Below are positions 1-64,000 of a DNA stretch of 64,000 bases, in pieces. How positions within the stretch are numbered: the stretch's first letter is position 1; each line of letters opens with the position of its first letter. The notes beneath the pieces are model-generated. The model saw only the letters and a list, made by a program, of their open reading frames with translations, was not told where the DNA came from and searched no databases. The stretch covers positions 4,836,001 through 4,900,000 of the forward strand of contig NZ_CP020892.1 of NCBI RefSeq assembly GCF_002163625.1. Reading direction: 5' to 3'. The translations under genes and the position numbers were made by a program. The DNA comes from Pseudomonas sp. M30-35. GTDB taxonomy: Bacteria; Pseudomonadota; Gammaproteobacteria; Pseudomonadales; Pseudomonadaceae.

Positions 1-897
1 GCCAAAGGCGAAGAGTTCGCCCACGTCTTGAAGATGGGCCGTACTCAGTTGCAAGACGCCGTGCCGATGACCCTCGGCCAAGAATTCCGCGCCTTCGCCA
101 ACACCCTCGGTGAAGATCTCGCACGCTTGCGCAGCTTGGCGCCAGAGTTACTGACTGAAATCAATCTCGGCGGCACTGCAATTGGTACCGGCATTAACGC
201 CGACCCGGGCTACCAAATGCTCGCCGTCGAGCGCTTGGCGGCAATCAGCGGACAACCTCTAGTACCCGCAGCTGACTTGATCGAAGCCACCTCGGACATG
301 GGCGCGTTTGTCCTGTTCTCGGGCATGCTCAAGCGCACTGCAGTGAAGCTGTCGAAGATCTGTAACGACCTGCGTTTGCTGTCGAGCGGGCCGCGTACCG
401 GCATCAATGAAATCAACCTGCCACCGCGTCAGCCGGGCAGCTCGATCATGCCGGGCAAGGTCAACCCGGTGATCCCGGAAGCCGTTAACCAAGTGGCGTT
501 TGAAGTGATCGGTAATGACTTGGCGCTGACCCTGGCGGCTGAAGGCGGTCAATTGCAGCTCAACGTTATGGAACCGCTGATCGCTTATAAAATCTTCGAT
601 TCGATCCGTCTGTTGCAACGCGCCATGGACATGCTGCGTGAGCATTGCATCGTCGGGATCACCGCCAACGAAGAACATTGCCGTCAACTGATGGAGAACT
701 CCATCGGCCTGATCACCGCACTGAACCCTTACATCGGTTACGAAAATGCCACCCGTATCGCCAAGCTCGCTCTGGAAAGCGGCCGCGGCGTGTTGGAGTT
801 GGTGCGCGAAGAGAAGCTGCTGGATGACGAAACGCTTAACGACATTCTGCGTCCGGAAAACATGATTGCTCCGCGCCTGGTACCGCTCAAAGCTTAG
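1..897 (+). CDS. aspA: Aspartate ammonia-lyase, 3' part (5' end outside window)
   Basis: Aspartase reversibly deaminates L-aspartate to fumarate and ammonia in the cytoplasm. The reading frame is open from base 1, so the gene starts upstream of the window; 298 C-terminal codons of the family's roughly 470-480 are present. The fumarase/aspartase superfamily signature [11 protein letters not shown] lies at 436-468 and is followed by [11 protein letters not shown], which is of aspartase rather than fumarase type. The C-terminal domain is complete and ends in two stop-like triplets (TAG, then TAA). The amino-acid/dicarboxylate symporter downstream and the asparaginase at 5.1 kb fit a role in aspartate/asparagine use. 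Class II fumarase is the main alternative and is less likely from the residues flanking the signature. Confidence 0.93.
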
Positions 898-933
898 TAA
901 TTTTCCGACGAAAAGCGCTTAAAAACGCTCCGT

Positions 934-1001
934 CAGGGGGAAACATAGGGAGAAAACGCAGCGAACGCTCGGTAAACTGCGCGCCCTTTATGTTCCCCCT
1001 G
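934..1001. repeat. Long inverted repeat after aspA
   Basis: The arms at 934-950 and 984-1001 are complementary except for a small bulge (CAGGGGGAA...ATAGGG against CCCTTTATGTTCCCCCTG). The hairpin lies just downstream of the aspA stop and could terminate or stabilise its mRNA. There is no clear T-run, so I call it only an inverted repeat. Confidence 0.55.
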
Positions 1002-1154
1002 CCGACACCGCTCACTGTATTTCCCTGCACATCTCTACCCAATGCCTGCGGCTAAACGCCGAAGGGCCAATGAGTAAGTGCAAGTTAAACATTTGCGCGT
1101 GGCCAGCAGGTGAACAGCCAACGAAGTGCTGAATATGACTTCGTCGGCATTAGG

Positions 1155-1246
1155 GTCTGTATGAAAAGTCACCACGCAGGCACTTTTCGTACAGGCAGCC
1201 TAACAATGCAGGTTACGAGCAACCTCCAAGACCGCACAGACGGTCT
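1155..1246 (+). promoter_or_regulatory. Structured leader of the symporter gene (two hairpins)
   Basis: Two hairpins lie in the 380-bp stretch between aspA and the symporter. The first pairs 1155-1169 with 1182-1196 (13 of 15 positions, 12-nt loop). The second pairs 1229-1234 with 1241-1246. Both are upstream of the symporter ribosome-binding site and would be in its 5' untranslated region if transcription starts before 1150. No known riboswitch was recognised. Confidence 0.4.
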
Positions 1247-1278
1247 GCTCAACAACAGTTACTGGAATGGTGAAATGC

Positions 1279-2547
1279 ATGTCTCAGAGTTCTAAAACCG
1301 CAACATCGCCGGGCCCTTGGAAGCGTCTGCAACTGTGGCACAAGATACTCATTGGCCTGGTCCTTGGTGTTGCCACAGGCGCAATCTTCAAAGAAGACGC
1401 GCTGGTTCTGGCACCCATCGGAACCCTGTTCCTCAATGCAATCAAGATGTTGATCGTACCGCTGGTGTTTGTCTCGCTGGTGGCAGGTATCACGTCCATG
1501 CAGGATTCCGCCAAGCTGGGGCGGATCAGCATAAAAACTATCTCCATCTATATGGTCACGACCGCGTTCGCAGTCAGCATTGGCCTGTTATTTGGCGCGG
1601 TATTCACCCCAGGTGACGGCCTCAATATGGTTGCCAGCGGCCAAGAGACTGCCAAAGAGGCGCCATCGCTGGTATCCATCCTGGTTGGCCTGGTGCCAAG
1701 CAACCCAGTGACCGCTTTTGCTGAAGGCAACGTGTTGCAGATCATCGTGTTCGCCATCGCTATTGGTGTGAGCATGAACTTGATCGGTGAAAAAGCCGCA
1801 CCGGCGGTCAAGCTGTTCGATAGCTTGGCCGAAATCTTCTACAAGCTGACCGACCTGATCATGAGCCTCGCGCCCTATGGCGTGTTTGCCTTGATCGCCG
1901 GTGTGGTGGGTAGCCACGGCGCTGAAGTGCTGCTGCCACTGGCCGAAGTGATCGGGGTTATCTACCTCGCCAGCATCGCCCATGTGTTGTTGGTCTACGG
2001 CGGCCTGATCAGCTTGCTCGCACGCTTAAGCCCGATGCGCTTCTTACGCGGCATTGCGCCGGCATTGGCCGTGGCATTCAGTACTTCAAGCAGCTCCGGT
2101 ACTTTGCCGGTTTCGATTGAATGTGCACGCAAAAACCTCGGTGTATCGCAGGGCGTTGCGGGTTTCGTGCTGCCGGTTGGCGCTACCATCAACATGGATG
2201 GCACGGCGATTTACCAAGGCGTATTGGCACTGTTTATTGCCCAGGCGTTCGGTGTTGATCTTGGCGCTGGCCAGTACATGATGATCATCCTTACCGCCAC
2301 GCTGGCCTCTATCGGCACGGCCGGTATTCCTGGCGCAGGCTTGATTATGCTCGGCCTGGTCCTGACCGCTGCTGGCTTGCCGCTCGAGGGTGTTGCATTG
2401 ATTGCCGGTATCGACCGCATTCTCGATATGGCGCGCACCACCGTCAACGTCGCGGGCGATCTAATGACAACAACCTTGGTTGGCCGCAGCGAAAACGAAC
2501 TGGATGTTGAGATTTACAACAGCCCCAACCACGACGGCACCCAGTAA
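1279..2547 (+). CDS. Dicarboxylate/amino acid:cation symporter (DAACS family)
   Basis: An inner-membrane secondary transporter of the GltP/SstT/DctA type that takes up acidic amino acids or dicarboxylates with H+ or Na+. The 422-residue product has the family pattern: about eight hydrophobic segments, the serine-rich re-entrant loop (AFSTSSSSGTLPVS) and the substrate/cation motif NMDGTA in the second half. I start at ATG 1279 because GGTGA lies just before it. The in-frame ATG at 1267 adds four residues and has no ribosome-binding site. The gene follows aspA on the same strand after a structured leader, which suggests uptake of aspartate, glutamate or a C4-dicarboxylate for the same pathway. 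The exact substrate cannot be read from the sequence. Confidence 0.88.
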   Translation: MSQSSKTATSPGPWKRLQLWHKILIGLVLGVATGAIFKEDALVLAPIGTLFLNAIKMLIVPLVFVSLVAGITSMQDSAKLGRISIKTISIYMVTTAFAVSIGLLFGAVFTPGDGLNMVASGQETAKEAPSLVSILVGLVPSNPVTAFAEGNVLQIIVFAIAIGVSMNLIGEKAAPAVKLFDSLAEIFYKLTDLIMSLAPYGVFALIAGVVGSHGAEVLLPLAEVIGVIYLASIAHVLLVYGGLISLLARLSPMRFLRGIAPALAVAFSTSSSSGTLPVSIECARKNLGVSQGVAGFVLPVGATINMDGTAIYQGVLALFIAQAFGVDLGAGQYMMIILTATLASIGTAGIPGAGLIMLGLVLTAAGLPLEGVALIAGIDRILDMARTTVNVAGDLMTTTLVGRSENELDVEIYNSPNHDGTQ

Positions 2548-2561
2548 CAACTGGCGCAAAG

Positions 2562-2587
2562 GGGTTTATTCGATTTCGAATAAACCC
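2562..2587. terminator. Shared hairpin between convergent genes
   Basis: A perfect 11-bp stem (GGGTTTATTCG at 2562-2572, complement at 2577-2587) with an ATTT loop sits between the convergent symporter and HTH genes. It includes the last codons of the HTH gene. It could end transcription from both sides, but T-runs are short. Confidence 0.5.
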
Positions 2588-3378
2588 TGTCGGATGCGGG
2601 CGCCAGCCAAGCGCTGGCGCACGTCATCATCAATACGCGGATCATCGGGCGCATAAAGCATCACCTGACGATAGGTGTTAACCCGATTGATATCAGTACC
2701 CAGAAATTCCCACACCACCCGCGTACAGGCTGGGGTGCGCTGATCACCACTGGAGACGCCGGTCTTCAAGCCATTCAAACGAGTGATGCGACTCTTGAAG
2801 CTGGGGATAAGTATGGTCTGGCTCATCTCATTGCCGGTCAGGCTTTCATAATCGATCAAAAAGACCCGATCCTGAAGATAGAACGCCGCGCCTAAATAAC
2901 GACACCGCACCCAATCCTCCGCACCACCGCCGCGCGCACGCTCCTGACGTTCCTGGCGCTCAAATACAAAGCTGCCACGCTCTTCACGCAGGTGCACCAG
3001 CGACAACAAAATCTGCCCCGGCACCGACATACAGTTGGAATACTCAAAATAGTAACCGCAGTAACGCGAGAGATCGTTTGAATGCTCACTGAGTGATTCA
3101 AATAACTCAAGGAGTGGCGCGCCTGCTGACGCACTTGTGATGCTGTTGTCGCGGGCACCAATCAGCCGCGAAAACTGCTCCTGCGGAAGCGCTAGCTCGT
3201 AATTTTCGACGCCAAAAAAGTCGCAAATTCGCTTCAGGTTATGCGTGGTCGGCCTGCTCTGGCCCGCCAGATAACGATTGAACTGCGCTCGATTTATCGA
3301 GAGTTTGCGACATACCTCGGCAATTGAGCGGTAGTGACTACAAAGTAGCTTAAGGTTAGCGCCAAAAGAATCCGACAT
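2566..3378 (-). CDS. Helix-turn-helix (Cro/CI-type) transcriptional regulator
   Basis: A 270-residue cytoplasmic regulator. Residues of about 8-62 form a Cro/CI-type HTH (CRKLSINRAQFNRYLAGQSRP, then KRICDFFGV). The remaining ~200 residues are a ligand- or partner-binding region I do not recognise. The gene is divergent from the AGCS sodium:amino-acid symporter with about 157 bp between them, so control of that transporter is the natural guess. ATG 3378 is the first in-frame start; its Shine-Dalgarno sequence is weak. The 3' end runs into the hairpin shared with the symporter gene. Confidence 0.75.
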   Translation of the reverse strand: MSDSFGANLKLLCSHYRSIAEVCRKLSINRAQFNRYLAGQSRPTTHNLKRICDFFGVENYELALPQEQFSRLIGARDNSITSASAGAPLLELFESLSEHSNDLSRYCGYYFEYSNCMSVPGQILLSLVHLREERGSFVFERQERQERARGGGAEDWVRCRYLGAAFYLQDRVFLIDYESLTGNEMSQTILIPSFKSRITRLNGLKTGVSSGDQRTPACTRVVWEFLGTDINRVNTYRQVMLYAPDDPRIDDDVRQRLAGARIRQGLFEIE

Positions 3379-3535
3379 GCGGGTATTCCAGCCAAGTAAA
3401 GTGACGCGATATTAGCATCAAATAGCATCACATCACTGCAACCCGCGAAATTGTTTGTAACATTCACATCTACAATCATTGAAAAAGGTCCGCAGAGACC
3501 AACTTCTTATCAGAACAACAAGAGTGACTGCCCCC

Positions 3536-4969
3536 ATGCTCGACTTACTCAATGACCTCATCTGGAGCAAGCTGCTGATCGTAATGCTGATCGGTCTTGG
3601 CTTGTTCTTCACCATCTCCTCGCGTTTCGTTCAATTCCGCTACTTCGGCAACATGTTCAGCATTTTTGCTGAGGCATTTAAGCGCCAGCCGGGCCAACTC
3701 AGCTCGTTTCAGGCATTGATGCTATCGGTTGCTGGTCGCGTCGGCGCAGGCAACATCGCCGGTGTATCGGTGGCGATTATCCTGGGTGGTCCTGGTGCAA
3801 TCTTCTGGATGTGGATCGTAGCGCTGGTTGGTATGGCCACTAGCTATTTCGAGTGCTCGCTGGCCCAGCTGTTCAAGCGCCGCGATCCCGATGGCAGCTA
3901 CCGTGGCGGCCCTGCTTTTTACATTCAGCATGGCTTGGGCCAGCGCTGGTTAGGCATCGTCGTATCGATCCTGCTGCTGATGACCTTCGGTTTTGGCTTC
4001 AACGCAGTGCAGTCCTACACCGTTGCCAGCTCGATGTATGACACATTCGGCGTGCCCACCTATGTCAGCGGTGTGGTACTGATGGCCGTGATCGGTATGA
4101 TCATCTTCGGCGGCATCAAGCGTATCGCCAAGTTCGCCGACATTCTGGTTCCGGTGATGGCGTTCTCATACATCGCCATGGCTGTGTTCGTCATCGGCAG
4201 CAACGCTGATCGCATCCCAGAAGTATTCTCGCTGATCTTCCGCAGTGCTTTTGGCCTTGAGCCAGCGTTTGCGGGCGGTATTGGCGCAGCCATTATCATG
4301 GGTGTTAAGCGCGGCCTGTTCTCCAACGAAGCGGGTCTGGGCAGTGCACCGAACGTGGCCGCCGTTGCCGAGGTTCCACACCCGGTCGCGCAGGGCATCG
4401 TGCAATCACTCAGCGTATTCATCGATACCATCATTCTGTGCAGCTGCACTGCGCTGATCATCCTGCTCTCGGGTGTATATCAGCCCGGCAGCGAGATGGC
4501 CGGTGTACTGCTGACACAAACCGCTGTCGCCAGTGTTGTCGGTGAATGGGGCCGCGTATTTATCAGCGTCGCCTTGCTGTTGTTCGTGTTCACCACGTTG
4601 ATCTACAACTACTACCTGGGTGAAAACGCCTTGGGTTTCTTCACCAAAAAGCGTACGCCGGTCGTGGTTTACCGGGTCATGGTTGTCGTGTTGGTGTTCT
4701 GGGGTTCGGTACAAGACCTCGGCACCGTATTCGCCTTCGCTGACGTAACCATGGGCTTGCTGGCTATCTGCAACCTGGTGGCCCTGGCGCTGCTGTTCAA
4801 GATTGGCCTGCGCTTGATGCGTGACTACGACAAGCAGATGAAAGCGGGTGTAAAGTCTCCGGTATTCGACCCCAAGGAATTCAGTGACTTGGATCTTGAC
4901 CCAGCTGTTTGGGCGCAACTGAAGGCTCAGAACAACACTGAGAAGACTGCTGTGACCAATCCAGTCTAA
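3536..4969 (+). CDS. Alanine/glycine:sodium symporter (AGCS family)
   Basis: An inner-membrane sodium:amino-acid symporter (AgcS/DagA/AlsT type) of 477 residues with about ten hydrophobic segments. The signature region is near residues 62-90: GRVGAGNIAGV followed by GGPGAIFWMW. KRGLFSNEAGLGSAPN, also typical of the family, lies mid-protein. I chose ATG 3536 because the translation begins in the expected N-terminal helix (LLNDLIWSKLLIVMLIG); the upstream TTG at 3479 would add 19 unlikely residues. An AAGAG sequence precedes the start at a slightly long spacing. Substrate is probably alanine, glycine or a related small amino acid. Next to asparaginase and opposite an HTH regulator. Confidence 0.9.
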   Translation: MLDLLNDLIWSKLLIVMLIGLGLFFTISSRFVQFRYFGNMFSIFAEAFKRQPGQLSSFQALMLSVAGRVGAGNIAGVSVAIILGGPGAIFWMWIVALVGMATSYFECSLAQLFKRRDPDGSYRGGPAFYIQHGLGQRWLGIVVSILLLMTFGFGFNAVQSYTVASSMYDTFGVPTYVSGVVLMAVIGMIIFGGIKRIAKFADILVPVMAFSYIAMAVFVIGSNADRIPEVFSLIFRSAFGLEPAFAGGIGAAIIMGVKRGLFSNEAGLGSAPNVAAVAEVPHPVAQGIVQSLSVFIDTIILCSCTALIILLSGVYQPGSEMAGVLLTQTAVASVVGEWGRVFISVALLLFVFTTLIYNYYLGENALGFFTKKRTPVVVYRVMVVVLVFWGSVQDLGTVFAFADVTMGLLAICNLVALALLFKIGLRLMRDYDKQMKAGVKSPVFDPKEFSDLDLDPAVWAQLKAQNNTEKTAVTNPV

Positions 4970-5028
4970 AGGCTGGGGCGGTACAGGCAGGCACAGGGAG
5001 CGGCCTGTTACAACGCTATTTGTAACCA

Positions 5029-5056
5029 CAAAAGGGGGCTTGATAGCCCCCTTTTG
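5029..5056 (+). terminator. Rho-independent terminator after the AGCS gene
   Basis: A perfect 12-bp stem, CAAAAGGGGGCT at 5029-5040 with its complement at 5045-5056, and a TGAT loop. The T-tract is in the descending arm (CCCCCTTTTG). It separates the AGCS gene from the asparaginase gene, which has its own strong ribosome-binding site. Confidence 0.85.
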
Positions 5057-5083
5057 TTATCCCGCATTTATTAAGGAGCGACC

Positions 5084-6076
5084 ATGGCCGCTTGCGAAAA
5101 ACTCCTTGTGTTATACACCGGCGGTACGATTGGCATGCAACAAAGTGCCGACGGTTGGGCCCCGGCATCCGGATTTGAAGCCCGTGTTCGTGCGCAACAA
5201 TCCGAGGAAGGTCAAGGCCAACTACCCGATTGGATTTTCAGCGAATTACTGCCACCCATCGACAGCGCCAACATGAGCCAAGCCAATTGGTTGGCAATGG
5301 TTGACGCAATTCGCGCAGGCATTGAGCAAGACGGCTGCGACGGCGTGCTGGTACTGCAAGGCACTGACACCCTGGCATACAGCGCCGCTGCATTGAGTTT
5401 TCTGTTGCTGGGCTTGCCCGTGCCGGTGGTATTGACCGGCGCCATGCTGCCTGCTGGCACCGAAGGTAGCGATGCATGGGGTAATTTGTTCGGTGCCATG
5501 CGTGCGCTGCATCAAGAGCAGGCCAGTGGTGTGCAGGTGTATTTCAACGGCGCGTTGATGCATGGCGCACGCGTCAGCAAACTGCAAAGTGACGCCTTTG
5601 ATGCATTCACTGTGTTACCGCGCCAGCGTGTCAGTCAGCGTGCCGGGCAGATACCAGAGACCATTGATTATCGTCAGCCACGCCACCCGGTAAGCATTGC
5701 CGTATTACCCTTCTATCCCGGTATACAGGCTGAACACATCAGCGCACTGCTCAGCAGCGGTATACAAGCACTGCTGCTTGAGTGCTACGGCAGCGGCACA
5801 GGCCCCTCGGATAACGCCACGCTATTGGCCGCGCTTAAAACCGCGCATGAGCGTGGCGTTGTCCTCGCGGCAATCAGCCAGTGCCCGCAAGGTCATGTTG
5901 AGTTTGGCGTGTATGCAGCCGGTAGCCAGTTGCAAACGGCTGGGCTGGTTTCTGCCGGCGGCATGACTCGCGAAGCGGCGCTGGGCAAGTTATTCTCCTT
6001 GCTGGGTGCAGGCCTCACGCAGCAAGAGGTCGAGCATTGGTTCAGCCTTGATCTGTGCGGTGAGCGCGCTGAGTAA
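5084..6076 (+). CDS. ansA: L-asparaginase (type I-like)
   Basis: Hydrolyses L-asparagine to aspartate and ammonia. The 330-residue protein has no signal peptide, which fits the cytoplasmic type I enzyme. The first catalytic threonine motif TGGTIG is at residues 12-17. The second, GTDT, lies in LQGTDTLAYSAAALSF, and a lysine follows in ARVSKLQ. Most family members have HGTDT; here the residue before GTDT is Q, which is not a catalytic position. The start ATG 5084 has AAGGAG six bases upstream. With aspA and the aspartate-type symporter nearby, this feeds asparagine into aspartate and then fumarate. Confidence 0.92.
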   Translation: MAACEKLLVLYTGGTIGMQQSADGWAPASGFEARVRAQQSEEGQGQLPDWIFSELLPPIDSANMSQANWLAMVDAIRAGIEQDGCDGVLVLQGTDTLAYSAAALSFLLLGLPVPVVLTGAMLPAGTEGSDAWGNLFGAMRALHQEQASGVQVYFNGALMHGARVSKLQSDAFDAFTVLPRQRVSQRAGQIPETIDYRQPRHPVSIAVLPFYPGIQAEHISALLSSGIQALLLECYGSGTGPSDNATLLAALKTAHERGVVLAAISQCPQGHVEFGVYAAGSQLQTAGLVSAGGMTREAALGKLFSLLGAGLTQQEVEHWFSLDLCGERAE

Positions 6077-6117
6077 ACAGCCACAAACAACAATAATAAC
6101 TAACCGGAGGACAGCAA

Positions 6118-6576
6118 ATGGCCGCCCGTATCGAAGTAGAAGTTCGCCCCGTCAGCGCCGAAGACCACGCAGCTTGGCTGCCACTTTGGCAAGGCTACCA
6201 GCGCTTTTACATGACCGAAATTCCGGTCGAGGCCAGCGAAGTTAACTGGCAGCGCTTTCTCGACCCTAATGAGCCGGTCAATGCCGCGCTGGCGTGGCAC
6301 GACGGCCAGGCGATTGGCCTCGTCCACTGGGTCTACCATCGCTCAACGTGGACCGTTGAAGACTACTGCTATTTGCAGGACTTATTCATCGACAAAAATG
6401 TGCGCAGCAATGGCGGCGGGCGCCAACTGATTGAGTTTGTCTACGCGCAAGCGCAACAGGCCAATTGCTCACGCGCTTACTGGCTCACCCACGAGAGCAA
6501 CAGCAAAGCCATGCTGCTCTATGAACGCATTGCCGAGCGCTCTGGTTTTATCCAGTACCGCAAGCAGTTCAAGTAA
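6118..6576 (+). CDS. GNAT family N-acetyltransferase
   Basis: A 152-residue cytoplasmic acetyltransferase. The acetyl-CoA-binding motif A is seen as LQDLFIDKNVRSNGGGRQLI (about residues 84-103), followed by the C-terminal half typical of GNAT proteins (YWLTHESNSKAMLLYERI). GGAGGA lies six bases before the ATG. It follows asparaginase by 41 bp on the same strand and may be co-transcribed. The acceptor substrate is unknown. Confidence 0.85.
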   Translation: MAARIEVEVRPVSAEDHAAWLPLWQGYQRFYMTEIPVEASEVNWQRFLDPNEPVNAALAWHDGQAIGLVHWVYHRSTWTVEDYCYLQDLFIDKNVRSNGGGRQLIEFVYAQAQQANCSRAYWLTHESNSKAMLLYERIAERSGFIQYRKQFK

Positions 6577-6635
6577 GCGCGCAGCCACGCCGAGCAACTC
6601 AGCCGCCTTGGATAATTGCCGCATGACTGTGCGGT

Positions 6636-7046
6636 TCATTCGAAAGGCGGTAGCTCGGGATAACGCGGCAAGCTATCGGCAAACTCCACCCACGGCAAAT
6701 GCTCCGAGTGCCAATAATGCAGTGTCGGGGTGATCCGCTGCGGCTCATCGAGGCTGCCGATTGTGATATCAATCAAGCCCGGCAGAAAGCTGGCGCTGAA
6801 CAAAATCTGCGTACCGCAGTGCTCACAGAAACCGCGCTGAGCATCTGCCGATGAAGCGTATAGCTTAGGCTGCGCCTGAGTGAAACGAACTTGGTCCTGT
6901 TGATACATTGCCCAGGCTACAGCGGGTGCCGCATGTGCTCGCCGGCACATTGTGCAATGGCAAATAGCTGCCATCACCGGCTCACCGCTCAGCGAGTAAC
7001 GCACCGCGCCGCACTGACAACCTCCTTCAGCTTTTTGCTCAGCCAT
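6636..7046 (-). CDS. GFA/CENP-V-type zinc protein
   Basis: A small (136 residues) cytoplasmic protein of the glutathione-dependent formaldehyde-activating enzyme (GFA)/CENP-V fold. Zinc-binding cysteines are visible: GGCQCGAVRY near the N terminus, CHCTMCRRAH next, and FCEHCGTQI later. Such proteins bind zinc structurally, and most have no proven substrate. Start ATG 7046 is preferred over TTG 7052 because AGGAG lies six bases before it. Transcribed toward the GNAT gene. Confidence 0.86.
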   Translation of the reverse strand: MAEQKAEGGCQCGAVRYSLSGEPVMAAICHCTMCRRAHAAPAVAWAMYQQDQVRFTQAQPKLYASSADAQRGFCEHCGTQILFSASFLPGLIDITIGSLDEPQRITPTLHYWHSEHLPWVEFADSLPRYPELPPFE

Positions 7047-7187
7047 GTCCAACTCCTAGTCTATGGAGCAATAAACTTTAGCTGAGGTAAGTTGATGAGC
7101 TATTCCAATTAAGCAGCTGTTACAAAACTGTAAGATGACTCCGTTATAAAAAGCGGCTATTCCTAATAACAAGGACTGCTCGCTGCC

Positions 7188-10100
7188 ATGCACCTTCGAT
7201 CGACCCATCTTGCCCGTTGTATCGCCCTCAGCCTGTTCGCCGGCGTCACCACGCAGGCATTGGCAGCCAGCCAGACAATCAACGACGCGGTCACCGACAG
7301 CCAGCAACTTGCTGGCGAGAGCACGCTGACTATTACCAACAGCGGTAGCGTTATTACTAAAAAAGACCCGGCGGTACTGCTTGAGGGCGATACCAGCGGC
7401 GCGGGCGTGACCATTGATAACAGCGGCGTTCTGCAATCAAGCAAAGATCGCGGCATAGATAGCGACGATGCAGATGGCCCTGCACGCCACTATCAAATCA
7501 TCAACCGTGCAGGTGCAACCATTGATGCCGCCAAGCAAGGCATCCGCATCGACGGCGACTTTGCAGGCAGCACGGTGAGTATCGACAACGCGGGCACCAT
7601 CACCTCGCAAGGCGACCGGGCAATCATGCTCAAGGCGCTGCAAACTGATGTGAAAATTGACATCCTCAACCGCGAAACCGGTGTCATACACGGCGTAGTT
7701 GAAGACGCGATGCGCCTCGGTGCCAACGCCACAGTGATTAACCATGGCGAGATCAGCAGCGGCGACTTAACCGCTGATGGCGAGAAATTCGATGGCATCG
7801 ACTTTGATGAATCATCGGGTGGTAAAGTTGAAAATTACGGCGTTATTTCCGGAGGACGACACGGCATTACCACAGATATTGGCGCCGAGCTGATCAACTA
7901 TGCTGGCGGCGAAGTAATTGGCCGCAACGGTTCCGGTTTTGGCTCTGACGGTAACGGCAAAGTCACAAACTACGGCTTGATCAGCGGTCGCTATAACGAC
8001 AGCTTGGCAACCGGTGACGGTGATGGCGTTGATATCGACGGCCAAGGCTACATCGACAACTACGGCACCATCGAAGGCACTGGCGCTGGCGGTGAGAAAG
8101 ACGGCGCAGCGAATACCGGCGAAGGTATCGCCATGGGCGGCGGCACCATTATCAACCGCGAAGGTGCGACCATCAGCGGTGCCGCCAACGCGGTGCTGAT
8201 TGATGACAGCGCAACCGGCGGTGCACCGTTCGCCACCCTCCTCGAAAACCACGGCAGCATCCTCGGCCTGAACGGCGACGGTGTGCGCATTATTGGTGAG
8301 CAAAACGACAGCGTAATCAATAATGGTTTAATCAGCGGCACCAGCGGTTTAGCACTGGATCTAGGCGGCGGTGATGACAGCCTGACGTTAGGCGCTGGCA
8401 GCCAGTTTGTTGGCTTGGTCGACGGCGGCGCCGGGCGCGATAGCGTGACATTGGACGACGCTGCAGGCGGCAGTTTCGGCAACAGCCAGAATTTTGAGTG
8501 GCTGGCCGTTAAACAAGGCACCTGGTCCGTCACCAGCAATGACTTCAGCGAAGGCGGTGAGGTTCAGAGCGGCGCACAACTGATCAACCAAGGCCAAATC
8601 GGCGGCACGTTGAATGTTAAGTCAGGTGCGACCTACAGCGGCGCTGGCCAACTGCAAAACCTCAATCTGGAAGCAGGTTCAACACTCGCTTTCGCCGTCG
8701 CGGCTGACGGCAGCCACACACCCGTGCAGGTCAATGGCACCGCGCAGGTTGATGGTGCCAAGCTGGATGTCCGCGCAGGCAGTGGCGACTATCCAACGCA
8801 AAGCAGCTACAGCGTGATTAACGCAACCGGGGGCGTCAGCGGTGAGTTCGCCAGCGTCAGCAGCAACTTTGCCTTCCTCACTCCAACGCTGTCCTACACC
8901 GGCAATAGTGTTGAGCTCGAACTGCAGCGCAACGATGTCGCCTTCAGTGATATGGCCAGCGGCGGCAATGCTGCAAGCGCCGCACAGCGCATCACCGCCA
9001 GCAGCAACCCAGCCCTCTACAACGCGTTACTAAGCAGTGATGCAAGCAGCGCCAGCGCAGGCCTTGAGCAACTTTCTGGCGCCAGCAACGCCAGCTTGGC
9101 CAACGCCACACTGGCAGGCAGCAGTCAGGTCGGTAGCGCCATGCTCGGTGCCATGCAGCAACTCGGTGGCGGCATGAGTGGCAACCTGCAAAGCGCAGTT
9201 GACCTGCAAGACGGCCCGCTGCTTGCCGCCAATGGCTTGCCCAACGAGGCGCGCAACCTTAATGATCCGAATGCTCAAGGCAGACTCTGGGTTCAGGCAT
9301 TGGGCAGCCAAGGCACGCTCGACGGTAACGCGGGCAGCCATGATATCGACCAGAATACTGGGGGCGCGCTAGTCGGTGCCGACTGGGCGCTGAATACGCA
9401 ATGGCGGCTAGGAGTATTGGCTGGCTATTCAAGCACTGATATTGACGCTGGCAGCGATGCTGATGGCAACGTCGACAGTTATCACATCGGCACTTATGCC
9501 TTACGTCAAAGCGGCGCCTATAACTTGCGCCTCGGTGCGGCGTACAGCAGCCATGACGGCGACAGCAAGCGTGAGATCAATTTCAACGGCTTCAACGACA
9601 CGGTTCGCGGCGACTACGATGCCGACAGCCTGCAAGCTTTTGCTGAACTTGGTTACACCATCAACAGCGGCAAACTGCAGGCCGAGCCTTACGCCAACCT
9701 CGGCTACCAACGCTACGAGCGCGACAGCTACAACGAAAAAGGTGGCCCAGCCGCATTGCATGTTGAATCACAAGACCAAGACAACATGACCAGCACCTTT
9801 GGTGTGCGCATTGCACGCTTCGATACCCTGGATAACGGCATGAGCTTCACCCCACGCCTCGGCGTCGGCTGGCGCCATGTTTATGGTGACGTCGATAGCA
9901 ACACGCGCCAGTCATTCCTCAGTGGCGGTACGGCATTCAGCGTTGAAGGCAGCGCGCTGGATCGCAACAGCATGCTCTTGGAGGCAGGCTTTGACGTCGG
10001 CATCAGCGCCAAGCAAAACCTCGGCCTGGCCTACAATGGCCAACTCGGTAATGACTCACGCAACCATGCCTTGATTGTGCAGTGGCAGCTTGGTTTCTAA
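7188..10100 (+). CDS. Autotransporter (type Va) outer-membrane protein
   Basis: A 970-residue secreted protein. It has a Sec signal peptide (about residues 1-26, ending TQALA), a long passenger rich in short N-G repeats (NNSGVL, NYGVISGG, NYGTIEGT, NHGSILG) expected of a right-handed beta-helix, and a C-terminal beta-barrel of about 265 residues starting near GRLWVQALGS. The chain ends in aromatic Phe (WQLGF), as outer-membrane barrels do. No protease, lipase or adhesin catalytic motif was recognised in the passenger; a ring of GDDSLTLG residues near 390 resembles a calcium-binding or ladder segment. Upstream at 7120-7133 lies a small inverted repeat TTACA-N4-TGTAA. The gene stands alone, with opposite-strand neighbours on both sides. 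Surface adhesion or aggregation is an inference. Confidence 0.88.
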   Translation: MHLRSTHLARCIALSLFAGVTTQALAASQTINDAVTDSQQLAGESTLTITNSGSVITKKDPAVLLEGDTSGAGVTIDNSGVLQSSKDRGIDSDDADGPARHYQIINRAGATIDAAKQGIRIDGDFAGSTVSIDNAGTITSQGDRAIMLKALQTDVKIDILNRETGVIHGVVEDAMRLGANATVINHGEISSGDLTADGEKFDGIDFDESSGGKVENYGVISGGRHGITTDIGAELINYAGGEVIGRNGSGFGSDGNGKVTNYGLISGRYNDSLATGDGDGVDIDGQGYIDNYGTIEGTGAGGEKDGAANTGEGIAMGGGTIINREGATISGAANAVLIDDSATGGAPFATLLENHGSILGLNGDGVRIIGEQNDSVINNGLISGTSGLALDLGGGDDSLTLGAGSQFVGLVDGGAGRDSVTLDDAAGGSFGNSQNFEWLAVKQGTWSVTSNDFSEGGEVQSGAQLINQGQIGGTLNVKSGATYSGAGQLQNLNLEAGSTLAFAVAADGSHTPVQVNGTAQVDGAKLDVRAGSGDYPTQSSYSVINATGGVSGEFASVSSNFAFLTPTLSYTGNSVELELQRNDVAFSDMASGGNAASAAQRITASSNPALYNALLSSDASSASAGLEQLSGASNASLANATLAGSSQVGSAMLGAMQQLGGGMSGNLQSAVDLQDGPLLAANGLPNEARNLNDPNAQGRLWVQALGSQGTLDGNAGSHDIDQNTGGALVGADWALNTQWRLGVLAGYSSTDIDAGSDADGNVDSYHIGTYALRQSGAYNLRLGAAYSSHDGDSKREINFNGFNDTVRGDYDADSLQAFAELGYTINSGKLQAEPYANLGYQRYERDSYNEKGGPAALHVESQDQDNMTSTFGVRIARFDTLDNGMSFTPRLGVGWRHVYGDVDSNTRQSFLSGGTAFSVEGSALDRNSMLLEAGFDVGISAKQNLGLAYNGQLGNDSRNHALIVQWQLGF

Positions 10101-10199
10101 AGCTAGCGCACGGCGAGAGTGCTGCCTTGGCTAGATAGTCTCCTTCGCTGCCCCCGGTGCTTCTTCAAGCGAAGAAATACCGGGGCCGGGAGAGGTTCC

Positions 10200-11054
10200 T
10201 TAGCGAAGCAACAACACAGGAATGGTGGCTGTGCGCAGCATGGTCGTGGTCGTACTGCCAACCAGAAACTGGCGAATGCGTGAGTGCCCGTAAGCGCCCA
10301 TGACCAGCAGATCAATTCCCTGCTCTGCCTGATAATCGTGCAGAGCAGCCTCCACATCCCCTGAGCGGATCTGCGTTTTGACGTCAAAGCCAGCAGAGAG
10401 AAGCACGTCTGCTGCTTTACCCAGAACATCACGGTTATCTGTCGAGTCGACTCCAACCATAACAAGGTGAATCGGCAGGCCTTTGCAAAGCGGGCTGGCG
10501 GCGAGCATCTGAACGGTTTTCTGCGCTGTCGGGCTGCCATCGAAAGCGAGCATTACTGTTTCCGGCTTTTTGTAGCGATTGGCGGTGATTAGAATGGGCC
10601 GCTGAATTGTCCGCACAACAGCTTCTATCTGGCGACCAAGGGTGCTCGTATCGCGTGCGCTGTCTTCGCCTACTTTACCGATCACCAACAGGCGAATATC
10701 GTCCTGAAGATCACTCAGGCTTTCTACCAAATGGCCGTGACGCTGCTTGAGTTCAGGGGCAGCGGCACCGAAGTTGACCGTCCGCTCTCTGGCGCTCTCA
10801 AGCATGTGCTGGCCCTGTTCCAGAGCGACTCTGGCACGCTGGGCATCCAAGGTCGCAAGCTCTTCCAGCAGATGCTCCCGGCTACCAAGGCCAATATTGC
10901 CGCTCAGGTCAGCTGCAGCCGGGTATTTCTCTTCATCCAATACATGCAACAAGGTAAGTGGCGCATCTACTAATTGTTGCGACGCCCATGCTGCGTAATC
11001 GCAGACTGCCAGTGAAGACTGTGAGTTATCAATGCATGCCATTACGTGAGTCAT
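10200..11054 (-). CDS. Tandem universal stress protein (UspA family)
   Basis: A 284-residue cytoplasmic protein made of two Usp domains (about 1-140 and 150-284). The second domain keeps the ATP-binding pattern G-x2-G-x9-G-S/T, seen as GAYGHSRIRQFLVGSTTTT; the first has only a degenerate version (GKVGEDSARD). Start ATG 11054 has AAAGGA eight bases upstream; the TTG at 11060 is less likely. It begins 12 bases after the stop of the SulP transporter on the same strand, so the two form an operon. A role in responding to the energy or anion status sensed with the transporter is inference. Confidence 0.9.
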   Translation of the reverse strand: MTHVMACIDNSQSSLAVCDYAAWASQQLVDAPLTLLHVLDEEKYPAAADLSGNIGLGSREHLLEELATLDAQRARVALEQGQHMLESARERTVNFGAAAPELKQRHGHLVESLSDLQDDIRLLVIGKVGEDSARDTSTLGRQIEAVVRTIQRPILITANRYKKPETVMLAFDGSPTAQKTVQMLAASPLCKGLPIHLVMVGVDSTDNRDVLGKAADVLLSAGFDVKTQIRSGDVEAALHDYQAEQGIDLLVMGAYGHSRIRQFLVGSTTTTMLRTATIPVLLLR

Positions 11055-11066
11055 TATCAATATCCT

Positions 11067-12554
11067 TTAATGATCCATGAGCTTGTCGATGGCATCAGGC
11101 TTGTCATGCACGCCAAAGCGATCAACGATTGTGGCGCTTGCTTCATTCAGCCCGAGCACTTCAACCTCGGCACCCTCACGACGGAATTTGATGACCACCT
11201 TGTCCAATGCAGCAACGGCAGTGATGTCCCAGAAATGCGCCTGAGTCAGGTCGATGGTAACTTTCTGCAGCGCTTCCTTGAAATCAAAAACGCTGGTGAA
11301 TTTGTCGGCTGAACTGAAGAACACCTGACCCACAACGCGGTATGTACGATGTGACCCTGCCTCATCAAGACTGCTCTGGATATCGAGGTAATGTCCGATT
11401 TTGTTGGCAAAGAACAGCGATGCCAGGAGCACGCCGACCAATACCCCGAAGGCCAGGTTATGCGTCGCGACGACAACCACTACAGTGGCAACCATGACCA
11501 GGTTGGTCGACAGCGGGTGATCTTTCAGGTTGCGCAGGGAATCCCAGCTAAAGGTGCCGATGGATACCATGATCATCACCGCAACCAGTGCCGCCATCGG
11601 TATCTTGGAGAGCCACTCGCCCAGAAACACCACCATCAGCAACAAGAAGATACCAGCGCACAACGTGGAAAGACGGGTACGACCACCGGACTTCACGTTG
11701 ATGATCGACTGGCCAATCATCGCGCAGCCAGCCATACCGCCCAACATTCCCGCTGTAATGTTGGCAATACCTTGCCCTTTGCATTCGCGGTTCTTGTTGC
11801 TGGTGGTGTCGGTCAAATCGTCAACGATGGTCGCGGTCATCATCGACTCGAGCAAGCCAACAACTGCCAGAGCGGCTGAGTACGGGAAGATGATGCTTAG
11901 GGTTTCAAGATTCAGCGGCACTTCAGGCCAGAGGAAAATCGGCAGCGTGTCAGGCAACTGGCCCATGTCACCTACGGTGCGGATATCCAGACCAAGGTAA
12001 ATGGCAACTGCGGACAGCGTCAGGATGCACACCAGCGGCGAAGGCAACAGCTTGCCGATCTTCGGTACATACGGAAACAGGTAGATTATTCCAAGGCCCG
12101 CTGCGGTCATGGCGTAGACATGCCAGGTGACGTTGGTCAGTTCAGGCAGCTGCGCCATGAAAATCAGAATAGCCAGTGCATTAACAAAACCAGTCACCAC
12201 CGAGCGTGAGACGAAGCGCATCAATGAGCCAAGCTTCAGGTAGCCGGCGAGGATTTGCAGAACCCCACATAGCAAGGTGGCGGCCAACAGGTATTGCAAC
12301 CCGTGCTCTTTAACCAAGGTGACCATGAGCAGCGCCATGGCACCGGTAGCCGCCGAGATCATGCCCGGACGCCCGCCGACGAAGGCAATAACAGCACAAA
12401 TACAGAAGGAGGCGTAAAGACCAACCTTGGGGTCGACGCCAGCAATGATGGAGAAGGCAATGGCTTCTGGAACCAATGCCAAGGCGACTACGAGCCCCGC
12501 AAGCACGTCTGCACGGACGTTAGAAAACCATGTTTGTTTGAGTGATTGCAGCAT
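11067..12554 (-). CDS. SulP family inorganic anion transporter with STAS domain
   Basis: An inner-membrane anion transporter (SLC26/SulP; sulfate, bicarbonate or similar anions). About 495 residues: ten or more hydrophobic segments up to about residue 370 and a C-terminal STAS domain ([20 protein letters not shown]). The SulP N-terminal signature is visible in [18 protein letters not shown] and [17 protein letters not shown] prefer ATG 12554 (start [10 protein letters not shown]); an in-frame GTG at 12581 would add nine residues. Followed at once by the UspA gene. Substrate unknown; bicarbonate or sulfate are both possible. Confidence 0.88.
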
Positions 12555-12866
12555 CAGAATGTCCAAGGCAATGCATCGCACGCATATTAGGTGAATGGCG
12601 AGTGCGTCGATACGAATTCAAGTTGTGATGATTATTTGCTGGATGCTTTGGGTGTAAGAACCGGGCATACAGCCGTACGCACCGCGAGCGAAACAGGCGG
12701 GTGCGCGATGTTGCGGGGGGCGTAGCGCTAAGGCGGCGTAGGCTGCCAGTGAGTCATTCGGAGTACCATTATGCGAGTGTTTGCTCAAGGGTGAAACTGA
12801 GCGGTAAGTATAGCGTCAAGACACCGCTGATTGCGACCTGCCGAGTGAGTCGCTCCGGTTAAAGCT
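12555..12866. other. Non-coding gap upstream of SulP
   Basis: A GC-rich stretch without a convincing gene. It should hold the promoter of the SulP-UspA operon (minus strand). I see no clear operator or repeat. Confidence 0.4.
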
Positions 12867-12890
12867 GAAAAGGCAGACCAAAGATCTGCC
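12867..12890 (-). terminator. Rho-independent terminator of the serine hydrolase gene
   Basis: On the minus strand GGCAGA-N7-TCTGCC (12890-12872) is followed by TTTT. It lies 20 bases after the stop of the hydrolase gene. Confidence 0.75.
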
Positions 12891-12910
12891 CTCTTCTACT
12901 TACCTCAAAG

Positions 12911-14188
12911 CTATTTCAGCGCTTTAATCGCCGCGGCGATAAAGTCGTAGGTTTCCATCTCTTGCTTGTCCATTTCCGGCTCTGGCCATGCACTCCAGAC
13001 CACTGCAACCAGGTTTTCTTTACGGTTCACATAAACAAACTGGCCAAAAATGCCCTGCGCCTCAAAGGCACCGTCATGCTGAGGTCGCGCGGCTTTGCCG
13101 GTAGGGAACAACCACCATTGGTAGCCGTAACCGAGGATGTACTCCCCACCGTAGAGTTTACCTGGCGCCAGGTATGAAGCAGGGTCAACCTCGGTGGCTT
13201 TATCCAGCCAGCCCTTTGGCAAGATACGTTCGCCATCAATCACCCCGTCATTAAGGATGAACTGTCCGAAGCGCCCATAATCTTTAAGCGTGGCGGAAAA
13301 ACCGCTGCTGCCGATTTCTTGGCCCGCCTGAGCATCTAGTTGCCAGAACGCTGGTTTTTCCATGCCCATGCGTGCCCAGATACGGTCTGACAAGTAATCG
13401 CTGGTGGTCATGCCAGTAGCCGCGTGAACCAACTCGCTCTGTAGGTGCGATTCGCCGGTGCTGTATTTGAAAACAGTGCCCGGTTTAGATTTACGTTTCA
13501 GCTGGCTCAGCTGTTTAACCAACGAGCCCGGCGTATTTGATAGCTGCAGCTCAAACATCTTGCGCCGATCCGACGTCGGGTCGCGATAGGTTTCGTTCCA
13601 GTCAGCCCCGGAACTCATGCGCAAAACCTGTTCAACGGTAACGCCGTCATAGGCCCCGCCCTTGAGCGCTGGCAGATATTGGGTCATCGGTGCATTGAGG
13701 TTAATTCGGCCTTGCTGCACAGCAGCACCGACCAAGGTCGACGAGATCGACTTAACCACGCTGAATGATGTCCAGCGGGTGTTGGCATCGTTACCCAAAC
13801 CGTATTTTTCCAGCACCACCTTGCCGTCTTTGATGATCAACACACCGCCAACCCGGTTGCGGCGCATAAAGTCATCGGCGGTTTGCTCGGCACCGTCGGC
13901 TTGATAAGTAACGTCGATATTAGCCTGCTGCGGTAACGGATAAACCTTCTCACCACGGGCTACAGCGCGGGTGAAATACAGCTGATCCATATTACGATAA
14001 GTACCTGGTTGATACAGCGGCGGTAAATCGTATAAGTCTTGAGCGCGGCCAATATATTGGTGTTTCTCTGGCTTCGATGAGTTATTGGCGGCGTCGGTTT
14101 CAGTACTTGCGGTCTGCGCGCACCCACTAATTAACAGGCCAACGGTCATGCTCAGTAAACCGCCTGCGGCTCGCATCGTGATCGACAT
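12911..14188 (-). CDS. Serine hydrolase of the beta-lactamase/EstB/NylB fold, lipoprotein
   Basis: A 425-residue envelope protein with a lipoprotein signal peptide: the hydrophobic stretch LLSMTVGLLISGC gives a lipobox with Cys23. The class C beta-lactamase-like catalytic motif SxxK is SVVK at 143-146, and the tyrosine motif is YST at 242-244. The third motif is HDG rather than KTG, as in many esterases of this fold and 6-aminohexanoate-dimer hydrolase relatives. A true beta-lactamase is therefore not indicated; an esterase, amidase or peptidase acting in the periplasm is more likely. AAGGA lies before ATG 14188. A terminator follows the gene. Confidence 0.85.
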   Translation of the reverse strand: MSITMRAAGGLLSMTVGLLISGCAQTASTETDAANNSSKPEKHQYIGRAQDLYDLPPLYQPGTYRNMDQLYFTRAVARGEKVYPLPQQANIDVTYQADGAEQTADDFMRRNRVGGVLIIKDGKVVLEKYGLGNDANTRWTSFSVVKSISSTLVGAAVQQGRINLNAPMTQYLPALKGGAYDGVTVEQVLRMSSGADWNETYRDPTSDRRKMFELQLSNTPGSLVKQLSQLKRKSKPGTVFKYSTGESHLQSELVHAATGMTTSDYLSDRIWARMGMEKPAFWQLDAQAGQEIGSSGFSATLKDYGRFGQFILNDGVIDGERILPKGWLDKATEVDPASYLAPGKLYGGEYILGYGYQWWLFPTGKAARPQHDGAFEAQGIFGQFVYVNRKENLVAVVWSAWPEPEMDKQEMETYDFIAAAIKALK

Positions 14189-14379
14189 TGCTGTTCCTTA
14201 TTTTTTGGGGTCTATGGAAAAGTGGACAGATTGTATGTGTCTAAACCATAGCGATAAATAACTGGCCTGTCCTTATAAGGCGGCAGACTAGAGCAGCTGT
14301 AACCAGCTCATAAATACAATTGTGGCGTCTTGCATATATTCGACGTATGTTTTCCCTTCCGTCCAATTAGGGATCGACA

Positions 14380-15186
14380 GTGGCTAATAGAACCCCTGCT
14401 CCGCGCCAACAAACACATTTGGCTGTGTTGATCGATGCCGACAATGCACCACCTGCAATCGTCGAAGGTTTGTTCGAGGAAATTGCCAAATACGGTATTG
14501 CCAGTGTCAAACGAATCTACGGAGACTGGACTCGACCACAATTGGCCGGCTGGAAAAAAGTATTGCTCGATCACTCTATTCAACCAATCCAACAGTTCGC
14601 CTACACCAAAGGCAAGAACGCCACTGACAGCTCACTGATCATCGATGCGATGGACTTGCTCTACACGCGGCGCTTCGACGGATTTTGCCTGGTATCCAGC
14701 GACAGCGATTTCACCCGCCTGGCTGCACGCCTGCGTGAAGAAGGATTGATGGTATACGGGTTTGGCGAGGAGAAAACACCTTCGCCATTTGTCTCGGCAT
14801 GCGACAAATTCATCTACACCGAAATTCTTCGCTCCGATGCATCTGAAGCAGTTGAAGGCGACGATAAAACCCAATCCAGCAGCCACGATGCCTCTTCCAC
14901 CGAACCAAACAAGTCCGTCGCCAGCACCAAAGCACAAAAAGTCCCTGTCGATTTTATCGCGAAGGTCATCGACGACATTGATGATGAAAATGGTTGGGTT
15001 GGCTTGGGTGCGCTCGGCCAAAATATCAGCAAACTGCGCCCAGCGTTTGACTCACGCTTATATGGTTATAAGAAGCTGAGTGACTTGATTCGCGGCCAAG
15101 CCAAGCACTTCGAGTTGCAGTTACGTGGCACCAGTTCAACTGGAGGCGAAGCACTTTATGTGAGGAGTAAAAAAGCTGGCCGGTAA
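14380..15186 (+). CDS. NYN (LabA-like PIN) domain protein with C-terminal LOTUS/OST-HTH domain
   Basis: A 268-residue cytoplasmic protein. Residues of about 12-150 form a NYN/LabA nuclease-like domain with its acidic residues in place (VLIDADNAPP, DSSLIIDAMDLL, VSSDSDF). Residues of about 188-262 look like an OST-HTH/LOTUS domain (FIAKVIDDI, WVGLGALGQNISK, KKLSDLI), an RNA-binding module often paired with NYN. This points to RNA cleavage or RNA binding. The start is GTG 14380, with AGGGA six bases upstream; no ATG fits the N terminus. It is a single-gene unit, divergent from the hydrolase gene. Substrate unknown. Confidence 0.87.
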   Translation: MANRTPAPRQQTHLAVLIDADNAPPAIVEGLFEEIAKYGIASVKRIYGDWTRPQLAGWKKVLLDHSIQPIQQFAYTKGKNATDSSLIIDAMDLLYTRRFDGFCLVSSDSDFTRLAARLREEGLMVYGFGEEKTPSPFVSACDKFIYTEILRSDASEAVEGDDKTQSSSHDASSTEPNKSVASTKAQKVPVDFIAKVIDDIDDENGWVGLGALGQNISKLRPAFDSRLYGYKKLSDLIRGQAKHFELQLRGTSSTGGEALYVRSKKAGR

Positions 15187-15247
15187 ACCTGGCTGATTAA
15201 CCTGCAACCAAGCATGAGCTAGCGCTGCGTCTGCGCGCCTGACAAAT

Positions 15248-15553
15248 TCACTTCAGCACAGGCCTGAAGAAGCTGCGCTCGTAACTCACAATACATTTGG
15301 TTTCTTCTGCGTAGCGAAAAGCTGCCTGGCAGTCTGCGTCAGCCATAGAGTCAATGCGGTACTGCTCGTAAGCTGCAAGGCTGGGAAAGCTAAACAAAGC
15401 CAGCGCAACATTATTGGCGCCCTCCGAAGGTAGGAAGTAGCCGTGATGCTGCCCGCCAAACTTCTCTACCAGTGGAATCCAAAGCTGCGCATAGTGTTCG
15501 AACTCTGCTTGTTTATAGGCATCGATGATGTAACGCAGATAACAGGTAACCAT
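15248..15553 (-). CDS. NIPSNAP family protein
   Basis: A small (101 residues) cytoplasmic protein of the NIPSNAP/dimeric ferredoxin-like fold. It shows the family pattern of an N-terminal strand (CYLRYIIDAYKQAEFEHYAQLW), a glycine-rich turn (FGGQHHGYFLPSEG) and LALFSFPSLAAYEQYR. Function is not established for the family. It lies alone between the NYN gene (convergent) and glutaminase. Confidence 0.8.
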   Translation of the reverse strand: MVTCYLRYIIDAYKQAEFEHYAQLWIPLVEKFGGQHHGYFLPSEGANNVALALFSFPSLAAYEQYRIDSMADADCQAAFRYAEETKCIVSYERSFFRPVLK

Positions 15554-15661
15554 GGGTTGTCCTTATGATGATTGAAAGCCTGAATCACTCGGCTAGCAAA
15601 AGCGTTAGTCACCTCTACGGGGACCCTAACAAAGGTGGCTCAGCCGTTTATCCGCGGCTCC

Positions 15662-16570
15662 TTAATAGACCGACCAGCCAATCTTGTCGCTAAGCATCTC
15701 CAGCGCTTCCAAACCGATCAGCGAGTTACCGGCAGGATTCAACTCCGGTGACCACACGCAAATGGAATAACGCTCAGGAACGATAGCAATGATCCCGCCG
15801 CCGACCCCGCTCTTGCCGGGCAAGCCAACGCGATAAGCGAATGTGCCAGCCTCGTTATACAGGCCGCTGGTTGCCATGATCGCGTTAATTTGGGTCACTT
15901 GTCGTGGGCTCATCACCCGCTCGCCAGTGAGCCTGTTTACGCCTTGGTTGGCCAGAAAACTAAAGGCGTGCGCCAGATCCACACAGCTCATGCGTAAGGC
16001 GCAGTGGTTAAAGTAACTGCGCAGCACTGAGTCGACATCATTATGGAAGTTGCCGAATGACTGCATCAAGTAGGCGGCTGCAGCGTTACGCGCGCGGTGC
16101 TCGTATTCAGAAGCCGCCACCACGCTGTCGATCACCACATCACGGTTGCCTGACAGGCGTCGCGCCATGTCACGCATGGCCAGCGAAGGCGCGGCATAGC
16201 ACGACTGGTTGATATCGCAGATCACCAGTGCGCCGGTGTTAATAAACGGATTTCGCGGAATGCCGCGCTCCAACTCAAGCTGCACCAAGGAGTTAAACGG
16301 CTGACCAGAAGGCTCGTAACCGAGCCGGTCCCAGATCGCTTCACCCGAGTGACCAACCGCCTGAACCAGACTGAATACCTTGGAAATACTCTGGATCGAG
16401 AACGGCGTTCGCGCATCGCCAGCAGTAAATAACTCACCTTCGTTGCTGTACACAGCAATACCCTGCTGGTTCGGTTCAACACCGCCCAATGCCGGAATAT
16501 AGTTGGCGACTTTACCCTGCCCAAGCAAAGGTCGGGTTTTCTCAATGATCTCGTCTAACAGCGCTTGCAT
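15662..16570 (-). CDS. glsA: Glutaminase (serine-dependent beta-lactamase fold)
   Basis: Hydrolyses L-glutamine to glutamate and ammonia. The 302-residue length matches the bacterial GlsA family. The catalytic SxxK is in [10 protein letters not shown], with [10 protein letters not shown] and the C-terminal [14 protein letters not shown] also typical. The start is taken at ATG 16570 ([11 protein letters not shown]); the frame stays open further upstream, but this matches the family's N terminus. It is transcribed on the minus strand downstream of the pycB terminator, so it has its own promoter. Together with asparaginase and aspartase nearby it suggests amide amino-acid use. Confidence 0.93.
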
Positions 16571-16664
16571 CAGCCCACTCGTGATAATTCTGAACGGCGT
16601 CCAGCCTACAGTTGCTAGACGCATTCCGGCTAGGCGCAATCACACTCGACGGGAAAATCCGAAC

Positions 16665-16689
16665 AAAAAAAGGGAGCCCGAAGGCTCCC
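16665..16689 (-). terminator. Rho-independent terminator of pycAB
   Basis: On the minus strand GGGAGCC-TTCG-GGCTCCC (16689-16672) with the very stable TTCG tetraloop is followed by a run of seven T. It lies about 70 bases after the pycB stop. Confidence 0.92.
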
Positions 16690-16757
16690 GCAGAGAAACT
16701 TGTAATTGGATGGTGCGCTCCAGAGCGCAGTCGCTTGTCAGTGTTGTCTACGCATCG

Positions 16758-18563
16758 CTATTCGATTTCGACTAATACTTCGCCCGGATTTACCCGATCG
16801 CCTTTGGCGACATGCACAACCTTGACCGTGCCGTCGATTGGCGCTTGCACTTCGGTCTCCATCTTCATCGCTTCGGTGATCAGCAGTGACTGGCCCGCCT
16901 TGACCGTGTCACCCTCCTTAACCAAGACGTCAACGATGTTGCCCGGCATGCTGGTGCTCACATCACCCGGGCCGCTGGCTTGCTTGCGCTTGCCTCCGGC
17001 ACCCGCGACAAAGTCGTTAAGCGGCTCGAACACCACCTCTTCCGGCATGCCATCGATCGATAGATAGAAGTGACGCTTGCCATCGCCTTTAACGCCAACG
17101 CCGGTGATGTCGACGCGGTAGCTTTCACCGTGCACATCGACCACAAACTCGGTCGGCACACCTTCACCGCCAGCCGCTGCGACGCCAGTGCCATCAGGGA
17201 TTGGCAGCAGCACTTCAGGCACCAAAGTTCCGGCTTCGCGCTCTTCCAGGAACTTGCGCCCGATGTCCGGGAACATGGCGTAGGTCAGCACGTCTTCTTC
17301 AGACTTGGCAACAGTACCGATTTCTTTGCGCAGCTTGGCCAGCTCTGGCTTGATCAAGTCAGCCGGGCGGATATCGATGACTTCTTCGCTGCCAATGGCC
17401 TGTTTGCGCAACTTCTCGTTGACCTTGCCCGGCGCCTTACCGTAACGGCCTTGCAGGTAAAGTTTGACCTCGTTGGTGATGGTCTTGTAACGCTCGCCTG
17501 CGAGTACGTTGAACACCGCCTGAGTGCCGACGATTTGCGAGGTTGGCGTCACCAACGGCGGGAAACCGAGGTCTTCACGGACCCTTGGAATCTCCGCAAA
17601 TACTTCGTTGATACGGTTAAGCGCGCCCTGCTCTTTAAGCTGGTTGGCGAGATTGGACATCATCCCGCCAGGCACTTGATTGACTTGTACACGGGTATCG
17701 ACTGCGGTGAACTCGCTTTCAAACTGGTGATACTTCTTACGCACCGCGTGGAAGTACAAACCGATTTCCTGAATCAGCGCCAGATCAAGACCGGTGTCGT
17801 ATTGGCTGCCGCGCAGCGCTGCAACCATCGACTCAGTGCCCGGGTGGCTGGTACCCCATGCGAAGCTGGAGATGGCAGTGTCGATATGATCAGCACCGGC
17901 TTCAATCGCCTTGAGCTGACACATTGACCCCATGCCTGCGGTGTCGTGGCTGTGGATAAATACCGGCAGATCGATTTCATCTTTCAGCGCTTTAACCAAA
18001 TCAGCGGTGGCGTATGGGGTCAGCAGGCCTGCCATGTCCTTGATCGCGATAGAGTCGATGCCCATCGCTTGCATGGCTTTGGCCTGGTCGACAAACGCCT
18101 GAGTGGTATGCACCGGGCTGACGGTGTAGCTGATGGTGCCCTGAGCGTGCTTGCCAGCTGCTTTTACTGCCTCGATGGATACGCGCAGATTACGCACATC
18201 GTTCATCGCATCAAAAATACGGAACACGTCGATGCCGTTAACCGCCGCCTTGGCGACGAATGCCCTGACGACATCATCGCTGTAGTGCCGATAACCCAGC
18301 AGGTTTTGGCCACGCAGCAACATTTGCAGGCGCGTATTAGGCAGCGCAGCCTTGAGTTGGCGCAGACGCTCCCACGGATCTTCCTTGAGAAAGCGTACGC
18401 AAGCATCGAACGTAGCGCCGCCCCAGACTTCCAGCGACCAGTAACCGACCTGATCGAGCTTGGCGCAGATCGGCAGCATGTCGTCGAGACGCATGCGCGT
18501 GGCCAGCAACGACTGGTGAGCGTCGCGCAGGATGGTGTCGGTAACAGTGATTTTTTTAACCAT
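16758..18563 (-). CDS. pycB: Pyruvate carboxylase subunit B (carboxyltransferase + biotin carrier)
   Basis: Transfers CO2 from carboxybiotin to pyruvate to give oxaloacetate, refilling the TCA cycle. Domains in the 601 residues: HMGL-like carboxyltransferase (about 5-270, TDTILRDAHQSLLATRM, metal-binding HSHDTAGMG), the conserved carboxylase domain (about 290-470) and a C-terminal biotinyl domain with the biotinylation motif EAMKMET near 567. It is close in sequence to oxaloacetate decarboxylase alpha subunits, but no membrane beta/gamma subunits are present and biotin carboxylase is adjacent, so pyruvate carboxylase is the better call. Starts 11 bases after pycA stops; a TTCG-loop terminator closes the operon. 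Confidence 0.94.
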   Translation of the reverse strand: MVKKITVTDTILRDAHQSLLATRMRLDDMLPICAKLDQVGYWSLEVWGGATFDACVRFLKEDPWERLRQLKAALPNTRLQMLLRGQNLLGYRHYSDDVVRAFVAKAAVNGIDVFRIFDAMNDVRNLRVSIEAVKAAGKHAQGTISYTVSPVHTTQAFVDQAKAMQAMGIDSIAIKDMAGLLTPYATADLVKALKDEIDLPVFIHSHDTAGMGSMCQLKAIEAGADHIDTAISSFAWGTSHPGTESMVAALRGSQYDTGLDLALIQEIGLYFHAVRKKYHQFESEFTAVDTRVQVNQVPGGMMSNLANQLKEQGALNRINEVFAEIPRVREDLGFPPLVTPTSQIVGTQAVFNVLAGERYKTITNEVKLYLQGRYGKAPGKVNEKLRKQAIGSEEVIDIRPADLIKPELAKLRKEIGTVAKSEEDVLTYAMFPDIGRKFLEEREAGTLVPEVLLPIPDGTGVAAAGGEGVPTEFVVDVHGESYRVDITGVGVKGDGKRHFYLSIDGMPEEVVFEPLNDFVAGAGGKRKQASGPGDVSTSMPGNIVDVLVKEGDTVKAGQSLLITEAMKMETEVQAPIDGTVKVVHVAKGDRVNPGEVLVEIE

Positions 18564-18574
18564 TTCTCAATTCC

Positions 18575-19990
18575 TCACAGGCCAGCGTGGGCAGCAATTG
18601 CAGTGGCGATGGCGATGGCCAGGTGCGACGGGTTACGTTTGATCGAGTACTCGGTCAGTTCCGGATGACTCTCGACGAAGCTGGTGTTGAACTGGCCGCT
18701 ACGGAATTCCGGGTTGCGCAGAATTTCCTGATAATAGGCGGCGGTGGTCTTGACTCCCTGCACGCGCATGTCATCCAGGGCGCGCAAGCCGCGATCCATG
18801 GCCTCTTCCCAGGTCAGCGCCCAGACAATCAGCTTGAGGCACATCGAGTCGTAATACGGCGGAATGGTGTAGCCGGTATAGATCGCCGTGTCGGTGCGCA
18901 CGCCGGGGCCGCCGGGCGCGTAGTAACGGGTGATCTTGCCGAACGACGGCAGGAAGTTGTTCTTCGGGTCTTCGGCGTTAATCCGAAACTGCAGGGCAAA
19001 CCCACGGTGAATAATGTCTTCCTGCTTAACCGACAACGGCAAGCCGGAAGCGATACGAATCTGCTCGCGAACGATGTCGATCCCAGTGATCTCTTCGGTG
19101 ATGGTGTGTTCCACCTGCACCCGTGTATTCATCTCCATGAAATACACCTCGCCCTCGGCGAGCAGAAACTCCACGGTGCCAGCATTCTCGTAACCTACAG
19201 CTTGCGCTGCACGCACCGACAGATCACCAATATAAGCGCGCTGCTCGGGGGTTAACTGAGGGCTGGGAGCGATTTCGATGAGTTTCTGGTTGCGTCGCTG
19301 AATCGAGCAATCACGCTCAAACAGATGCACGACATTGCCGTGGCTGTCCGCGAGGATCTGCGCTTCGATGTGCTTAGGGTTAACAATGCATTTTTCGAGA
19401 AAGACTTCAGCGCTGCCGAAAGCCTTGGTCGCTTCAGAAATGACTCGCGGGTAAGCCTGCTCAAGCTCAGCTTTACTGTTACAGCGACGAATACCGCGAC
19501 CGCCACCTCCCGAGGTGGCTTTGAGCATCACCGGATAGCCAATCCGCTCGGCTTCTGTCAGTGCCTCGGTAATATCGGCGACGTTGCCTTCAGTACCGGG
19601 CGTGACCGGTACACCGGCCTTGATCATGCTACGACGGGCTTCGGTTTTATCACCCATGCGCCGGATCACTTCAGCGCTAGGGCCAATAAACTTGATGCCA
19701 CGCTCGGCACAGATGTCCGCAAGCTCGGCGTTTTCCGAAAGAAATCCATAACCGGGATGCAGTGCATCACAACCGGTTTCGACCGCCAGATTGACCAGCT
19801 TGCGCGGGTTCAGATAACCCGCCAGCGGGTCATCGCCAAGGCTGTGCGCCTCATCAGCCCGTTTTACGTGCAACGCCATGCGGTCAGCGTCAGAGTAGAC
19901 AGCCACCGAGCGAATCCCCATCTCGGCGCAAGCACGCACGATACGGACGGCTATCTCGCCGCGGTTAGCAATCAGGATTTTCTTGATCAC
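18575..19990 (-). CDS. pycA: Pyruvate carboxylase subunit A (biotin carboxylase)
   Basis: ATP-dependent carboxylation of biotin on PycB. The 471-residue protein has the biotin carboxylase N domain (IANRGEIAVRIVRACAEMG), the ATP-grasp domain with its glycine-rich loop (KATSGGGGRGIR) and EMNTRVQVEH near the catalytic site. The start is GTG 19990, giving VIKKILIANRGE as in other PycA proteins; the frame runs 14 codons further up without a family match. It forms a two-gene operon with pycB and is divergent from a LysR regulator, which is the known Pseudomonas arrangement. Confidence 0.94.
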   Translation of the reverse strand: MIKKILIANRGEIAVRIVRACAEMGIRSVAVYSDADRMALHVKRADEAHSLGDDPLAGYLNPRKLVNLAVETGCDALHPGYGFLSENAELADICAERGIKFIGPSAEVIRRMGDKTEARRSMIKAGVPVTPGTEGNVADITEALTEAERIGYPVMLKATSGGGGRGIRRCNSKAELEQAYPRVISEATKAFGSAEVFLEKCIVNPKHIEAQILADSHGNVVHLFERDCSIQRRNQKLIEIAPSPQLTPEQRAYIGDLSVRAAQAVGYENAGTVEFLLAEGEVYFMEMNTRVQVEHTITEEITGIDIVREQIRIASGLPLSVKQEDIIHRGFALQFRINAEDPKNNFLPSFGKITRYYAPGGPGVRTDTAIYTGYTIPPYYDSMCLKLIVWALTWEEAMDRGLRALDDMRVQGVKTTAAYYQEILRNPEFRSGQFNTSFVESHPELTEYSIKRNPSHLAIAIATAIAAHAGL

Positions 19991-20088
19991 AAGTGTTGTC
20001 CTCGAGCATTGGGCAAACAAACCCCGCTCCATCGACTTTCTGTAAGCGGTTGTGTCTCAACCCTACGCCGCTTAATCAATTACCTAAA

Positions 20089-20126
20089 ATCAATAATTAT
20101 TTGATTACCCATAAGTAAAAACTTAT
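20089..20126. promoter_or_regulatory. Palindromes in the pycA / LysR divergent region
   Basis: Two AT-rich dyads: ATCAA-N7-TTGAT (20089-20105) and ATAAGT-N4-ACTTAT (20111-20126). They lie between the divergent pycA and LysR genes, where a LysR-type regulator normally binds. Neither has an exact T-N11-A spacing, so the assignment is tentative. Confidence 0.5.
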
Positions 20127-20195
20127 ATATAGGTTTTCAGGCGTAGCTTTTTGCTTTGGCTGAGTCGCAAAATCACTAAGGTGAGGCAACAAACC

Positions 20196-21179
20196 GTGCG
20201 TAAATCATTGATGCGAATGACACTTCGCCAACTGCAAGTGTTTCGCTCAGTCTGCGAGCAACAGTCCTACAGCCGCGCTGCCGAGGAAATGTCACTGACC
20301 CAACCTGCGGTTAGTTTGCAAATTCGGCAGCTCGAAGAGCTAACCGGCCAGCCTCTGTTCGATTACGTCGCCAAAAAATTGCACCGCACAGAAGCTGCCG
20401 AAGCACTGCTGCGTGCCAGCGAAGATATTTTTGGCCGGCTGGAAAGCCTGGATATGCAACTGAGCAATTTGCAGGGATCGCTACAAGGTCAGCTAAGCCT
20501 GGCGGTTGAATCCAGCGCCAAATACTTTATTCCTCACTTGTTCGCCGCATTTCGCCACCAATACCCGGAAATCAACCTGCAACTCACCGTGGTTAATCAC
20601 GCGCAGGCCGTCAAACGACTAAGCGCAAACCGCGATGACTTGTTGATTTTGTCGCAGGTGCCAACCGATATGGCGCTGGAGTTTTTACCCTTTCTGAACA
20701 ACCCGATCATAGCGGTAGCGCCAGCCGATCACCCGCTGTGCACAGAGCAGGTGCTGGACTTACAGGCACTGACACCGTATCCACTGCTGACCCGTGAACT
20801 GGGTTCGGGTACTCGCAAAGCCTGCGAAGAGTATTGCCATCAAAAACGGGCACACTTCGCCAATACGTTGGAGTTTGGCTCTTTTGAAGGGCAAATCGAG
20901 GGTGTTATCGCAGGCTTGGGCATCGCGCTTCTGCCAAGGCATGCCGTGCGCCGCGAACTTGATTGCGGCGTGCTGAAAGAGCTGCCCGTCAGCGAGCTCC
21001 CCCTGCTACGCAGTTGGTGTGTGGTGCATCCGCGCGGCAAATACCTGTCACCCGTGGCGCAGGAATTCTTCGCCTTTGTGCGCAACCAACGCAGCCAAAT
21101 TACCTTATTGGCTGAACGATTCAGCAGGCCGCAAGCAAAGCCAGAAGCAGTTGCCCCCGGCGTTGGCTCGAACGGTTAA
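20196..21179 (+). CDS. LysR-type regulator next to pycAB (PycR-like)
   Basis: A 327-residue LysR-type regulator. The winged HTH occupies about residues 8-66 (TLRQLQVF, YSRAAEEMSLTQPAVSLQI, EELTGQPLF); the effector domain follows (about 95-300). The position, divergent from pycA and next to hexR, matches PycR of P. aeruginosa, which controls the pyruvate carboxylase genes. I use GTG 20196 because AAGGTGAGG precedes it; ATG 20211 is a possible alternative. The last four bases overlap the convergent small gene. Confidence 0.9.
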   Translation: MRKSLMRMTLRQLQVFRSVCEQQSYSRAAEEMSLTQPAVSLQIRQLEELTGQPLFDYVAKKLHRTEAAEALLRASEDIFGRLESLDMQLSNLQGSLQGQLSLAVESSAKYFIPHLFAAFRHQYPEINLQLTVVNHAQAVKRLSANRDDLLILSQVPTDMALEFLPFLNNPIIAVAPADHPLCTEQVLDLQALTPYPLLTRELGSGTRKACEEYCHQKRAHFANTLEFGSFEGQIEGVIAGLGIALLPRHAVRRELDCGVLKELPVSELPLLRSWCVVHPRGKYLSPVAQEFFAFVRNQRSQITLLAERFSRPQAKPEAVAPGVGSNG

Positions 21180-21400
21180 TGTGCTGGGTGCGCCACTGCA
21201 CGACCTAGCTCGCGCGAAGCAGCGATATAGTTGGCAGCGATTAATTCAGGGTAGTCAGACAACTCCTGTTGCAGCAGACGCTGCTCGGAGTAGCTCTCGA
21301 TAGCTCGGCGGTATTCCATGCGTCGCTGGTCAACCAATTTACGCCGAGCTTTGGCTTGGCTGCTGGCGTACGGCTGCGATTCATCAACATAGCGCGACAT
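21176..21400 (-). CDS. Small charged conserved-type protein, function unknown
   Basis: A 74-residue, highly charged protein with no signal peptide or membrane segment (KARRKLVDQRRMEYRRAIES, LSDYPELIAAN). The middle is probably one long amphipathic helix. It overlaps the end of the LysR gene by four bases on the opposite strand. It resembles small uncharacterised proteins seen in Pseudomonas genomes, but I cannot name a family. The start ATG 21400 is plausible. Confidence 0.6.
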   Translation of the reverse strand: MSRYVDESQPYASSQAKARRKLVDQRRMEYRRAIESYSEQRLLQQELSDYPELIAANYIAASRELGRAVAHPAH

Positions 21401-21510
21401 GTTCAGACTCCCAGACTGGATATCAGGAGTCTCAGAGTCGACTTAAAACATGACAGCTTGACTGCAAAACAGTGAAGCTGCGGTGAATCGCGATTAGCGT
21501 GCGGTCAGGC

Positions 21511-22380
21511 TTAATGCTCTTCGCTGGGTTTGACGCTCTTTGGTGACAACCGCAGGCTGCGAAGGCTGCGCTTGACGCTTTTTAGGTGATTAACCAGCGA
21601 CGGGCCACGCGCCATGGCAACGCCCATCGCAAGCACGTCAATGACCACCAAGTGGGCAATGCGCGAAGTCAGCGGGGTATAGATTTCGGTGTCTTCGTGA
21701 ACATCCACCGCCAAGTTGACGCTAGCCAGGTCAGCCAAAGGGGTCTGACTCGGGCACAGGGTAATCAGTGTGGCGCCGGTTTCACGTACCAGATTGGCGG
21801 TAACCAGCAAGTCCTTGGAGCGTCCAGACTGGGAAATACAGATCGCCACGTCATTGGGCTTGAGAGTGACCGCTGACATCGCCTGCATATGCGGGTCTGA
21901 ATAGGCCGCAGCAGTCAGCAGCAAACGGAAAAACTTGTGCTGGGCATCCGCCGCTACCGCACCTGATGCACCAAAGCCGTAAAACTCCACACGCTGTGCA
22001 TTAGCGCAGGCGGCAATCGCCAACTGCAACGCTTGCGGATCAAGCTTTTCACGCACTTCCATCAAGGTGTGCAGCGTGGTGTCGAAGATTTTCAGGCTGA
22101 AATCCGAGACCGAGTCATCTTCATGGATCGCAAACTGGCCAAAACTGGCGCCGGCGGCAAGACTTTGCGCCAGCTTCAGCTTGAGATCCTGAAATCCGGT
22201 ACAGCCAATCGCCCGACAAAATCGCACGATGGTGGGCTCGCTGATTCCGACACTGTGCGCAAGCTCGGCCATGGAGCTGTGCATGACAACTGCCGGATCA
22301 AGTAGCACGTGATCAGCCACCTTAAGCTCGGATTTACGGAGCAAGTGGCGCGATTGGGTGATGTGCTGCAACAAATTCAC
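21511..22380 (-). CDS. hexR: HexR, RpiR-type repressor of central carbon metabolism
   Basis: A 289-residue repressor of glucose catabolism (Entner-Doudoroff, zwf) whose ligand is 2-keto-3-deoxy-6-phosphogluconate. The N-terminal RpiR HTH (about residues 30-75: SMAELAHSVGISEPTIVRFC, RAIGCTGFQDLK) is followed by a SIS sugar-phosphate domain (about 125-255: FYGFGASGAVAADAQHKF, ISQSGRSKD). The gene is divergent from zwf; a perfect HexR-type operator lies between them. Length and order match the family. Confidence 0.93.
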   Translation of the reverse strand: MNLLQHITQSRHLLRKSELKVADHVLLDPAVVMHSSMAELAHSVGISEPTIVRFCRAIGCTGFQDLKLKLAQSLAAGASFGQFAIHEDDSVSDFSLKIFDTTLHTLMEVREKLDPQALQLAIAACANAQRVEFYGFGASGAVAADAQHKFFRLLLTAAAYSDPHMQAMSAVTLKPNDVAICISQSGRSKDLLVTANLVRETGATLITLCPSQTPLADLASVNLAVDVHEDTEIYTPLTSRIAHLVVIDVLAMGVAMARGPSLVNHLKSVKRSLRSLRLSPKSVKPSEEH

Positions 22381-22502
22381 AAGATTAGACTCGGTATTTA
22401 ACAGGCATGTGAGTCGCCAAGAACCTAACCCGAGTTAATCTACAAAAATGGACAGGGTTGTGGCCTAACGACACGGTGAAGTAATCATTGCTGTAGTGAC
22501 TT

Positions 22503-22517
22503 TGTAGTTATACTACA
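22503..22517. promoter_or_regulatory. HexR operator
   Basis: TGTAGT-TAT-ACTACA is a perfect dyad and matches the gamma-proteobacterial HexR site (TGTARTN3AYTACA). It lies between divergent hexR and zwf, 45 bases before the preferred zwf start, so it can repress zwf and perhaps hexR itself. Confidence 0.85.
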
Positions 22518-22561
22518 TGAGTGCGTGCATCGCACTGTTTAACCGAGCTGGAGTTGCGATT

Positions 22562-24019
22562 TTGAGTATTGCGTGTGACATGTTGGTTTTTGGCGGCACC
22601 GGCGACCTGGCTCTGCATAAACTGCTTCCAGCGCTCTATTACCTGCATCGCGACGGTCGCCTGCATGCTGATATGCGGATCATTGCCTTGGCCCGCAGCA
22701 AGCACAGCAGCGCGGACTACAAAAGCCTCGCAGAGCGCCATTGCCGAGCAAAAATCGGCAAATCTGACTTTGACCCACAGTGCTGGCAAGGCTTTAGCGA
22801 CCGCCTCGACTACTTCACGATGGACGCCTCGCAACGTACTGACTTTGCTCGCCTGGCGCAGTATCTGGGCAGCACCGAAAAGCGCGTGCGGGTTTACTAC
22901 CTCGCAACCGCACCTGACCTGTTCGAAGCCATCGCTGCACACTTGAAAACCGCTGGGTTAGCCGATCCGTACTCGCGCATCGTGCTGGAGAAACCTATCG
23001 GCCACTCCTTGCAGTCGGCACAGGCAATCAATGCATCGCTGGGCAGCGTATTTGATGAGTCGCAGGTGTTTCGCATCGACCACTACCTCGGCAAAGAAAC
23101 CGTGCAGAATCTGATGGCGCTGCGATTTGCCAACATGCTATTCGAACCCATTTGGCGGGCTGCGCACATCGACCACGTGCAAATCAGCGTCTGCGAAACT
23201 CTCGGCGTCGAGAACCGTGGCAACTATTACGAGCAAGCTGGCGCTGTGCGCGACATGGTTCAAAACCACTTGTTGCAACTACTCTGCCTGGTTGCGATGG
23301 AGCCGCCGGTGCGCTTTGACGCCGAGTCGGTGCGCAACGAGAAGGTTAAAGTGCTCGAAGCCCTAAGGCCAATAACCGACCAGGATGTGCGCGACAAAAC
23401 CGTGCGCGGGCAATACACCGCAGGCCAGATCGCGGGTCAACCCGTGCCCGCCTACTACTTCGAGAAAAATGTCGATAACGACAGCGATACCGAAACCTTC
23501 GTCGCGATTCAGGCACAGGTCGAAAATTGGCGCTGGGCTGGGGTGCCATTTTATCTGCGCACCGGCAAACGTCTGGCAGAGAAGACCTCGGAAATTCTGA
23601 TTCAATTCAAACCCGTGCCACACGCGCTGTTTGCCGAGGGCGATGCCAATCAATTGCTGATTCGCCTACAACCGGAAGAGCGCATCAGCCTGCATCTGAT
23701 GGCGAAAAATCCGGGCAAGGGCATGAAGCTGGAGCCAGTTGCGCTTGATTTGAATCTGGCTACCGCATTCAAGCAACAACGTCGCTGGGATGCCTACGAA
23801 CGCTTGCTGCTAGATGTGATTGACGGTGATTCGACATTGTTTATGCGCCGCGATGAGGTTGAGGCCGCGTGGCGCTGGGTGGACCCAATCATCAAAGGCT
23901 GGCAGCAACATTATCAGCGCCCGCGACCTTATCCAGCAGGCAGCAGCGGGCCAGAACAGCTGCAACATCTACTTGAGCGACACGGACGAAAGTGGATGCA
24001 ATCGCCGGGCTCAACCTGA
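22562..24019 (+). CDS. zwf: Glucose-6-phosphate 1-dehydrogenase
   Basis: Oxidises glucose-6-phosphate to 6-phosphogluconolactone with NAD(P)+. The 485-residue length fits the family. The nucleotide-binding motif GGTGDLALHKLLPAL is at the N terminus, the active-site motif RIDHYLGKE follows near residue 178, and EKPIGHSL is nearby. I choose TTG 22562 (LSIACDMLVFGG) because TGGAG lies eight bases upstream. ATG 22517 lies inside the HexR operator and adds 15 unlikely residues; ATG 22580 would trim the first strand. The 3' end overlaps the convergent hypothetical gene by nine bases. Confidence 0.93.
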   Translation: MSIACDMLVFGGTGDLALHKLLPALYYLHRDGRLHADMRIIALARSKHSSADYKSLAERHCRAKIGKSDFDPQCWQGFSDRLDYFTMDASQRTDFARLAQYLGSTEKRVRVYYLATAPDLFEAIAAHLKTAGLADPYSRIVLEKPIGHSLQSAQAINASLGSVFDESQVFRIDHYLGKETVQNLMALRFANMLFEPIWRAAHIDHVQISVCETLGVENRGNYYEQAGAVRDMVQNHLLQLLCLVAMEPPVRFDAESVRNEKVKVLEALRPITDQDVRDKTVRGQYTAGQIAGQPVPAYYFEKNVDNDSDTETFVAIQAQVENWRWAGVPFYLRTGKRLAEKTSEILIQFKPVPHALFAEGDANQLLIRLQPEERISLHLMAKNPGKGMKLEPVALDLNLATAFKQQRRWDAYERLLLDVIDGDSTLFMRRDEVEAAWRWVDPIIKGWQQHYQRPRPYPAGSSGPEQLQHLLERHGRKWMQSPGST

Positions 24020-24685
24020 GCGAGCAGCGATAACCTGGAGCAATTTCGGCGGTAAATACCGGCTCAACCGATCATTACTTAACAGCAATAACTGTGGCAG
24101 CAACTGCATCAATGCGGCCGGGCTCAGGCTTGCGCAGATGGCTGCTTGACGCTGCATCGACAACATGCCGATTACCTGCGCCACAGCCTCCATACGCTGA
24201 CGCTGCCCAGCCTCCTCGGCCAAGCGCGATAGATAACTGGTCGAACAGCCACGCAGACCCCGCCCGACAAGAGGCAGGTTCTTCATATGCTCAAGAATAG
24301 ACACCACATTGGCCTCGCTATTAAGTGCGAAAAACAGCACTTTCAATTGCGCGGCAGAAAGAAAGTTTGTGAAGTCAGCAGCTGTCGAAAATGCATGAAT
24401 GCTACAAAGCTCTTGGGTCAGATCAATATGAAATTCTTCTGGCAAGGCCATGTAATCGTCACGAATAACCTGCGGGTTCAGGTGCCTTACGACCTGCGCA
24501 ATCAGAGGCATAGGCATACTCTGTGTAAGGCTCGAAAACGGCTCAACTGATGATTGGCAGATCAAGCTTGCAGCTTGCTTGGGTTTGATTCGATTGAGTA
24601 TGGCTCTTTTGAATGGCATCGGAATTCTGCCTTTACACAGCACCAAGAAACGCACAGCTATATTGATCGGTGGAGACTTAGGCAT
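24011..24685 (-). CDS. Hypothetical protein, mostly helical
   Basis: I do not recognise this 224-residue protein. It has no clear signal peptide; the second half is rich in leucine, alanine and glutamine and looks all-helical (MEAVAQVIGMLSMQRQAAIC, AALMQLLPQLLLLSNDRLSR). The start ATG 24685 has AAGGA at a good spacing, better than the longer frame that begins at 24808. It is convergent with zwf and overlaps it by nine bases; uvrD is divergent. Confidence 0.6.
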   Translation of the reverse strand: MPKSPPINIAVRFLVLCKGRIPMPFKRAILNRIKPKQAASLICQSSVEPFSSLTQSMPMPLIAQVVRHLNPQVIRDDYMALPEEFHIDLTQELCSIHAFSTAADFTNFLSAAQLKVLFFALNSEANVVSILEHMKNLPLVGRGLRGCSTSYLSRLAEEAGQRQRMEAVAQVIGMLSMQRQAAICASLSPAALMQLLPQLLLLSNDRLSRYLPPKLLQVIAARSG

Positions 24686-24994
24686 GGCAATCTTCCTTAA
24701 AAGCCGACTACATGAATGAGCACTTGCGCAATTACGACTGAACGATACTGGCTTCAAGCACGTACATTGCGTCTCACCCAACGCTAATACCCAAGCAATT
24801 AACGCCACGTCCTCGTGCCATCTTTAACCAACCAAGTGATGGCTAACCCGGTATCAGCCTTGATGCTCTACTTTCGCTAGGGCACGCCTTAAAACATGCC
24901 GCAACAAGCATGCTTATCAACCAATAGCGCGAAGCGTAAGAAGATTCTGAAACCGCTGTTTGCCCTACGTGCCCCAGCCCCCTAGAATGCTGCG

Positions 24995-27184
24995 ATGCAT
25001 GATGATCTCTCGCTTCTCCTCAACTCTCTAAATGACGCTCAACGCCAAGCCGTAGCGGCTGGGCTTGGCCGTCAATTGGTCCTGGCCGGCGCTGGCTCCG
25101 GTAAAACGCGCGTATTGGTGCACCGTATCGCCTGGTTGATCCAGGTTGTGAACGCTTCACCCCACAGCATTTTGTCGGTGACCTTTACCAACAAAGCCGC
25201 AGCCGAAATGCGTGTGCGTATCGAGCAGATGCTCGGCGCCAGCCCGGCCGGCATGTGGGTTGGCACCTTCCACGGCCTGGCCCATCGGTTATTACGCGCA
25301 CACTGGCAAGAAGCCGGCCTGACCGAAAACTTCCAAATTCTCGACTCGGATGACCAGCAACGCCTGGTAAAACGAGTTATTCGCGAACTAGGCCTAGATG
25401 AGCAGCGCTGGCCGCCCCGTCAGGCGCAGTGGTTTATTAACGGCCAGAAAGACGAAGGCCTGCGCCCGCAACACACCCAGCCGGGCGGCGACCTGTTCCT
25501 CGCGACCATGCTGAAAATCTACGAGGCCTATGAAGCCGCTTGCGCCCGTGCGGGCGTCATCGACTTCTCCGAGCTACTGCTGCGTGCACTGGATTTGTGG
25601 CGCGACAAACCGGGCCTACTGGAACATTACCAGCGCCGCTTCCGGCATATTTTGGTCGACGAATTTCAAGACACCAACGCCGTGCAATATGCTTGGCTGC
25701 GTATCCTTGCCAAAGGTGGCGACAGCTTTATGGTGGTGGGCGATGACGACCAGTCGATTTACGGCTGGCGCGGCGCCAAGATCGAGAACATCCAGCAATT
25801 TTCCAGTGATTTTGCTGACGCTGAAGTGATCCGCCTGGAGCAGAACTATCGCTCTACGGCTGGCATCCTCAAGGCCGCCAACGCGCTGATCGCCAATAAC
25901 CAAGGGCGCTTGGGTAAAGAGTTGTGGACCGAAGACACGGATGGCGAACCCATCAGCCTGTATGCGGCCTTCAATGAACACGACGAAGCACGTTATGTGG
26001 TCGAGTCGATTGAGGATGCGCTGCGCAAAGACGGCCTCAAGCGTAGCGAAATCGCCATTTTGTATCGCTCCAATGCCCAGTCGCGAGTGCTTGAGGAAGC
26101 CTTGCTGCGCGAGAAAATCCCTTATCGCATTTATGGCGGCCAGCGCTTCTTCGAGCGCGCTGAAATCAAGAACGCGATGGCCTACATGCGCATGCTTGAT
26201 GGCCGCGGCAACGATGCTGCGCTGGAGCGAATCATCAACGTACCGGCACGTGGTATCGGCGAAAAAACAGTCGAAACCATTCGCGAATTTGCCCGCAGCA
26301 ACGATGTGGCGATGTGGGAAGCCATACAACTGATGGTTGCGGGCAAGCTGCTTCCCGGGCGCGCGTCTGGCGCACTGGCGGGATTCATCGAGCTGATTGA
26401 AAACCTCGCGGCCAAAGTGCTGGAAATGCCGCTGCACCTGATGGCCCAGACCGTCATCGAACAAAGCGGTTTGATCGCCTATCACCAGGCTGAAAAAGGC
26501 GAGAAAGCCCAGGCCCGCATCGAAAACCTTGAAGAGCTGGTAAGCGCCGCGCGCACCTTCGAAAACGACGAAGATGACGAGCAAACGCCGCTGCAAGCGT
26601 TCCTCGGCCACGCCTCGCTCGAAGCCGGCGATACACAAGCGGCCGAGCATGAAGACAGCATTCAACTGATGACCCTGCACAGTGCCAAGGGCCTTGAATT
26701 CCCGCAGGTGTTTTTAGTCGGCGTCGAAGAAGGTCTGTTCCCGCACAAGATGAGCCTCGAAGAGCCCGGCCGCCTTGAAGAAGAGCGCCGTCTGGCCTAC
26801 GTCGGTATCACCCGGGCCATGCAGAAACTGGTGATCAGCTACGCCGAAACACGGCGCCTGTATGGCAGTGAAACCTATAACAAGGTTTCGCGCTTCGTCC
26901 GCGAAATCCCGCCAGCACTGATCCAGGAAGTGCGCCTGTCCAACAGCGTCAGCCGTCCTTACGGCAGTAGCAATCAAGGCACCAGCAGCAGCTCGATGTT
27001 CGCTGGCAGCGAGATTCCACAAACTGCATTCAGCCTCGGCCAACGCGTACGCCATGCATTGTTTGGCGAGGGCACCATCCTCAATTTTGAGGGTTCTGGC
27101 GCGCAGGCGCGGGTACAAGTGAATTTTGAAGATGAAGGCAGTAAGTGGCTGATGCTTAGCTACGCAAAATTAGACGCGTTATAA
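24995..27184 (+). CDS. uvrD: DNA helicase II
   Basis: A 3'-5' SF1A helicase for nucleotide excision repair and mismatch repair. The 729 residues have the expected motifs in order: Q motif (LNDAQRQAV), Walker A AGAGSGKT at 31-38, TFTNKAAAEMR (Ia), DEFQDTN (II), GDDDQSIYGWRGA (III), QNYRS (IV), TLHSAKGLEF (V) and VGITRAM (VI). The C-terminal Tudor-like RNA polymerase-binding segment (FSLGQRVRHALFGEGTILN) is complete. The ribosome-binding site before ATG 24995 is weak. I see no LexA box upstream, unlike in E. coli. Confidence 0.96.
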   Translation: MHDDLSLLLNSLNDAQRQAVAAGLGRQLVLAGAGSGKTRVLVHRIAWLIQVVNASPHSILSVTFTNKAAAEMRVRIEQMLGASPAGMWVGTFHGLAHRLLRAHWQEAGLTENFQILDSDDQQRLVKRVIRELGLDEQRWPPRQAQWFINGQKDEGLRPQHTQPGGDLFLATMLKIYEAYEAACARAGVIDFSELLLRALDLWRDKPGLLEHYQRRFRHILVDEFQDTNAVQYAWLRILAKGGDSFMVVGDDDQSIYGWRGAKIENIQQFSSDFADAEVIRLEQNYRSTAGILKAANALIANNQGRLGKELWTEDTDGEPISLYAAFNEHDEARYVVESIEDALRKDGLKRSEIAILYRSNAQSRVLEEALLREKIPYRIYGGQRFFERAEIKNAMAYMRMLDGRGNDAALERIINVPARGIGEKTVETIREFARSNDVAMWEAIQLMVAGKLLPGRASGALAGFIELIENLAAKVLEMPLHLMAQTVIEQSGLIAYHQAEKGEKAQARIENLEELVSAARTFENDEDDEQTPLQAFLGHASLEAGDTQAAEHEDSIQLMTLHSAKGLEFPQVFLVGVEEGLFPHKMSLEEPGRLEEERRLAYVGITRAMQKLVISYAETRRLYGSETYNKVSRFVREIPPALIQEVRLSNSVSRPYGSSNQGTSSSSMFAGSEIPQTAFSLGQRVRHALFGEGTILNFEGSGAQARVQVNFEDEGSKWLMLSYAKLDAL

Positions 27185-27212
27185 CAATAACCGCACACAG
27201 GGGAAGATATTG

Positions 27213-28307
27213 ATGAACCGCCGCAATTTGCTCGGCGCTGCCGTCGCCTTATTCGCTGCCATGGGCCTGGCTGGCTGCAAAGAAGAAACCAAGGCAACAA
27301 CCGCAGAAACCAGCGCACCTGCACAAAGCTTCCACTGGAAGATGGTCACCGCCTGGCCGAAGAACTACCCCGGGCTGGGCACCGCAGCAGAGCGCCTGGC
27401 AGAACGTGTCTCGACCATGAGCAACGGCCGCCTGACCATCAAGGTTTATGCAGCGGGCGAGCTAGTTCCGGCACTTGAAGTGTTTGATGCAGTTTCACGC
27501 GGCACCGCTGAACTAGGCCACGGCGCAGCGTATTACTGGAAAGGTAAGGTACCCGCCGCACAGTTCTTCACTGCGGTGCCGTTTGGCCTGTCCGCCAGCG
27601 AAATGAATGCGTGGCTGAGCAAGGGCGACGGTCAAAAGCTTTGGGACGAAGCCTATGCACCCTTCGGTGTTAAACCGATGGTTGTGGGCAATACCGGCAT
27701 GCAAATGGGCGGCTGGTACAACAAGGAAATTAACTCGCTGGACGACCTCAAAGGCCTGAAAATTCGCATGCCGGGCCTCGGCGGCGAAGTACTCAGCCGC
27801 TTGGGTGCAACCACAGTCAATCTACCGGGCGGCGAAGTGTTCACCGCGCTGGAAACCGGCGCAATTGATGCAACCGACTGGGTCAGCCCATATAACGATT
27901 TGGCCTTTGGCCTGAACAAATCGGCCAAGTACTACTACTTCCCGGGCTGGCAAGAGCCGCAAGCAGTACTGGAATTGCTGGCGAATCAGAAAGCTCTCGA
28001 CAGCTTGCCGCAAGACCTGCGCGCCATCCTCACCGAAGCCACGCTGGCGGCTAATCAGGACATGATGGACGACTACGTTTATCACAACGCCACAGCGCTG
28101 GCTGAACTGAAGAAACAAGGCACACAACTCAAGCGCTTCCCCGATGAAGTTCTCGCTGCAATGAAGCAGCAATCCAGTGCGGTACTGGATGAACTGGCTG
28201 GGCAAAGCGAGCTGAACACGCGTATCTGGGACTCGATGAAGGCCTTCCAGGAGCAGGTCACGCCAATGCACGAAGTCTCTGAAAAAGAGCTGTACGACTG
28301 GCGGTAA
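27213..28307 (+). CDS. TRAP transporter solute-binding protein (DctP family), orphan lipoprotein
   Basis: A 364-residue periplasmic binding protein of the DctP family. The N terminus has an NRRNLLGAA start and the lipobox LAGC (Cys about 21), so it is probably lipid-anchored; the paired arginines leave room for Tat export. The binding fold is visible as TAWPKNYPGLGTAAERLAE, LKGLKIRMPGLGGEVLSRLG and ETGAIDATDWVSPYND. This subgroup often binds 2-oxo acids or lactate-like monocarboxylates. No DctQ/DctM membrane genes are beside it. GGGGAAG lies before ATG 27213, 28 bases after uvrD, and a strong terminator follows. Confidence 0.88.
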   Translation: MNRRNLLGAAVALFAAMGLAGCKEETKATTAETSAPAQSFHWKMVTAWPKNYPGLGTAAERLAERVSTMSNGRLTIKVYAAGELVPALEVFDAVSRGTAELGHGAAYYWKGKVPAAQFFTAVPFGLSASEMNAWLSKGDGQKLWDEAYAPFGVKPMVVGNTGMQMGGWYNKEINSLDDLKGLKIRMPGLGGEVLSRLGATTVNLPGGEVFTALETGAIDATDWVSPYNDLAFGLNKSAKYYYFPGWQEPQAVLELLANQKALDSLPQDLRAILTEATLAANQDMMDDYVYHNATALAELKKQGTQLKRFPDEVLAAMKQQSSAVLDELAGQSELNTRIWDSMKAFQEQVTPMHEVSEKELYDWR

Positions 28308-28319
28308 CACCCGTCATCC

Positions 28320-28363
28320 AAGGCGATGCTCTCTTCACCCAGTGTGTGGAGAGCATCGCCTTT
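28320..28363 (+). terminator. Terminator after the DctP-like gene
   Basis: A perfect 14-bp stem (AAGGCGATGCTCTC at 28320-28333, complement at 28349-28362) with a 15-nt loop and a short T-run, 12 bases after the stop. Confidence 0.8.
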
Positions 28364-28502
28364 CAGGTGTCACCTTGACCCTGCAATGACAACGTCTCGC
28401 AGAAAAAAGCCGAAACATTCTCTCGCTAGTCATCCTGACAGAGCTCACGCAGTATCGTCTGCATAGCTTCATCACTTGTTTACCACCAAGAGACACACCC
28501 TC

Positions 28503-29348
28503 ATGCAACGTTTCATCAGCCTCGCCATGGTGCTTTGCATGGCCATGACTTTCAGCCTGCACGCCGACGCCAAACGTTTTGGTGGTGGCAAATCATTCGG
28601 TTCGGCGCCAAGCCACCAAACCCGCCAGGCGGCGCCACAATCGCAGCCTAATGCCGGTGCAGCCGCTGCGGCTCGCCCTGCTGCTGCAGCAAGCGGTGCT
28701 TCGCGCTGGCTTGGCCCATTAGCCGGTTTGGCCGCGGGCGGTTTGTTGGCCTCGATGTTTATGGGCGATGGTTTCCAGGGCATGCAGATCTTTGATTTTC
28801 TGATCATCGGCCTGATCGCCTTTATGATCTTTCGCTTTCTCGCCGCACGTAGTCAGGCTGCACAGCCACATACGGCTAATGGTGCGCCGATGCAGCGCGA
28901 GATACCCCAGTCTAACTCGCCTGCAGCTTCAATCTTCGGCAACAAGGCCGCAGCCAGTAAGCCGGTGATCAATGCGCCTGCATGGTTCAATGAACAAAGC
29001 TTTATCGCCGCTGGCCGCGAGCATTTCATGAGCTTGCAACAGCATTGGGACGCCAACGAGATGGCGCAGATCAGCGAATTTGTGACCCCTCAATTACTTG
29101 AGTTCCTCAAGCGTGAACGTGCGGATCTGGGTGATGGCTTCCAGGCCACCTACATTGATGAGCTTGATGTACAGCTTGATGGTGTTGACGACCAGAGCGA
29201 CAAAACCATCGCGACCCTGACCTTCAGCGGTATCGCCAAAACCTCACGCTTCGATCAAGGTGAAGCCTTTAGCGAAAGCTGGCGTCTTGAGCGTGCCACT
29301 GGCGAAAACCAGCCGTGGATTGTTGCAGGCATTCGTCAGAACGCATAA
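28503..29348 (+). CDS. Tim44-like domain protein, membrane-anchored
   Basis: A 281-residue envelope protein. A signal peptide (about 1-22, MVLCMAMTFSLHADA) is followed by a low-complexity Ala/Gln/Pro segment, a glycine-rich stretch with two hydrophobic segments (LAGLAAGGLLASMFM; LIIGLIAFMIFRFL) and a C-terminal Tim44-like domain (about 155-280: FNEQSFIAAGREHFMSLQQH, AQISEFVTPQLLEFLK). Function of bacterial Tim44-like proteins is not settled. I start at ATG 28503 rather than the upstream in-frame start because the signal peptide begins there. Transcribed alone. Confidence 0.82.
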   Translation: MQRFISLAMVLCMAMTFSLHADAKRFGGGKSFGSAPSHQTRQAAPQSQPNAGAAAAARPAAAASGASRWLGPLAGLAAGGLLASMFMGDGFQGMQIFDFLIIGLIAFMIFRFLAARSQAAQPHTANGAPMQREIPQSNSPAASIFGNKAAASKPVINAPAWFNEQSFIAAGREHFMSLQQHWDANEMAQISEFVTPQLLEFLKRERADLGDGFQATYIDELDVQLDGVDDQSDKTIATLTFSGIAKTSRFDQGEAFSESWRLERATGENQPWIVAGIRQNA

Positions 29349-29659
29349 GCCAAACCCGTAAGCCAAACTAGGGGGTTGTAACCGATTTAAAATGGCGCAA
29401 AGCAGCCAGTTTGAATCAGTTACAACGCACCCACCCGCCTCGACCCAAGTGATCAACTGGATCAAGCTGCCACCGAGCCGATCCCGATTTTAGCGCAGCG
29501 ACCTAGAAGACAACAAATCGGCACATATTCCGCTCGGCTAAATTGCATGCATAATTAGGCTGTTTGCCTGCGCTTGGCTGCTGTATAAAGCGCCCATTGC
29601 CGATGCGTTCCTAGCTCGGCAATCCTACCGCTAGCCATCAACCGTCCAGGAGCCCGCCC
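29349..29659. other. Intergenic region with an inverted repeat
   Basis: A 311-bp gap. Arms 29375-29388 and 29413-29426 (GTTGTAACCGATTT against GAATCAGTTACAAC) match at 12 of 14 positions and could form a hairpin after the Tim44-like gene. A TATAAA-like sequence near 29584 may serve the next gene. Nothing else was recognised. Confidence 0.4.
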
Positions 29660-30067
29660 GTGGAAGAAGTTATTGATCAACTACGCGAACTGAACGAACC
29701 GGTTCCAGTGCCGCTTGAGCTGCCTGAAGAAGAATTGCTAGTCGAAATTCAGGAGCAAATCCTGATTCACTTGCCTTTTGAGTTGCGTGAGTTCCTGCTC
29801 AAAGTCAGCGATGTGGTGTATGGCCGTCTTGAGCCTGTGACTGCAACTGACCCGCAATCACATACCTATCTGCCCGAAGTTGCCTCGGTGGCCTGGTCAC
29901 TCGGCGTGCCTCGTGAACTGGTACCGATCTGTGAAGATCGCGGCAATTACTACTGTGTTGAAGAAGATGGCACCGTAGTTCTCTGGGAACACGACACCGA
30001 AGAGCTCAGTGAAGAGAACTGGGAATCGGTCTGGCACTGGGTTCGCGATGTCTGGCTGGAAAGCTGA
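29660..30067 (+). CDS. SMI1/KNR4 (SUKH)-like protein
   Basis: A small acidic 135-residue cytoplasmic protein. The middle (LPFELREFLLKVSDVVYGRLEP) and the end (EDRGNYYCVEEDGTVVLWEHD, NWESVWHWVRDVWL) follow the SMI1/KNR4 pattern; such proteins include immunity proteins but also many housekeeping members of unknown role. No toxin gene is nearby, so an immunity role is not supported. The start is GTG 29660 with AGGAG seven bases upstream. Confidence 0.75.
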   Translation: MEEVIDQLRELNEPVPVPLELPEEELLVEIQEQILIHLPFELREFLLKVSDVVYGRLEPVTATDPQSHTYLPEVASVAWSLGVPRELVPICEDRGNYYCVEEDGTVVLWEHDTEELSEENWESVWHWVRDVWLES

Positions 30068-30086
30068 TTGAGCTGAATCCGTGAGT

Positions 30087-30108
30087 GCAGGCGCGATCCC
30101 GCGTCTGC
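30087..30108. repeat. GC-rich hairpin after the SMI1-like gene
   Basis: GCAGGCGCG-ATCC-CGCGTCTGC pairs over nine positions with one G-U. No T-run follows. It may be a weak terminator or a REP-like unit. Confidence 0.35.
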
Positions 30109-30343
30109 CGTGATTGACAGCAAGGCATTTTCACACCGATCATGTGCGAAATAATGAACAAGATGTTCTAAATAGCGCTCGCCGCCTGATCAACCACGTA
30201 CAGACTGAACACCCGATCAGACTTAAGCGTCTCAACTCATAGGCCTGCTGAACCAGCGCTGAGCATGCAGCTAGCGTACTGTCAGCGCACACCTATGCTT
30301 AACGGAAGCCTCACCCACACACGCAACCACTGGAGTTAGCCTT

Positions 30344-31102
30344 ATGAGCACACCTGTCGTCCTTATCACTGGCGCCGCCGGCGGACTCGGTCGGGCCATC
30401 GCCAAACGCTTTTCACAAAGCCGCTGGCGTGTGACAGCCACTGATGTCGACAAAAGTGGTTTGCACTCACTGAATACCTTGGTGCCATTGGATTACAGTG
30501 CGACTGCTGATCTGCGTAGCGCCAGGAATTGTCATGAACTGATCGCAGCAGTGCTGGCCAGCACGGGTCGTATCGATGCGGTTATCAACGCTGCAGGCGT
30601 CTGGCGCGAAGGGTCGGTTGAAAAGTTCAGTGAAGAAGACTTCGATCTGGTGATGGGGGTTAATCTCAAGGCGGCCTTCTATCTCGGCCAGGCCGCAACG
30701 CCACATTTGAAAGAAAGCCGTGGCTGCATCGTCAATATTGCCAGCGATGCAGGTCGCCAGGCCTACCGTGGTTCAGCCGCCTACTGTGCGAGCAAAGCTG
30801 GGCTGGTGATGCTAAGCAAGACCATGGCTCTTGAGCTCGCAGAGTTTGGTGTGCGGGTTAACGTGGTGTCGCCTGGCGATATCGCCACACCAATGCTCGA
30901 CTACCAAGCAGAACGCTACGGCAACGGCAACCCAAAGGCTTACAAGCGCGAATTGCTTAGCCAGTACCCACAGGGCCGTGAAGCGCGCTTCCTGCGCCCG
31001 GAAGAAGTCGCTGAGATGGTCTGGTTTCTCTGCCAACCTGAAGCCGAAGCCATAACTGGCGCCGACATGGCCATTGACTTCGGTATCTCTGCCGGTAAGT
31101 AA
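30344..31102 (+). CDS. Short-chain dehydrogenase/reductase (SDR)
   Basis: A 252-residue classical SDR oxidoreductase. The cofactor motif TGAAGGLG is at residues 9-16, NAAG near 86-89, the catalytic Ser in IVNIASDAG, and the YxxxK pair in YCASK near 147-151. The acidic residue after beta-2 (ATDVD) suggests NAD(H) preference. Substrate unknown. The 276-bp region upstream holds one GC-rich hairpin and no gene. Confidence 0.9.
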   Translation: MSTPVVLITGAAGGLGRAIAKRFSQSRWRVTATDVDKSGLHSLNTLVPLDYSATADLRSARNCHELIAAVLASTGRIDAVINAAGVWREGSVEKFSEEDFDLVMGVNLKAAFYLGQAATPHLKESRGCIVNIASDAGRQAYRGSAAYCASKAGLVMLSKTMALELAEFGVRVNVVSPGDIATPMLDYQAERYGNGNPKAYKRELLSQYPQGREARFLRPEEVAEMVWFLCQPEAEAITGADMAIDFGISAGK

Positions 31103-31256
31103 TATCAGCCCAATAACCGCGTGTGCCGACCTACACGCGGTTCCCCGCTTAACACCTGTCGCAGTATTGCTGAGCGAGGCAAATACTGACTGACTATTGA
31201 TTCAAACCTGCAATGTGTTTGAATCCTCCCTCCTTCAAGATACGGACGCTCAGCTA

Positions 31257-31739
31257 ATGGTTCCCGGAAACGCGCAATTGACGATGACCGTGCTGATGAC
31301 CCCAGATATGGCCAACTTTTCTGGGAAAGTCCACGGAGGCACGCTGCTTAAGTACCTGGATGAAGTGGCCTACGCCTGTGCTAGCCGCTACGCTGGCAGC
31401 TATGTAGTGACGCTTTCTGTCGATCAAGTGACCTTTCGCCAACCCATTCACGTCGGTGAACTGGTGACCTTTCTCGCCTCAGTCAACTTCACCGGCACCA
31501 CCTCAATGGAAGTCGGCATCAAGGTCGTGACCGAGAACATTCGCGAACGCTCAGTGCGCCATACCAACAGCTGCTTTTTCACCATGGTTGCCGTCGATGA
31601 CCAAGGACGCTCGATGAAAGTGCCACCGCGCCAACCAGAAACCCGCGAAGAACAGCGCCGCTTTACCAAAGGCCAACAACGCCGGGCAATCCGTCAGGAA
31701 ATGGAGCACCGCTACCAACAACTCAAAGAGCAAGGCTAG
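31257..31739 (+). CDS. Acyl-CoA thioesterase (hotdog fold)
   Basis: Hydrolyses acyl-CoA to fatty acid and CoA. The 160-residue protein has the acyl-CoA thioesterase pattern: MANFSGKVHGGTLLKYLDEVAYACASRY with the conserved HGG and Asp, then VTLSVDQVTFRQPIHVGE. ATG 31257 is preferred; the frame is open to TTG 31197 but those 20 residues do not match the family. The Shine-Dalgarno sequence is weak. C-terminal 25 residues are strongly charged (REEQRRFTKGQQRRAIRQEM). Confidence 0.87.
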   Translation: MVPGNAQLTMTVLMTPDMANFSGKVHGGTLLKYLDEVAYACASRYAGSYVVTLSVDQVTFRQPIHVGELVTFLASVNFTGTTSMEVGIKVVTENIRERSVRHTNSCFFTMVAVDDQGRSMKVPPRQPETREEQRRFTKGQQRRAIRQEMEHRYQQLKEQG

Positions 31740-31826
31740 CCAAAGCCGCTCAATAGCAGACAATACCGGGCCCGACTGGCAAGATGCAGCATTGTCTGCC
31801 CTGCACGGCTCAACTGGAGCTTCACC

Positions 31827-32237
31827 ATGCTGACCCTCGGCAATATCTTCGTGCTAATGCTGCTCGCCACTGCTGGCGGCTGGCTTTGGCATGCCCATGG
31901 GTTGCGTGAGCGCACGCTGGTATTAGTCAAACAATACTGCGAGAGAGTCGACATCGAACTGCTGGATGAAAACGTCGCGTTTCGCAAAATCACTCTGCTC
32001 AAAGATGGCAAAGGGCGCAAACGTATCGCCCGCGTTTATGGCTTCGAATTCACTGTGACTGGCGAACAACGCCATGCGGGTCAGGTCATCATGTTCGGGC
32101 CCAACCTTGGCAGCATTGAGCTGGCGCCGCACCCATTTCGCGAGCCTCAAAGCGAAGATCCGCACGTGGTGCGCCAACCTCCGCAGGTGATCGAACTGGA
32201 TCAATGGCGCCGTGAGCACCGCCCACCTCCGCAATAA
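31827..32237 (+). CDS. DUF3301 domain protein, single membrane anchor
   Basis: A 136-residue protein with one N-terminal membrane segment (about residues 4-19) followed by the DUF3301 domain (RERTLVLVKQYCERVDIELL, LDENVAFRKITLLKDG, ARVYGFEFTVTGEQRHAGQV). The tail is proline-rich. The family is common in gamma-proteobacteria and has no known function. It follows the thioesterase gene by 87 bp on the same strand and is the last chromosomal gene before the integron relic. Confidence 0.8.
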   Translation: MLTLGNIFVLMLLATAGGWLWHAHGLRERTLVLVKQYCERVDIELLDENVAFRKITLLKDGKGRKRIARVYGFEFTVTGEQRHAGQVIMFGPNLGSIELAPHPFREPQSEDPHVVRQPPQVIELDQWRREHRPPPQ

Positions 32238-32320
32238 CTCTCGGTTTGCGTAATTGCATCGCACTTGACCGCCCAGTTGCATTGCCGCTGACAAGCGTAT
32301 GCATTCAGCTTGACCAGTAC

Positions 32321-32362
32321 GCGGCAACGTCTCGACCGGCAGAAAGCGACCAAGAGCGGTCA
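32321..32362 (-). repeat. 42-bp flanking element, left copy
   Basis: Read on the minus strand, this segment matches 35090-35131 at about 31 of 42 positions (shared cores CCGCT-N-TTGG and TCTGCCGG, ending TTGCCGC). The two copies flank the integron relic in inverted orientation. Origin unknown. Confidence 0.45.
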
Positions 32363-32406
32363 TCTAGTGACTACGGCCCCAAGGGCGACTCACACTTCGC
32401 CACGGC

Positions 32407-32483
32407 ATTTAACGTTTGGTTAAGGGGCCGGTTTTAGCCGGTCCCGAGTGAGCGAAGCGAACGACTTGAACCAATTGTTATGC
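32407..32483 (-). repeat. attC site of cassette 3 (array end)
   Basis: On the minus strand it starts GCATAAC and ends GTTAAAT, the two core sites (RYYYAAC...GTTRRRY), with the inner palindrome GGACCGGCTAAAACCGGCCC. The cassette gene's TAG stop touches the first core. About 77 bp, same family as the site at 33968. Confidence 0.88.
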
Positions 32484-33109
32484 TACGGCTCGTTGGTGTT
32501 GGTGACTGAGCGCTCAATTAAAACCTGCTCCATGGCTCTTTTTATATCAACATCTGATGGGGATTTGAGCGTGAAGTAGAAGCTTATTGCCCCAACTACG
32601 AAGCTAATAATCGTTATTATGTAGGCTCTGTTTGTTTGCTTCTTTGCTTTCTCTTGCTCTGACTTGAGTTCTGTGTATCTGTTTAGTGTTGATGTTATTG
32701 GTAGAAGAATATGTTTGTCTGAGTCATCTTGGGATGATTCAATAATTTTAAGCAGCCTAGAGAGGGATGGCTTTACTTCGTCAGGCAGTTCGTCAAAGGG
32801 TTCTTCTTTCTCGATTTCAACTACCAATTTCTTTAATGCTGAAAAGGTGGTGGGCTCATCAATCTCGGCATAGAGTCTATAAATTACATCGCGACTGCTT
32901 TTGGGGGATAGGTCGAAACCGCGCCCAATTAATGTAATGTCTTTTGCGGAAAGTGGCACTGATGATGAAAGCTTTTGCTTTATGTTTCCTTTCATGCTCT
33001 CCATATTCTTTCTTTTCTGGATTGTCATCCAGAAAACGAAAACTATAGCGCCAGCCATTACTGAAATGTAAAAGACCGCCATGAATAAGTTGAGTACTTC
33101 CTTTGTCAC
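32483..33109 (-). CDS. Cassette gene 3: two-membrane-segment protein, unknown
   Basis: I do not recognise this 208-residue protein. It has a membrane segment near residues 9-29 (FMAVFYISVMAGAIVFVFWM), a charged soluble middle of about 130 residues (EKEEPFDELPDEVKPSLSRL), and a second membrane segment near 166-182 (AYIITIISFVVGAISFYF) with a short tail. Start GTG 33109 has TAGGAG seven bases upstream. Codon use is AT-rich compared with the chromosome around it, as expected for a captured cassette. Confidence 0.75.
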   Translation of the reverse strand: MTKEVLNLFMAVFYISVMAGAIVFVFWMTIQKRKNMESMKGNIKQKLSSSVPLSAKDITLIGRGFDLSPKSSRDVIYRLYAEIDEPTTFSALKKLVVEIEKEEPFDELPDEVKPSLSRLLKIIESSQDDSDKHILLPITSTLNRYTELKSEQEKAKKQTNRAYIITIISFVVGAISFYFTLKSPSDVDIKRAMEQVLIERSVTNTNEP

Positions 33110-33125
33110 ATTGCACTCCTAAGAT

Positions 33126-33197
33126 GCATAACGCCGCGCTCTGCGGCAAATTTGGAGCGCAGCGGAAAATTTGTCCGACAGCAGCACCTTGTTAGCA
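33126..33197 (-). repeat. attC site of cassette 2
   Basis: On the minus strand it runs from TGCTAAC to GTTATGC, with long imperfect inner complementarity (GCTGCGCTCC / GCAGAGCGCGGC). About 72 bp and unlike the other two attC sites, suggesting a different source. The TAA stop of cassette gene 2 lies inside the first core. Confidence 0.85.
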
Positions 33198-33950
33198 CTT
33201 TAGCTTACGCCGTCCAAGCATGACGAACTGCTGATGAAGTTTATAGCACTCGGTGCTTTTCTCATTAAGTTCTTTAATTCGTAAATCGACATGTTCAGGC
33301 CAATTCCAGGCTTCCAGGTAGGCATCGGGAACAGCGGACAGCATAGGGCCTGCGTGAATATACCCAGAACTTTGGGCTAGCTTATATATAAACTCATGCA
33401 TTTTTTGGTATAGGTCTTTGCGAGCAGCCTCAAGCTCCTGATCCAAAAACTCTGTTTCTGCGGTATTCCATGTGTCTACGAAGCGATCAATTTCGTCGGT
33501 ATTGTTGTCATAATAGGAGTTACCGAAGTCATGCTCTTTTAGAAGAGCCACCGATCTTGAGTTAGAAGGAAACTCTGCTAGAAATCTTTCAAACAACGCA
33601 CGATCTACAGCCTCTAGCTCCTTTGCTTCGGTTGCTGCGATGTCACCGGTTTTATAAATAAAGTACCTGTTTGCGACGTTATGGATTAATGCTAATGCGA
33701 TGAGAGAAAAGCCCAGCGTATAGTCAGCTGTACTTGATTCTAGCTCTGCAAACGTGAATTTCGCCCCAGAATTCAAGTTAAAGGTTGCAACTAGCCAGTT
33801 ATAAAATATCTGTTTAAAAGCAGTTGGGGTCAAAATAATTGTTCCTCCAACTGTAACAACAAACCACGTGAGCTTGTTGGTAAAGTCTGGGAACAAATAT
33901 TTTTTACCAAGAGCGATTGCTAGTTCTTTTAGCTCTTTCTTTGATATCAC
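33192..33950 (-). CDS. Cassette gene 2: membrane protein, unknown
   Basis: An unrecognised 252-residue protein. Residues of about 24-52 and 73-92 are hydrophobic (LTWFVVTVGGTIILTPTAF; YTLGFSLIALALIHNVANRY); the C-terminal two thirds are charged and probably helical (LEQELEAARKDLYQKMHEF-like stretch), ending in a lysine/cysteine tail. GTG 33950 has AAGGAG six bases before it. AT-rich codon use. No similarity to a toxin, antitoxin or resistance gene was noticed. Confidence 0.75.
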   Translation of the reverse strand: MISKKELKELAIALGKKYLFPDFTNKLTWFVVTVGGTIILTPTAFKQIFYNWLVATFNLNSGAKFTFAELESSTADYTLGFSLIALALIHNVANRYFIYKTGDIAATEAKELEAVDRALFERFLAEFPSNSRSVALLKEHDFGNSYYDNNTDEIDRFVDTWNTAETEFLDQELEAARKDLYQKMHEFIYKLAQSSGYIHAGPMLSAVPDAYLEAWNWPEHVDLRIKELNEKSTECYKLHQQFVMLGRRKLKC

Positions 33951-33967
33951 TCAGTACTCCTTGAGAG

Positions 33968-34044
33968 TGCTAACGTTTGGCTAAGGGGCCGGCTTTAGCC
34001 GGTCCCGAGTGAGCAAAGCGAACGACTTGAACCACTAGTTAGGG
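33968..34044 (-). repeat. attC site of cassette 1
   Basis: On the minus strand it starts CCCTAAC and ends GTTAGCA; the inner palindrome GGACCGGCTAAAGCCGGCCC and the GTTCAAGTCGTTCGC arm match the array-end site almost base for base. This is the P. stutzeri-like attC type. Confidence 0.88.
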
Positions 34045-34062
34045 GGTTGCCACGCTGTGTGG

Positions 34063-34590
34063 TTATGCCGGTTGCTGCAGTGCTTCTACGGCGAGCTCAA
34101 TTTTTGGGAGAAAATTTCTATAGATGATGCTCATGGCCGTTTCTGCATGCTCACCGGCAATGTAAATGTATCCTGGCCGCTCGAAAGATTCATGATGCCC
34201 TGATGATAATAAATTGAGTCGTATAGGAAGCTCGCTGATTAAGGCGTAAGCCTCTGTGACTGCGGAGATTTCGGTTAGTGATAAAAGGCCAATTTTTGGA
34301 ATTAGGCTTTGATAAGTTGACTGGGAATAGCGCTCTGGAAAGAATGCCCCTTGATCTTCGTTACTGTCGCCGCTTGGTGTGGTTATACCAACAAAAGCTC
34401 TTCTTGCCAGTTCTAACTCTGCGTGAAGTGCTGTCCTGAGTGTCTTTTCTTCGTGAGCAATGTTGCGCTCGTGCTGCTTTCTAGATAAGCGTGCATTCAT
34501 ATAAAGAGTGAATATTACGCCTGAAAATCCGAGAAAGCCCATGATGAGCGTTTGAAAGTCTTGCGCTAATTGGTATAGGCAGTTTGGCAT
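34063..34590 (-). CDS. Cassette gene 1: one-membrane-segment protein, unknown
   Basis: An unrecognised 175-residue protein with a membrane segment near residues 13-29 (TLIMGFLGFSGVIFTLYM), a basic cytoplasmic stretch (RLSRKQHERN) and a soluble helical domain to the end. The layout resembles small phage- or cassette-borne membrane proteins, but no family can be named. ATG 34590; the attI-side core site is 16 bases upstream, so the cassette leader is very short, as is usual. Confidence 0.72.
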   Translation of the reverse strand: MPNCLYQLAQDFQTLIMGFLGFSGVIFTLYMNARLSRKQHERNIAHEEKTLRTALHAELELARRAFVGITTPSGDSNEDQGAFFPERYSQSTYQSLIPKIGLLSLTEISAVTEAYALISELPIRLNLLSSGHHESFERPGYIYIAGEHAETAMSIIYRNFLPKIELAVEALQQPA

Positions 34591-34605
34591 GGTAATTCCT
34601 GTAAC

Positions 34606-34613
34606 GCCCTAAC
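34606..34613 (-). other. attI-side recombination core
   Basis: GTTAGGGC on the minus strand, directly before cassette gene 1 and facing the integrase remnant. This is the expected crossover point between attI and the first cassette. The full attI would extend to about 34680. Confidence 0.65.
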
Positions 34614-34783
34614 AGTTTAGTGGACCGACGGCTTTATGATTGCATATTAGTGACTTCTTCATAACAATACCTCGCCCGGTCGATTCAATACGTAAATTCT
34701 CTCTATAAAACAATTGGTTATCTTCTTACTGTTGCATGCGACCTGTATTCGCTTGACCTCCTCTTCTTGTGCAACCAATAACA

Positions 34784-34799
34784 CTGTTCGGGTATACAG
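34784..34799 (+). promoter_or_regulatory. LexA box in front of the integrase remnant
   Basis: CTGT-N8-ACAG, in the wider context ACTGT...ACAGTA, 13 bases before the integrase start codon. Integron integrases are commonly SOS-controlled through such a site. Confidence 0.75.
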
Positions 34800-34811
34800 T
34801 ATTGGTGCAAT

Positions 34812-35183
34812 ATGGATACCACACCAGCCAAGCCACGCCTGCGAGAACAGTTTCGTAACGTTATTAGGGTGAATCACTACAGCATTCGCACCGAGAAGAC
34901 CTACTGGTACTGGATACGCTATTTCCTGCGCTACCACCGGATGCGTCACCCTCTGGAGATGGGGCCAGCGGAAGTTAGCGAGTTTCTTACCTGGCTGGCC
35001 CTCAGTTTTCACCCGTTTCATCTTGGAGCTGGGAGCAAGGAGCTGTTGAATAGTACCTTGCTTGCAAACGGCTTCAAGTCATCCGTAAACGTCCGCTATT
35101 GGCCGTTCTCTGCCGGAGGCGACTTTGCCGCCTATTGGTCAAGTCAGAAGCAAGCAGTGGTCACCACCAATGCAATTGACTGA
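34812..35183 (+). pseudogene. intI: Truncated integron integrase
   Basis: The first ~64 codons (34812 to about 35003) match the N-terminal SAM-like domain of integron integrases: LREQFRNVIRVNHYSIRTEK, then YWIRYFLRYHRMRHP and GPAEVSEFLTWLA. After that the sequence no longer resembles an integrase in any frame, so the catalytic domain with its Arg/His/Arg/Tyr residues is missing. The frame continues by chance to 35183 through unrelated sequence that includes the right 42-bp flanking element. A deletion with its left edge near 35003 explains this. Confidence 0.85.
35090..35131 (+). repeat. 42-bp flanking element, right copy
   Basis: Partner of the segment at 32321-32362, in inverted orientation, about 31 of 42 positions identical. 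It lies beyond the break point of the integrase gene. Confidence 0.45.
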
Positions 35184-35243
35184 TCAGACGCGTGCAATTG
35201 CCCACTCAGCGTGCCCAGCAAGATTTAAGCCGCCAAACACGCG

Positions 35244-36218
35244 TTACTTTTTGCCGCTCAATAAACAAAGGTGCAGGCTCTGACTGAGCGCGTCCACGTC
35301 CTGCGCCTGCTTGAAGATCAACTCAATACGCGAGTCTTTGCGCCATTCGGTCTGTTGCCAGTGCAGAGGCTGATTGGTTAGCGCATTGGCAGATAGCCAA
35401 CCGGCGTCGCTGCACACGATCAATTTAGCGCGCTGCCAAGGCAGCGCCAACAACCAGCGCTGTAGGCGCGACAATTCAAACTGCTGGCTCGGATGCCAGC
35501 GCCAACCAAGACTCCAGCCTTCTGGCTGGTCGTGAATCTGGCAAATCGGTTGATCGTACTTACGCCATATTTCAACCGGCGGCGCTACGCCTACCGGCAA
35601 TTCGGCAGCACTGGCAGCAGTCGAAGGCTGTGCGGTTAAGCCCGGTAATTGCTGCAACTGAAGCTGTGCGTGTTCAGTCCAGATTAGCGGCCGATCAGGC
35701 AACCGAAGCTGTACCCGGACCTTATCCGCTTGAGTCAAAGACTCGGACTTATTCAGCAGTATAAGCCCAGCGCTGCTCAAGGCCGCCTGCTGGCTCTCAG
35801 GCAGCGCAGCATCTTGCGCCAAGGCTTGGGCATCAAGCACCAGTATCGGCGCCTGTACGGCCAATACGTCCTGCCAAGGCGCGAGGCGTAACTGCTCAAG
35901 TAATTGCTGCGGATGACCAAGGCCAGAAGGCTCAATAAACACTCGGTGTGGCTTGGCCTTGCGTAACAAGCGAGCCAGCCCAACCTGAAACGGCACACCG
36001 TTAACGCAACACAAACAGCCTCCGGCAACCTCGCCGATTTCAACGCCATCCTGGTCCGTGCTTAGCAGTGCTGCATCCAGGCCTATCTGGCCAAACTCGT
36101 TGATTAACACAGCCCAGCGTTCTTGAGCTGGTCTTTGCTCAAGCAGCTGGCGGATCAGGCTGGTCTTGCCTGCGCCCAACGGGCCAGCAATCAGATGAGT
36201 CGGAATGTTTTTAAGCAT
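35244..36218 (-). CDS. COG0523 (CobW/P47K) GTPase
   Basis: A 324-residue cytoplasmic G3E-family GTPase, probably a metal chaperone or metal-insertion protein. Walker A is GPLGAGKTS (12-20), the metal-binding CxCC is CLCC at 68-71, and the base-recognition motif NKSE replaces NKxD near 155. A C-terminal CobW_C-like domain follows, but without a histidine-rich tail. Upstream sequence shows no Zur box like that of the other COG0523 gene at 36846, so metal and control may differ. Confidence 0.87.
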   Translation of the reverse strand: MLKNIPTHLIAGPLGAGKTSLIRQLLEQRPAQERWAVLINEFGQIGLDAALLSTDQDGVEIGEVAGGCLCCVNGVPFQVGLARLLRKAKPHRVFIEPSGLGHPQQLLEQLRLAPWQDVLAVQAPILVLDAQALAQDAALPESQQAALSSAGLILLNKSESLTQADKVRVQLRLPDRPLIWTEHAQLQLQQLPGLTAQPSTAASAAELPVGVAPPVEIWRKYDQPICQIHDQPEGWSLGWRWHPSQQFELSRLQRWLLALPWQRAKLIVCSDAGWLSANALTNQPLHWQQTEWRKDSRIELIFKQAQDVDALSQSLHLCLLSGKK

Positions 36219-36336
36219 AATTTCGTTGAGTTCAAACTCTGCCTGAGTGCCTATGGATCAGGTTAGCGGCATCATCACGCAGACGCATAAAAAGCAGCGT
36301 GATAAAGTCGCCAGCATATAGTTCTGGAGGTATCCA

Positions 36337-36690
36337 ATGCGTTGCCTAGCAGCCGTTTTGTTGTGCGTAATATCGAGTGTGGCCTGGGGTGAAGCCTGTG
36401 TAGTGCATAGCCAGGCGCAAAGACTGGACGTCAAAGTTTGCCAGCAAAACCGGACGATCCCAACCAACTTGTTTCGCAAGGGCTTCTGCAAGCCAGAGCT
36501 AAAGGGCCAGAAAGTCGCTGTCGACTTTGTCGAGCAATGCCCCGCTGGCGCTTACGGCGTATGCCGCAACGCAACCGTTGGTGGAATGCCGTACCAGCAA
36601 GATATTCACTACTACGGCGTGGCCACAGATAGCGCATTTCTTAAACCGTTTTGCGAGAAACAAAGCAAAGGCGTATGGATGGCACGCTAA
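36337..36690 (+). CDS. Small secreted cysteine-containing protein
   Basis: A 117-residue protein with a clear signal peptide (about 1-18, LAAVLLCVISSVAWG). The mature part has five or six cysteines (ACVVHSQ, VCQQN, FCKPEL, QCPAG, VCRNA, FCEK) that likely form disulfides in the periplasm. Pseudomonas homologues are sometimes labelled NADH:ubiquinone oxidoreductase, a name the sequence does not support. GGAGG lies seven bases before the ATG. It sits between two COG0523 metal-chaperone genes, so a metal-linked role is possible. Confidence 0.75.
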   Translation: MRCLAAVLLCVISSVAWGEACVVHSQAQRLDVKVCQQNRTIPTNLFRKGFCKPELKGQKVAVDFVEQCPAGAYGVCRNATVGGMPYQQDIHYYGVATDSAFLKPFCEKQSKGVWMAR

Positions 36691-36792
36691 GGCGTTGCGC
36701 TGTAATCAGTTTGTCATCTAGTTACGGCTTAATAGCTTCAGGTACCCAAACTCCTCGTGTCAGATCACGCACTGACACTTTTCAGGTGCTTA

Positions 36793-36821
36793 AGGCTGCT
36801 CATAAAGCAGCCTATTTTTTT
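36793..36821 (+). terminator. Rho-independent terminator
   Basis: AGGCTGCT-CATAA-AGCAGCCT followed by ATTTTTTT, about 100 bases after the secreted-protein gene and facing the convergent zinc-chaperone gene. Confidence 0.9.
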
Positions 36822-36845
36822 GCCTGTTGATAAGCGTTCCCGCAC

Positions 36846-38051
36846 TTAAGCGACGTCTTCAAACCATGGGCCGAATGGGTCCGGTAATTGGCGCCACGCC
36901 TCGCTGCCAAGCGCCATTTCTGCATCGGTCAGCAAACAGGCATCAAGTTCAGCATTGAGCTTTTTCAGGTCAATGTTTTGCCCGATAAATACCAGTTCCT
37001 GACGACAATCACCGCAGGTTTCATCCCAGCTTTTGAGGATTGCCTGGGTAGACTCGTTGTCGCTCGGCCACTGCTCCTTCGGTACGAAACGCCACCAGCG
37101 TCCAGCAAAACCGTGGCGCAGTAGACCACCCGCTTGCGACCAACTGCCTGCTTCCTGAAACTTGCTGGCTAGCCAAAAATAACCCTTTGAACGCAACAAC
37201 CGGCCGTTAGTCCACTCGCCACTGACAAACTCGAAAAAACGCTGCGGATTAAACGGGCGCCGCGCTCGATAAACCGTCGACGCGATACCGTACTCCTCAG
37301 TTTCCGGGTTGTGCTGGCCGCGCAGCTCTTTCAGCCAACCAGGCGCCTGCGCCGCACGCTCAAAGTCGAAGCGTTCGGTATTCAAAATCTTGTGCAGCGA
37401 TATTTCACCCATGCTCATCGGTAAAATCTCAGCCTGAGTATTCAGCCCGCGCAAAATTGCCGTCAGCTCTTCGCGTTCAGCTTGGCTGATCAGGTCAGTC
37501 TTGCTGATCAGAATTACATCCGCGAATTCAACCTGCTCTACCAGCAAGTCGGTAATGGCTCGCTCATCATCCTCACCCAGCGACTCGCCGCGGCTGGCAA
37601 GACTTTCAGCTTGATGAAAATCGCGCAGGAAATTCACCCCATCAACCACTGTGACCAAGGTATCCAGACGTGCCAGATCCGCGAGGCTTTGACCTTGCTC
37701 ATCACGGAAGGTGAAGGTTTCCGCAATCGGTAAAGGCTCTGAAATACCGGTTGACTCAATCAGCAGATAATCAAAACGACCATCACGAGCCAGTCGCGCA
37801 ACCTCCTCCAGCAGATCTTCACGCAGCGTGCAGCAGATGCAACCGTTGCTCATCTCGACCAGTTTTTCATCGGCTCGGTTGAGACTGACATCGCGCTGAA
37901 CTTCACCACCATCGATATTGATCTCGCTCATGTCATTGACGATCACTGCGACGCGAAGGTTTTCGCGGTTTTTCAGCACGTAATTAAGCAAAGTGCTTTT
38001 GCCTGCACCTAAAAATCCAGATAACACCGTCACGGGTAAACGGTTTTGCAT
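36846..38051 (-). CDS. zigA: Zinc metallochaperone GTPase (ZigA/YeiR-type COG0523)
   Basis: A 401-residue COG0523 protein expected to deliver zinc under zinc starvation. Walker A is [10 protein letters not shown] (11-20), CxCC is CICC at 71-74 in the context SNGCICC, and SKTD (ISKTDL) is the guanine motif. The C-terminal CobW_C domain contains [11 protein letters not shown], and a CGDC pair lies near 352. ATG 38051 has GAGGAG seven bases upstream; the longer frame to 38066 is less likely. A Zur-type operator lies about 46-60 bases upstream of the start, matching control of this family in Pseudomonas. Confidence 0.88.
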
Positions 38052-38096
38052 GTTACGACTCCTCATTATTCAGGCTCTTCTTGAATGCCATAAAGA

Positions 38097-38111
38097 CGTT
38101 ATAACATAACA
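38097..38111 (-). promoter_or_regulatory. Zur box
   Basis: The dyad (c)GTTAT-AAC-ATAAC(A) fits the Zur consensus TGTTAT-ANT-ATAACA with one arm-end mismatch. It sits upstream of the COG0523 gene starting at 38051. Confidence 0.75.
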
Positions 38112-38223
38112 TATACTATAAATTCGCACTGAATAACCGATGAGTAGTTTGCGGTGGTATTACCTAATCAACCCAGCGCTGGCAGATCAGCCTAAACCCA
38201 TGCAAGGCCCTGTTTGATAGGGG

Positions 38224-38239
38224 GGTTCCACGTGGAACC
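38224..38239. other. parS: parS site (ParB-binding centromere)
   Basis: GGTTCCACGTGGAACC is a perfect 16-bp palindrome and has the ParB site core GTTCCACGTGGAAC found in Pseudomonas parS. It is intergenic, between the zinc-chaperone gene and the DUF294 gene. Chromosomal parS sites cluster around oriC, which fits the origin-proximal gene order of the window. Confidence 0.88.
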
Positions 38240-38386
38240 ATCGCACGCGCGGCCTAATGCAATCCAGTCACAGCGGCACCTGCTGACTGGCCAGGCATTT
38301 TTTAGTATTTAGCTGTTGCCACAGCTGACGTCGTGGCAAGTTAATTACAGATTGAACAGGTGCATGCTCTAGAATGTCTAGATGCC

Positions 38387-38425
38387 AAGCACCAGCACAC
38401 CTAAACTTAAGGTTACTTGGTGCTT
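38387..38425 (+). promoter_or_regulatory. Leader hairpin before the DUF294 gene
   Basis: AAGCACCA (38387-38394) pairs with TGGTGCTT (38418-38425), with an inner ACCT/AGGT stem. It lies 38 bases before the start codon at 38464. Role unknown. Confidence 0.4.
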
Positions 38426-38463
38426 AAGCCACCCGAAGCAAGAAGGACAATGCCGAGGTTTGC

Positions 38464-40407
38464 ATGCAAATTGAATTATTGGAAATACGTGACCACCTAA
38501 GCCGCTTCCCTCCGTTTGAAGGGTTGCCCGATGAAAGCCTTGACGAACTGGCGCAGAATACCGAAGTCGGTTATTACAAAGCGGGCACCGATATATTCGA
38601 ATTTGGCTCAGAAATCAAAGACTTACACTATGTAAGAAGTGGTGCAGTCGAGGTTTATCGACGCAATGGAGAGCTGTATAACCGCCTGACCGAAGGTGAT
38701 ATTTTTGGCCAGTTTGGCTTACTGCGTAATCACAAGGTGCGCTTTCCCGCTCGGGCCATTGAAGACAGTCTGGTTTACTTTATTTCCGGCCAAGTCTTCG
38801 AGAAACTGTGTGAAAACAACGATAGCTTTGCCGACTTTGTCGAAGCTGAAGGTCAATCGCGCTTAAAAGCGGCGGTGAACTCACAGGGCAAAACCCATGA
38901 CGTGATGAAACTCAAAGTCCGCAAGCTGGTCGATCGCCCCGCCGTCACCGTTGATATCAGCGCCACAGTACGCGAAGCCGCACAAGTGATGGACGCGCAT
39001 AACGTCTCCTCGGTTTTGATCGTTGATCCGGATGTTGAGTGGCCAAACTCACGCATGACCTCAACGGCTAATCAGTCGTTACACGTCATGGTTGGAATAA
39101 TCACCGACCGCGACTTCCGCACCCGGGTTGTCGCTCAAGGACTGTCAGCCGATACCCCGATTGCCGAGGTTATGACCAAGAACCCAATTACCTTGCAGTC
39201 TGATGACTCGGTGTTTGAAGCGATCTTGTGCATGCTGCGCAACAATATTCATCACCTGCCCCTCGTGCATCGACGTCGCCCGGTTGGCGTGGTCACACTG
39301 GCTGACATCATCAAATACGAGTCGCAGAGTAGCTTGTATCTGGTCAACAACGTCTTTAACAAACAGTCGGTTGATGAGCTCGAAAAGCTCCTGCCTGATA
39401 TACGCGCTACGTTTATCCGCATGGCCAACGAAGATGCCAGCGCACACATGATCGGCAGTGCAATGTCAGGTATTGGGCGCAGCATTAGCCAGCGCTTGCT
39501 TGAGTTGGCTGAACAGCAACTAGGCCCTGCTCCCGTGCCATACAGCTTCATGGCGCTAGGGTCGATGGCACGTGATGAACAGTTGATTGTCACCGATCAG
39601 GATAACGCCTTGGTCCTCGATGACAGCTTCGATGCCAAGTTGCACGATGAGTACTTCCTCAAACTGGCGACCTTTGTCAGCGATGGGCTGGCGGCGTGCG
39701 GTTACACCTATTGCAAAGGTGGCATCATGGCCACCAACAGCAAGTGGCGCCAACCTCTGCGAGTCTGGAAAGACTACTTCAACGATTGGATCGACAATCC
39801 CAACCCTGAGAAGCTGCTAAACAGCAGCATCTTCTTTGACCTGGACAGCATTTACGGTGAGGCCGAGCTGGTTGAAACCTTGAAAGACTTGCTGGCTGAA
39901 CGTGCCAGCGACAGTCCACGATTCCTGGCTGCCTTGGCACGCAACGCTTTAAACCGTACCCCGCCATTAGGTTTTTTCCGCCAGTTTGTGATGGAAACCG
40001 ACGGCCAGCAGAAGAACATCATTAACCTCAAGGGCCGCGGTACTGCGCCATTGACCGATCTGATTCGCGTGCATGCTCTGGCCTGTGGTTCAAAAGCCCA
40101 GAACTCGTTTGACCGTTTGGATGCCATCGCCGCCACTAAACTAATGACCCCAGAAGCCAACAGTCACCTGCGCTATGCGCTGGAGTTTTTGTCCTTGGTG
40201 CGCATCCGCCACCAAGCCTTGGGCCTGACCGAAGATAAAAAGGCTGACAACTATATTGAGCCTGATAAGTTCTCTTCAACCGAGCGGCACAATTTGAAAG
40301 AGGCTTTTCAGGTGCTCAGCCAAGCGCAAAACTTCATGCGTTTTCGTTACCCCTACAATGCACCGCAAAAACCTAAAACCTCTGGGTCTGGTGGTAAGTC
40401 GCGATGA
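38464..40407 (+). CDS. cNMP-binding / CBS / DUF294 nucleotidyltransferase-like protein
   Basis: A 647-residue cytoplasmic signalling protein. Order of domains: cyclic-nucleotide-binding-like (about 12-130), two CBS domains (about 155-290), DUF294 nucleotidyltransferase domain (about 320-460, GSMARDEQLIVTDQDNALVL with the expected acidic pair) and a C-terminal DUF294_C helical domain. Proteins of this layout often sit beside acetate (acs/actP) genes in Pseudomonas; no such genes are here. GAGG precedes the start. The stop overlaps the start of the exonuclease gene (ATGA), so the two are translationally coupled. Confidence 0.88.
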   Translation: MQIELLEIRDHLSRFPPFEGLPDESLDELAQNTEVGYYKAGTDIFEFGSEIKDLHYVRSGAVEVYRRNGELYNRLTEGDIFGQFGLLRNHKVRFPARAIEDSLVYFISGQVFEKLCENNDSFADFVEAEGQSRLKAAVNSQGKTHDVMKLKVRKLVDRPAVTVDISATVREAAQVMDAHNVSSVLIVDPDVEWPNSRMTSTANQSLHVMVGIITDRDFRTRVVAQGLSADTPIAEVMTKNPITLQSDDSVFEAILCMLRNNIHHLPLVHRRRPVGVVTLADIIKYESQSSLYLVNNVFNKQSVDELEKLLPDIRATFIRMANEDASAHMIGSAMSGIGRSISQRLLELAEQQLGPAPVPYSFMALGSMARDEQLIVTDQDNALVLDDSFDAKLHDEYFLKLATFVSDGLAACGYTYCKGGIMATNSKWRQPLRVWKDYFNDWIDNPNPEKLLNSSIFFDLDSIYGEAELVETLKDLLAERASDSPRFLAALARNALNRTPPLGFFRQFVMETDGQQKNIINLKGRGTAPLTDLIRVHALACGSKAQNSFDRLDAIAATKLMTPEANSHLRYALEFLSLVRIRHQALGLTEDKKADNYIEPDKFSSTERHNLKEAFQVLSQAQNFMRFRYPYNAPQKPKTSGSGGKSR

Positions 40408-41141
40408 GTGTGTTTGTACCGCGTGAACCCAAGCTAAAAACGCCTGCACCGCAATGGCAAGAGCAATATCAGATACTGGCTGATAATGCTTGCGATCCGC
40501 GGCTAGCGCGTTTTTATCAAGCCGGTGCAGTGCATTCTGATACCCCGCTTGATGAGGTGCCATTACTCGCGCTGGATGTTGAAACCACAGGCCTTGATGC
40601 GCAGAACCACTGCATTGTCAGCCTGGGTTTGATGCCATTCGACCTCAACCGGATTCAGTGCAAAAAAGCACAATACTGGGTGGTGAAGCCCCAGTCGGAA
40701 CTCAGCAGCCAGTCGATTACCTTTCACCACATCACTCATTCCGACATCCGTTATGCGCCACGCGTTGAGCAGGTTCTGGGCGAGTTGCTGGAGGCCATGG
40801 CTGGCTGCGTGATGGTCGTCCACTACCGCAATATTGAACGATCATTCCTCGATCACGCGCTGCAACAAGCGGTTGGCGAAGGCTTGCACTTTCCAGTAAT
40901 TGACACCATGGAGCTGGAAGCAAGAATGCACGGCAGCCAACGTAAGCCAAGCTGGTGGGATCGTTTGCGCGGCCGTCAGCCAACCTCTATTCGCCTCGCA
41001 GACAGCCGCCTACGCTACAACCTGCCCCACTATCAGGCGCACCACGCACTTACCGATGCATTGGCCACCGCAGAGCTATTGCAAGCTCAGATAGCCACAC
41101 ATTACTCGCCGAAAACACCCGTTGGTGATTTGTGGTGTTAA
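40404..41141 (+). CDS. DEDD-type 3'-5' exonuclease (DnaQ-like)
   Basis: A 245-residue exonuclease of the DNA polymerase III epsilon/RNase T superfamily. Exo I is LDVETTGLD (about 52-60), Exo II includes VVHYRNIERSFLD, and Exo III is HHALTDALATAEL near the C terminus. It follows the DUF294 gene with a four-base overlap and ends at a terminator. The recurrent pairing of these two genes suggests a shared process, which is unknown; replication proofreading itself is unlikely because dnaQ is normally a separate gene. Confidence 0.87.
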   Translation: MSVFVPREPKLKTPAPQWQEQYQILADNACDPRLARFYQAGAVHSDTPLDEVPLLALDVETTGLDAQNHCIVSLGLMPFDLNRIQCKKAQYWVVKPQSELSSQSITFHHITHSDIRYAPRVEQVLGELLEAMAGCVMVVHYRNIERSFLDHALQQAVGEGLHFPVIDTMELEARMHGSQRKPSWWDRLRGRQPTSIRLADSRLRYNLPHYQAHHALTDALATAELLQAQIATHYSPKTPVGDLWC

Positions 41142-41193
41142 GCCTCACTGTGCCTGCATTGTTAAGCCCACAGATTAAAATCCAGCCATTAAA

Positions 41194-41222
41194 AAAGGCG
41201 CCACCGTTACCAGGGCGCCTTT
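41194..41222. terminator. Bidirectional terminator
   Basis: AAAGGCGCC (41194-41202) pairs with GGCGCCTTT (41214-41222), preceded by A-rich and followed by T-rich sequence. It serves the exonuclease (+) and BCCT (-) genes. Confidence 0.85.
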
Positions 41223-41241
41223 GCTTGAAGCCTGAATCGCT

Positions 41242-42903
41242 TTAGCGCGGTTCGGACATCAAGCCTTTCACAATCGCAATACAACCCACCAACAACACAA
41301 CGGTAAACGGCAGTCCCGTCGACACCGCCATGGCTTGTAGCGCCCCCAGGCCTCCGCCGAGCAGCAAGGCAATTGCCACTACGCCCTCAGTGATTACCCA
41401 GAAGACTCGCTGCGGAACCGGTGCATTGACCTTACCGCCAGCAGTGATGGTGTCGATCACCAACGAACCGGAGTCCGATGAGGTGACAAAGAACACAATG
41501 ACCAGAACGATACCGATGAACGAGGTGATTTCAGCCAACGGTAAATGAGCCAGCATTGCAAACAGCTTCAACTCAAGCGCGGCATCTTTAACCCCGGAAA
41601 AGCCTTCAGTTACAACCTGACCGATTGCAGTACCGCCAAATGCAGTCATCCACAGCACCGAAACCAGTGACGGTACCAGCAGTACTGAAATAAGGAACTC
41701 ACGCACGGTACGACCACGGCTTACACGGGCGATAAACATGCCCACGAATGGCGACCAGCTAATCCACCACGCCCAGTAGAACGCAGTCCAACCCTGAGTG
41801 AAATTAGCATCCTCACGACCGAACGGGTTCGACAACTCCGGCAGGTAAGTCGCATACGCCGCCAAGTTGGTGAAGAAGCCGGTGAAGATAGCTAGCGTAG
41901 GTCCGACCACGATGATGAAGGTAAGCAACAGCAGCGCCAGGCCCATGTTGATCTCGGAAAGAACCTTCACGCCCTTATCCAGACCCGCCAACACTGACAG
42001 CAAGGCGATACCGGTAATACCGACGATCAGCAGTACTTTGCTGGTGTCAGTAAGCGGCATACCAAACAAGTCGTTAAGCCCCGCCAGTGCTTGCTCGGCA
42101 CCAATGCCCAGCGATGTTGCCAGACCAAACAAAGTGGCAAATACCGCGAGGATATCAATCAGGTGACCTGGCCACCCCCATACGCGCTCACCCAGCAGTG
42201 GGTAGAAAATCGAGCGGATGCTCAGTGGCAAGCCCTTGTTGAACGAGAACAACGCCAGTGCCAGTGCCACAATCGCGTAGATCGCCCATGGGTGCAGGCC
42301 CCAGTGGAAGATCGTTGCCGCCATACCCAACTTTGCAGCCGCCTCAGCATCACCTACTGCACCACCCAAAGGGGCCCAGTCCGTGCGCACACCGTCAGCC
42401 CCAGCCGTAACTCCAGCAAACGCAGTATCGAAGTGGCTCATAGGCTCGGCCACACCATAAAACATCAAGCCGATACCCATGCCTGCAGCAAACAGCATGG
42501 AGAACCAACCGATATAGGTGTAATCCGGTTTGGCATCCATACCACCCAGGCGAACTTTACCCAGAGGCGAAACAATCAACACCAGACAGAGCACTACGAA
42601 GATGTTGGCGGCACTGAGGAAGAACCAAGCAAGGTTGTGTGTCAGCCAGTCGCGCAGAGCGGTGAACAGGGGAGCAACTTGCTCTTGCAGGGCCAAAGTG
42701 AGAACCACGAACAGCACGACTGCGAGGGCAGAAATACTGAAAACTTTGCCGTGGATATCCAGAGAGAAAAAATACTTGCCGGTAATATTATCTTGACCAA
42801 TCACGTAATCAGTATCGATTAGATTGGACTCACCAGATGGAGCAGGAATGCTATCTAAGCGCTCTTCCTGCGGGGTCGTGTCATGCGAAGGGGTTTTCCC
42901 CAT
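41242..42903 (-). CDS. BCCT family osmolyte transporter
   Basis: An inner-membrane transporter of the betaine/choline/carnitine family, 553 residues, about 12 membrane segments. Signatures: GMGIGLMFYGVAEPMSHF, the glycine-rich segment of helix 3, and the aromatic substrate box FYWAWWISWSPFVGMFIARV. ATG 42903 has AAGGAG nine bases upstream; the frame open to 43002 is not needed. Substrate probably glycine betaine, choline or a related quaternary amine; ion coupling cannot be assigned with confidence. No bet dehydrogenase genes are adjacent. Confidence 0.92.
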   Translation of the reverse strand: MGKTPSHDTTPQEERLDSIPAPSGESNLIDTDYVIGQDNITGKYFFSLDIHGKVFSISALAVVLFVVLTLALQEQVAPLFTALRDWLTHNLAWFFLSAANIFVVLCLVLIVSPLGKVRLGGMDAKPDYTYIGWFSMLFAAGMGIGLMFYGVAEPMSHFDTAFAGVTAGADGVRTDWAPLGGAVGDAEAAAKLGMAATIFHWGLHPWAIYAIVALALALFSFNKGLPLSIRSIFYPLLGERVWGWPGHLIDILAVFATLFGLATSLGIGAEQALAGLNDLFGMPLTDTSKVLLIVGITGIALLSVLAGLDKGVKVLSEINMGLALLLLTFIIVVGPTLAIFTGFFTNLAAYATYLPELSNPFGREDANFTQGWTAFYWAWWISWSPFVGMFIARVSRGRTVREFLISVLLVPSLVSVLWMTAFGGTAIGQVVTEGFSGVKDAALELKLFAMLAHLPLAEITSFIGIVLVIVFFVTSSDSGSLVIDTITAGGKVNAPVPQRVFWVITEGVVAIALLLGGGLGALQAMAVSTGLPFTVVLLVGCIAIVKGLMSEPR

Positions 42904-43199
42904 ATTGTAATACTCCTTTTGTGCATCTCGCGGACTATTGATAAGGCTCCAATGCCCTCGTACCCGGTGTAAGTCTGCGTCTGTAACTTCATGCAAAAAC
43001 AAACGGCGAACTTGCTTGAGTAATCACTCTCAAACACATCCGGCGCCCCGGAATAACCTGTAATGTTAACAGGTTGAAGGCTCTCCTGCTGGCGCGCAGG
43101 CTAACCACACCTTAATGTTCGCGAATAAATAATGGCTTAGCGTCCATAGTTACTGTAGTCGCGCTTTATCAATGCGGGGATATTTCGACAGGAATAAAC

Positions 43200-44645
43200 A
43201 TGAACATGGACATTGTTGTCTCGCCACTAGCGAGCTATTTACTCGCAGCGATTCATTTCTGCGGGCTGATTGCAGCACTGCACGCGGTATTTACAGTAAG
43301 AACATCTCAGGGTGCGCTTGCATGGGCAATTTCACTGTTTTTTATGCCTTATTTAACCCTGCTGCCGTATTTGGTTTTTGGTCGCAGCAATTTTGATGCT
43401 TATGTAACGGCCAGACGTGAAGCCGATACGGAAATGCACACGGCGATGTCCAAGCTGGACTGGCGGCCATGGGTCGAAGAAGCCGTATCAGCCAGCGAGC
43501 TACCGGGTTATAAACAATTAAGGGCGCTGCCCCGGCTGGGTGACATGCCGTGCCTGGCCAACAACCACGTTGCGCTACTGATTAACGGTGAGGCGACCTT
43601 CGCAGCGATTTTCAGTGCTTTAGCTTCGGCGCAAAAAGTTATTCTGATCCAATTCTTTATCGTCAAGGACGATGACCTCGGCCGCCGCCTGCGCGATGTA
43701 CTGCTTGAGCGGGCTGCTGCTGGAGTCAGTGTTTATTTTCTGTACGACGGTATTGGCTGCCACGCCCTGTCACAGCGCTACATTGACAGCTTGCGTAAGG
43801 GCGGCGTACAGATGCATGCGTTTCCAACGGGAGGCGGCATTCTTAACCGCTTCCAGCTGAACTTTCGCAACCACCGCAAGATTGTGGTGATTGATGGCGA
43901 ACGTGGATTTGTTGGCGGACACAATGTCGGCGACGAATACCTTGGGAAGAAGCCGCCGCTTTCCCCCTGGCGCGATACCCACATAGAGATTAATGGCCCG
44001 GTCGTCGCGTGCCTGCAGGAGTCGTTTGCCGAAGACTGGTTCTGGTCAACCCGGCAGTTGCCGAAATTGCTGCTCGCCGACGTATTCAGCACTGACGGCG
44101 TGATGTGCAAACTGATTACCAGCGGCCCTGCTGACCCAGATGAAACATGTTCGCTGATGTTTGTTGAGGCGGTGCAATCGGCGAAAGAGCGTATCTGGAT
44201 CACCTCGCCTTACTTCATACCTGACGAGTCGCTGGTTACGGCACTGCGCTTAGCCGTCATTCGCGGCGTTGATGTACGCATACTGATTCCATCCCGGCGC
44301 GACCACCGCATCGTGTTCGCCGCCAGCAACCTGTATGCCTTCGAGGCTGTTCGAGCGGGCGTTCGAGTGTTCCGCTACCAGCCTGGGTTTATCCATCAAA
44401 AGGTCATGCTGATTGATGATTGCGCCAGCGCGGTGGGCAGCGCCAACCTGGACAACCGCTCATTCCGGCTGAATTTTGAACTAACCCTGTTAACAATCGA
44501 TAACGACTTCGCCGCGGAAGTCGAAAAAATGTTGCTGGAAGACTTCAGCCAAAGCATTGAGATACGCATCGAAGACCGCAAACACATACACCGCCTGCAA
44601 AAGCTCGGCATGCGTATTGCGCGTTTGCTATCACCTATTTTGTAA
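43200..44645 (+). CDS. cls: Cardiolipin synthase (ClsA-type)
   Basis: Makes cardiolipin from two phosphatidylglycerols in the inner membrane. The 481-residue protein has two N-terminal membrane segments (about 8-28 and 38-60) and two phospholipase D HKD motifs: [18 protein letters not shown] in the first half and [20 protein letters not shown] in the second. Length and layout match ClsA. It stands alone, divergent from the BCCT gene; both bear on osmotic adaptation, but joint control is only a guess. Confidence 0.93.
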
Positions 44646-44649
44646 ACGC

Positions 44650-44675
44650 AAAGGCCCGCCACAGGGCGAGCCTTT
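44650..44675. terminator. Terminator after cls
   Basis: AAAGGC-(C)CGCC-ACAG-GGCG(A)-GCCTTT forms a stem with one mismatch, followed by CTGTT. It separates convergent cls and DUF3617 genes and may act in both directions. Confidence 0.75.
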
Positions 44676-44695
44676 CTGTTGCAACTGCCTACAAC

Positions 44696-45229
44696 TCAGT
44701 TTGATTGCTGCGGTTTCAACGTTCCGCAATCAGCACCCACCCAACTGGCATTGGTTTGCATGGTGCCGCTTTGCTGTTTGCCTTGATTGTTAAAGGTGCT
44801 GGTAACGGTGTTGGTGAATTGCTTGTCGTTGATAAACTTCGTCTCACCCTGCCCTTTAGCCTGCGGGCAATCAAAACTGAATTTCCAGAGCTTGTCAGAA
44901 CGCTCGGTGACCTGTTGCTTACAGCCGGACTGCTCTTGCAGCGGCAATTCATCAGACTTCACCTGTGCTTCGCTCAGGCAAATCTGCACGCCCTTATCAC
45001 CCAACCGCACGCCTTGCTTGGCGAGCATTTGCTCCATCATCTGACGCTGCTCCGGCGGCAGCGTTTTAAGCTTTTCGATCATCACATCCATCGCCGGCAT
45101 CTGTTGACCATCAACCGCCATGTTACTGGTGCTGATTTCCCACAGGCCAGGCAAAATCGGCGCCGCACTGGCCATGAGCGGGGTGAACCCAAGGCTGAGT
45201 ACCAGGGGTGTAATAAATCGCATACGCAT
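44696..45229 (-). CDS. DUF3617 family periplasmic protein
   Basis: A 177-residue exported protein: signal peptide about 1-23 (LVLSLGFTPLMASAAP), then the DUF3617 pattern PGLWEISTSN, KGVQICLSEAQ, SGCKQQVTERSD and FDCPQAKGQGE with three or four cysteines. Function of the family is unknown. The N terminus may start at ATG 45229 or two codons later. Confidence 0.82.
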   Translation of the reverse strand: MRMRFITPLVLSLGFTPLMASAAPILPGLWEISTSNMAVDGQQMPAMDVMIEKLKTLPPEQRQMMEQMLAKQGVRLGDKGVQICLSEAQVKSDELPLQEQSGCKQQVTERSDKLWKFSFDCPQAKGQGETKFINDKQFTNTVTSTFNNQGKQQSGTMQTNASWVGADCGTLKPQQSN

Positions 45230-45280
45230 AGTCTGCTCCAGAGAACCAATCAGTATTGATTCAGCCAGTCTAGTCTTGAT

Positions 45281-45793
45281 TCAACTGGATGACTCGGTTG
45301 TAACTTCATGTCGATAAATCTCAAGCCCACGCGCCTGATAGTTGTTCAATGCGCTGGGGTGATCAAGCGTACAAGTATGCACCCACACCCGCTTAACGCC
45401 CGGCCAGGACCACGCTGACTGCAAAGCCTGACTCAGTAAAGGGCCGCCAAAACCTTGGCCGAAAAAGTCTTCAACCAGGCCAAAGTAAAGGATTTCGACG
45501 TCACCTTCTGCACTCATTTGCAGTTCGTAATAACCGGCGATTGCACCTTGGAAATACGCCACCCAGGTACGGTGATGATCGCTGTTGATCAGCGCCTGCC
45601 ACTGCTCATCCGACCAGACCAACTTCTCTGTCCACAGCCAAGGCCCACCCACCAACTGGTAGAGGAAACGGTTGAGCTGAAATTGCTTGTGCTGACACTC
45701 GACGACAGTTAACTCAGTCGGCAGTGGCTTGGCGCGCAGTTGCTCAGGGCTGAGCATCTGAAGGTAATAGGTGGTGTAGGTCAAGTCACTCAC
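45281..45793 (-). CDS. GNAT family N-acetyltransferase
   Basis: About 170 residues with the GNAT acetyl-CoA motif EDFFGQGFGGPLLSQALQSA and the C-terminal VWVHTCTLDHPSALNNYQARG. The start is uncertain: GTG 45793 has AAGAG nine bases before it, and TTG 45799 is two codons longer. The MITE-like element begins nine bases upstream of 45799, so the promoter of this gene is inside or beyond that element. Acceptor unknown. Confidence 0.83.
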   Translation of the reverse strand: MSDLTYTTYYLQMLSPEQLRAKPLPTELTVVECQHKQFQLNRFLYQLVGGPWLWTEKLVWSDEQWQALINSDHHRTWVAYFQGAIAGYYELQMSAEGDVEILYFGLVEDFFGQGFGGPLLSQALQSAWSWPGVKRVWVHTCTLDHPSALNNYQARGLEIYRHEVTTESSS

Positions 45794-45807
45794 GATCAAA
45801 TACTCTT

Positions 45808-45980
45808 AGGGAACCTCTGAAAACTACTGCGCTAGGTATTACTGGGTCAGCCCTTGCTGCGTTAAAAAACTGCTCATAATCCTCATTTACAATACGTAAA
45901 GTCGAGCGCGACCCCGGTCTCTTACTCGCACTTTTTTGCCTTGTACTACCGTCGCTCGCCACCTTTATCAGAGCATCCCT
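45808..45980. mobile_element. MITE-like element
   Basis: A 173-bp non-coding element with imperfect terminal inverted repeats: AGGGAACCTCTGA at the left end and TCAGAGCATCCCT at the right (11 of 13 matching). The inside is of the CTGCGTTAAAAA...CTCATTTAC type seen in short IS-derived repeats of Pseudomonas. No clear target duplication was found. It has no transposase gene. Confidence 0.55.
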
Positions 45981-46025
45981 TGGAACTGGATTCTTGAGGC
46001 CGGTGGCCATGGTGCAGATGAACAA

Positions 46026-46055
46026 AACCCCCACCGGTAAAACCAAATGGGGGTT
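46026..46055 (-). terminator. Terminator of the TRAP-TAXI operon
   Basis: AACCCCCA (46026-46033) pairs with TGGGGGTT (46048-46055); read on the minus strand the stem is followed by TTTGTT. It lies 50 bases after the DUF1850 gene. Confidence 0.78.
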
Positions 46056-46104
46056 CTCTCCATCATACAACCAGCGCTTGTGGCACCGGGAGCAGGTTAA
46101 CTAA

Positions 46105-46521
46105 TTAACCCTTACCTGCACCTTGCGATGCGGGGGAGTTGAACTCACAACTCCAAAGTTCCAACGCGGGCTGGGACGCTTTTGGCGGGCCAAGCCATTC
46201 ACTCGCAGAGTGACAACGCTGGTTGAAACACAGTTGATAATCCCCTGCCTCGGGGGTTCGCCCCAAGCGCAGAGGTTGCAGGGGCGGTAACTGGCGATGG
46301 TAGTGCCAGCTGCCCTCACGCAGTACGGCGTCATCCGGTATTTCCATACCGGCGCCAGTACCCTTGACTCGCGCCTCACCGAGAACCAAGCCCTCGGCAG
46401 TGACGCGATAGTCTTCTTCCCAGCGAATGTGCTCGATGGTGTGCTTCCAGGCCAGGGTGAAATCGCTGATGGGCAACTGTGCCCACACCGTTCCAGCCAA
46501 GCCCATGCACAAACCAATCAA
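46105..46521 (-). CDS. DUF1850 protein of the TRAP-TAXI operon
   Basis: A 138-residue exported protein; the DUF1850 family occurs almost only beside TAXI-type TRAP transporters. A short signal peptide (IGLCMGLAGTVWA) precedes the domain (FTLAWKHTIEHIRWEEDYRV, GARVKGTGAGME-like segment, two cysteines CFNQRC). I place the start at TTG 46521, which overlaps the permease stop as TTGA and has GGTGG six bases upstream. An ATG at 46554 would overlap the permease gene by 37 bases. Role in transport unknown. Confidence 0.78.
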   Translation of the reverse strand: MIGLCMGLAGTVWAQLPISDFTLAWKHTIEHIRWEEDYRVTAEGLVLGEARVKGTGAGMEIPDDAVLREGSWHYHRQLPPLQPLRLGRTPEAGDYQLCFNQRCHSASEWLGPPKASQPALELWSCEFNSPASQGAGKG

Positions 46522-48545
46522 ACTGCAGCCACCGGCTTGTTGCGTGCACGCCACAAGTGTTGACCGAGGAACACCACGGCCAGTGCAAAACCAATTTCAT
46601 CGCTGATTGGGGTGGCCAGAATCAAACTTGCACCCGCGGCAAAACCCAGCATGCGCTCCCACCACGACAGTTTGAAGTTGAGGAAGCCGGTAAACACCAC
46701 GCCCCACAAACCAATCGCCACAGCCGCTTTGAACAGCGCATAAATAATCGCTAACCAATTGTCGCTCTGCATCATCAATGCGGGGTCATAGACCGCCATG
46801 AACGGCACGATGAAACCGGCGATGGCAATACGAATCGCCCATAGGCTGATCTTCAAGCCTTTCTCTTTGGCAATCGGCGCTGCCGCAAAGCACGCCAGAG
46901 CAACTGGCGGCGTCAGGTCAGCCATGATCCCGAAGTAGAAAACAAACATGTGCGAAACCACCAACGGCACGCCCAGTTCAAGCAATGCAGGCGCGGCAAT
47001 CGAGCTGGTGATGATGTAGTTTGGAATCGTTGGAATGCCCATGCCCAACACCAGGCACGTGAGCATGGTCAGCACCAGGGACAGGAACAAATTGTCTTGT
47101 CCGATCGCCAGAATGTAACCCGCAAATGTCGAAGCAATACCGGTCAACGAAACCACACCGATAATCACGCCCACCAGCGCACAGGCAATACCTACAGGTA
47201 CAGCATGACGCGCACCCTCAACCAGGGCGTGCAAGCACACCACCAAGGTGTCACGGCCGCCCTTGACGAACCAGCACACCGCGACCAGCAGCGCGACAAC
47301 GCCAAACACCACGGCAATGCCCATCTGGAAGAAGCCAGCGCAAAGCACCCCCAACGCCACCCAGAAGGCAATGCGCATACCCACCGACGATACCCGCAGG
47401 ATGATCGCAGAGCCAAGAATCACAATTGCAGTCAGGGCCAGACCGACCATGCCCGAGTACAACGGTGTGCGCCCGGAGAAAAGCAGGTAAACCAGAATGA
47501 ACAGTGGGATCAGCAGGTACCAACGCTCTTTAACCGCAGCCCAAGGATTCGGGCATTGATCTTTCGGCAAACCGTGCAGGTTGGCGCGACGTGCTTCAAG
47601 GTGAACCATCCAGAACACCGAGCCGAAATACAGAAGCGCCGGAATCAACGCCGCTTTGGCGACTTCAAAAAACGGCACGTTGATGGTCTCAGCCATGATG
47701 AATGCCACCGCACCCATCACTGGCGGCATAATCTGGCTACCCATGCTCGACGTCGCCTCGACGCCACCGGCAAAGGCCGGGCGGTAACCGAAACGCTTCA
47801 TCAATGGAATAGTAAACTGGCCTGTGGTCACCACGTTGGCCACACCGGAGCCGGTGATGGTGCCCATCAGCGCGGACGACACAACGGATACTTTAGCCGG
47901 GCCACCAACCTTGTGGCCAAACAGGCCCATGGCGAAGTCGGTGAACAGCTTGATCATCCCGGCTTGCTCAAGGAATGCGCCGAACAGGATGAACAGGAAG
48001 ATATAGGTAGCCGAAACGTAGGTCGGCGTGCCGTACAAACCTTCGGTGCCATACGCCAGTTGGTTAACCAGTTGATCCAGGTCGTAACCACGGTGCATCA
48101 AATCGCCCGGCAAGTACTGGCCCAGCAACCCGTAGGCCAAAAACAGCGCACAGATTATCGGCAAGGCGATGCCCATCACGCGACGTGCGGCTTCAAATAC
48201 CAAAGCAATCAACACCAGACCGACAACCATGTCCATCTGCGTAAGGTCGCCGGAGCGATAGATCAGATCGGCTTCAAATATCCACTGATAAGCCGCCGTG
48301 CCCATGCCCGCCAAGCCCAGAATCCAGGCGGCCGGTTGCCATGGCCGGCCTTTGCCAGTCGAGGAGAAACATAGAAAAACGGTCAGCAGCAGGAAGCCGA
48401 CGTGAACCGCACGCAGCACCTGACTCGACACGGGGTGAAATGCCGCCGTGGTGATTTGAAAAATGGAAAACAGCAGCGCAACAATAAATAGCGCTTTTGG
48501 CCACTCACTCGGATTTGCTGAAAGGCCTTGGTTGTTCTCACTCAT
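46518..48545 (-). CDS. TRAP transporter permease, fused 4TM-12TM (TAXI type)
   Basis: The membrane part of a TRAP transporter, 675 residues, in which the small (DctQ-like) and large (DctM-like) subunits are fused, as is normal for TAXI systems. About 16 or more hydrophobic segments are visible. Signature stretches are GSGVANVVTTGQFTIPLMKR, ATSSMGSQIMPPVMGAVAF and GMGIPTIPNYIITSS. Substrates of TAXI systems include glutamate, 2-oxoglutarate and C4-dicarboxylates. Operon order: binding protein, permease, DUF1850. Confidence 0.93.
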   Translation of the reverse strand: MSENNQGLSANPSEWPKALFIVALLFSIFQITTAAFHPVSSQVLRAVHVGFLLLTVFLCFSSTGKGRPWQPAAWILGLAGMGTAAYQWIFEADLIYRSGDLTQMDMVVGLVLIALVFEAARRVMGIALPIICALFLAYGLLGQYLPGDLMHRGYDLDQLVNQLAYGTEGLYGTPTYVSATYIFLFILFGAFLEQAGMIKLFTDFAMGLFGHKVGGPAKVSVVSSALMGTITGSGVANVVTTGQFTIPLMKRFGYRPAFAGGVEATSSMGSQIMPPVMGAVAFIMAETINVPFFEVAKAALIPALLYFGSVFWMVHLEARRANLHGLPKDQCPNPWAAVKERWYLLIPLFILVYLLFSGRTPLYSGMVGLALTAIVILGSAIILRVSSVGMRIAFWVALGVLCAGFFQMGIAVVFGVVALLVAVCWFVKGGRDTLVVCLHALVEGARHAVPVGIACALVGVIIGVVSLTGIASTFAGYILAIGQDNLFLSLVLTMLTCLVLGMGIPTIPNYIITSSIAAPALLELGVPLVVSHMFVFYFGIMADLTPPVALACFAAAPIAKEKGLKISLWAIRIAIAGFIVPFMAVYDPALMMQSDNWLAIIYALFKAAVAIGLWGVVFTGFLNFKLSWWERMLGFAAGASLILATPISDEIGFALAVVFLGQHLWRARNKPVAAV

Positions 48546-48664
48546 GGCGATGACGCCCTCATTACGTAACGGTTGCGCAGAACCGCTAACAAAACCTACC
48601 GTTCCGGCGGAACACTGGTTTTATTAGCACCTCTGGTGCGCGAAGATCACATCAAAAACTGATC

Positions 48665-48686
48665 GGGGCGAACGCCTGCCCGCCCC
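48665..48686 (-). terminator. Intercistronic hairpin between TAXI gene and permease gene
   Basis: GGGGCG (48665-48670) pairs with CGCCCC (48681-48686). On the minus strand the stem is followed after eight bases by TTTTT. It may partly end transcription, or protect the upstream mRNA, so that more binding protein than permease is made. Confidence 0.5.
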
Positions 48687-48698
48687 GACTCGTTACGA

Positions 48699-49652
48699 TT
48701 ACAGCGCGCCGACTTCTTTGTAGTAGCGCTCTGCACCTGGATGCAGCGGGATTGGCAGGCTCTTAGCTGCGGTTTCCAGTTTGATGTCCTTGGCCGCAGA
48801 GTGGGCATTACCCAAACGCTCAAGGTTTTCAAACATCAGCTTGGTCATTTGATAGGCGGTTTCTTCAGAAACGCCTTCATGACTCACCAGGATATTGGTG
48901 ATGGCAACGGTAGGAACGTCAGCGTCTTGGTCATCGTATGTACCGGCTGGGATGCTGGCAGGCTGATAGGCATCGTTACCAATCTTGGCAACCACATCAG
49001 CTGGAACCGACACGAAGTTGATTGGCAAGGTGGCCGCGAGGTCACGAATAGCCGCCATGCCCAAGCCCGAAGACTGCAGCGTAGCGTCAAGCTGGCGGTT
49101 TTTGATCAGCTCGACCGACTCGGCATACGGCAAGAACTCAACTTTGCCCATGTCTTCATACGTCAGGCCAGCTGCTTTGAGGATTGCCCGAGCATTCAGC
49201 TCAGTCCCTGATTTAGGTGCGCCAACCGAGATGCTTTTGCCTTTCAGGTCAGCCAGGGTTTTGATGCCCGACTCTTTGTTGGCAACGATCTGAATGTAGT
49301 TCGGATAAGTACCGGCAATCGCTCGCAGCTTTTTCAGCGGCGCTTTAAAGCCAGCTTCTTCTACACCGTTCCAGGCGTCAGCAACAGAGTCACCCAGCGC
49401 CAGCGCCAGCTCACCACGGCCTGCTTGCAGCAAGTTGAGGTTTTCAACCGATGCTTTGGTCGCCTGAACTGAAGTTTTCGAGCCTTCGATGCCGTTGCTG
49501 TAGATCTGAGACAGGCCAACACCAATCGGGTAGTAGACACCGCTGGTGCCGCCCGTGAGGATGTTGATAAAGGTTGGGGCTGCCAGAACTGCAGTGCTTG
49601 CAGTCAAGGTTGCGGCAGCTGCGAACAGGCTTAAACGCTTGGTCAATCGCAT
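48699..49652 (-). CDS. TAXI family TRAP solute-binding protein
   Basis: The periplasmic binding protein, 317 residues, with a Sec signal peptide (about 1-24, ATLTASTAVLAA). TAXI pattern: INILTGGTSGVYYPIGVGLS at the mature N terminus, LKGKSISVGAPKSGTELNAR mid-protein, and HPGAERYYKE near the C terminus. It is the first gene of the transport operon and has a 264-bp leader downstream of a sigma-54 promoter at 49916-49932. The ligand is probably a dicarboxylate or acidic amino acid, judging by the DctBD-type regulators next door. Confidence 0.92.
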   Translation of the reverse strand: MRLTKRLSLFAAAATLTASTAVLAAPTFINILTGGTSGVYYPIGVGLSQIYSNGIEGSKTSVQATKASVENLNLLQAGRGELALALGDSVADAWNGVEEAGFKAPLKKLRAIAGTYPNYIQIVANKESGIKTLADLKGKSISVGAPKSGTELNARAILKAAGLTYEDMGKVEFLPYAESVELIKNRQLDATLQSSGLGMAAIRDLAATLPINFVSVPADVVAKIGNDAYQPASIPAGTYDDQDADVPTVAITNILVSHEGVSEETAYQMTKLMFENLERLGNAHSAAKDIKLETAAKSLPIPLHPGAERYYKEVGAL

Positions 49653-49883
49653 GGATGAATCTCCGTCGTTGTTATGGCTTTATGCAGAGTTTTTCACTGT
49701 AGACGATGCCCACCGCAAAGTGGCTGGCAGGCGTCAGATCTTGTTAGAGCGTCAGAAATAAGCTTTCGCTTACGCGAGGCATATTGCCCGGCGTACTGGA
49801 GGAGGCGTTTGCTGGTAAGCGCGGCTGGCTTAGGCAATAGGCAAGATGATTCATGGCAAACCTCTAGTCTTTCTTATTGGATT

Positions 49884-49903
49884 ACCCGTACACAAAAACG
49901 GGT
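49884..49903 (-). promoter_or_regulatory. Hairpin near the 5' end of the TAXI transcript
   Basis: ACCCGT (49884-49889) pairs with ACGGGT (49898-49903). It begins just after the start point expected for the sigma-54 promoter and could protect the 5' end of the mRNA. Confidence 0.4.
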
Positions 49904-49915
49904 TACATCAAACTT

Positions 49916-49932
49916 AGCAGATGCCGTGCCAA
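49916..49932 (-). promoter_or_regulatory. Sigma-54 promoter of the TRAP-TAXI operon
   Basis: Minus strand TTGGCACGGCATCTGCT matches YTGGCACGRNNNTTGCW with one mismatch, keeping the -24 GG and -12 GC at correct spacing. It lies 264-280 bases before the TAXI start codon and just downstream of the dctD-like gene. Confidence 0.85.
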
Positions 49933-49990
49933 TACGTGAAAGTCCCGCTCTAGACCGGTTTTGATAAATTAACAGTCGAATACCAGCAAC

Positions 49991-50033
49991 AATCCGCCTA
50001 TAACTAGTCAAGCATAGGCGGTAATCCGCCTAT
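49991..50033. repeat. AATCCGCCTAT repeats, possible activator site
   Basis: AATCCGCCTAT occurs at 49991-50001 and 50023-50033, with the inverse ATAGGCGG at 50014-50021. The group is about 60-100 bases upstream of the sigma-54 promoter, where an enhancer-binding protein would bind. It also forms a hairpin at the end of the dctD-like gene, so terminator and enhancer roles are both possible. Confidence 0.5.
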
Positions 50034-51373
50034 TCATCGTCTTGGCTGCCCGCCGGACGATAGCTACTGCGCTGGAGACCATGGCGCTGCATTTTCTCAT
50101 TGAGCGTGCGCCTTGGAAGCTGCAACAACTCCATGACTCGAGCAATATTGCCCTGACAGTGCAACAAGGCGTTATGCAAGCATTGCGCTTCAAAGCTTTC
50201 CATCTGCTCAGCCAACGACTGGCTGGCGAACGCCTCAACCGGCGCGCTCAAGCCCAATGCATGGCGCTCAGCGGCGTTTATCAGCTCACGCACGTTGCCA
50301 GGCCAGTCATGCCCGAGCAAACGTGCCAATTCAGTAGCCGGTAGCGGCGACACTTCCCGACCATGGCGCTGCGCTGCTTCTTGGGCGAAGTGCTCAAACA
50401 GCAGCGGAATGTCTTCACGACGATCACATAAGGCTGGGATCTGCAGGGTTGCAACGTTTAGCCGGTAGAACAAATCCTCACGGAACCGACCTTTACGCAC
50501 TTCATCGAGTAAATCCGGTTTAACGGCGCTAATCACCCGCAAATCCACTTGAATGCTGCGATTTGAACCCAGCCGTTCAAGGGTCTTTTCCTGCAGCACG
50601 CGCAACAGTTTTACTTGCTGAGCCAGTGGCAGACTCTCAATTTCATCAAGAAATAGAGTGCCGCCGTCAGCGTGCTCGATACGGCCAATCCGCCTGCCTT
50701 GCGCCCCCGTAAAGGCACCGCTTTCGTGGCCGAATAACTCACTCTCAAACAGATTCTCTGGGATCGCCGCGCAGTTCAACGCCACAAACGGCTTGCCCGC
50801 TCGCGCGCTGAAATCATGCAAGCAACGCGCAACCCGTTCTTTGCCGCTACCGGTCTCGCCGCGAATCAGGATATTCACCGAGGTGCCGGCCAACTCAAGA
50901 ATCTGCCGACGCAGATTTTCCATCGGCCGCGAAACGCCGAGCAACTGACTTTCAATTCGGTCTTTGTTGGCAAATTGTTGGCGCAGCTCACGGTTTTCAC
51001 AGACCAAACGCCGCTTTTCAAGGGCGCGGCGCACGCTGTCGAGCAGACGTTCAGGGGTAAATGGTTTCTCGATGAAATCATAAGCGCCCTGATGCAGGGC
51101 TTGCACAGCCATCGGCACATCGCCATGGCCCGTGACCATAATCACAGGCAGATCACGATCAAGCTCGATCAACTTTTCCAGCAGTTGTAGGCCGTCAGTA
51201 CCAGGCATGCGCACATCGCTGATGACTACACCGGGGAAATCCCGATCAACCAATGCCAACGCCTGAGCGGCGCTTGAACAGGTTTGCACACTGAAACCAG
51301 AAAGCTCCAGCCACTGCTGCACGGCTTCGCGGATTGCCACTTCATCATCAACAACCAACACCTGACTGCTCAT
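50030..51373 (-). CDS. dctD: DctD-type sigma-54 response regulator
   Basis: A 447-residue activator of sigma-54 RNA polymerase. Receiver domain 1-120 with phospho-acceptor Asp53 (ISDVRMPG) and Lys104 (EKPF); AAA+ domain about 145-375 with Walker A GETGSGKE (172-179) and GAFTGA (219-224); C-terminal Fis-type HTH (ARVMELLQLPRRTLNEKMQR). Paired with the DctB-like kinase upstream. Its nearest likely target is the TRAP-TAXI operon, which has a -24/-12 promoter. Other DctD-like regulators exist, so the exact name is by similarity. Confidence 0.88.
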   Translation of the reverse strand: MSSQVLVVDDEVAIREAVQQWLELSGFSVQTCSSAAQALALVDRDFPGVVISDVRMPGTDGLQLLEKLIELDRDLPVIMVTGHGDVPMAVQALHQGAYDFIEKPFTPERLLDSVRRALEKRRLVCENRELRQQFANKDRIESQLLGVSRPMENLRRQILELAGTSVNILIRGETGSGKERVARCLHDFSARAGKPFVALNCAAIPENLFESELFGHESGAFTGAQGRRIGRIEHADGGTLFLDEIESLPLAQQVKLLRVLQEKTLERLGSNRSIQVDLRVISAVKPDLLDEVRKGRFREDLFYRLNVATLQIPALCDRREDIPLLFEHFAQEAAQRHGREVSPLPATELARLLGHDWPGNVRELINAAERHALGLSAPVEAFASQSLAEQMESFEAQCLHNALLHCQGNIARVMELLQLPRRTLNEKMQRHGLQRSSYRPAGSQDDE

Positions 51374-51483
51374 ACAACCTCCAACTTGAACGCGCGCAGT
51401 GTATCGCCATGAGCCTGACTTAGTAGTCTCGATTTGAATAATCCGCTGAAACTGTGAGCAGGTACCACTGGATAACGCCAGCC

Positions 51484-53238
51484 TTAAGGCTCTGGCGCAA
51501 CCGGCAGTTTCAGGGTGAAAACCGCGCCCACAGAGCTGTTAGATACTTCTAGCGTGCCGCCTAATTCCTGGACGATGCCGTACGACACGGCTAAGCCCAA
51601 ACCCAGGCCTTGGCCGACTGGCTTGGTGGTAAAGAACGGATCGAACACATGGCTCAAGTTATCCCCAGCAATGCCACCACCATTATCGGCGACCGTCAGC
51701 ACGCATTGCTCAGCACAACGCTGGATAACCACCTCAAGCTGTGCATTTTCAGTTTGAGTCATGGCATCCAAAGCGTTATTGAGTAAGTTGAGCAACACCT
51801 GCTCAAGGCGAATTGCATCACCCAGAACATGTACGTTGTAATCAACTTGATTGCAAAGTTGCACGCTTTCGCTACGTATTCGCGGTGTTAACAGCTGTAG
51901 TGCCTGATCCAGAACCTCGCCAAGCTGCAAGCGCTCACTGAGCCCGGCCGGACTCTTGCGGGCAAAGGTTTTCAAATGACTGGTCAATGAAGCCATACGC
52001 TCAAGCAAACCATCGATACGTTGCAAGCCTGCATACACATCCGTTTGGCGCCCGCTGTCGAGTAGCAAGCGTAAGCTTCCCAGTTGCATGCGCATGGCTG
52101 TAAGCGGTTGATTGACTTCATGCGCCATCGCCGCAGACATTTGCCCCAAGGCTGCCATTTTCGCCGCGTGTACTAAACCGTCCTGGGCCTCGCGCAGCTC
52201 TGCTGTACGCAGGCTAACCTCCTGCTCTAAACGCTCACGGATACTCGCTTGCAAGCGATGATTTTTACGCCGCTGAAGCAGGAACAGCAGTAAAAATGCC
52301 AGGGTCATCCACACACCTGCGGCGGCCAATCGATAGCTGCGCACACTGTCGACCACACTTTGGGGCTCAACCAGCAAGTACAGATTCCAGCCTTCGTCCG
52401 CCAACGGCTGGCTCTGCCAGAGATAATCCTGCTTACCGTCCGGGCCATCGACGGTACGCCATTGTGATTCGGGGTTAATCTGCAAGCGTAACTGGCTGGG
52501 AAGAGGTTTTAGCGCTTGTTCTGCATATTTTCGCACCTCAATCAGCTCATTTCGCGCTTGATCACTCAGTTCACTCAGTGTTCGAAAACGCCATGCTGGG
52601 CGATTACTCAGAATCACTACGTTATAAGTATCCGCCACCAGCAAGATGCCCGATTGCTCGACCCATTCGCGCTGCAGCTCTTCGAGCTCCAGCTTGACCA
52701 CCAATACGCCAATGACTTGACCGTGGTCGTCGAGCACCACATGCGAGAGAAAGTAGCCGGGTATCCCGGTCGTCACCCCTACCGCAAAATAACGCCCTGA
52801 AGATTGCTTTAGCGCGTCACGAAAATAGGGGCGGAATGCATAGTTATTGCCGACAAAGCTGCTCCACTCACGCCAGTTACTGGCCGCTAGCGTGTCACCC
52901 TCAACGTTAAGTAGATAAAGCACGTTTGAACCGGCAGCCCGATTCAATTGCTCCAGCCGATGATTTAGCGCTGCTCGCAGCAACAGGTCATCCGGCGAAC
53001 TGAGCACCGCTTTGATATCGCTGTCGAGTGAGAGCACCTCAGGTACCGAGCTAAAACGCTCAACCAGGGTGTGTATGGATTGCGCATACAGCTGTAACTG
53101 ACCGCGCGCCTCGACGCTACGTTCCTGCCAGGCACGTTGCTGTGCATAGCGCCCGGCCAACCACATACTGCCAAGCAGGCCAATGGCAATCAGCAGAACG
53201 GTAAGTCCCACACGGTATCGAAGAAAAAAAGCTGGCAT
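51484..53238 (-). CDS. dctB: DctB-type sensor histidine kinase
   Basis: A 584-residue inner-membrane kinase. Membrane segment about 10-28, periplasmic double-Cache-type sensor about 32-300 (SNVLYLLNVEGDTLAASNW, FRPYFRDALKQSSGRYFAVG), membrane segment about 303-322, a coiled-coil linker, phospho-acceptor His373 (MAHEVNQPLTAM), and the ATP-binding domain with N box (LLNNALDAM), DNGGG and GQGLGLGLA. The layout matches DctB sensors of C4-dicarboxylates. It is followed 110 bases later by the dctD-like gene. Confidence 0.88.
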   Translation of the reverse strand: MPAFFLRYRVGLTVLLIAIGLLGSMWLAGRYAQQRAWQERSVEARGQLQLYAQSIHTLVERFSSVPEVLSLDSDIKAVLSSPDDLLLRAALNHRLEQLNRAAGSNVLYLLNVEGDTLAASNWREWSSFVGNNYAFRPYFRDALKQSSGRYFAVGVTTGIPGYFLSHVVLDDHGQVIGVLVVKLELEELQREWVEQSGILLVADTYNVVILSNRPAWRFRTLSELSDQARNELIEVRKYAEQALKPLPSQLRLQINPESQWRTVDGPDGKQDYLWQSQPLADEGWNLYLLVEPQSVVDSVRSYRLAAAGVWMTLAFLLLFLLQRRKNHRLQASIRERLEQEVSLRTAELREAQDGLVHAAKMAALGQMSAAMAHEVNQPLTAMRMQLGSLRLLLDSGRQTDVYAGLQRIDGLLERMASLTSHLKTFARKSPAGLSERLQLGEVLDQALQLLTPRIRSESVQLCNQVDYNVHVLGDAIRLEQVLLNLLNNALDAMTQTENAQLEVVIQRCAEQCVLTVADNGGGIAGDNLSHVFDPFFTTKPVGQGLGLGLAVSYGIVQELGGTLEVSNSSVGAVFTLKLPVAPEP

Positions 53239-53279
53239 GCACCGATCATCTCAACAAGATTGCAGCATGTTAAGACAAA

Positions 53280-53314
53280 CGCGTCGCTAACGGTGCATTA
53301 GCGCCAGCGACGCG
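53280..53314 (-). terminator. Hairpin after cfa
   Basis: CGCGTCGCT (53280-53288) pairs perfectly with AGCGACGCG (53306-53314). Minus-strand reading ends in TTTGT. It lies between cfa and the dctB-like gene and probably ends the upstream transcript. Confidence 0.65.
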
Positions 53315-53341
53315 GCCCACGCAGGGGCTTTATATCTGCGC

Positions 53342-54526
53342 TCAAGAATAGATATCTGCACGCGACCACGGCAAATCGTGACCGCCATTCAAAAGTGGCT
53401 TAACCGCCAATATTTGGTGCAAGTTCATCCAGCCCTGGGCAAAACCATACGCGCACCCCGCCAGATACAAACGCCAAATTCGCAGCGCTTGCTCTGGAAC
53501 CATTAGCGCAGCTCTATCCAGTTGCGTTTCGAGCCTTTCACTCCAAAAGTTCAAGGTCCGCGCGTAATGCAGGCGCAGGCTTTCGACATCGACCACTTCC
53601 AATCCTGCATCACTCAGTGCAGCAGTCATGACAGAAAGATGGGGCAACTCACCATGTGGAAAAACATATTTGCCGATAAAATTACCCGCCCCATGGCCAA
53701 CCGCACGACCATCTGTATGCCGCGCGGTAATCCCATGATTCATTACCAAGCCGCCGGGTTTGACTGCGCCATACAAGCACTGGCAATACTCCGGCAGATT
53801 GGCGTAACCCACATGCTCGAACATACCGACACTGACCACTTTATCGAATCGACCATCCTGCGGCAGGTCGCGATAATCCATCAGTTGTAGCTCTACCTGG
53901 TTGTCCAGGCCTTGCTCCGCAACTCGCTCGCGCGCTAATTTCAGTTGCTCGGCACTGAGGGTAATGCCGTAAACCTTTGCGCCAAACTCACGTGCAGCCA
54001 ACCGTGCGAAACCGCCCCAACCACAGCCGACATCAAGCAGTTTGTCACCAGGTTGCAGGCGCAGCTTTCGGCACAGCAAGCGTATTTTTTCCAATTGGGC
54101 TTGTTCCAGCGACTCACTGCCGGTTGCAAAATAGCCGCACGAATAGACCATCTCCGGGTCGAGCCAGAGCGCATAAAACTCGTTGGACAGGTCGTAGTGA
54201 TAGCTTATGGCGGCAGCATCAGTGGCTTTGTCATGCAGCTCATGTTCAACCGCGGCGGGGTTATCGTCAGGCACCAGCGCCTCACTGAGATCAACACCGA
54301 CCTTAATGATGTCGCTCATCTTGCCTTCTAACTCAACACGACCCTCAACGTAAGCGCCCCCAAGAACATCGAGACTTGGATTACTCAGTTGCATTACGAG
54401 GCTGGGATCCTTGATCACCAGCGTAACCTGCGGCCGAGGGCCGAGATCAAGCTGATTGCCGTCCCATAATTTCAAGCGCAACGGCAATTGCAGGCTTCGT
54501 AATACCGGCGGTATAAATTGAATCAT
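53342..54526 (-). CDS. cfa: Cyclopropane-fatty-acyl-phospholipid synthase family protein
   Basis: An S-adenosylmethionine-dependent enzyme of 394 residues that adds a methylene (or methyl) group to unsaturated acyl chains of phospholipids. SAM-binding motif I is LLDVGCGWGGFARLAA near 165-180; further family motifs are YHYDLSNEFYALWLD, YSCGYF and GMFEHVG. GGAGG lies six bases before ATG 54526, and a small hairpin (54536-54560) just upstream of it. It starts 43 bases after bufC and may be read with the buf genes. Related members do other lipid modifications, so the exact product is open. Confidence 0.9.
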   Translation of the reverse strand: MIQFIPPVLRSLQLPLRLKLWDGNQLDLGPRPQVTLVIKDPSLVMQLSNPSLDVLGGAYVEGRVELEGKMSDIIKVGVDLSEALVPDDNPAAVEHELHDKATDAAAISYHYDLSNEFYALWLDPEMVYSCGYFATGSESLEQAQLEKIRLLCRKLRLQPGDKLLDVGCGWGGFARLAAREFGAKVYGITLSAEQLKLARERVAEQGLDNQVELQLMDYRDLPQDGRFDKVVSVGMFEHVGYANLPEYCQCLYGAVKPGGLVMNHGITARHTDGRAVGHGAGNFIGKYVFPHGELPHLSVMTAALSDAGLEVVDVESLRLHYARTLNFWSERLETQLDRAALMVPEQALRIWRLYLAGCAYGFAQGWMNLHQILAVKPLLNGGHDLPWSRADIYS

Positions 54527-54569
54527 GTGAACCTCCGCTTTTTGCTAACAACAAAAAGCGTAGCTCAGC

Positions 54570-55394
54570 TTACTGATTGATGATGCTATCGACCTGATAG
54601 ACGACTGGCTCACCAATGTGACGCTGCAAGGTTCCGTCAGCCAGCCACTGGCGAATCCATGTGATGGCCTGACCCATTGCGTGATCACCTAGAGGTGTAA
54701 GATCAGCGCAGAGCTCGGCAAAACTGCCACCTTGCACGGCCATTTTGTAGAGCGCACTGGCTTCATCAGGTGCAAGTGTACGATAGCGGCTAATCAAGCC
54801 ATTACGCCAAATCAAACAGACTGACTCTTGCTCCAGCGCATGACTGCCCGGAAATTCGCTATCGTCTTTCAGGGCGCGCCATAACGCCAGGGTGTTGTAG
54901 CGCAGAGTTTGCCACTGCACACTTGGCAACAAGCGTGTTTGCAGATTTGGCCACTCATCAGCCTGCAAACTGGCGAGCAAGGCTTCTGTTAGCGGCTGAC
55001 CATCTGCTGCATCGAATGACAGGGTGAAAGCCCATTCAAAACGCGCAAGCTCCGCTAATGGTTCGGCCTGCTCAGGGATAAGATGAGCCTCGATAAACTC
55101 GGCAAATCGAGCACCCAGCCAGCGCAAGCTGAAATGGTCTGGCGGATAGGCATTGATATAGGCCAGGGCCAGGGCATCAAACTCTTCATCGCCCATCCAA
55201 CCGTGCACAGCGCTGTAATCGCCGCGCAAGGTTTCAATCAGCCGGGCACGATAGGCGTTGTGATAAATCGCCAACCCCATATCGACATCAAGATTCGCGC
55301 TGCCCACCAATGTGGCGCGTAGTTCAGGATTGGCGACCGACTCATCCCCTAGCAAATAGGTTTCAATCTCTTGCTGCCACTGATTCAGCCGCAT
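54570..55394 (-). CDS. bufC: Bufferin partner protein (DUF2063/HvfC family)
   Basis: The RiPP-recognition partner of the DUF692 (MNIO) enzyme. 274 residues: N-terminal DUF2063 domain (about 5-95, QWQQEIETYLLG, AIYHNAYRARLIETLRGDY) and a C-terminal domain that in this family helps bind the precursor. It overlaps bufB by ten bases, so the two are coupled. Assignment rests on the family and on the complete bufA-bufB-bufC order. Confidence 0.88.
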   Translation of the reverse strand: MRLNQWQQEIETYLLGDESVANPELRATLVGSANLDVDMGLAIYHNAYRARLIETLRGDYSAVHGWMGDEEFDALALAYINAYPPDHFSLRWLGARFAEFIEAHLIPEQAEPLAELARFEWAFTLSFDAADGQPLTEALLASLQADEWPNLQTRLLPSVQWQTLRYNTLALWRALKDDSEFPGSHALEQESVCLIWRNGLISRYRTLAPDEASALYKMAVQGGSFAELCADLTPLGDHAMGQAITWIRQWLADGTLQRHIGEPVVYQVDSIINQ

Positions 55395-56230
55395 AGTGAC
55401 TCCGCCTGAAGGGCTTTCGCGCCTAACTCGCGGGCTTTTTGCAGCTCAGCCATCAACTCGGCAAATGGCGGGTAGTGATCATCACGCTCGATCATGGTCG
55501 CGACCGGCCCCAGATGTTTGATAGTGCGTTCGTACAACTGCCAAACGGGGTCACATACTGGGTGATCGTGAGTATCAATCACATAAGTGCCGTAATCGGT
55601 ATGCCCGGCCAAATGCAGCTGGCGGATCTTATCCACAGGCAGGCTGCTGATGTAGGTCCACGGGTCAAAACCATGATTACGCGCGCTGACGTAAACATTG
55701 TTTACATCCAGTAGTAAATCGCAGCCAGTGATTGCTGTCAGTTCCGAGAGAAACTCCCACTCGGTGAACTTGTCGCCAGCGGTGCGGATATAGGTTGAAG
55801 CATTTTCCAGCACCAGCGGACGCTCAATGACGTCCTGTACCTGGCGAACGCGCGCCGCTACGTGCTGCAAACTTTCATCAGTGAAAGGCAGTGGTAGCAA
55901 ATCGTGCAGGTGATGGGCATTACCGCGACTCCAGCACAGATGGTCAGATATCCATTGCGGTTTGACCCGATCTGCCAGCAGCTTTAGACGTTTGAGGTAA
56001 TCGCGATCCATCTCGTGTGGACCGCCAATCGACAACGATACACCGTGCATCACTACTGGATAGTGCTCAGCGACCGCGTCTAAGTGATAAAGGGCTTTGC
56101 CACCCTCAATCATGAAATTTTCAGAAATCACCTCGAACCAATCGACATCAGGTCGTTGTTCCAGGATTTCTTGATAGTAGGGAATTCGCAGTCCTAGGCC
56201 GTAGCCAAGACAGTCTGACTTAGCAGGCAT
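55385..56230 (-). CDS. bufB: Multinuclear iron RiPP enzyme (DUF692/MNIO, BufB/HvfB type)
   Basis: A 281-residue TIM-barrel-like iron enzyme that oxidatively modifies cysteines of the BufA precursor to thiooxazoles or oxazolone/thioamide groups. Metal-ligand residues typical of the family are visible: MHGVSLSIGG, ISDHLCWSRG, LENASTY, LLLDVNNVYVSA, HLAGHTDY and IDTHDHPVCDPVW. It lies between bufA and bufC; a strong hairpin separates it from bufA. Described bufferin operons bind copper, so copper defence is the expected role. Confidence 0.92.
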   Translation of the reverse strand: MPAKSDCLGYGLGLRIPYYQEILEQRPDVDWFEVISENFMIEGGKALYHLDAVAEHYPVVMHGVSLSIGGPHEMDRDYLKRLKLLADRVKPQWISDHLCWSRGNAHHLHDLLPLPFTDESLQHVAARVRQVQDVIERPLVLENASTYIRTAGDKFTEWEFLSELTAITGCDLLLDVNNVYVSARNHGFDPWTYISSLPVDKIRQLHLAGHTDYGTYVIDTHDHPVCDPVWQLYERTIKHLGPVATMIERDDHYPPFAELMAELQKARELGAKALQAESLCG

Positions 56231-56265
56231 GCCAAGCTCCTTGGTTAGATTCGGACAGTAATAAA

Positions 56266-56293
56266 GGAGCAGCCATCAGCCGATGGCTGCTCC
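56266..56293 (-). terminator. Attenuator-type terminator between bufA and bufB
   Basis: A perfect 12-bp stem (GGAGCAGCCATC, complement after a 4-nt loop) followed on the minus strand by TTTATTA. It is placed right after bufA, so much of the transcript should stop here, giving more precursor than enzyme. Confidence 0.85.
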
Positions 56294-56307
56294 CTGTTGC
56301 TCTAGTC

Positions 56308-56571
56308 TTACTCTTCGCCAACACGGCCTTTGGCAGCATTGCAATCAGCCAAAGACATAGCTTTGAAGCCATGGCCTTTGCAGATGCCTTGGCCTTTGCA
56401 GGCGTTTTCAGCGGTTTTGCAGTCATTTTGACCTTTGCAGGCGTTAACACCAAAGCATTGAACAGGCGAATCTTCAGCGACAACAACAGTGCTGGCCATG
56501 GTTGCAAACATGGTTGCAGCAGTGAACGCGATAGCAGCACCGGTTGCAGCAAAAGTAGATTTAGTAGTCAT
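56308..56571 (-). CDS. bufA: Bufferin precursor peptide (BufA2-like)
   Basis: An 87-residue ribosomally made, modified peptide that is exported to the periplasm to bind copper. A long signal peptide of about 32 residues (AAIAFTAATMFATMAST, ending VVVA) is followed by a core with six cysteines at 39, 45, 51, 58, 64 and 77, in ACKG/DCKT/ICKG units (QCFGVNACKGQ, ENACKGQGICKGHGF). GAGGA lies seven bases before the ATG. First gene of the buf operon, divergent from fap. The BufA2 label is by pattern only. Confidence 0.85.
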   Translation of the reverse strand: MTTKSTFAATGAAIAFTAATMFATMASTVVVAEDSPVQCFGVNACKGQNDCKTAENACKGQGICKGHGFKAMSLADCNAAKGRVGEE

Positions 56572-56817
56572 GTGTACATCCTCGGATTATTTGTTTTACG
56601 CCAACCGCACAGCATTTATTTGTGTACGACCTGTTAATAGAGAGGGATAGACCATATTCGTTACAACGTCATTTTAAAAAACGGCAGCATCCGCTTTTGA
56701 CTGCACTGCGGCCTTGACCGCAAAACAGTGCGCAACCGCTCTACACCAGCCAATCACACCGAACTTGTCGATTTAAGTGCGCTCACACATAAAACGCTCT
56801 CATTGGTTGATCGCGCC

Positions 56818-56988
56818 TGTATCAGCCATGAAACACATCCGCGAGTCAGCACCTGCGGTTTACACAGCTTTGCCATGTTTCCTGCGGGACTGTTTCATCC
56901 GTGTAACACCCCGTTAAGTCCACGCTTGGCTTGGTCAGGCACGGATAATCCTCATACACCTGAGCAGCAGTGTCTCACCGGTGAAACA
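56818..56988 (+). promoter_or_regulatory. Three enhancer-like dyads upstream of fap
   Basis: TGTATCA-N4-TGAAACA (56818-56835), TGTTTCA-N4-TGTAACA (56891-56908) and TGTCTCA-N4-TGAAACA (56971-56988) share the consensus TGTTTCA-N4-TGAAACA. They are 73 and 80 bases apart, and the last is the centre of a 24-bp near-perfect palindrome (56968-56991). The position 65-235 bases before a -24/-12 promoter is typical of binding sites for a sigma-54 activator. Confidence 0.75.
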
Positions 56989-57052
56989 CTGCGCTTCGCC
57001 CTGCCTGCTACAAAAAAATCTAACTTGCTGATATTCCTAGATAAAACAATTC

Positions 57053-57068
57053 CGGCACGACTCCTGCG
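57053..57068 (+). promoter_or_regulatory. Sigma-54 type promoter of the fap operon
   Basis: CGGCACGACTCCTGCG matches TGGCACGRNNNTTGCW at 13 of 16 positions and keeps GG and GC with ten bases between them. Start would be near 57079, about 70 bases before fapA. Confidence 0.6.
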
Positions 57069-57147
57069 AACACTTAGGCAAAACCAACCGCAGAGTTGCA
57101 TTGCACATCTTCAATGCGCAAGAAGATATGTAGAAGGAATTGATGTC

Positions 57148-57648
57148 ATGGAACGTAGAAACAGTTCAGGGTCATTCCAATCGTCATTACTGGCGGTAGC
57201 GCTTGTGATGCTTTCAAGCGTCTGCGCTACACCTGTACTCGCTCAGGACGGCATTATCGTATTGGGCCGCCAGGTTCAGCCGCGCCTTGCAACGCATCCC
57301 ACTGATATCCCCGACCCCAATCCAACGGTGGTCAATACCAACATCTCGCGACAAGTTGTCTCGACAGTCAATGGCAGCCTTGGCAATGCGCAAATGGGCG
57401 GTGAGCTGGCGGATGCAGATTTTGCCAACATCACCACGGGCTCCAGCATCAACTCAATGATCATGCCCAACGGCAGCCTTCCTGGTTTCAACGCTCTAGG
57501 CACCGACCAAGCCAACCACCAAGGTGCGACTAACACCGGCTCAGCCGGGCATTCAGGCGGCAACTCAGGGAATGGTTTGAGCGGCACCATCAACAGCACC
57601 ATTCAACGCGGCCTTGCGCCATTGAACATACTCAGTGGGGGCAAGTGA
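57148..57648 (+). CDS. fapA: FapA, functional amyloid accessory protein
   Basis: First gene of the fap amyloid operon; FapA is a periplasmic helper that affects which subunit goes into the fibril. 166 residues with a signal peptide (about 1-33, LLAVALVMLSSVCATPVLA) and a mature part rich in Asn, Gly and Ser (VVSTVNGSLGNAQMGG, GSAGHSGGNSGNGLSG). ATG 57148 has GAAGGA nine bases upstream. The frame is open further upstream to 56728, but that stretch holds the promoter and activator sites and is not coding. Confidence 0.85.
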   Translation: MERRNSSGSFQSSLLAVALVMLSSVCATPVLAQDGIIVLGRQVQPRLATHPTDIPDPNPTVVNTNISRQVVSTVNGSLGNAQMGGELADADFANITTGSSINSMIMPNGSLPGFNALGTDQANHQGATNTGSAGHSGGNSGNGLSGTINSTIQRGLAPLNILSGGK

Positions 57649-57649
57649 G

Positions 57650-58228
57650 ATGAAGAGTCTGCCGTTGCTAATAGCGCTTGCGATCTCAACCACGGCTTTG
57701 GCCGATGGATCGCCAGCATCCATGAGCCAAGCCACTATTTCCAGCAGCGCCAGCCACTATCAAGGCGTTGTTTCAGTTAACCAGGCAGCGGGCGAATGGC
57801 AACAGCAAAGTAATGCAAGAGCGCTGGCAGTGGGTAACGGCGCCAGCGCTTCGACCCAACAAATTCAAAACCTGAATATTCATAACGTCGACAGATCTCA
57901 AGCCGCAGACGTGGCCATTGAGGCGGGCGCATTTAACTCAGGTAATGGTGTCCTCGGTATCAACCAATCCGCCGGGGCAGGAACTCAACAGGCCAATGCA
58001 ATGAGTATCAGTGTGAGCTCCGGGCTTATCAGCCTGGATGACTCAATGCTGTCGCAGAACGTGGCCATTACACAGATCTCAGGAGCAGTTGCACCCTCCA
58101 CTGGGGAGCGACGCGTAGCGACCGATGACACTGCGTTTGTCGGAAGCCGTGGAGTTGTGCAATTGAACCAGAGTGCTGGGGTCGGGAACCGCATGGGGAA
58201 CAACCTCAGTATCAGGGTGAGTGATTAG
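57650..58228 (+). CDS. fapB: FapB, minor amyloid subunit / nucleator
   Basis: 192 residues with a signal peptide (about 1-18, LLIALAISTTALA). Three FapC-like imperfect repeats are visible: VVSVNQAAGEWQQQSNARAL, VLGINQSAGAGTQQANAMSI and VVQLNQSAGVGNRMGNNLSI. FapB is thought to nucleate the fibril. The ATG is one base after the fapA stop, with a G-rich ribosome-binding site in the end of fapA. Confidence 0.9.
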   Translation: MKSLPLLIALAISTTALADGSPASMSQATISSSASHYQGVVSVNQAAGEWQQQSNARALAVGNGASASTQQIQNLNIHNVDRSQAADVAIEAGAFNSGNGVLGINQSAGAGTQQANAMSISVSSGLISLDDSMLSQNVAITQISGAVAPSTGERRVATDDTAFVGSRGVVQLNQSAGVGNRMGNNLSIRVSD

Positions 58229-58290
58229 CCCTGAGCTCAACACAAGTGAGTAAGTCCTAAGTCCAACACAGCAAGGCAAGGAGATACACC

Positions 58291-59304
58291 ATGAAAACTA
58301 AAATGGTAGTAATGACGCCGCTGGCAATCGCTTTGGCAGTCGCCATGGCAGCGACAACAGTACAAGCTGACCAGAAAAAATCTTGGTTCCCAGAAACAGG
58401 TGCATCCGCAACTGTCGACGATACCCAGATCATCAAAGGTAACGGCGTACTGAACGAAGGCACTGAAAACGCAGCAGGCGTTGATGACGTTGGGGCAGGC
58501 GCCTCGGGTAACGTCGGTATCAACGTTGTTGCAGGTACCAATAACCAACAGGCCAATGCCGCAGCACTTGCCAGTGCTGATGCTAGCTTTGTCTTTGGTA
58601 CCGCCGAATCGTCAACCACTGTTAACCAGAAGTTGACCAACAACGGCGTGATGAACTATTCCAACCCAAGCACAGCAGCGCTCACCAACTCGCTTAACGG
58701 CGCCAGTGGTAACGTCGGTGCCAACGTTGGAGCGGGTACTTATAACCAACAGAAAAACGACATGGCTGCTGCGGTCTCTGCAGGCGCGTTCTCAACCGCC
58801 AGCAGCACAGCCACTCAGTCGATCACAAACAACACCACCAACAACAAAGCCACGCTTGAATATGGCTCTGCAAAAGTCGCTCTGAAAATGGGCGCTATTG
58901 GTGGCTACAAAGGCCAATCTGACCAGATCGGTGATGTCTATCTCGACTCTTGGGAAGGTGAAGGTCACCCAGGTGGCACCAACACTGGTCACGTAGATCT
59001 TGATAGCAACGCACAAGGCGCTACAGACCTTAACGGTGACGGCGGCGCACTGGCCTTCAACGAAGAAGGTGTGATCGGCCTGCTCGGTGTAGTGACCGGC
59101 AATATTCCGGTTGTAGCTGGCTTCAACGCTCCAGTGGTCAACACTGCAGTACTGAGTGGCTCGCTGAACTACGTATCGGGTAACGTCGGTGTCAACGTGG
59201 CGGCTGGTGCTGGTAACCAGCAAAGCAACTCTCTGTCGATTGCTGCAGGCTGCACCTCGTGCCCAGCCGGCGGTACTGGTGGCGGCGAATCGCTTCGCTA
59301 CTAA
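58291..59304 (+). CDS. fapC: FapC, major functional amyloid subunit
   Basis: The main fibre protein, 337 residues. Signal peptide about 1-26 (ending TVQA). Three amyloid repeats: about 70-97 (SGNVGINVVAGTNNQQAN), 137-163 (SGNVGANVGAGTYNQQKN) and 295-320 (SGNVGVNVAAGAGNQQSN). The linker between repeats 1 and 2 is about 39 residues, and the second linker is long, about 130. The conserved C-terminal CxxC is CTSC at 321-324. An intrinsic terminator directly follows the gene, in line with its much higher expected output. Confidence 0.95.
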   Translation: MKTKMVVMTPLAIALAVAMAATTVQADQKKSWFPETGASATVDDTQIIKGNGVLNEGTENAAGVDDVGAGASGNVGINVVAGTNNQQANAAALASADASFVFGTAESSTTVNQKLTNNGVMNYSNPSTAALTNSLNGASGNVGANVGAGTYNQQKNDMAAAVSAGAFSTASSTATQSITNNTTNNKATLEYGSAKVALKMGAIGGYKGQSDQIGDVYLDSWEGEGHPGGTNTGHVDLDSNAQGATDLNGDGGALAFNEEGVIGLLGVVTGNIPVVAGFNAPVVNTAVLSGSLNYVSGNVGVNVAAGAGNQQSNSLSIAAGCTSCPAGGTGGGESLRY

Positions 59305-59315
59305 GGAAAGTCCTG

Positions 59316-59348
59316 GGGGTTCCGGAGGTTCGGAACCCCTTTTCTTTT
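59316..59348 (+). terminator. Intrinsic terminator between fapC and fapD
   Basis: GGGGTTCCG (59316-59324) pairs with CGGAACCCC (59331-59339), followed by TTTTCTTTT. It lies 12 bases after the fapC stop and 15 bases before fapD, so fapDEF expression depends on read-through. Confidence 0.9.
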
Positions 59349-59362
59349 CCAAGGACTGACTT

Positions 59363-60043
59363 ATGCGCGCCCTTCTCGTTGTCCTGATCATGTTGATTTG
59401 CCCTGCGTCCTACTCGGCTCAGCTGGGCTTTCCGGTACTACCGGGCGGAGCCTTGGCATTTAAGAACGTCGAAAGTTTTCGCGAACGGCGCTTCAGCAAC
59501 CTGATCGAGCAAAAAACTGATTTCAGCTGTGGCGCTGCATCTCTGGCGACCATTCTGTATCAGGGTTATCGCTTCGATATCGACGAACAAACTGTCATTG
59601 AAGGAATGCTTCAACAAGCAGACCTTGATCTTGTACGCAGCCAAGGTTTCTCAATGCTCGACATGAAACGTTATGTCGAAGCCATTGGCTTACGCGCCCG
59701 CGGTTATCGCATTCCTGCTGAACAACTTGAGCAAATCAAAGTCCCGGTGGTCGTACTGCTGGATGTTCGCGGCTACAAGCATTTTGTAGTGCTGCAGAAA
59801 ACCGAAAGCAATTGGGCCTACGTCGGCGACCCGGTTTTGGGCCACAAGCGCTACAAGCTGGACGATTTCAAAGCAGGCTGGAACGGTATTGTTTTCGCGG
59901 TAATTGGCGCTGGCTATGATCGCAACAATCCGTTAACAGACCCGCCGCAGCCACTGACTGCGCGCAACCGTCTGGACCGCTTCAAACCAGTCAATGATGC
60001 CGAGTTGATGGAGTTCGGCTTTATACAAAGTGACTTCTTTTAA
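59363..60043 (+). CDS. fapD: FapD, C39-family peptidase of the amyloid system
   Basis: 226 residues with a signal peptide (about 1-19, LVVLIMLICPASYSA). C39-like papain-fold protease: catalytic Cys56 in DFSCGAASLATIL, His140 in YKHFVVL and Asp156 in VGDPVLGH. FapD is needed for export or processing of Fap proteins in the periplasm. AAGGA precedes the ATG. The stop TAA shares a base with an ATG that could start fapE. Confidence 0.92.
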   Translation: MRALLVVLIMLICPASYSAQLGFPVLPGGALAFKNVESFRERRFSNLIEQKTDFSCGAASLATILYQGYRFDIDEQTVIEGMLQQADLDLVRSQGFSMLDMKRYVEAIGLRARGYRIPAEQLEQIKVPVVVLLDVRGYKHFVVLQKTESNWAYVGDPVLGHKRYKLDDFKAGWNGIVFAVIGAGYDRNNPLTDPPQPLTARNRLDRFKPVNDAELMEFGFIQSDFF

Positions 60044-60054
60044 TGGAGCACGAC

Positions 60055-60816
60055 ATGAAGACTCAACTGTGTGTGGCAACCATTTGTTTGGCTGCCAGCC
60101 TGCCACTCCAAGCCACAGGACTGTTTGCACCTGCAGAGCTGAGTGACCAGGAGTTATCGCAACTACGCGGCCGATATGTACTGCCAGGAAGAATTGTGAA
60201 TTTTGGTGTGACCATGGCCAGCACGTGGCAAAACGCGAGTGGCCAGGTACTCGGCGCCAAGGTCGATATGCAAATCCAGCAGAGCATCAAGCCGGTGTTC
60301 AACATCACCACATTTAAGCAGGGCAACAATGATGCAGCGGCCGCAACTATCGCCGCGGGAGTGGGTAACTCGCCCGCCCAAGGCACCGGCCAGCTAAGCG
60401 GTGGTAACAGCCTCAATAATGTTCAGGGTGTGGTGCAAACGACCCGTTCTGCCGGTGACCTAAACACCAGCTACAACAACCTTAATATCGATGTCAGCCA
60501 CGGCAATACAGCACCTGCTGTGATGTCCGGCTCACAGCTAGTAAGCAGTGTGCAGCAAACCAGCGACGTCGGCACGGTAAGGGTCAGTCCAATGGGTGGC
60601 GGCTTGCAGTTGGCCATCGATGCCAACGGCCAAGGCGCTAGTCTGCAGCAGCTTGGAGCAGGCGGCGCAGTTCAACGTAGCGACATTTATGGCTCAAGTA
60701 ACACTGTTACCAATTTCGCCGCGCTCAACGTATTGCTGAAAGAAAATATGCCGACCGCGAACGGGTTGAACTGTAATTGGAACCAACTTAACAATTTGCG
60801 TCCAACAGGGCTGTAA
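60055..60816 (+). CDS. fapE: FapE, minor extracellular amyloid component
   Basis: 253 residues with a signal peptide (about 1-20, ATICLAASLPLQATG). The body is rich in Asn, Gln, Gly and Ser with FapC-like pieces (LNNVQGVVQTTRSAGDLNTS, VTNFAALNVLL). The N-terminal LSDQELSQLRGRYV and a single C-terminal Cys (LNCNWNQLNN) are conserved-looking. I start at ATG 60055 because GGAG lies seven bases before it; ATG 60043 overlaps the fapD stop and is also possible. Confidence 0.88.
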   Translation: MKTQLCVATICLAASLPLQATGLFAPAELSDQELSQLRGRYVLPGRIVNFGVTMASTWQNASGQVLGAKVDMQIQQSIKPVFNITTFKQGNNDAAAATIAAGVGNSPAQGTGQLSGGNSLNNVQGVVQTTRSAGDLNTSYNNLNIDVSHGNTAPAVMSGSQLVSSVQQTSDVGTVRVSPMGGGLQLAIDANGQGASLQQLGAGGAVQRSDIYGSSNTVTNFAALNVLLKENMPTANGLNCNWNQLNNLRPTGL

Positions 60817-60864
60817 ATATGGTCTAGGCTGGATTTGTGACCGATCTGAAATGGATATTTTCCT

Positions 60865-62121
60865 ATGCCGAAGCACGTATCTCTAGGCTTGGCTATATGT
60901 GCGGCTAGCGCTCTTGCCGCGCCTACATTGATGGCCGCGACCGACGCTGAAGTAGACGCATTAAAACAACAACTCGAACTACTTAAACAGCATTACGATG
61001 CTCAGCAAAAAGCTTTGATGGTGCTCGAACAACGACTTAAACAAGTTGAGTCTCAACCCGTTCAAAAACCACTGCTGCGCCCTATCCCTGCAACCGGACG
61101 CAGTGAGACGGTGGCCAAATCTGGGGAAGCCGGTTACGGCACCAGCCTGCAAGATGATGCAGCGCCAGCACGCAGCGTTGAGAATATTTACAACGAGGCC
61201 AGCGGCTTCTTCGGCACAGGCACCTTCAGTTTTGAAACAGGCCTGACTTACAGTCACTACGACAGCAGGCAACTGTTTCTTAACGGTTTCCTGGCCCTCG
61301 ACACCATCTTTCTTGGCAACATTGGTGTCGACCAAATTAACTCTGACACCTTAACCCTCGATCTGACTGGCCGGTATAACTGGCATGACCGTTGGCAGTT
61401 CGACCTCAACGTGCCTGTGGTGTACCGCGAGACTACATTTGAATCTGCTGGCGCAGGCGGCGCGAGCACATCCATCTCTGAAGAAACCGTCACCCGCAAC
61501 CCTGAAATCGGTGATATCAGTGCCGGTATCGCTTATAAGTTCCTGACTGAAACCGAGAGCCGTCCAGATGCGGTCCTCAGCCTGCGGGTCAAGGCACCTA
61601 CAGGTAAAGACCCTTACGGCATCAAGCTTCAGCAAGTACCTGGCAACGACAACTTGACGGTTCCAGAAGAGCTGCCAACCGGCAACGGTGTGTGGTCAAT
61701 CACTCCTGGCATATCGTTGGTCAAAACCGTCGACCCAGCCGTGCTCTTCGGCAACCTTTCATACACCTATAACCTGGAAGAGGACTACAGTGACATCAGC
61801 TCTACGCGCGGGGTCAAGCAACCCGGCACAGTAAAGCTGGGTAACTGGTTCCAATTCGGCTTGGGCATGGCCTTTGCGCTAAACGAGCGCATGAGTCTGT
61901 CGATGTCTTACTCGCAGCTGCTTTCGCAAAAAAGCAGAGTCAAGGCTGAAGGCCAAGGCTTCACGTCAGTGCCCAGCAGTGACGCCAATGCCGCGTACTA
62001 CAACATCGGCATGACCTATGCGTTCGATGAAAACCTAAGCATCGTGCCCAACCTATCCATCGGCCTGACACCCGATGCCCCCGACTTTACTTTCAGCGTC
62101 AGATTTCCTTACTACTTCTAA
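60865..62121 (+). CDS. fapF: FapF, outer-membrane amyloid exporter
   Basis: 418 residues. Signal peptide about 1-24, then a coiled-coil (about 27-65, [20 protein letters not shown]) that is the FapF trimerisation region, a linker, and a C-terminal beta-barrel of about 290 residues with alternating strands ([16 protein letters not shown]) ending in YYF. FapF is the pore that secretes FapB, FapC and FapE. Last gene of the operon. Confidence 0.93.
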
Positions 62122-62227
62122 CCAGAAAGCTTAACTTATCCACAGACCTAACCGCAGCGTGTTCCGGTTAGGTCTTCGTGCGCCTACTGTGCCTATTATG
62201 CAGTCCATCCAAGCACACGAGGTTGTT

Positions 62228-62431
62228 GTGGATACTCAAGCAATGCTCTGGGGATTAGTATTTGGCTCGGTCGGGCTGAGTTTTTTTATCTACGGGCGAA
62301 AGCACAGTAGAACCATGCCTTTTATTTGCGGATTGGGGCTGATGGTGTTTCCGTACTTCATTAGCAGTACTTTGCTGATGGTTGCGATAGGTTGCTCACT
62401 TATGGCTCTGCCCTATTTTGTCAGGCTCTGA
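62228..62431 (+). CDS. Small two-helix membrane protein
   Basis: A 67-residue protein with two or three membrane segments (MLWGLVFGSVGLSFFIYGR; FICGLGLMVFPYFISST; LLMVAIGCSLMALPYFV). Homologues in Pseudomonas are often labelled amino acid transport protein without proof. The start is GTG 62228, with GAGG six bases upstream; a longer frame begins at 62159. It is convergent with the sigma-54 activator gene and 12 bases from it. Confidence 0.7.
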   Translation: MDTQAMLWGLVFGSVGLSFFIYGRKHSRTMPFICGLGLMVFPYFISSTLLMVAIGCSLMALPYFVRL

Positions 62432-62443
62432 GCCTAAGCAACC

Positions 62444-63775
62444 TCAGCGAATCTGGTGCTTATGCAGCAAGCGATAAAATGTCGGCCGTGAGATACCCAA
62501 ACCGCGTGCCGCCTGGCTACAGTTCTCAGGATACCTCGCCATTGCATCGCTGAGGGCCTGAATCTCTGCTTTGCGCTTGTAGTCTTCCAAGGTTCTAAGC
62601 CGTTCAATAAGAATGCTGCCTGGTTCAAGACCAAGATCCTTGGCCTCAATCTGGCGCCCCTCTGCCAACACCAAACCTCGCCGCACTCGATTCGCCAACT
62701 CACGGACATTGCCGGGCCATTTGTGCTCAGCCAACTGCTTCAATGCTTCTTCACTAAAGCGCTTGGCCCGCCGGCCAGTTTCGGCGCTGTATAAACTGGC
62801 AAAGTAATTTGCCAACATTGGAATATCCGCCACTCGCTCATGCAAAGCGGCGGTATGCACTTGCAGTACATTGAGGCGGTAATACAGGTCTTCTCGGAAA
62901 CTGCCGTTATCGATCGCGGCTTCAAGATCGATATGGGTTGCAGCCAGAACCCTGACATCAACCGATATTGGCTGGCTCCCTCCCACCCGCTCTATTTGTT
63001 TCTCTTGCAGAAAACGCAGCAGGTTAGCTTGCAACTCAAGGGGTAAATCGCCAATTTCATCGAGAAACAGGGTGCCGCCGTCTGCCGATTCAATCCGGCC
63101 GATTTTACGTTGATGTGCGCCGGTAAATGCACCCTTCTCGTGACCAAATAACTCTGACTGAATTAGGTGCTCAGGAATTGCCCCGCAGTTGATCGCAATA
63201 AATGGCTTACCTGCTCGGCTCGAACGGTGATGCAAGGTTCTTGCGACTAACTCTTTACCCGTACCGCTTTCACCACGGATCAATACCGGGGAATGGGTCG
63301 GTGCAAGTTTGGCCAGCAATTTACGTAAATCACGGATAGGTGTGCTCTGTCCAAGCAGCTCATTTTCATGATCATCAATGATGCCGCTTTTCCGCCCACG
63401 TAACCTTGCCATCCCGTAGGCTCGGCCCAAGGTCACATGCACCCGAGACACGTCAAACGGCAAGGTGTGATAGTCAAAAAACCACTCACCCACAAACTCA
63501 CCAAGGGTATTAACCGAAGACAGCAAGTCAGGACTAAGCACTGCAATCCACTCAGCACCACTGCGGCTTAACAGTTGCTTGATTGCGGCTGGGCGACGCA
63601 AGTGCATTTCATTGAGCCGGATCAAACCGACATCGCAGTCACGCTCCTCCGCATACTCAAGCATGCAGCCTTCCACGGTCCATCCTGCCTCTCGAAGGCT
63701 TGGTAATAGCGACCGGCAATCATCACAAGGGTCGACTACCAAGAGGCGCCGCGGTGTACTCGTATCATTAAGCAT
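62444..63775 (-). CDS. VpsR-like sigma-54-dependent activator, probable fap regulator
   Basis: 443 residues. N-terminal receiver-like domain (about 1-125) in which the usual phospho-acceptor position is not an Asp in normal context (DVGLIRLN), AAA+ domain with Walker A GESGTGKE (168-175), intact GAFTGA (215-220) and the family's C-terminal Fis-type HTH (CSQAARGLGISRPTFYRLL). Length and layout match VpsR, but the intact GAFTGA means it should work with sigma-54. AAGGA lies six bases before ATG 63775. Its place beside fap, and the activator-type sites upstream of fapA, make control of fap likely. Confidence 0.87.
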   Translation of the reverse strand: MLNDTSTPRRLLVVDPCDDCRSLLPSLREAGWTVEGCMLEYAEERDCDVGLIRLNEMHLRRPAAIKQLLSRSGAEWIAVLSPDLLSSVNTLGEFVGEWFFDYHTLPFDVSRVHVTLGRAYGMARLRGRKSGIIDDHENELLGQSTPIRDLRKLLAKLAPTHSPVLIRGESGTGKELVARTLHHRSSRAGKPFIAINCGAIPEHLIQSELFGHEKGAFTGAHQRKIGRIESADGGTLFLDEIGDLPLELQANLLRFLQEKQIERVGGSQPISVDVRVLAATHIDLEAAIDNGSFREDLYYRLNVLQVHTAALHERVADIPMLANYFASLYSAETGRRAKRFSEEALKQLAEHKWPGNVRELANRVRRGLVLAEGRQIEAKDLGLEPGSILIERLRTLEDYKRKAEIQALSDAMARYPENCSQAARGLGISRPTFYRLLHKHQIR

Positions 63776-64000
63776 ACCTTTCCTTGGCGCCAAATAATTA
63801 ACGTTTTTAATCAAAGGGTTAGGCGCGATTACAGTTACCCTAGCAATACTTTCGATAGCGACTTGGAACAATTCACACTAAGGCGCTATCGCTAAATAAC
63901 TAGCCGTTCAAAACACGCTTATTTGGAGGTTAAGTCGGTGAAATAACTGCTTTTTTTGTGACGCAGTTCCGCTTTGGGAACACCACAGAGACGGCTCATC
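63776..64000. other. Upstream region of the activator gene, to window end
   Basis: 225 bp without a recognisable gene. It must hold the promoter of the VpsR-like gene. No copy of the TGTTTCA-N4-TGAAACA site was found here, so self-control through that site is not suggested. Confidence 0.4.

Follow-up and report, generated by a model that had tools for sequence, protein, structure and literature searches.

In Pseudomonas fluorescens PF07, an RpoN promoter was mapped upstream of fapA by 5'-RACE, and fap expression is reduced in rpoN and in brfA deletions (PMC9207406, available text). PMC13101488 (available text) describes BrfA as a c-di-GMP-sensing enhancer-binding protein with direct control over fapA, and reports that the PF07 protein binds c-di-GMP. 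The available portions of these two papers contain no BrfA site sequence, dyad array, spacing rule or IHF-like block, and those of PMC8202526, PMC3792158, PMC3684753, PMC11999139, PMC11852148, PMC11989221 and PMC11664836 contain no BrfA site sequence. The fap-BrfA system itself is known, and we do not claim the dyad consensus described below as new. Binding sites may be given in Guo et al. 2024 (Microbiol Res 287:127864), which PMC13101488 cites for direct, c-di-GMP-responsive control of fapA by BrfA.

We analyzed a 64,000-nucleotide stretch of the Pseudomonas sp. M30-35 genome (the window), which contains the operon fapABCDEF and a brfA orthologue (Table 1). The locus resembles the PF07 BrfA-RpoN system as far as that is described in the available text: the same operon, a -24/-12 promoter and an adjacent, convergent gene for an NtrC-type activator. 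As in PF07, brfA lies directly after fapF in convergent orientation (PMC9207406, available text), a layout also seen in 38 of the first 60 loci from relatives. We consider it highly probable, judging from sequence comparisons, that the region upstream of fapA is the regulatory region of fapABCDEF, with predicted BrfA-binding dyads and a sigma-54 promoter that would make the operon responsive to c-di-GMP.

Table 1. Promoter elements and genes of the fap-brfA locus, in window positions
Feature	Positions	Strand	Basis
Dyad III (distal) TGTATCAGCCATGAAACA	56818..56835	+	1 mismatch to TGTTTCA-N4-TGAAACA
Dyad II TGTTTCATCCGTGTAACA	56891..56908	+	1 mismatch to TGTTTCA-N4-TGAAACA
Dyad I (proximal) TGTCTCACCGGTGAAACA	56971..56988	+	1 mismatch to TGTTTCA-N4-TGAAACA
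IHF-like block TAACTTGCTGATA, at -32	57021..57033	-	1 mismatch to YAANNNNTTGATW
Predicted sigma-54 (-24/-12) promoter CGGCACGACTCCTGCG	57053..57068	+	GG/GC at fixed spacing
fapA	57148..57648	+	NCBIfam FapA equivalog above cut-off
fapB	57650..58228	+	NCBIfam equivalog above cut-off
fapC, major amyloid subunit	58291..59304	+	NCBIfam equivalog above cut-off
fapD, C39 peptidase	59363..60043	+	Pfam Peptidase_C39 and operon order
fapE	60052..60816	+	NCBIfam equivalog above cut-off
fapF, outer-membrane barrel	60865..62121	+	Pfam Phenol_MetA_deg above cut-off, other barrel families below theirs; operon order
brfA orthologue, 443 aa from ATG, presumed dyad binder	62444..63775	-	Pfam Sigma54_activat, VpsR

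The earlier note had pointed to a VpsR-like protein as the candidate regulator; this protein is BrfA, whose role is already known. Its VpsR N-terminus and Sigma54_activat domain both score above their cut-offs, HTH_8 reaches 20.1 bits (cut-off 22), and the sequence carries GAFTGA, Walker A and Walker B motifs and the recognition helix SRPTFYRLLHKHQIR. Among the BrfA sequences whose end was read, this helix is unchanged in most and differs by one to three letters in L041, L045, L048, L049 and L054. The open reading frame listed for brfA begins at a TTG and extends to 63871. Matches to relatives mostly start near the ATG at 63775, and the TTG start is probably too early. We rejected autoregulation of brfA, as its upstream stretch inside the window holds no dyad at up to four mismatches.

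All three 18-bp dyads that the earlier note had placed upstream of fapA are present in the 577-bp intergenic region that separates the fapA ATG from a small divergent gene starting at 56571. Their joint form is TGT[A/T/C]TCA-N4-TG[A/T]AACA. Relative to the first base of the -24 element, dyad III begins 235 bp upstream, dyad II at -162 and dyad I at -82; the commonest position of the proximal dyad in relatives is -81, which we count against our reading. The start-to-start distances of 73 bp (III to II) and 80 bp (II to I), followed by a sigma-54-like promoter, were borne out as well. As 64 bases separate dyad I from this promoter, transcription is predicted to start near 57079. The element has GG at -24 and GC at -12 at the fixed spacing and three mismatches to TGGCACGNNNNTTGCW, which we take to be the sigma-54 promoter consensus. 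A gene for rpoN was found in the genome. Like enhancer sites, the dyads are repeated, activator-type sites about 80-200 bp upstream, and they are conserved.

The extent to which such dyads are expected by chance depends on the stringency of the match. At up to three mismatches the window holds five dyads, which is not unusual because 18 of 100 shuffles reached that number. At up to one mismatch, only five sites occur in the whole 4.93-Mb genome and three of them are the fap dyads; when the intergenic region was shuffled 20,000 times with its dinucleotides preserved, 11 shuffles contained at least one such site and none contained two. At up to two mismatches the genome has 16 sites against 11 for the reversed pattern. 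The motif is thus hardly enriched genome-wide at that level, and the signal in this genome is local to fap. For the same reason we rejected the motif as a regulon finder in this genome, where we claim no further targets.

The arrangement of dyads, IHF-like block and -24/-12 element is nearly constant among almost all fap promoters that we examined; a minority of them have the third dyad. The sample comprised 120 stretches (up to 20 kb) around brfA, hand-picked from the listed brfA places in genomes of the same genus, as well as eight motif-ascertained loci and the window. Among these 129 loci, 103 had a FapA match, 25 had brfA only and one (L177) had neither. A strict -24/-12 element (GG and GC) was called in 102 of the 103 fap loci, 101 of them distinct. 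Our script placed a proximal dyad (at least seven of nine core letters) at -80 (14 promoters), -81 (80) or -82 (6), that is, in 100 of the 102. In the other two the promoter had been called wrongly, and inspection by eye located the dyad 81 bp before the right promoter. Seven of the 102 promoters were motif-ascertained; 93 of the 100 scored by script were not.

The outer letters of the proximal dyad do not vary: G2, T3, C6, A16, C17 and A18 are the same in all 100 promoters. The right half is looser, ranging from TGAAACA to CGTTACA, and fap promoters that lack a dyad at up to three mismatches retain just a variant whose right half is degenerate, for example CGTTACA, a point against our reading. 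In one diverged lineage (L048, L049 and L045) the left half of the proximal site is still TGTNTCA and the right half reads CTTACA, hinting at half-site drift. In 96 of 100 promoters a second, upstream dyad scored above the 99% level obtained with shuffled promoters; the four in which none was significant, which we count against our reading, are L045, L090, L126 and L152. For 13 of 93 fap promoters a third dyad near -235, its position in the window, also lay above the 99% null; in several others it appears by eye to be half-conserved. Conservation of the dyads in related fap promoters was one of the two checks on which the earlier note had staked its proposal of an activator-controlled sigma-54 promoter, and the proposal came through it. 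Dyads, spacing and -24/-12 element are conserved across the genus, the proximal dyad recurs in some other genera, and in PF07 the RpoN promoter of fapA was mapped by 5'-RACE and fapA depends on BrfA (PMC9207406, available text).

The distance between dyads takes few values. For 92 of the 96 promoters with a second dyad, the nearest significant one lies 47 (4), 57-59 (11), 69-70 (16) or 79-83 bp (61) from dyad I; the exceptions are 77 (1), 91 (2) and 155 bp (1). When all dyad matches are counted, three more appear at 106-107 bp from dyad I. Another 95 named promoters gave the same picture: 94 have a second dyad, located at 47 (2), 57-59 (15), 69-70 (23) or 80-83 bp (51) in 91 of them, and at 78, 89 and 92 bp once each. 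We assigned 93 promoters to spacing classes of 82 (57), 70 (15), 58 (10) and 47 bp (4), with five lacking a second dyad in range and two being odd. On a tree of the 93 FapF and FapD sequences the class changed at least 15 times, a count that includes the five promoters without a second dyad and the two odd ones. With gains and losses pooled, class 58 changed four times, class 47 three times and class 70 four times.

The best-fitting period of the dyad II-I distances is 11.65 bp (R 0.99), with R 0.81 at 10.5 bp. Tested on the four class values alone, a figure that we prefer, the period has a P of 0.009; with one value per counted change, where losses count like gains, none of 20,000 random sets was as good. 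The earlier note was therefore right that the dyads are phased, and wrong in giving 7 and 7.5 turns of 10.5 bp, as the step across promoters is about 11.6 bp. That this step is larger than 10.5 bp was weighed against our reading. We read the spacing pattern as probable selection for the face of the helix, and the array looks like a conserved enhancer with phase-locked spacing. The inter-dyad distances would change by about one helical turn because BrfA dimers need a fixed angular relation to each other.

All fap promoters compared here are orthologous, so one may expect the dyads to be alike through shared descent of the promoter, with no selection acting on them. The pattern of the columns contradicts this, because most spacer columns are variable while the dyad ends, the -32 block and the -24/-12 element are near invariant. 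In addition, the second dyad was retained in 88 of the 93 promoters in spite of at least 15 changes of spacing class, and four other genera contribute 15 genomes in which the proximal element again stands near brfA. Mere inheritance is a most improbable explanation.

Between dyads and promoter lies an IHF-like block that the earlier note had omitted. The best match to YAANNNNTTGATW, which we take to be the IHF consensus, has the same position and orientation as the block of the window in 82 of 100 fap promoters. A match with at most one mismatch occurs somewhere in the spacer of 79 of the 100 promoters against 7.8% of mononucleotide shuffles, and at the -32 position in 76 of the 95 further promoters. 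Columns -31, -30, -24 and -23 (A, A, T and G) are 98-100% conserved and agree with YAANNNNTTGATW. At some columns the block departs from this consensus, and we weighed its one mismatch in the window against our reading.

We also scanned a public genome set (genome contigs) with the composite pattern dyad-N64-GGCAC-N6-TGC. This pattern fixes the dyad-promoter spacing at 81, so the window (82) cannot match it. At least 119 stretches matched. Among those listed, 113 have fapA directly downstream, four end within 111-316 bp so that the gene is not visible, and two (L335 and L396) precede other, non-fap genes. The divergent genes on the far side of the intergenic region (54570-56571, minus strand) encode an 87-aa ORF without a Pfam match, an MbnB/TglH/ChrH enzyme (PF05114) and a DUF2063 protein. 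They look like a RiPP cluster, presumably of the bufferin type. The dyads lie in the intergenic region shared with this operon and could in principle belong to it rather than to fap. Since their geometry is constant relative to the fap promoter across genomes, and fapA follows in 113 of the composite matches listed, we give this assignment almost no weight.

In L396 (P. ullengensis, about 4312-4410) a dyad and a -24/-12 element stand at fap-like spacing before a gene that by eye is ammonium-transporter-like; L335, a MAG, has both elements at fap-like spacing before a non-fap gene. These sites perhaps serve another activator of like specificity, or arose by chance.

In order to relate the dyads to BrfA, we tabulated 199 genomes, taking FapF at E up to 1e-30 as fap and E below 1e-110 as brfA. 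Both were present in 141 genomes, fap alone in none, brfA alone in 23 and neither in 35. The exact motif (TGTYTCA-N4-TGAWACA) occurred together with brfA in 124 genomes and alone in three, with brfA alone in 40 and neither in 32. It was thus found in 124 of 164 brfA-positive and 3 of 35 brfA-negative genomes, and a reversed control in 3 of 199. Two observations count against a strict link: the exact motif is absent genome-wide from 26 of the 141 fap genomes, and it occurs at other places in 9 of the 23 genomes with brfA and without fap. In three motif-found genomes (G003, G056 and G189) fap and brfA are 47 to 540 kb apart on one contig, and the dyad is at fap. The co-occurrence of motif and brfA runs mostly through fap, and is better evidence for a tie between the dyad and the fap-brfA unit than for one between the dyad and BrfA itself.

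Ten brfA stretches without fap (L038-L040, L042-L044, L046, L047, L050 and L051) hold orthologues of 61-67% identity, with an unchanged recognition helix in the nine whose end was read. In the two of these loci that were inspected, L038 and L046, the neighboring ORF of 1252-1254 aa is presumably cobN-like. Of the 25 such stretches, the 18 covered by the dyad scan (these ten and eight others) had no dyad at up to two mismatches.

A different protein, such as another Fis-type activator or a repressor, might bind the dyads while BrfA acts elsewhere in the region. The exact motif in brfA-less genomes (3 of 35) and at non-fap places would fit such a binder, as would the two non-fap genes among the composite matches listed. 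We nevertheless judge it improbable: the proximal dyad is fixed 80-82 bp from the -24/-12 element, within the range of enhancer-binding proteins (PMC5552954, available text), no genome among the 199 has fap without brfA, and fap in PF07 requires brfA (PMC9207406, available text).

We found brfA in 7 of 19 genera of the family (E up to 1e-100). Among 69 genomes with brfA (67 from outside the genus), the composite pattern (up to two mismatches) was present in 19 and its reversed control in none. Sixteen of the 19 matches are about 5 kb from brfA, one in the genus of the window and 15 in genera g5, g9, g10 and g16; the other three are elsewhere. Near brfA, in genomes picked as brfA-bearing, the composite was found in 1 of 24 genomes of g9 (BrfA mostly 71-74%), 0 of 18 of g12 (mostly 52-55%) and 0 of 2 of g4. 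G366, the closest relative by BrfA, has no match at the 81-bp spacing. These results speak against a family-wide rule.

Exact motif sites away from fap suggested one further candidate target. Of 29 such loci examined among the matches listed, eight precede one chemoreceptor gene (4HB_MCP, HAMP, MCPsignal), two (L195 and L207) turned out to be fap loci on a separate contig, and inspection of the ORF starts by eye showed no gene in common among the remaining 19. Chemoreceptor loci of fap-bearing relatives with a dyad and GCCGAT are L168, L187, L192, L202-L206, L251 and L254-L271. We then fetched 40 chemoreceptor upstream regions by gene, 28 of which are from genomes with brfA and fap. A dyad (up to two mismatches) was present in 19 of the 28, located 63 (10) or 71-74 bp (9) before GCCGAT, two positions about one helical turn apart. 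The nine regions without a dyad include all six of one subclade, where the chemoreceptor gene is near brfA. None of the eight regions from fap-lacking genomes with a diverged brfA had a dyad, and one of four from brfA-lacking genomes did (two mismatches). In the eight loci scanned, no -24/-12 element is directed at the chemoreceptor gene; GCCGATA presumably resembles the -10 element of the flagellar sigma factor. The gene is absent from the window's own genome (E 1e-150). The evidence for a second BrfA target in relatives is suggestive, and the candidate dyad fits another binder equally.

Under our preferred reading, BrfA, the enhancer-binding protein whose convergent gene follows fapF, would occupy each dyad as a single dimer, and the six subunits of an AAA+ ring could come from three such dimers. 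The c-di-GMP-bound ring would hydrolyze ATP and remodel the closed complex of sigma-54 polymerase at 57053-57068, possibly aided by a DNA bend between enhancer and promoter. The region then offers a precise, testable operator for the switch from c-di-GMP to amyloid in Pseudomonas, and a consensus with which other targets may be sought. The roughly 195 promoters are natural variants, and their spacing suggests what range of geometries is acceptable to a sigma-54 activator. A bolder proposal, which we hold as a doubtful possibility, is that the fap promoter records an assembly rule in which BrfA-dimer distances step by about 11.6 bp, and that BrfA has a second mode in many fap-bearing relatives, acting from a single dyad at a chemoreceptor promoter in which no sigma-54 element is apparent. 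If true, one c-di-GMP activator would couple amyloid matrix and chemotaxis via two forms of the polymerase.

Three described regulators invite comparison. VpsR of Vibrio cholerae (solved chain 7v2b) shares the N-terminal VpsR domain and the AAA+ domain with the protein in the window. VpsR acts without RpoN (PMC5552954, available text), whereas the window protein has GAFTGA and the operon a -24/-12 promoter. BerB of Burkholderia cenocepacia is, like BrfA, a c-di-GMP-binding enhancer protein in RpoN-dependent control of the biofilm matrix, and its binding sites were footprinted upstream of the target promoter (PMC5552954, available text). Unlike BrfA, it controls berA and thereby exopolysaccharide, and we liken the two by function, not by site sequence. 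GcsR of P. aeruginosa has three sites of 18 bp, each made of 7-bp arms around N4, before an RpoN promoter, as in the window, and these were interpreted as three dimers forming a hexamer (PMC4894688, available text). It differs in being a TyrR-type regulator of a glycine operon with the core TGTAACG-N4-CGTTCCG (same source); against this core the window has TGTTTCA, and we rejected a GcsR-type site. As far as the available texts describe them, the nearest parallels to the fap locus are BerB in function and GcsR in the layout of its sites.
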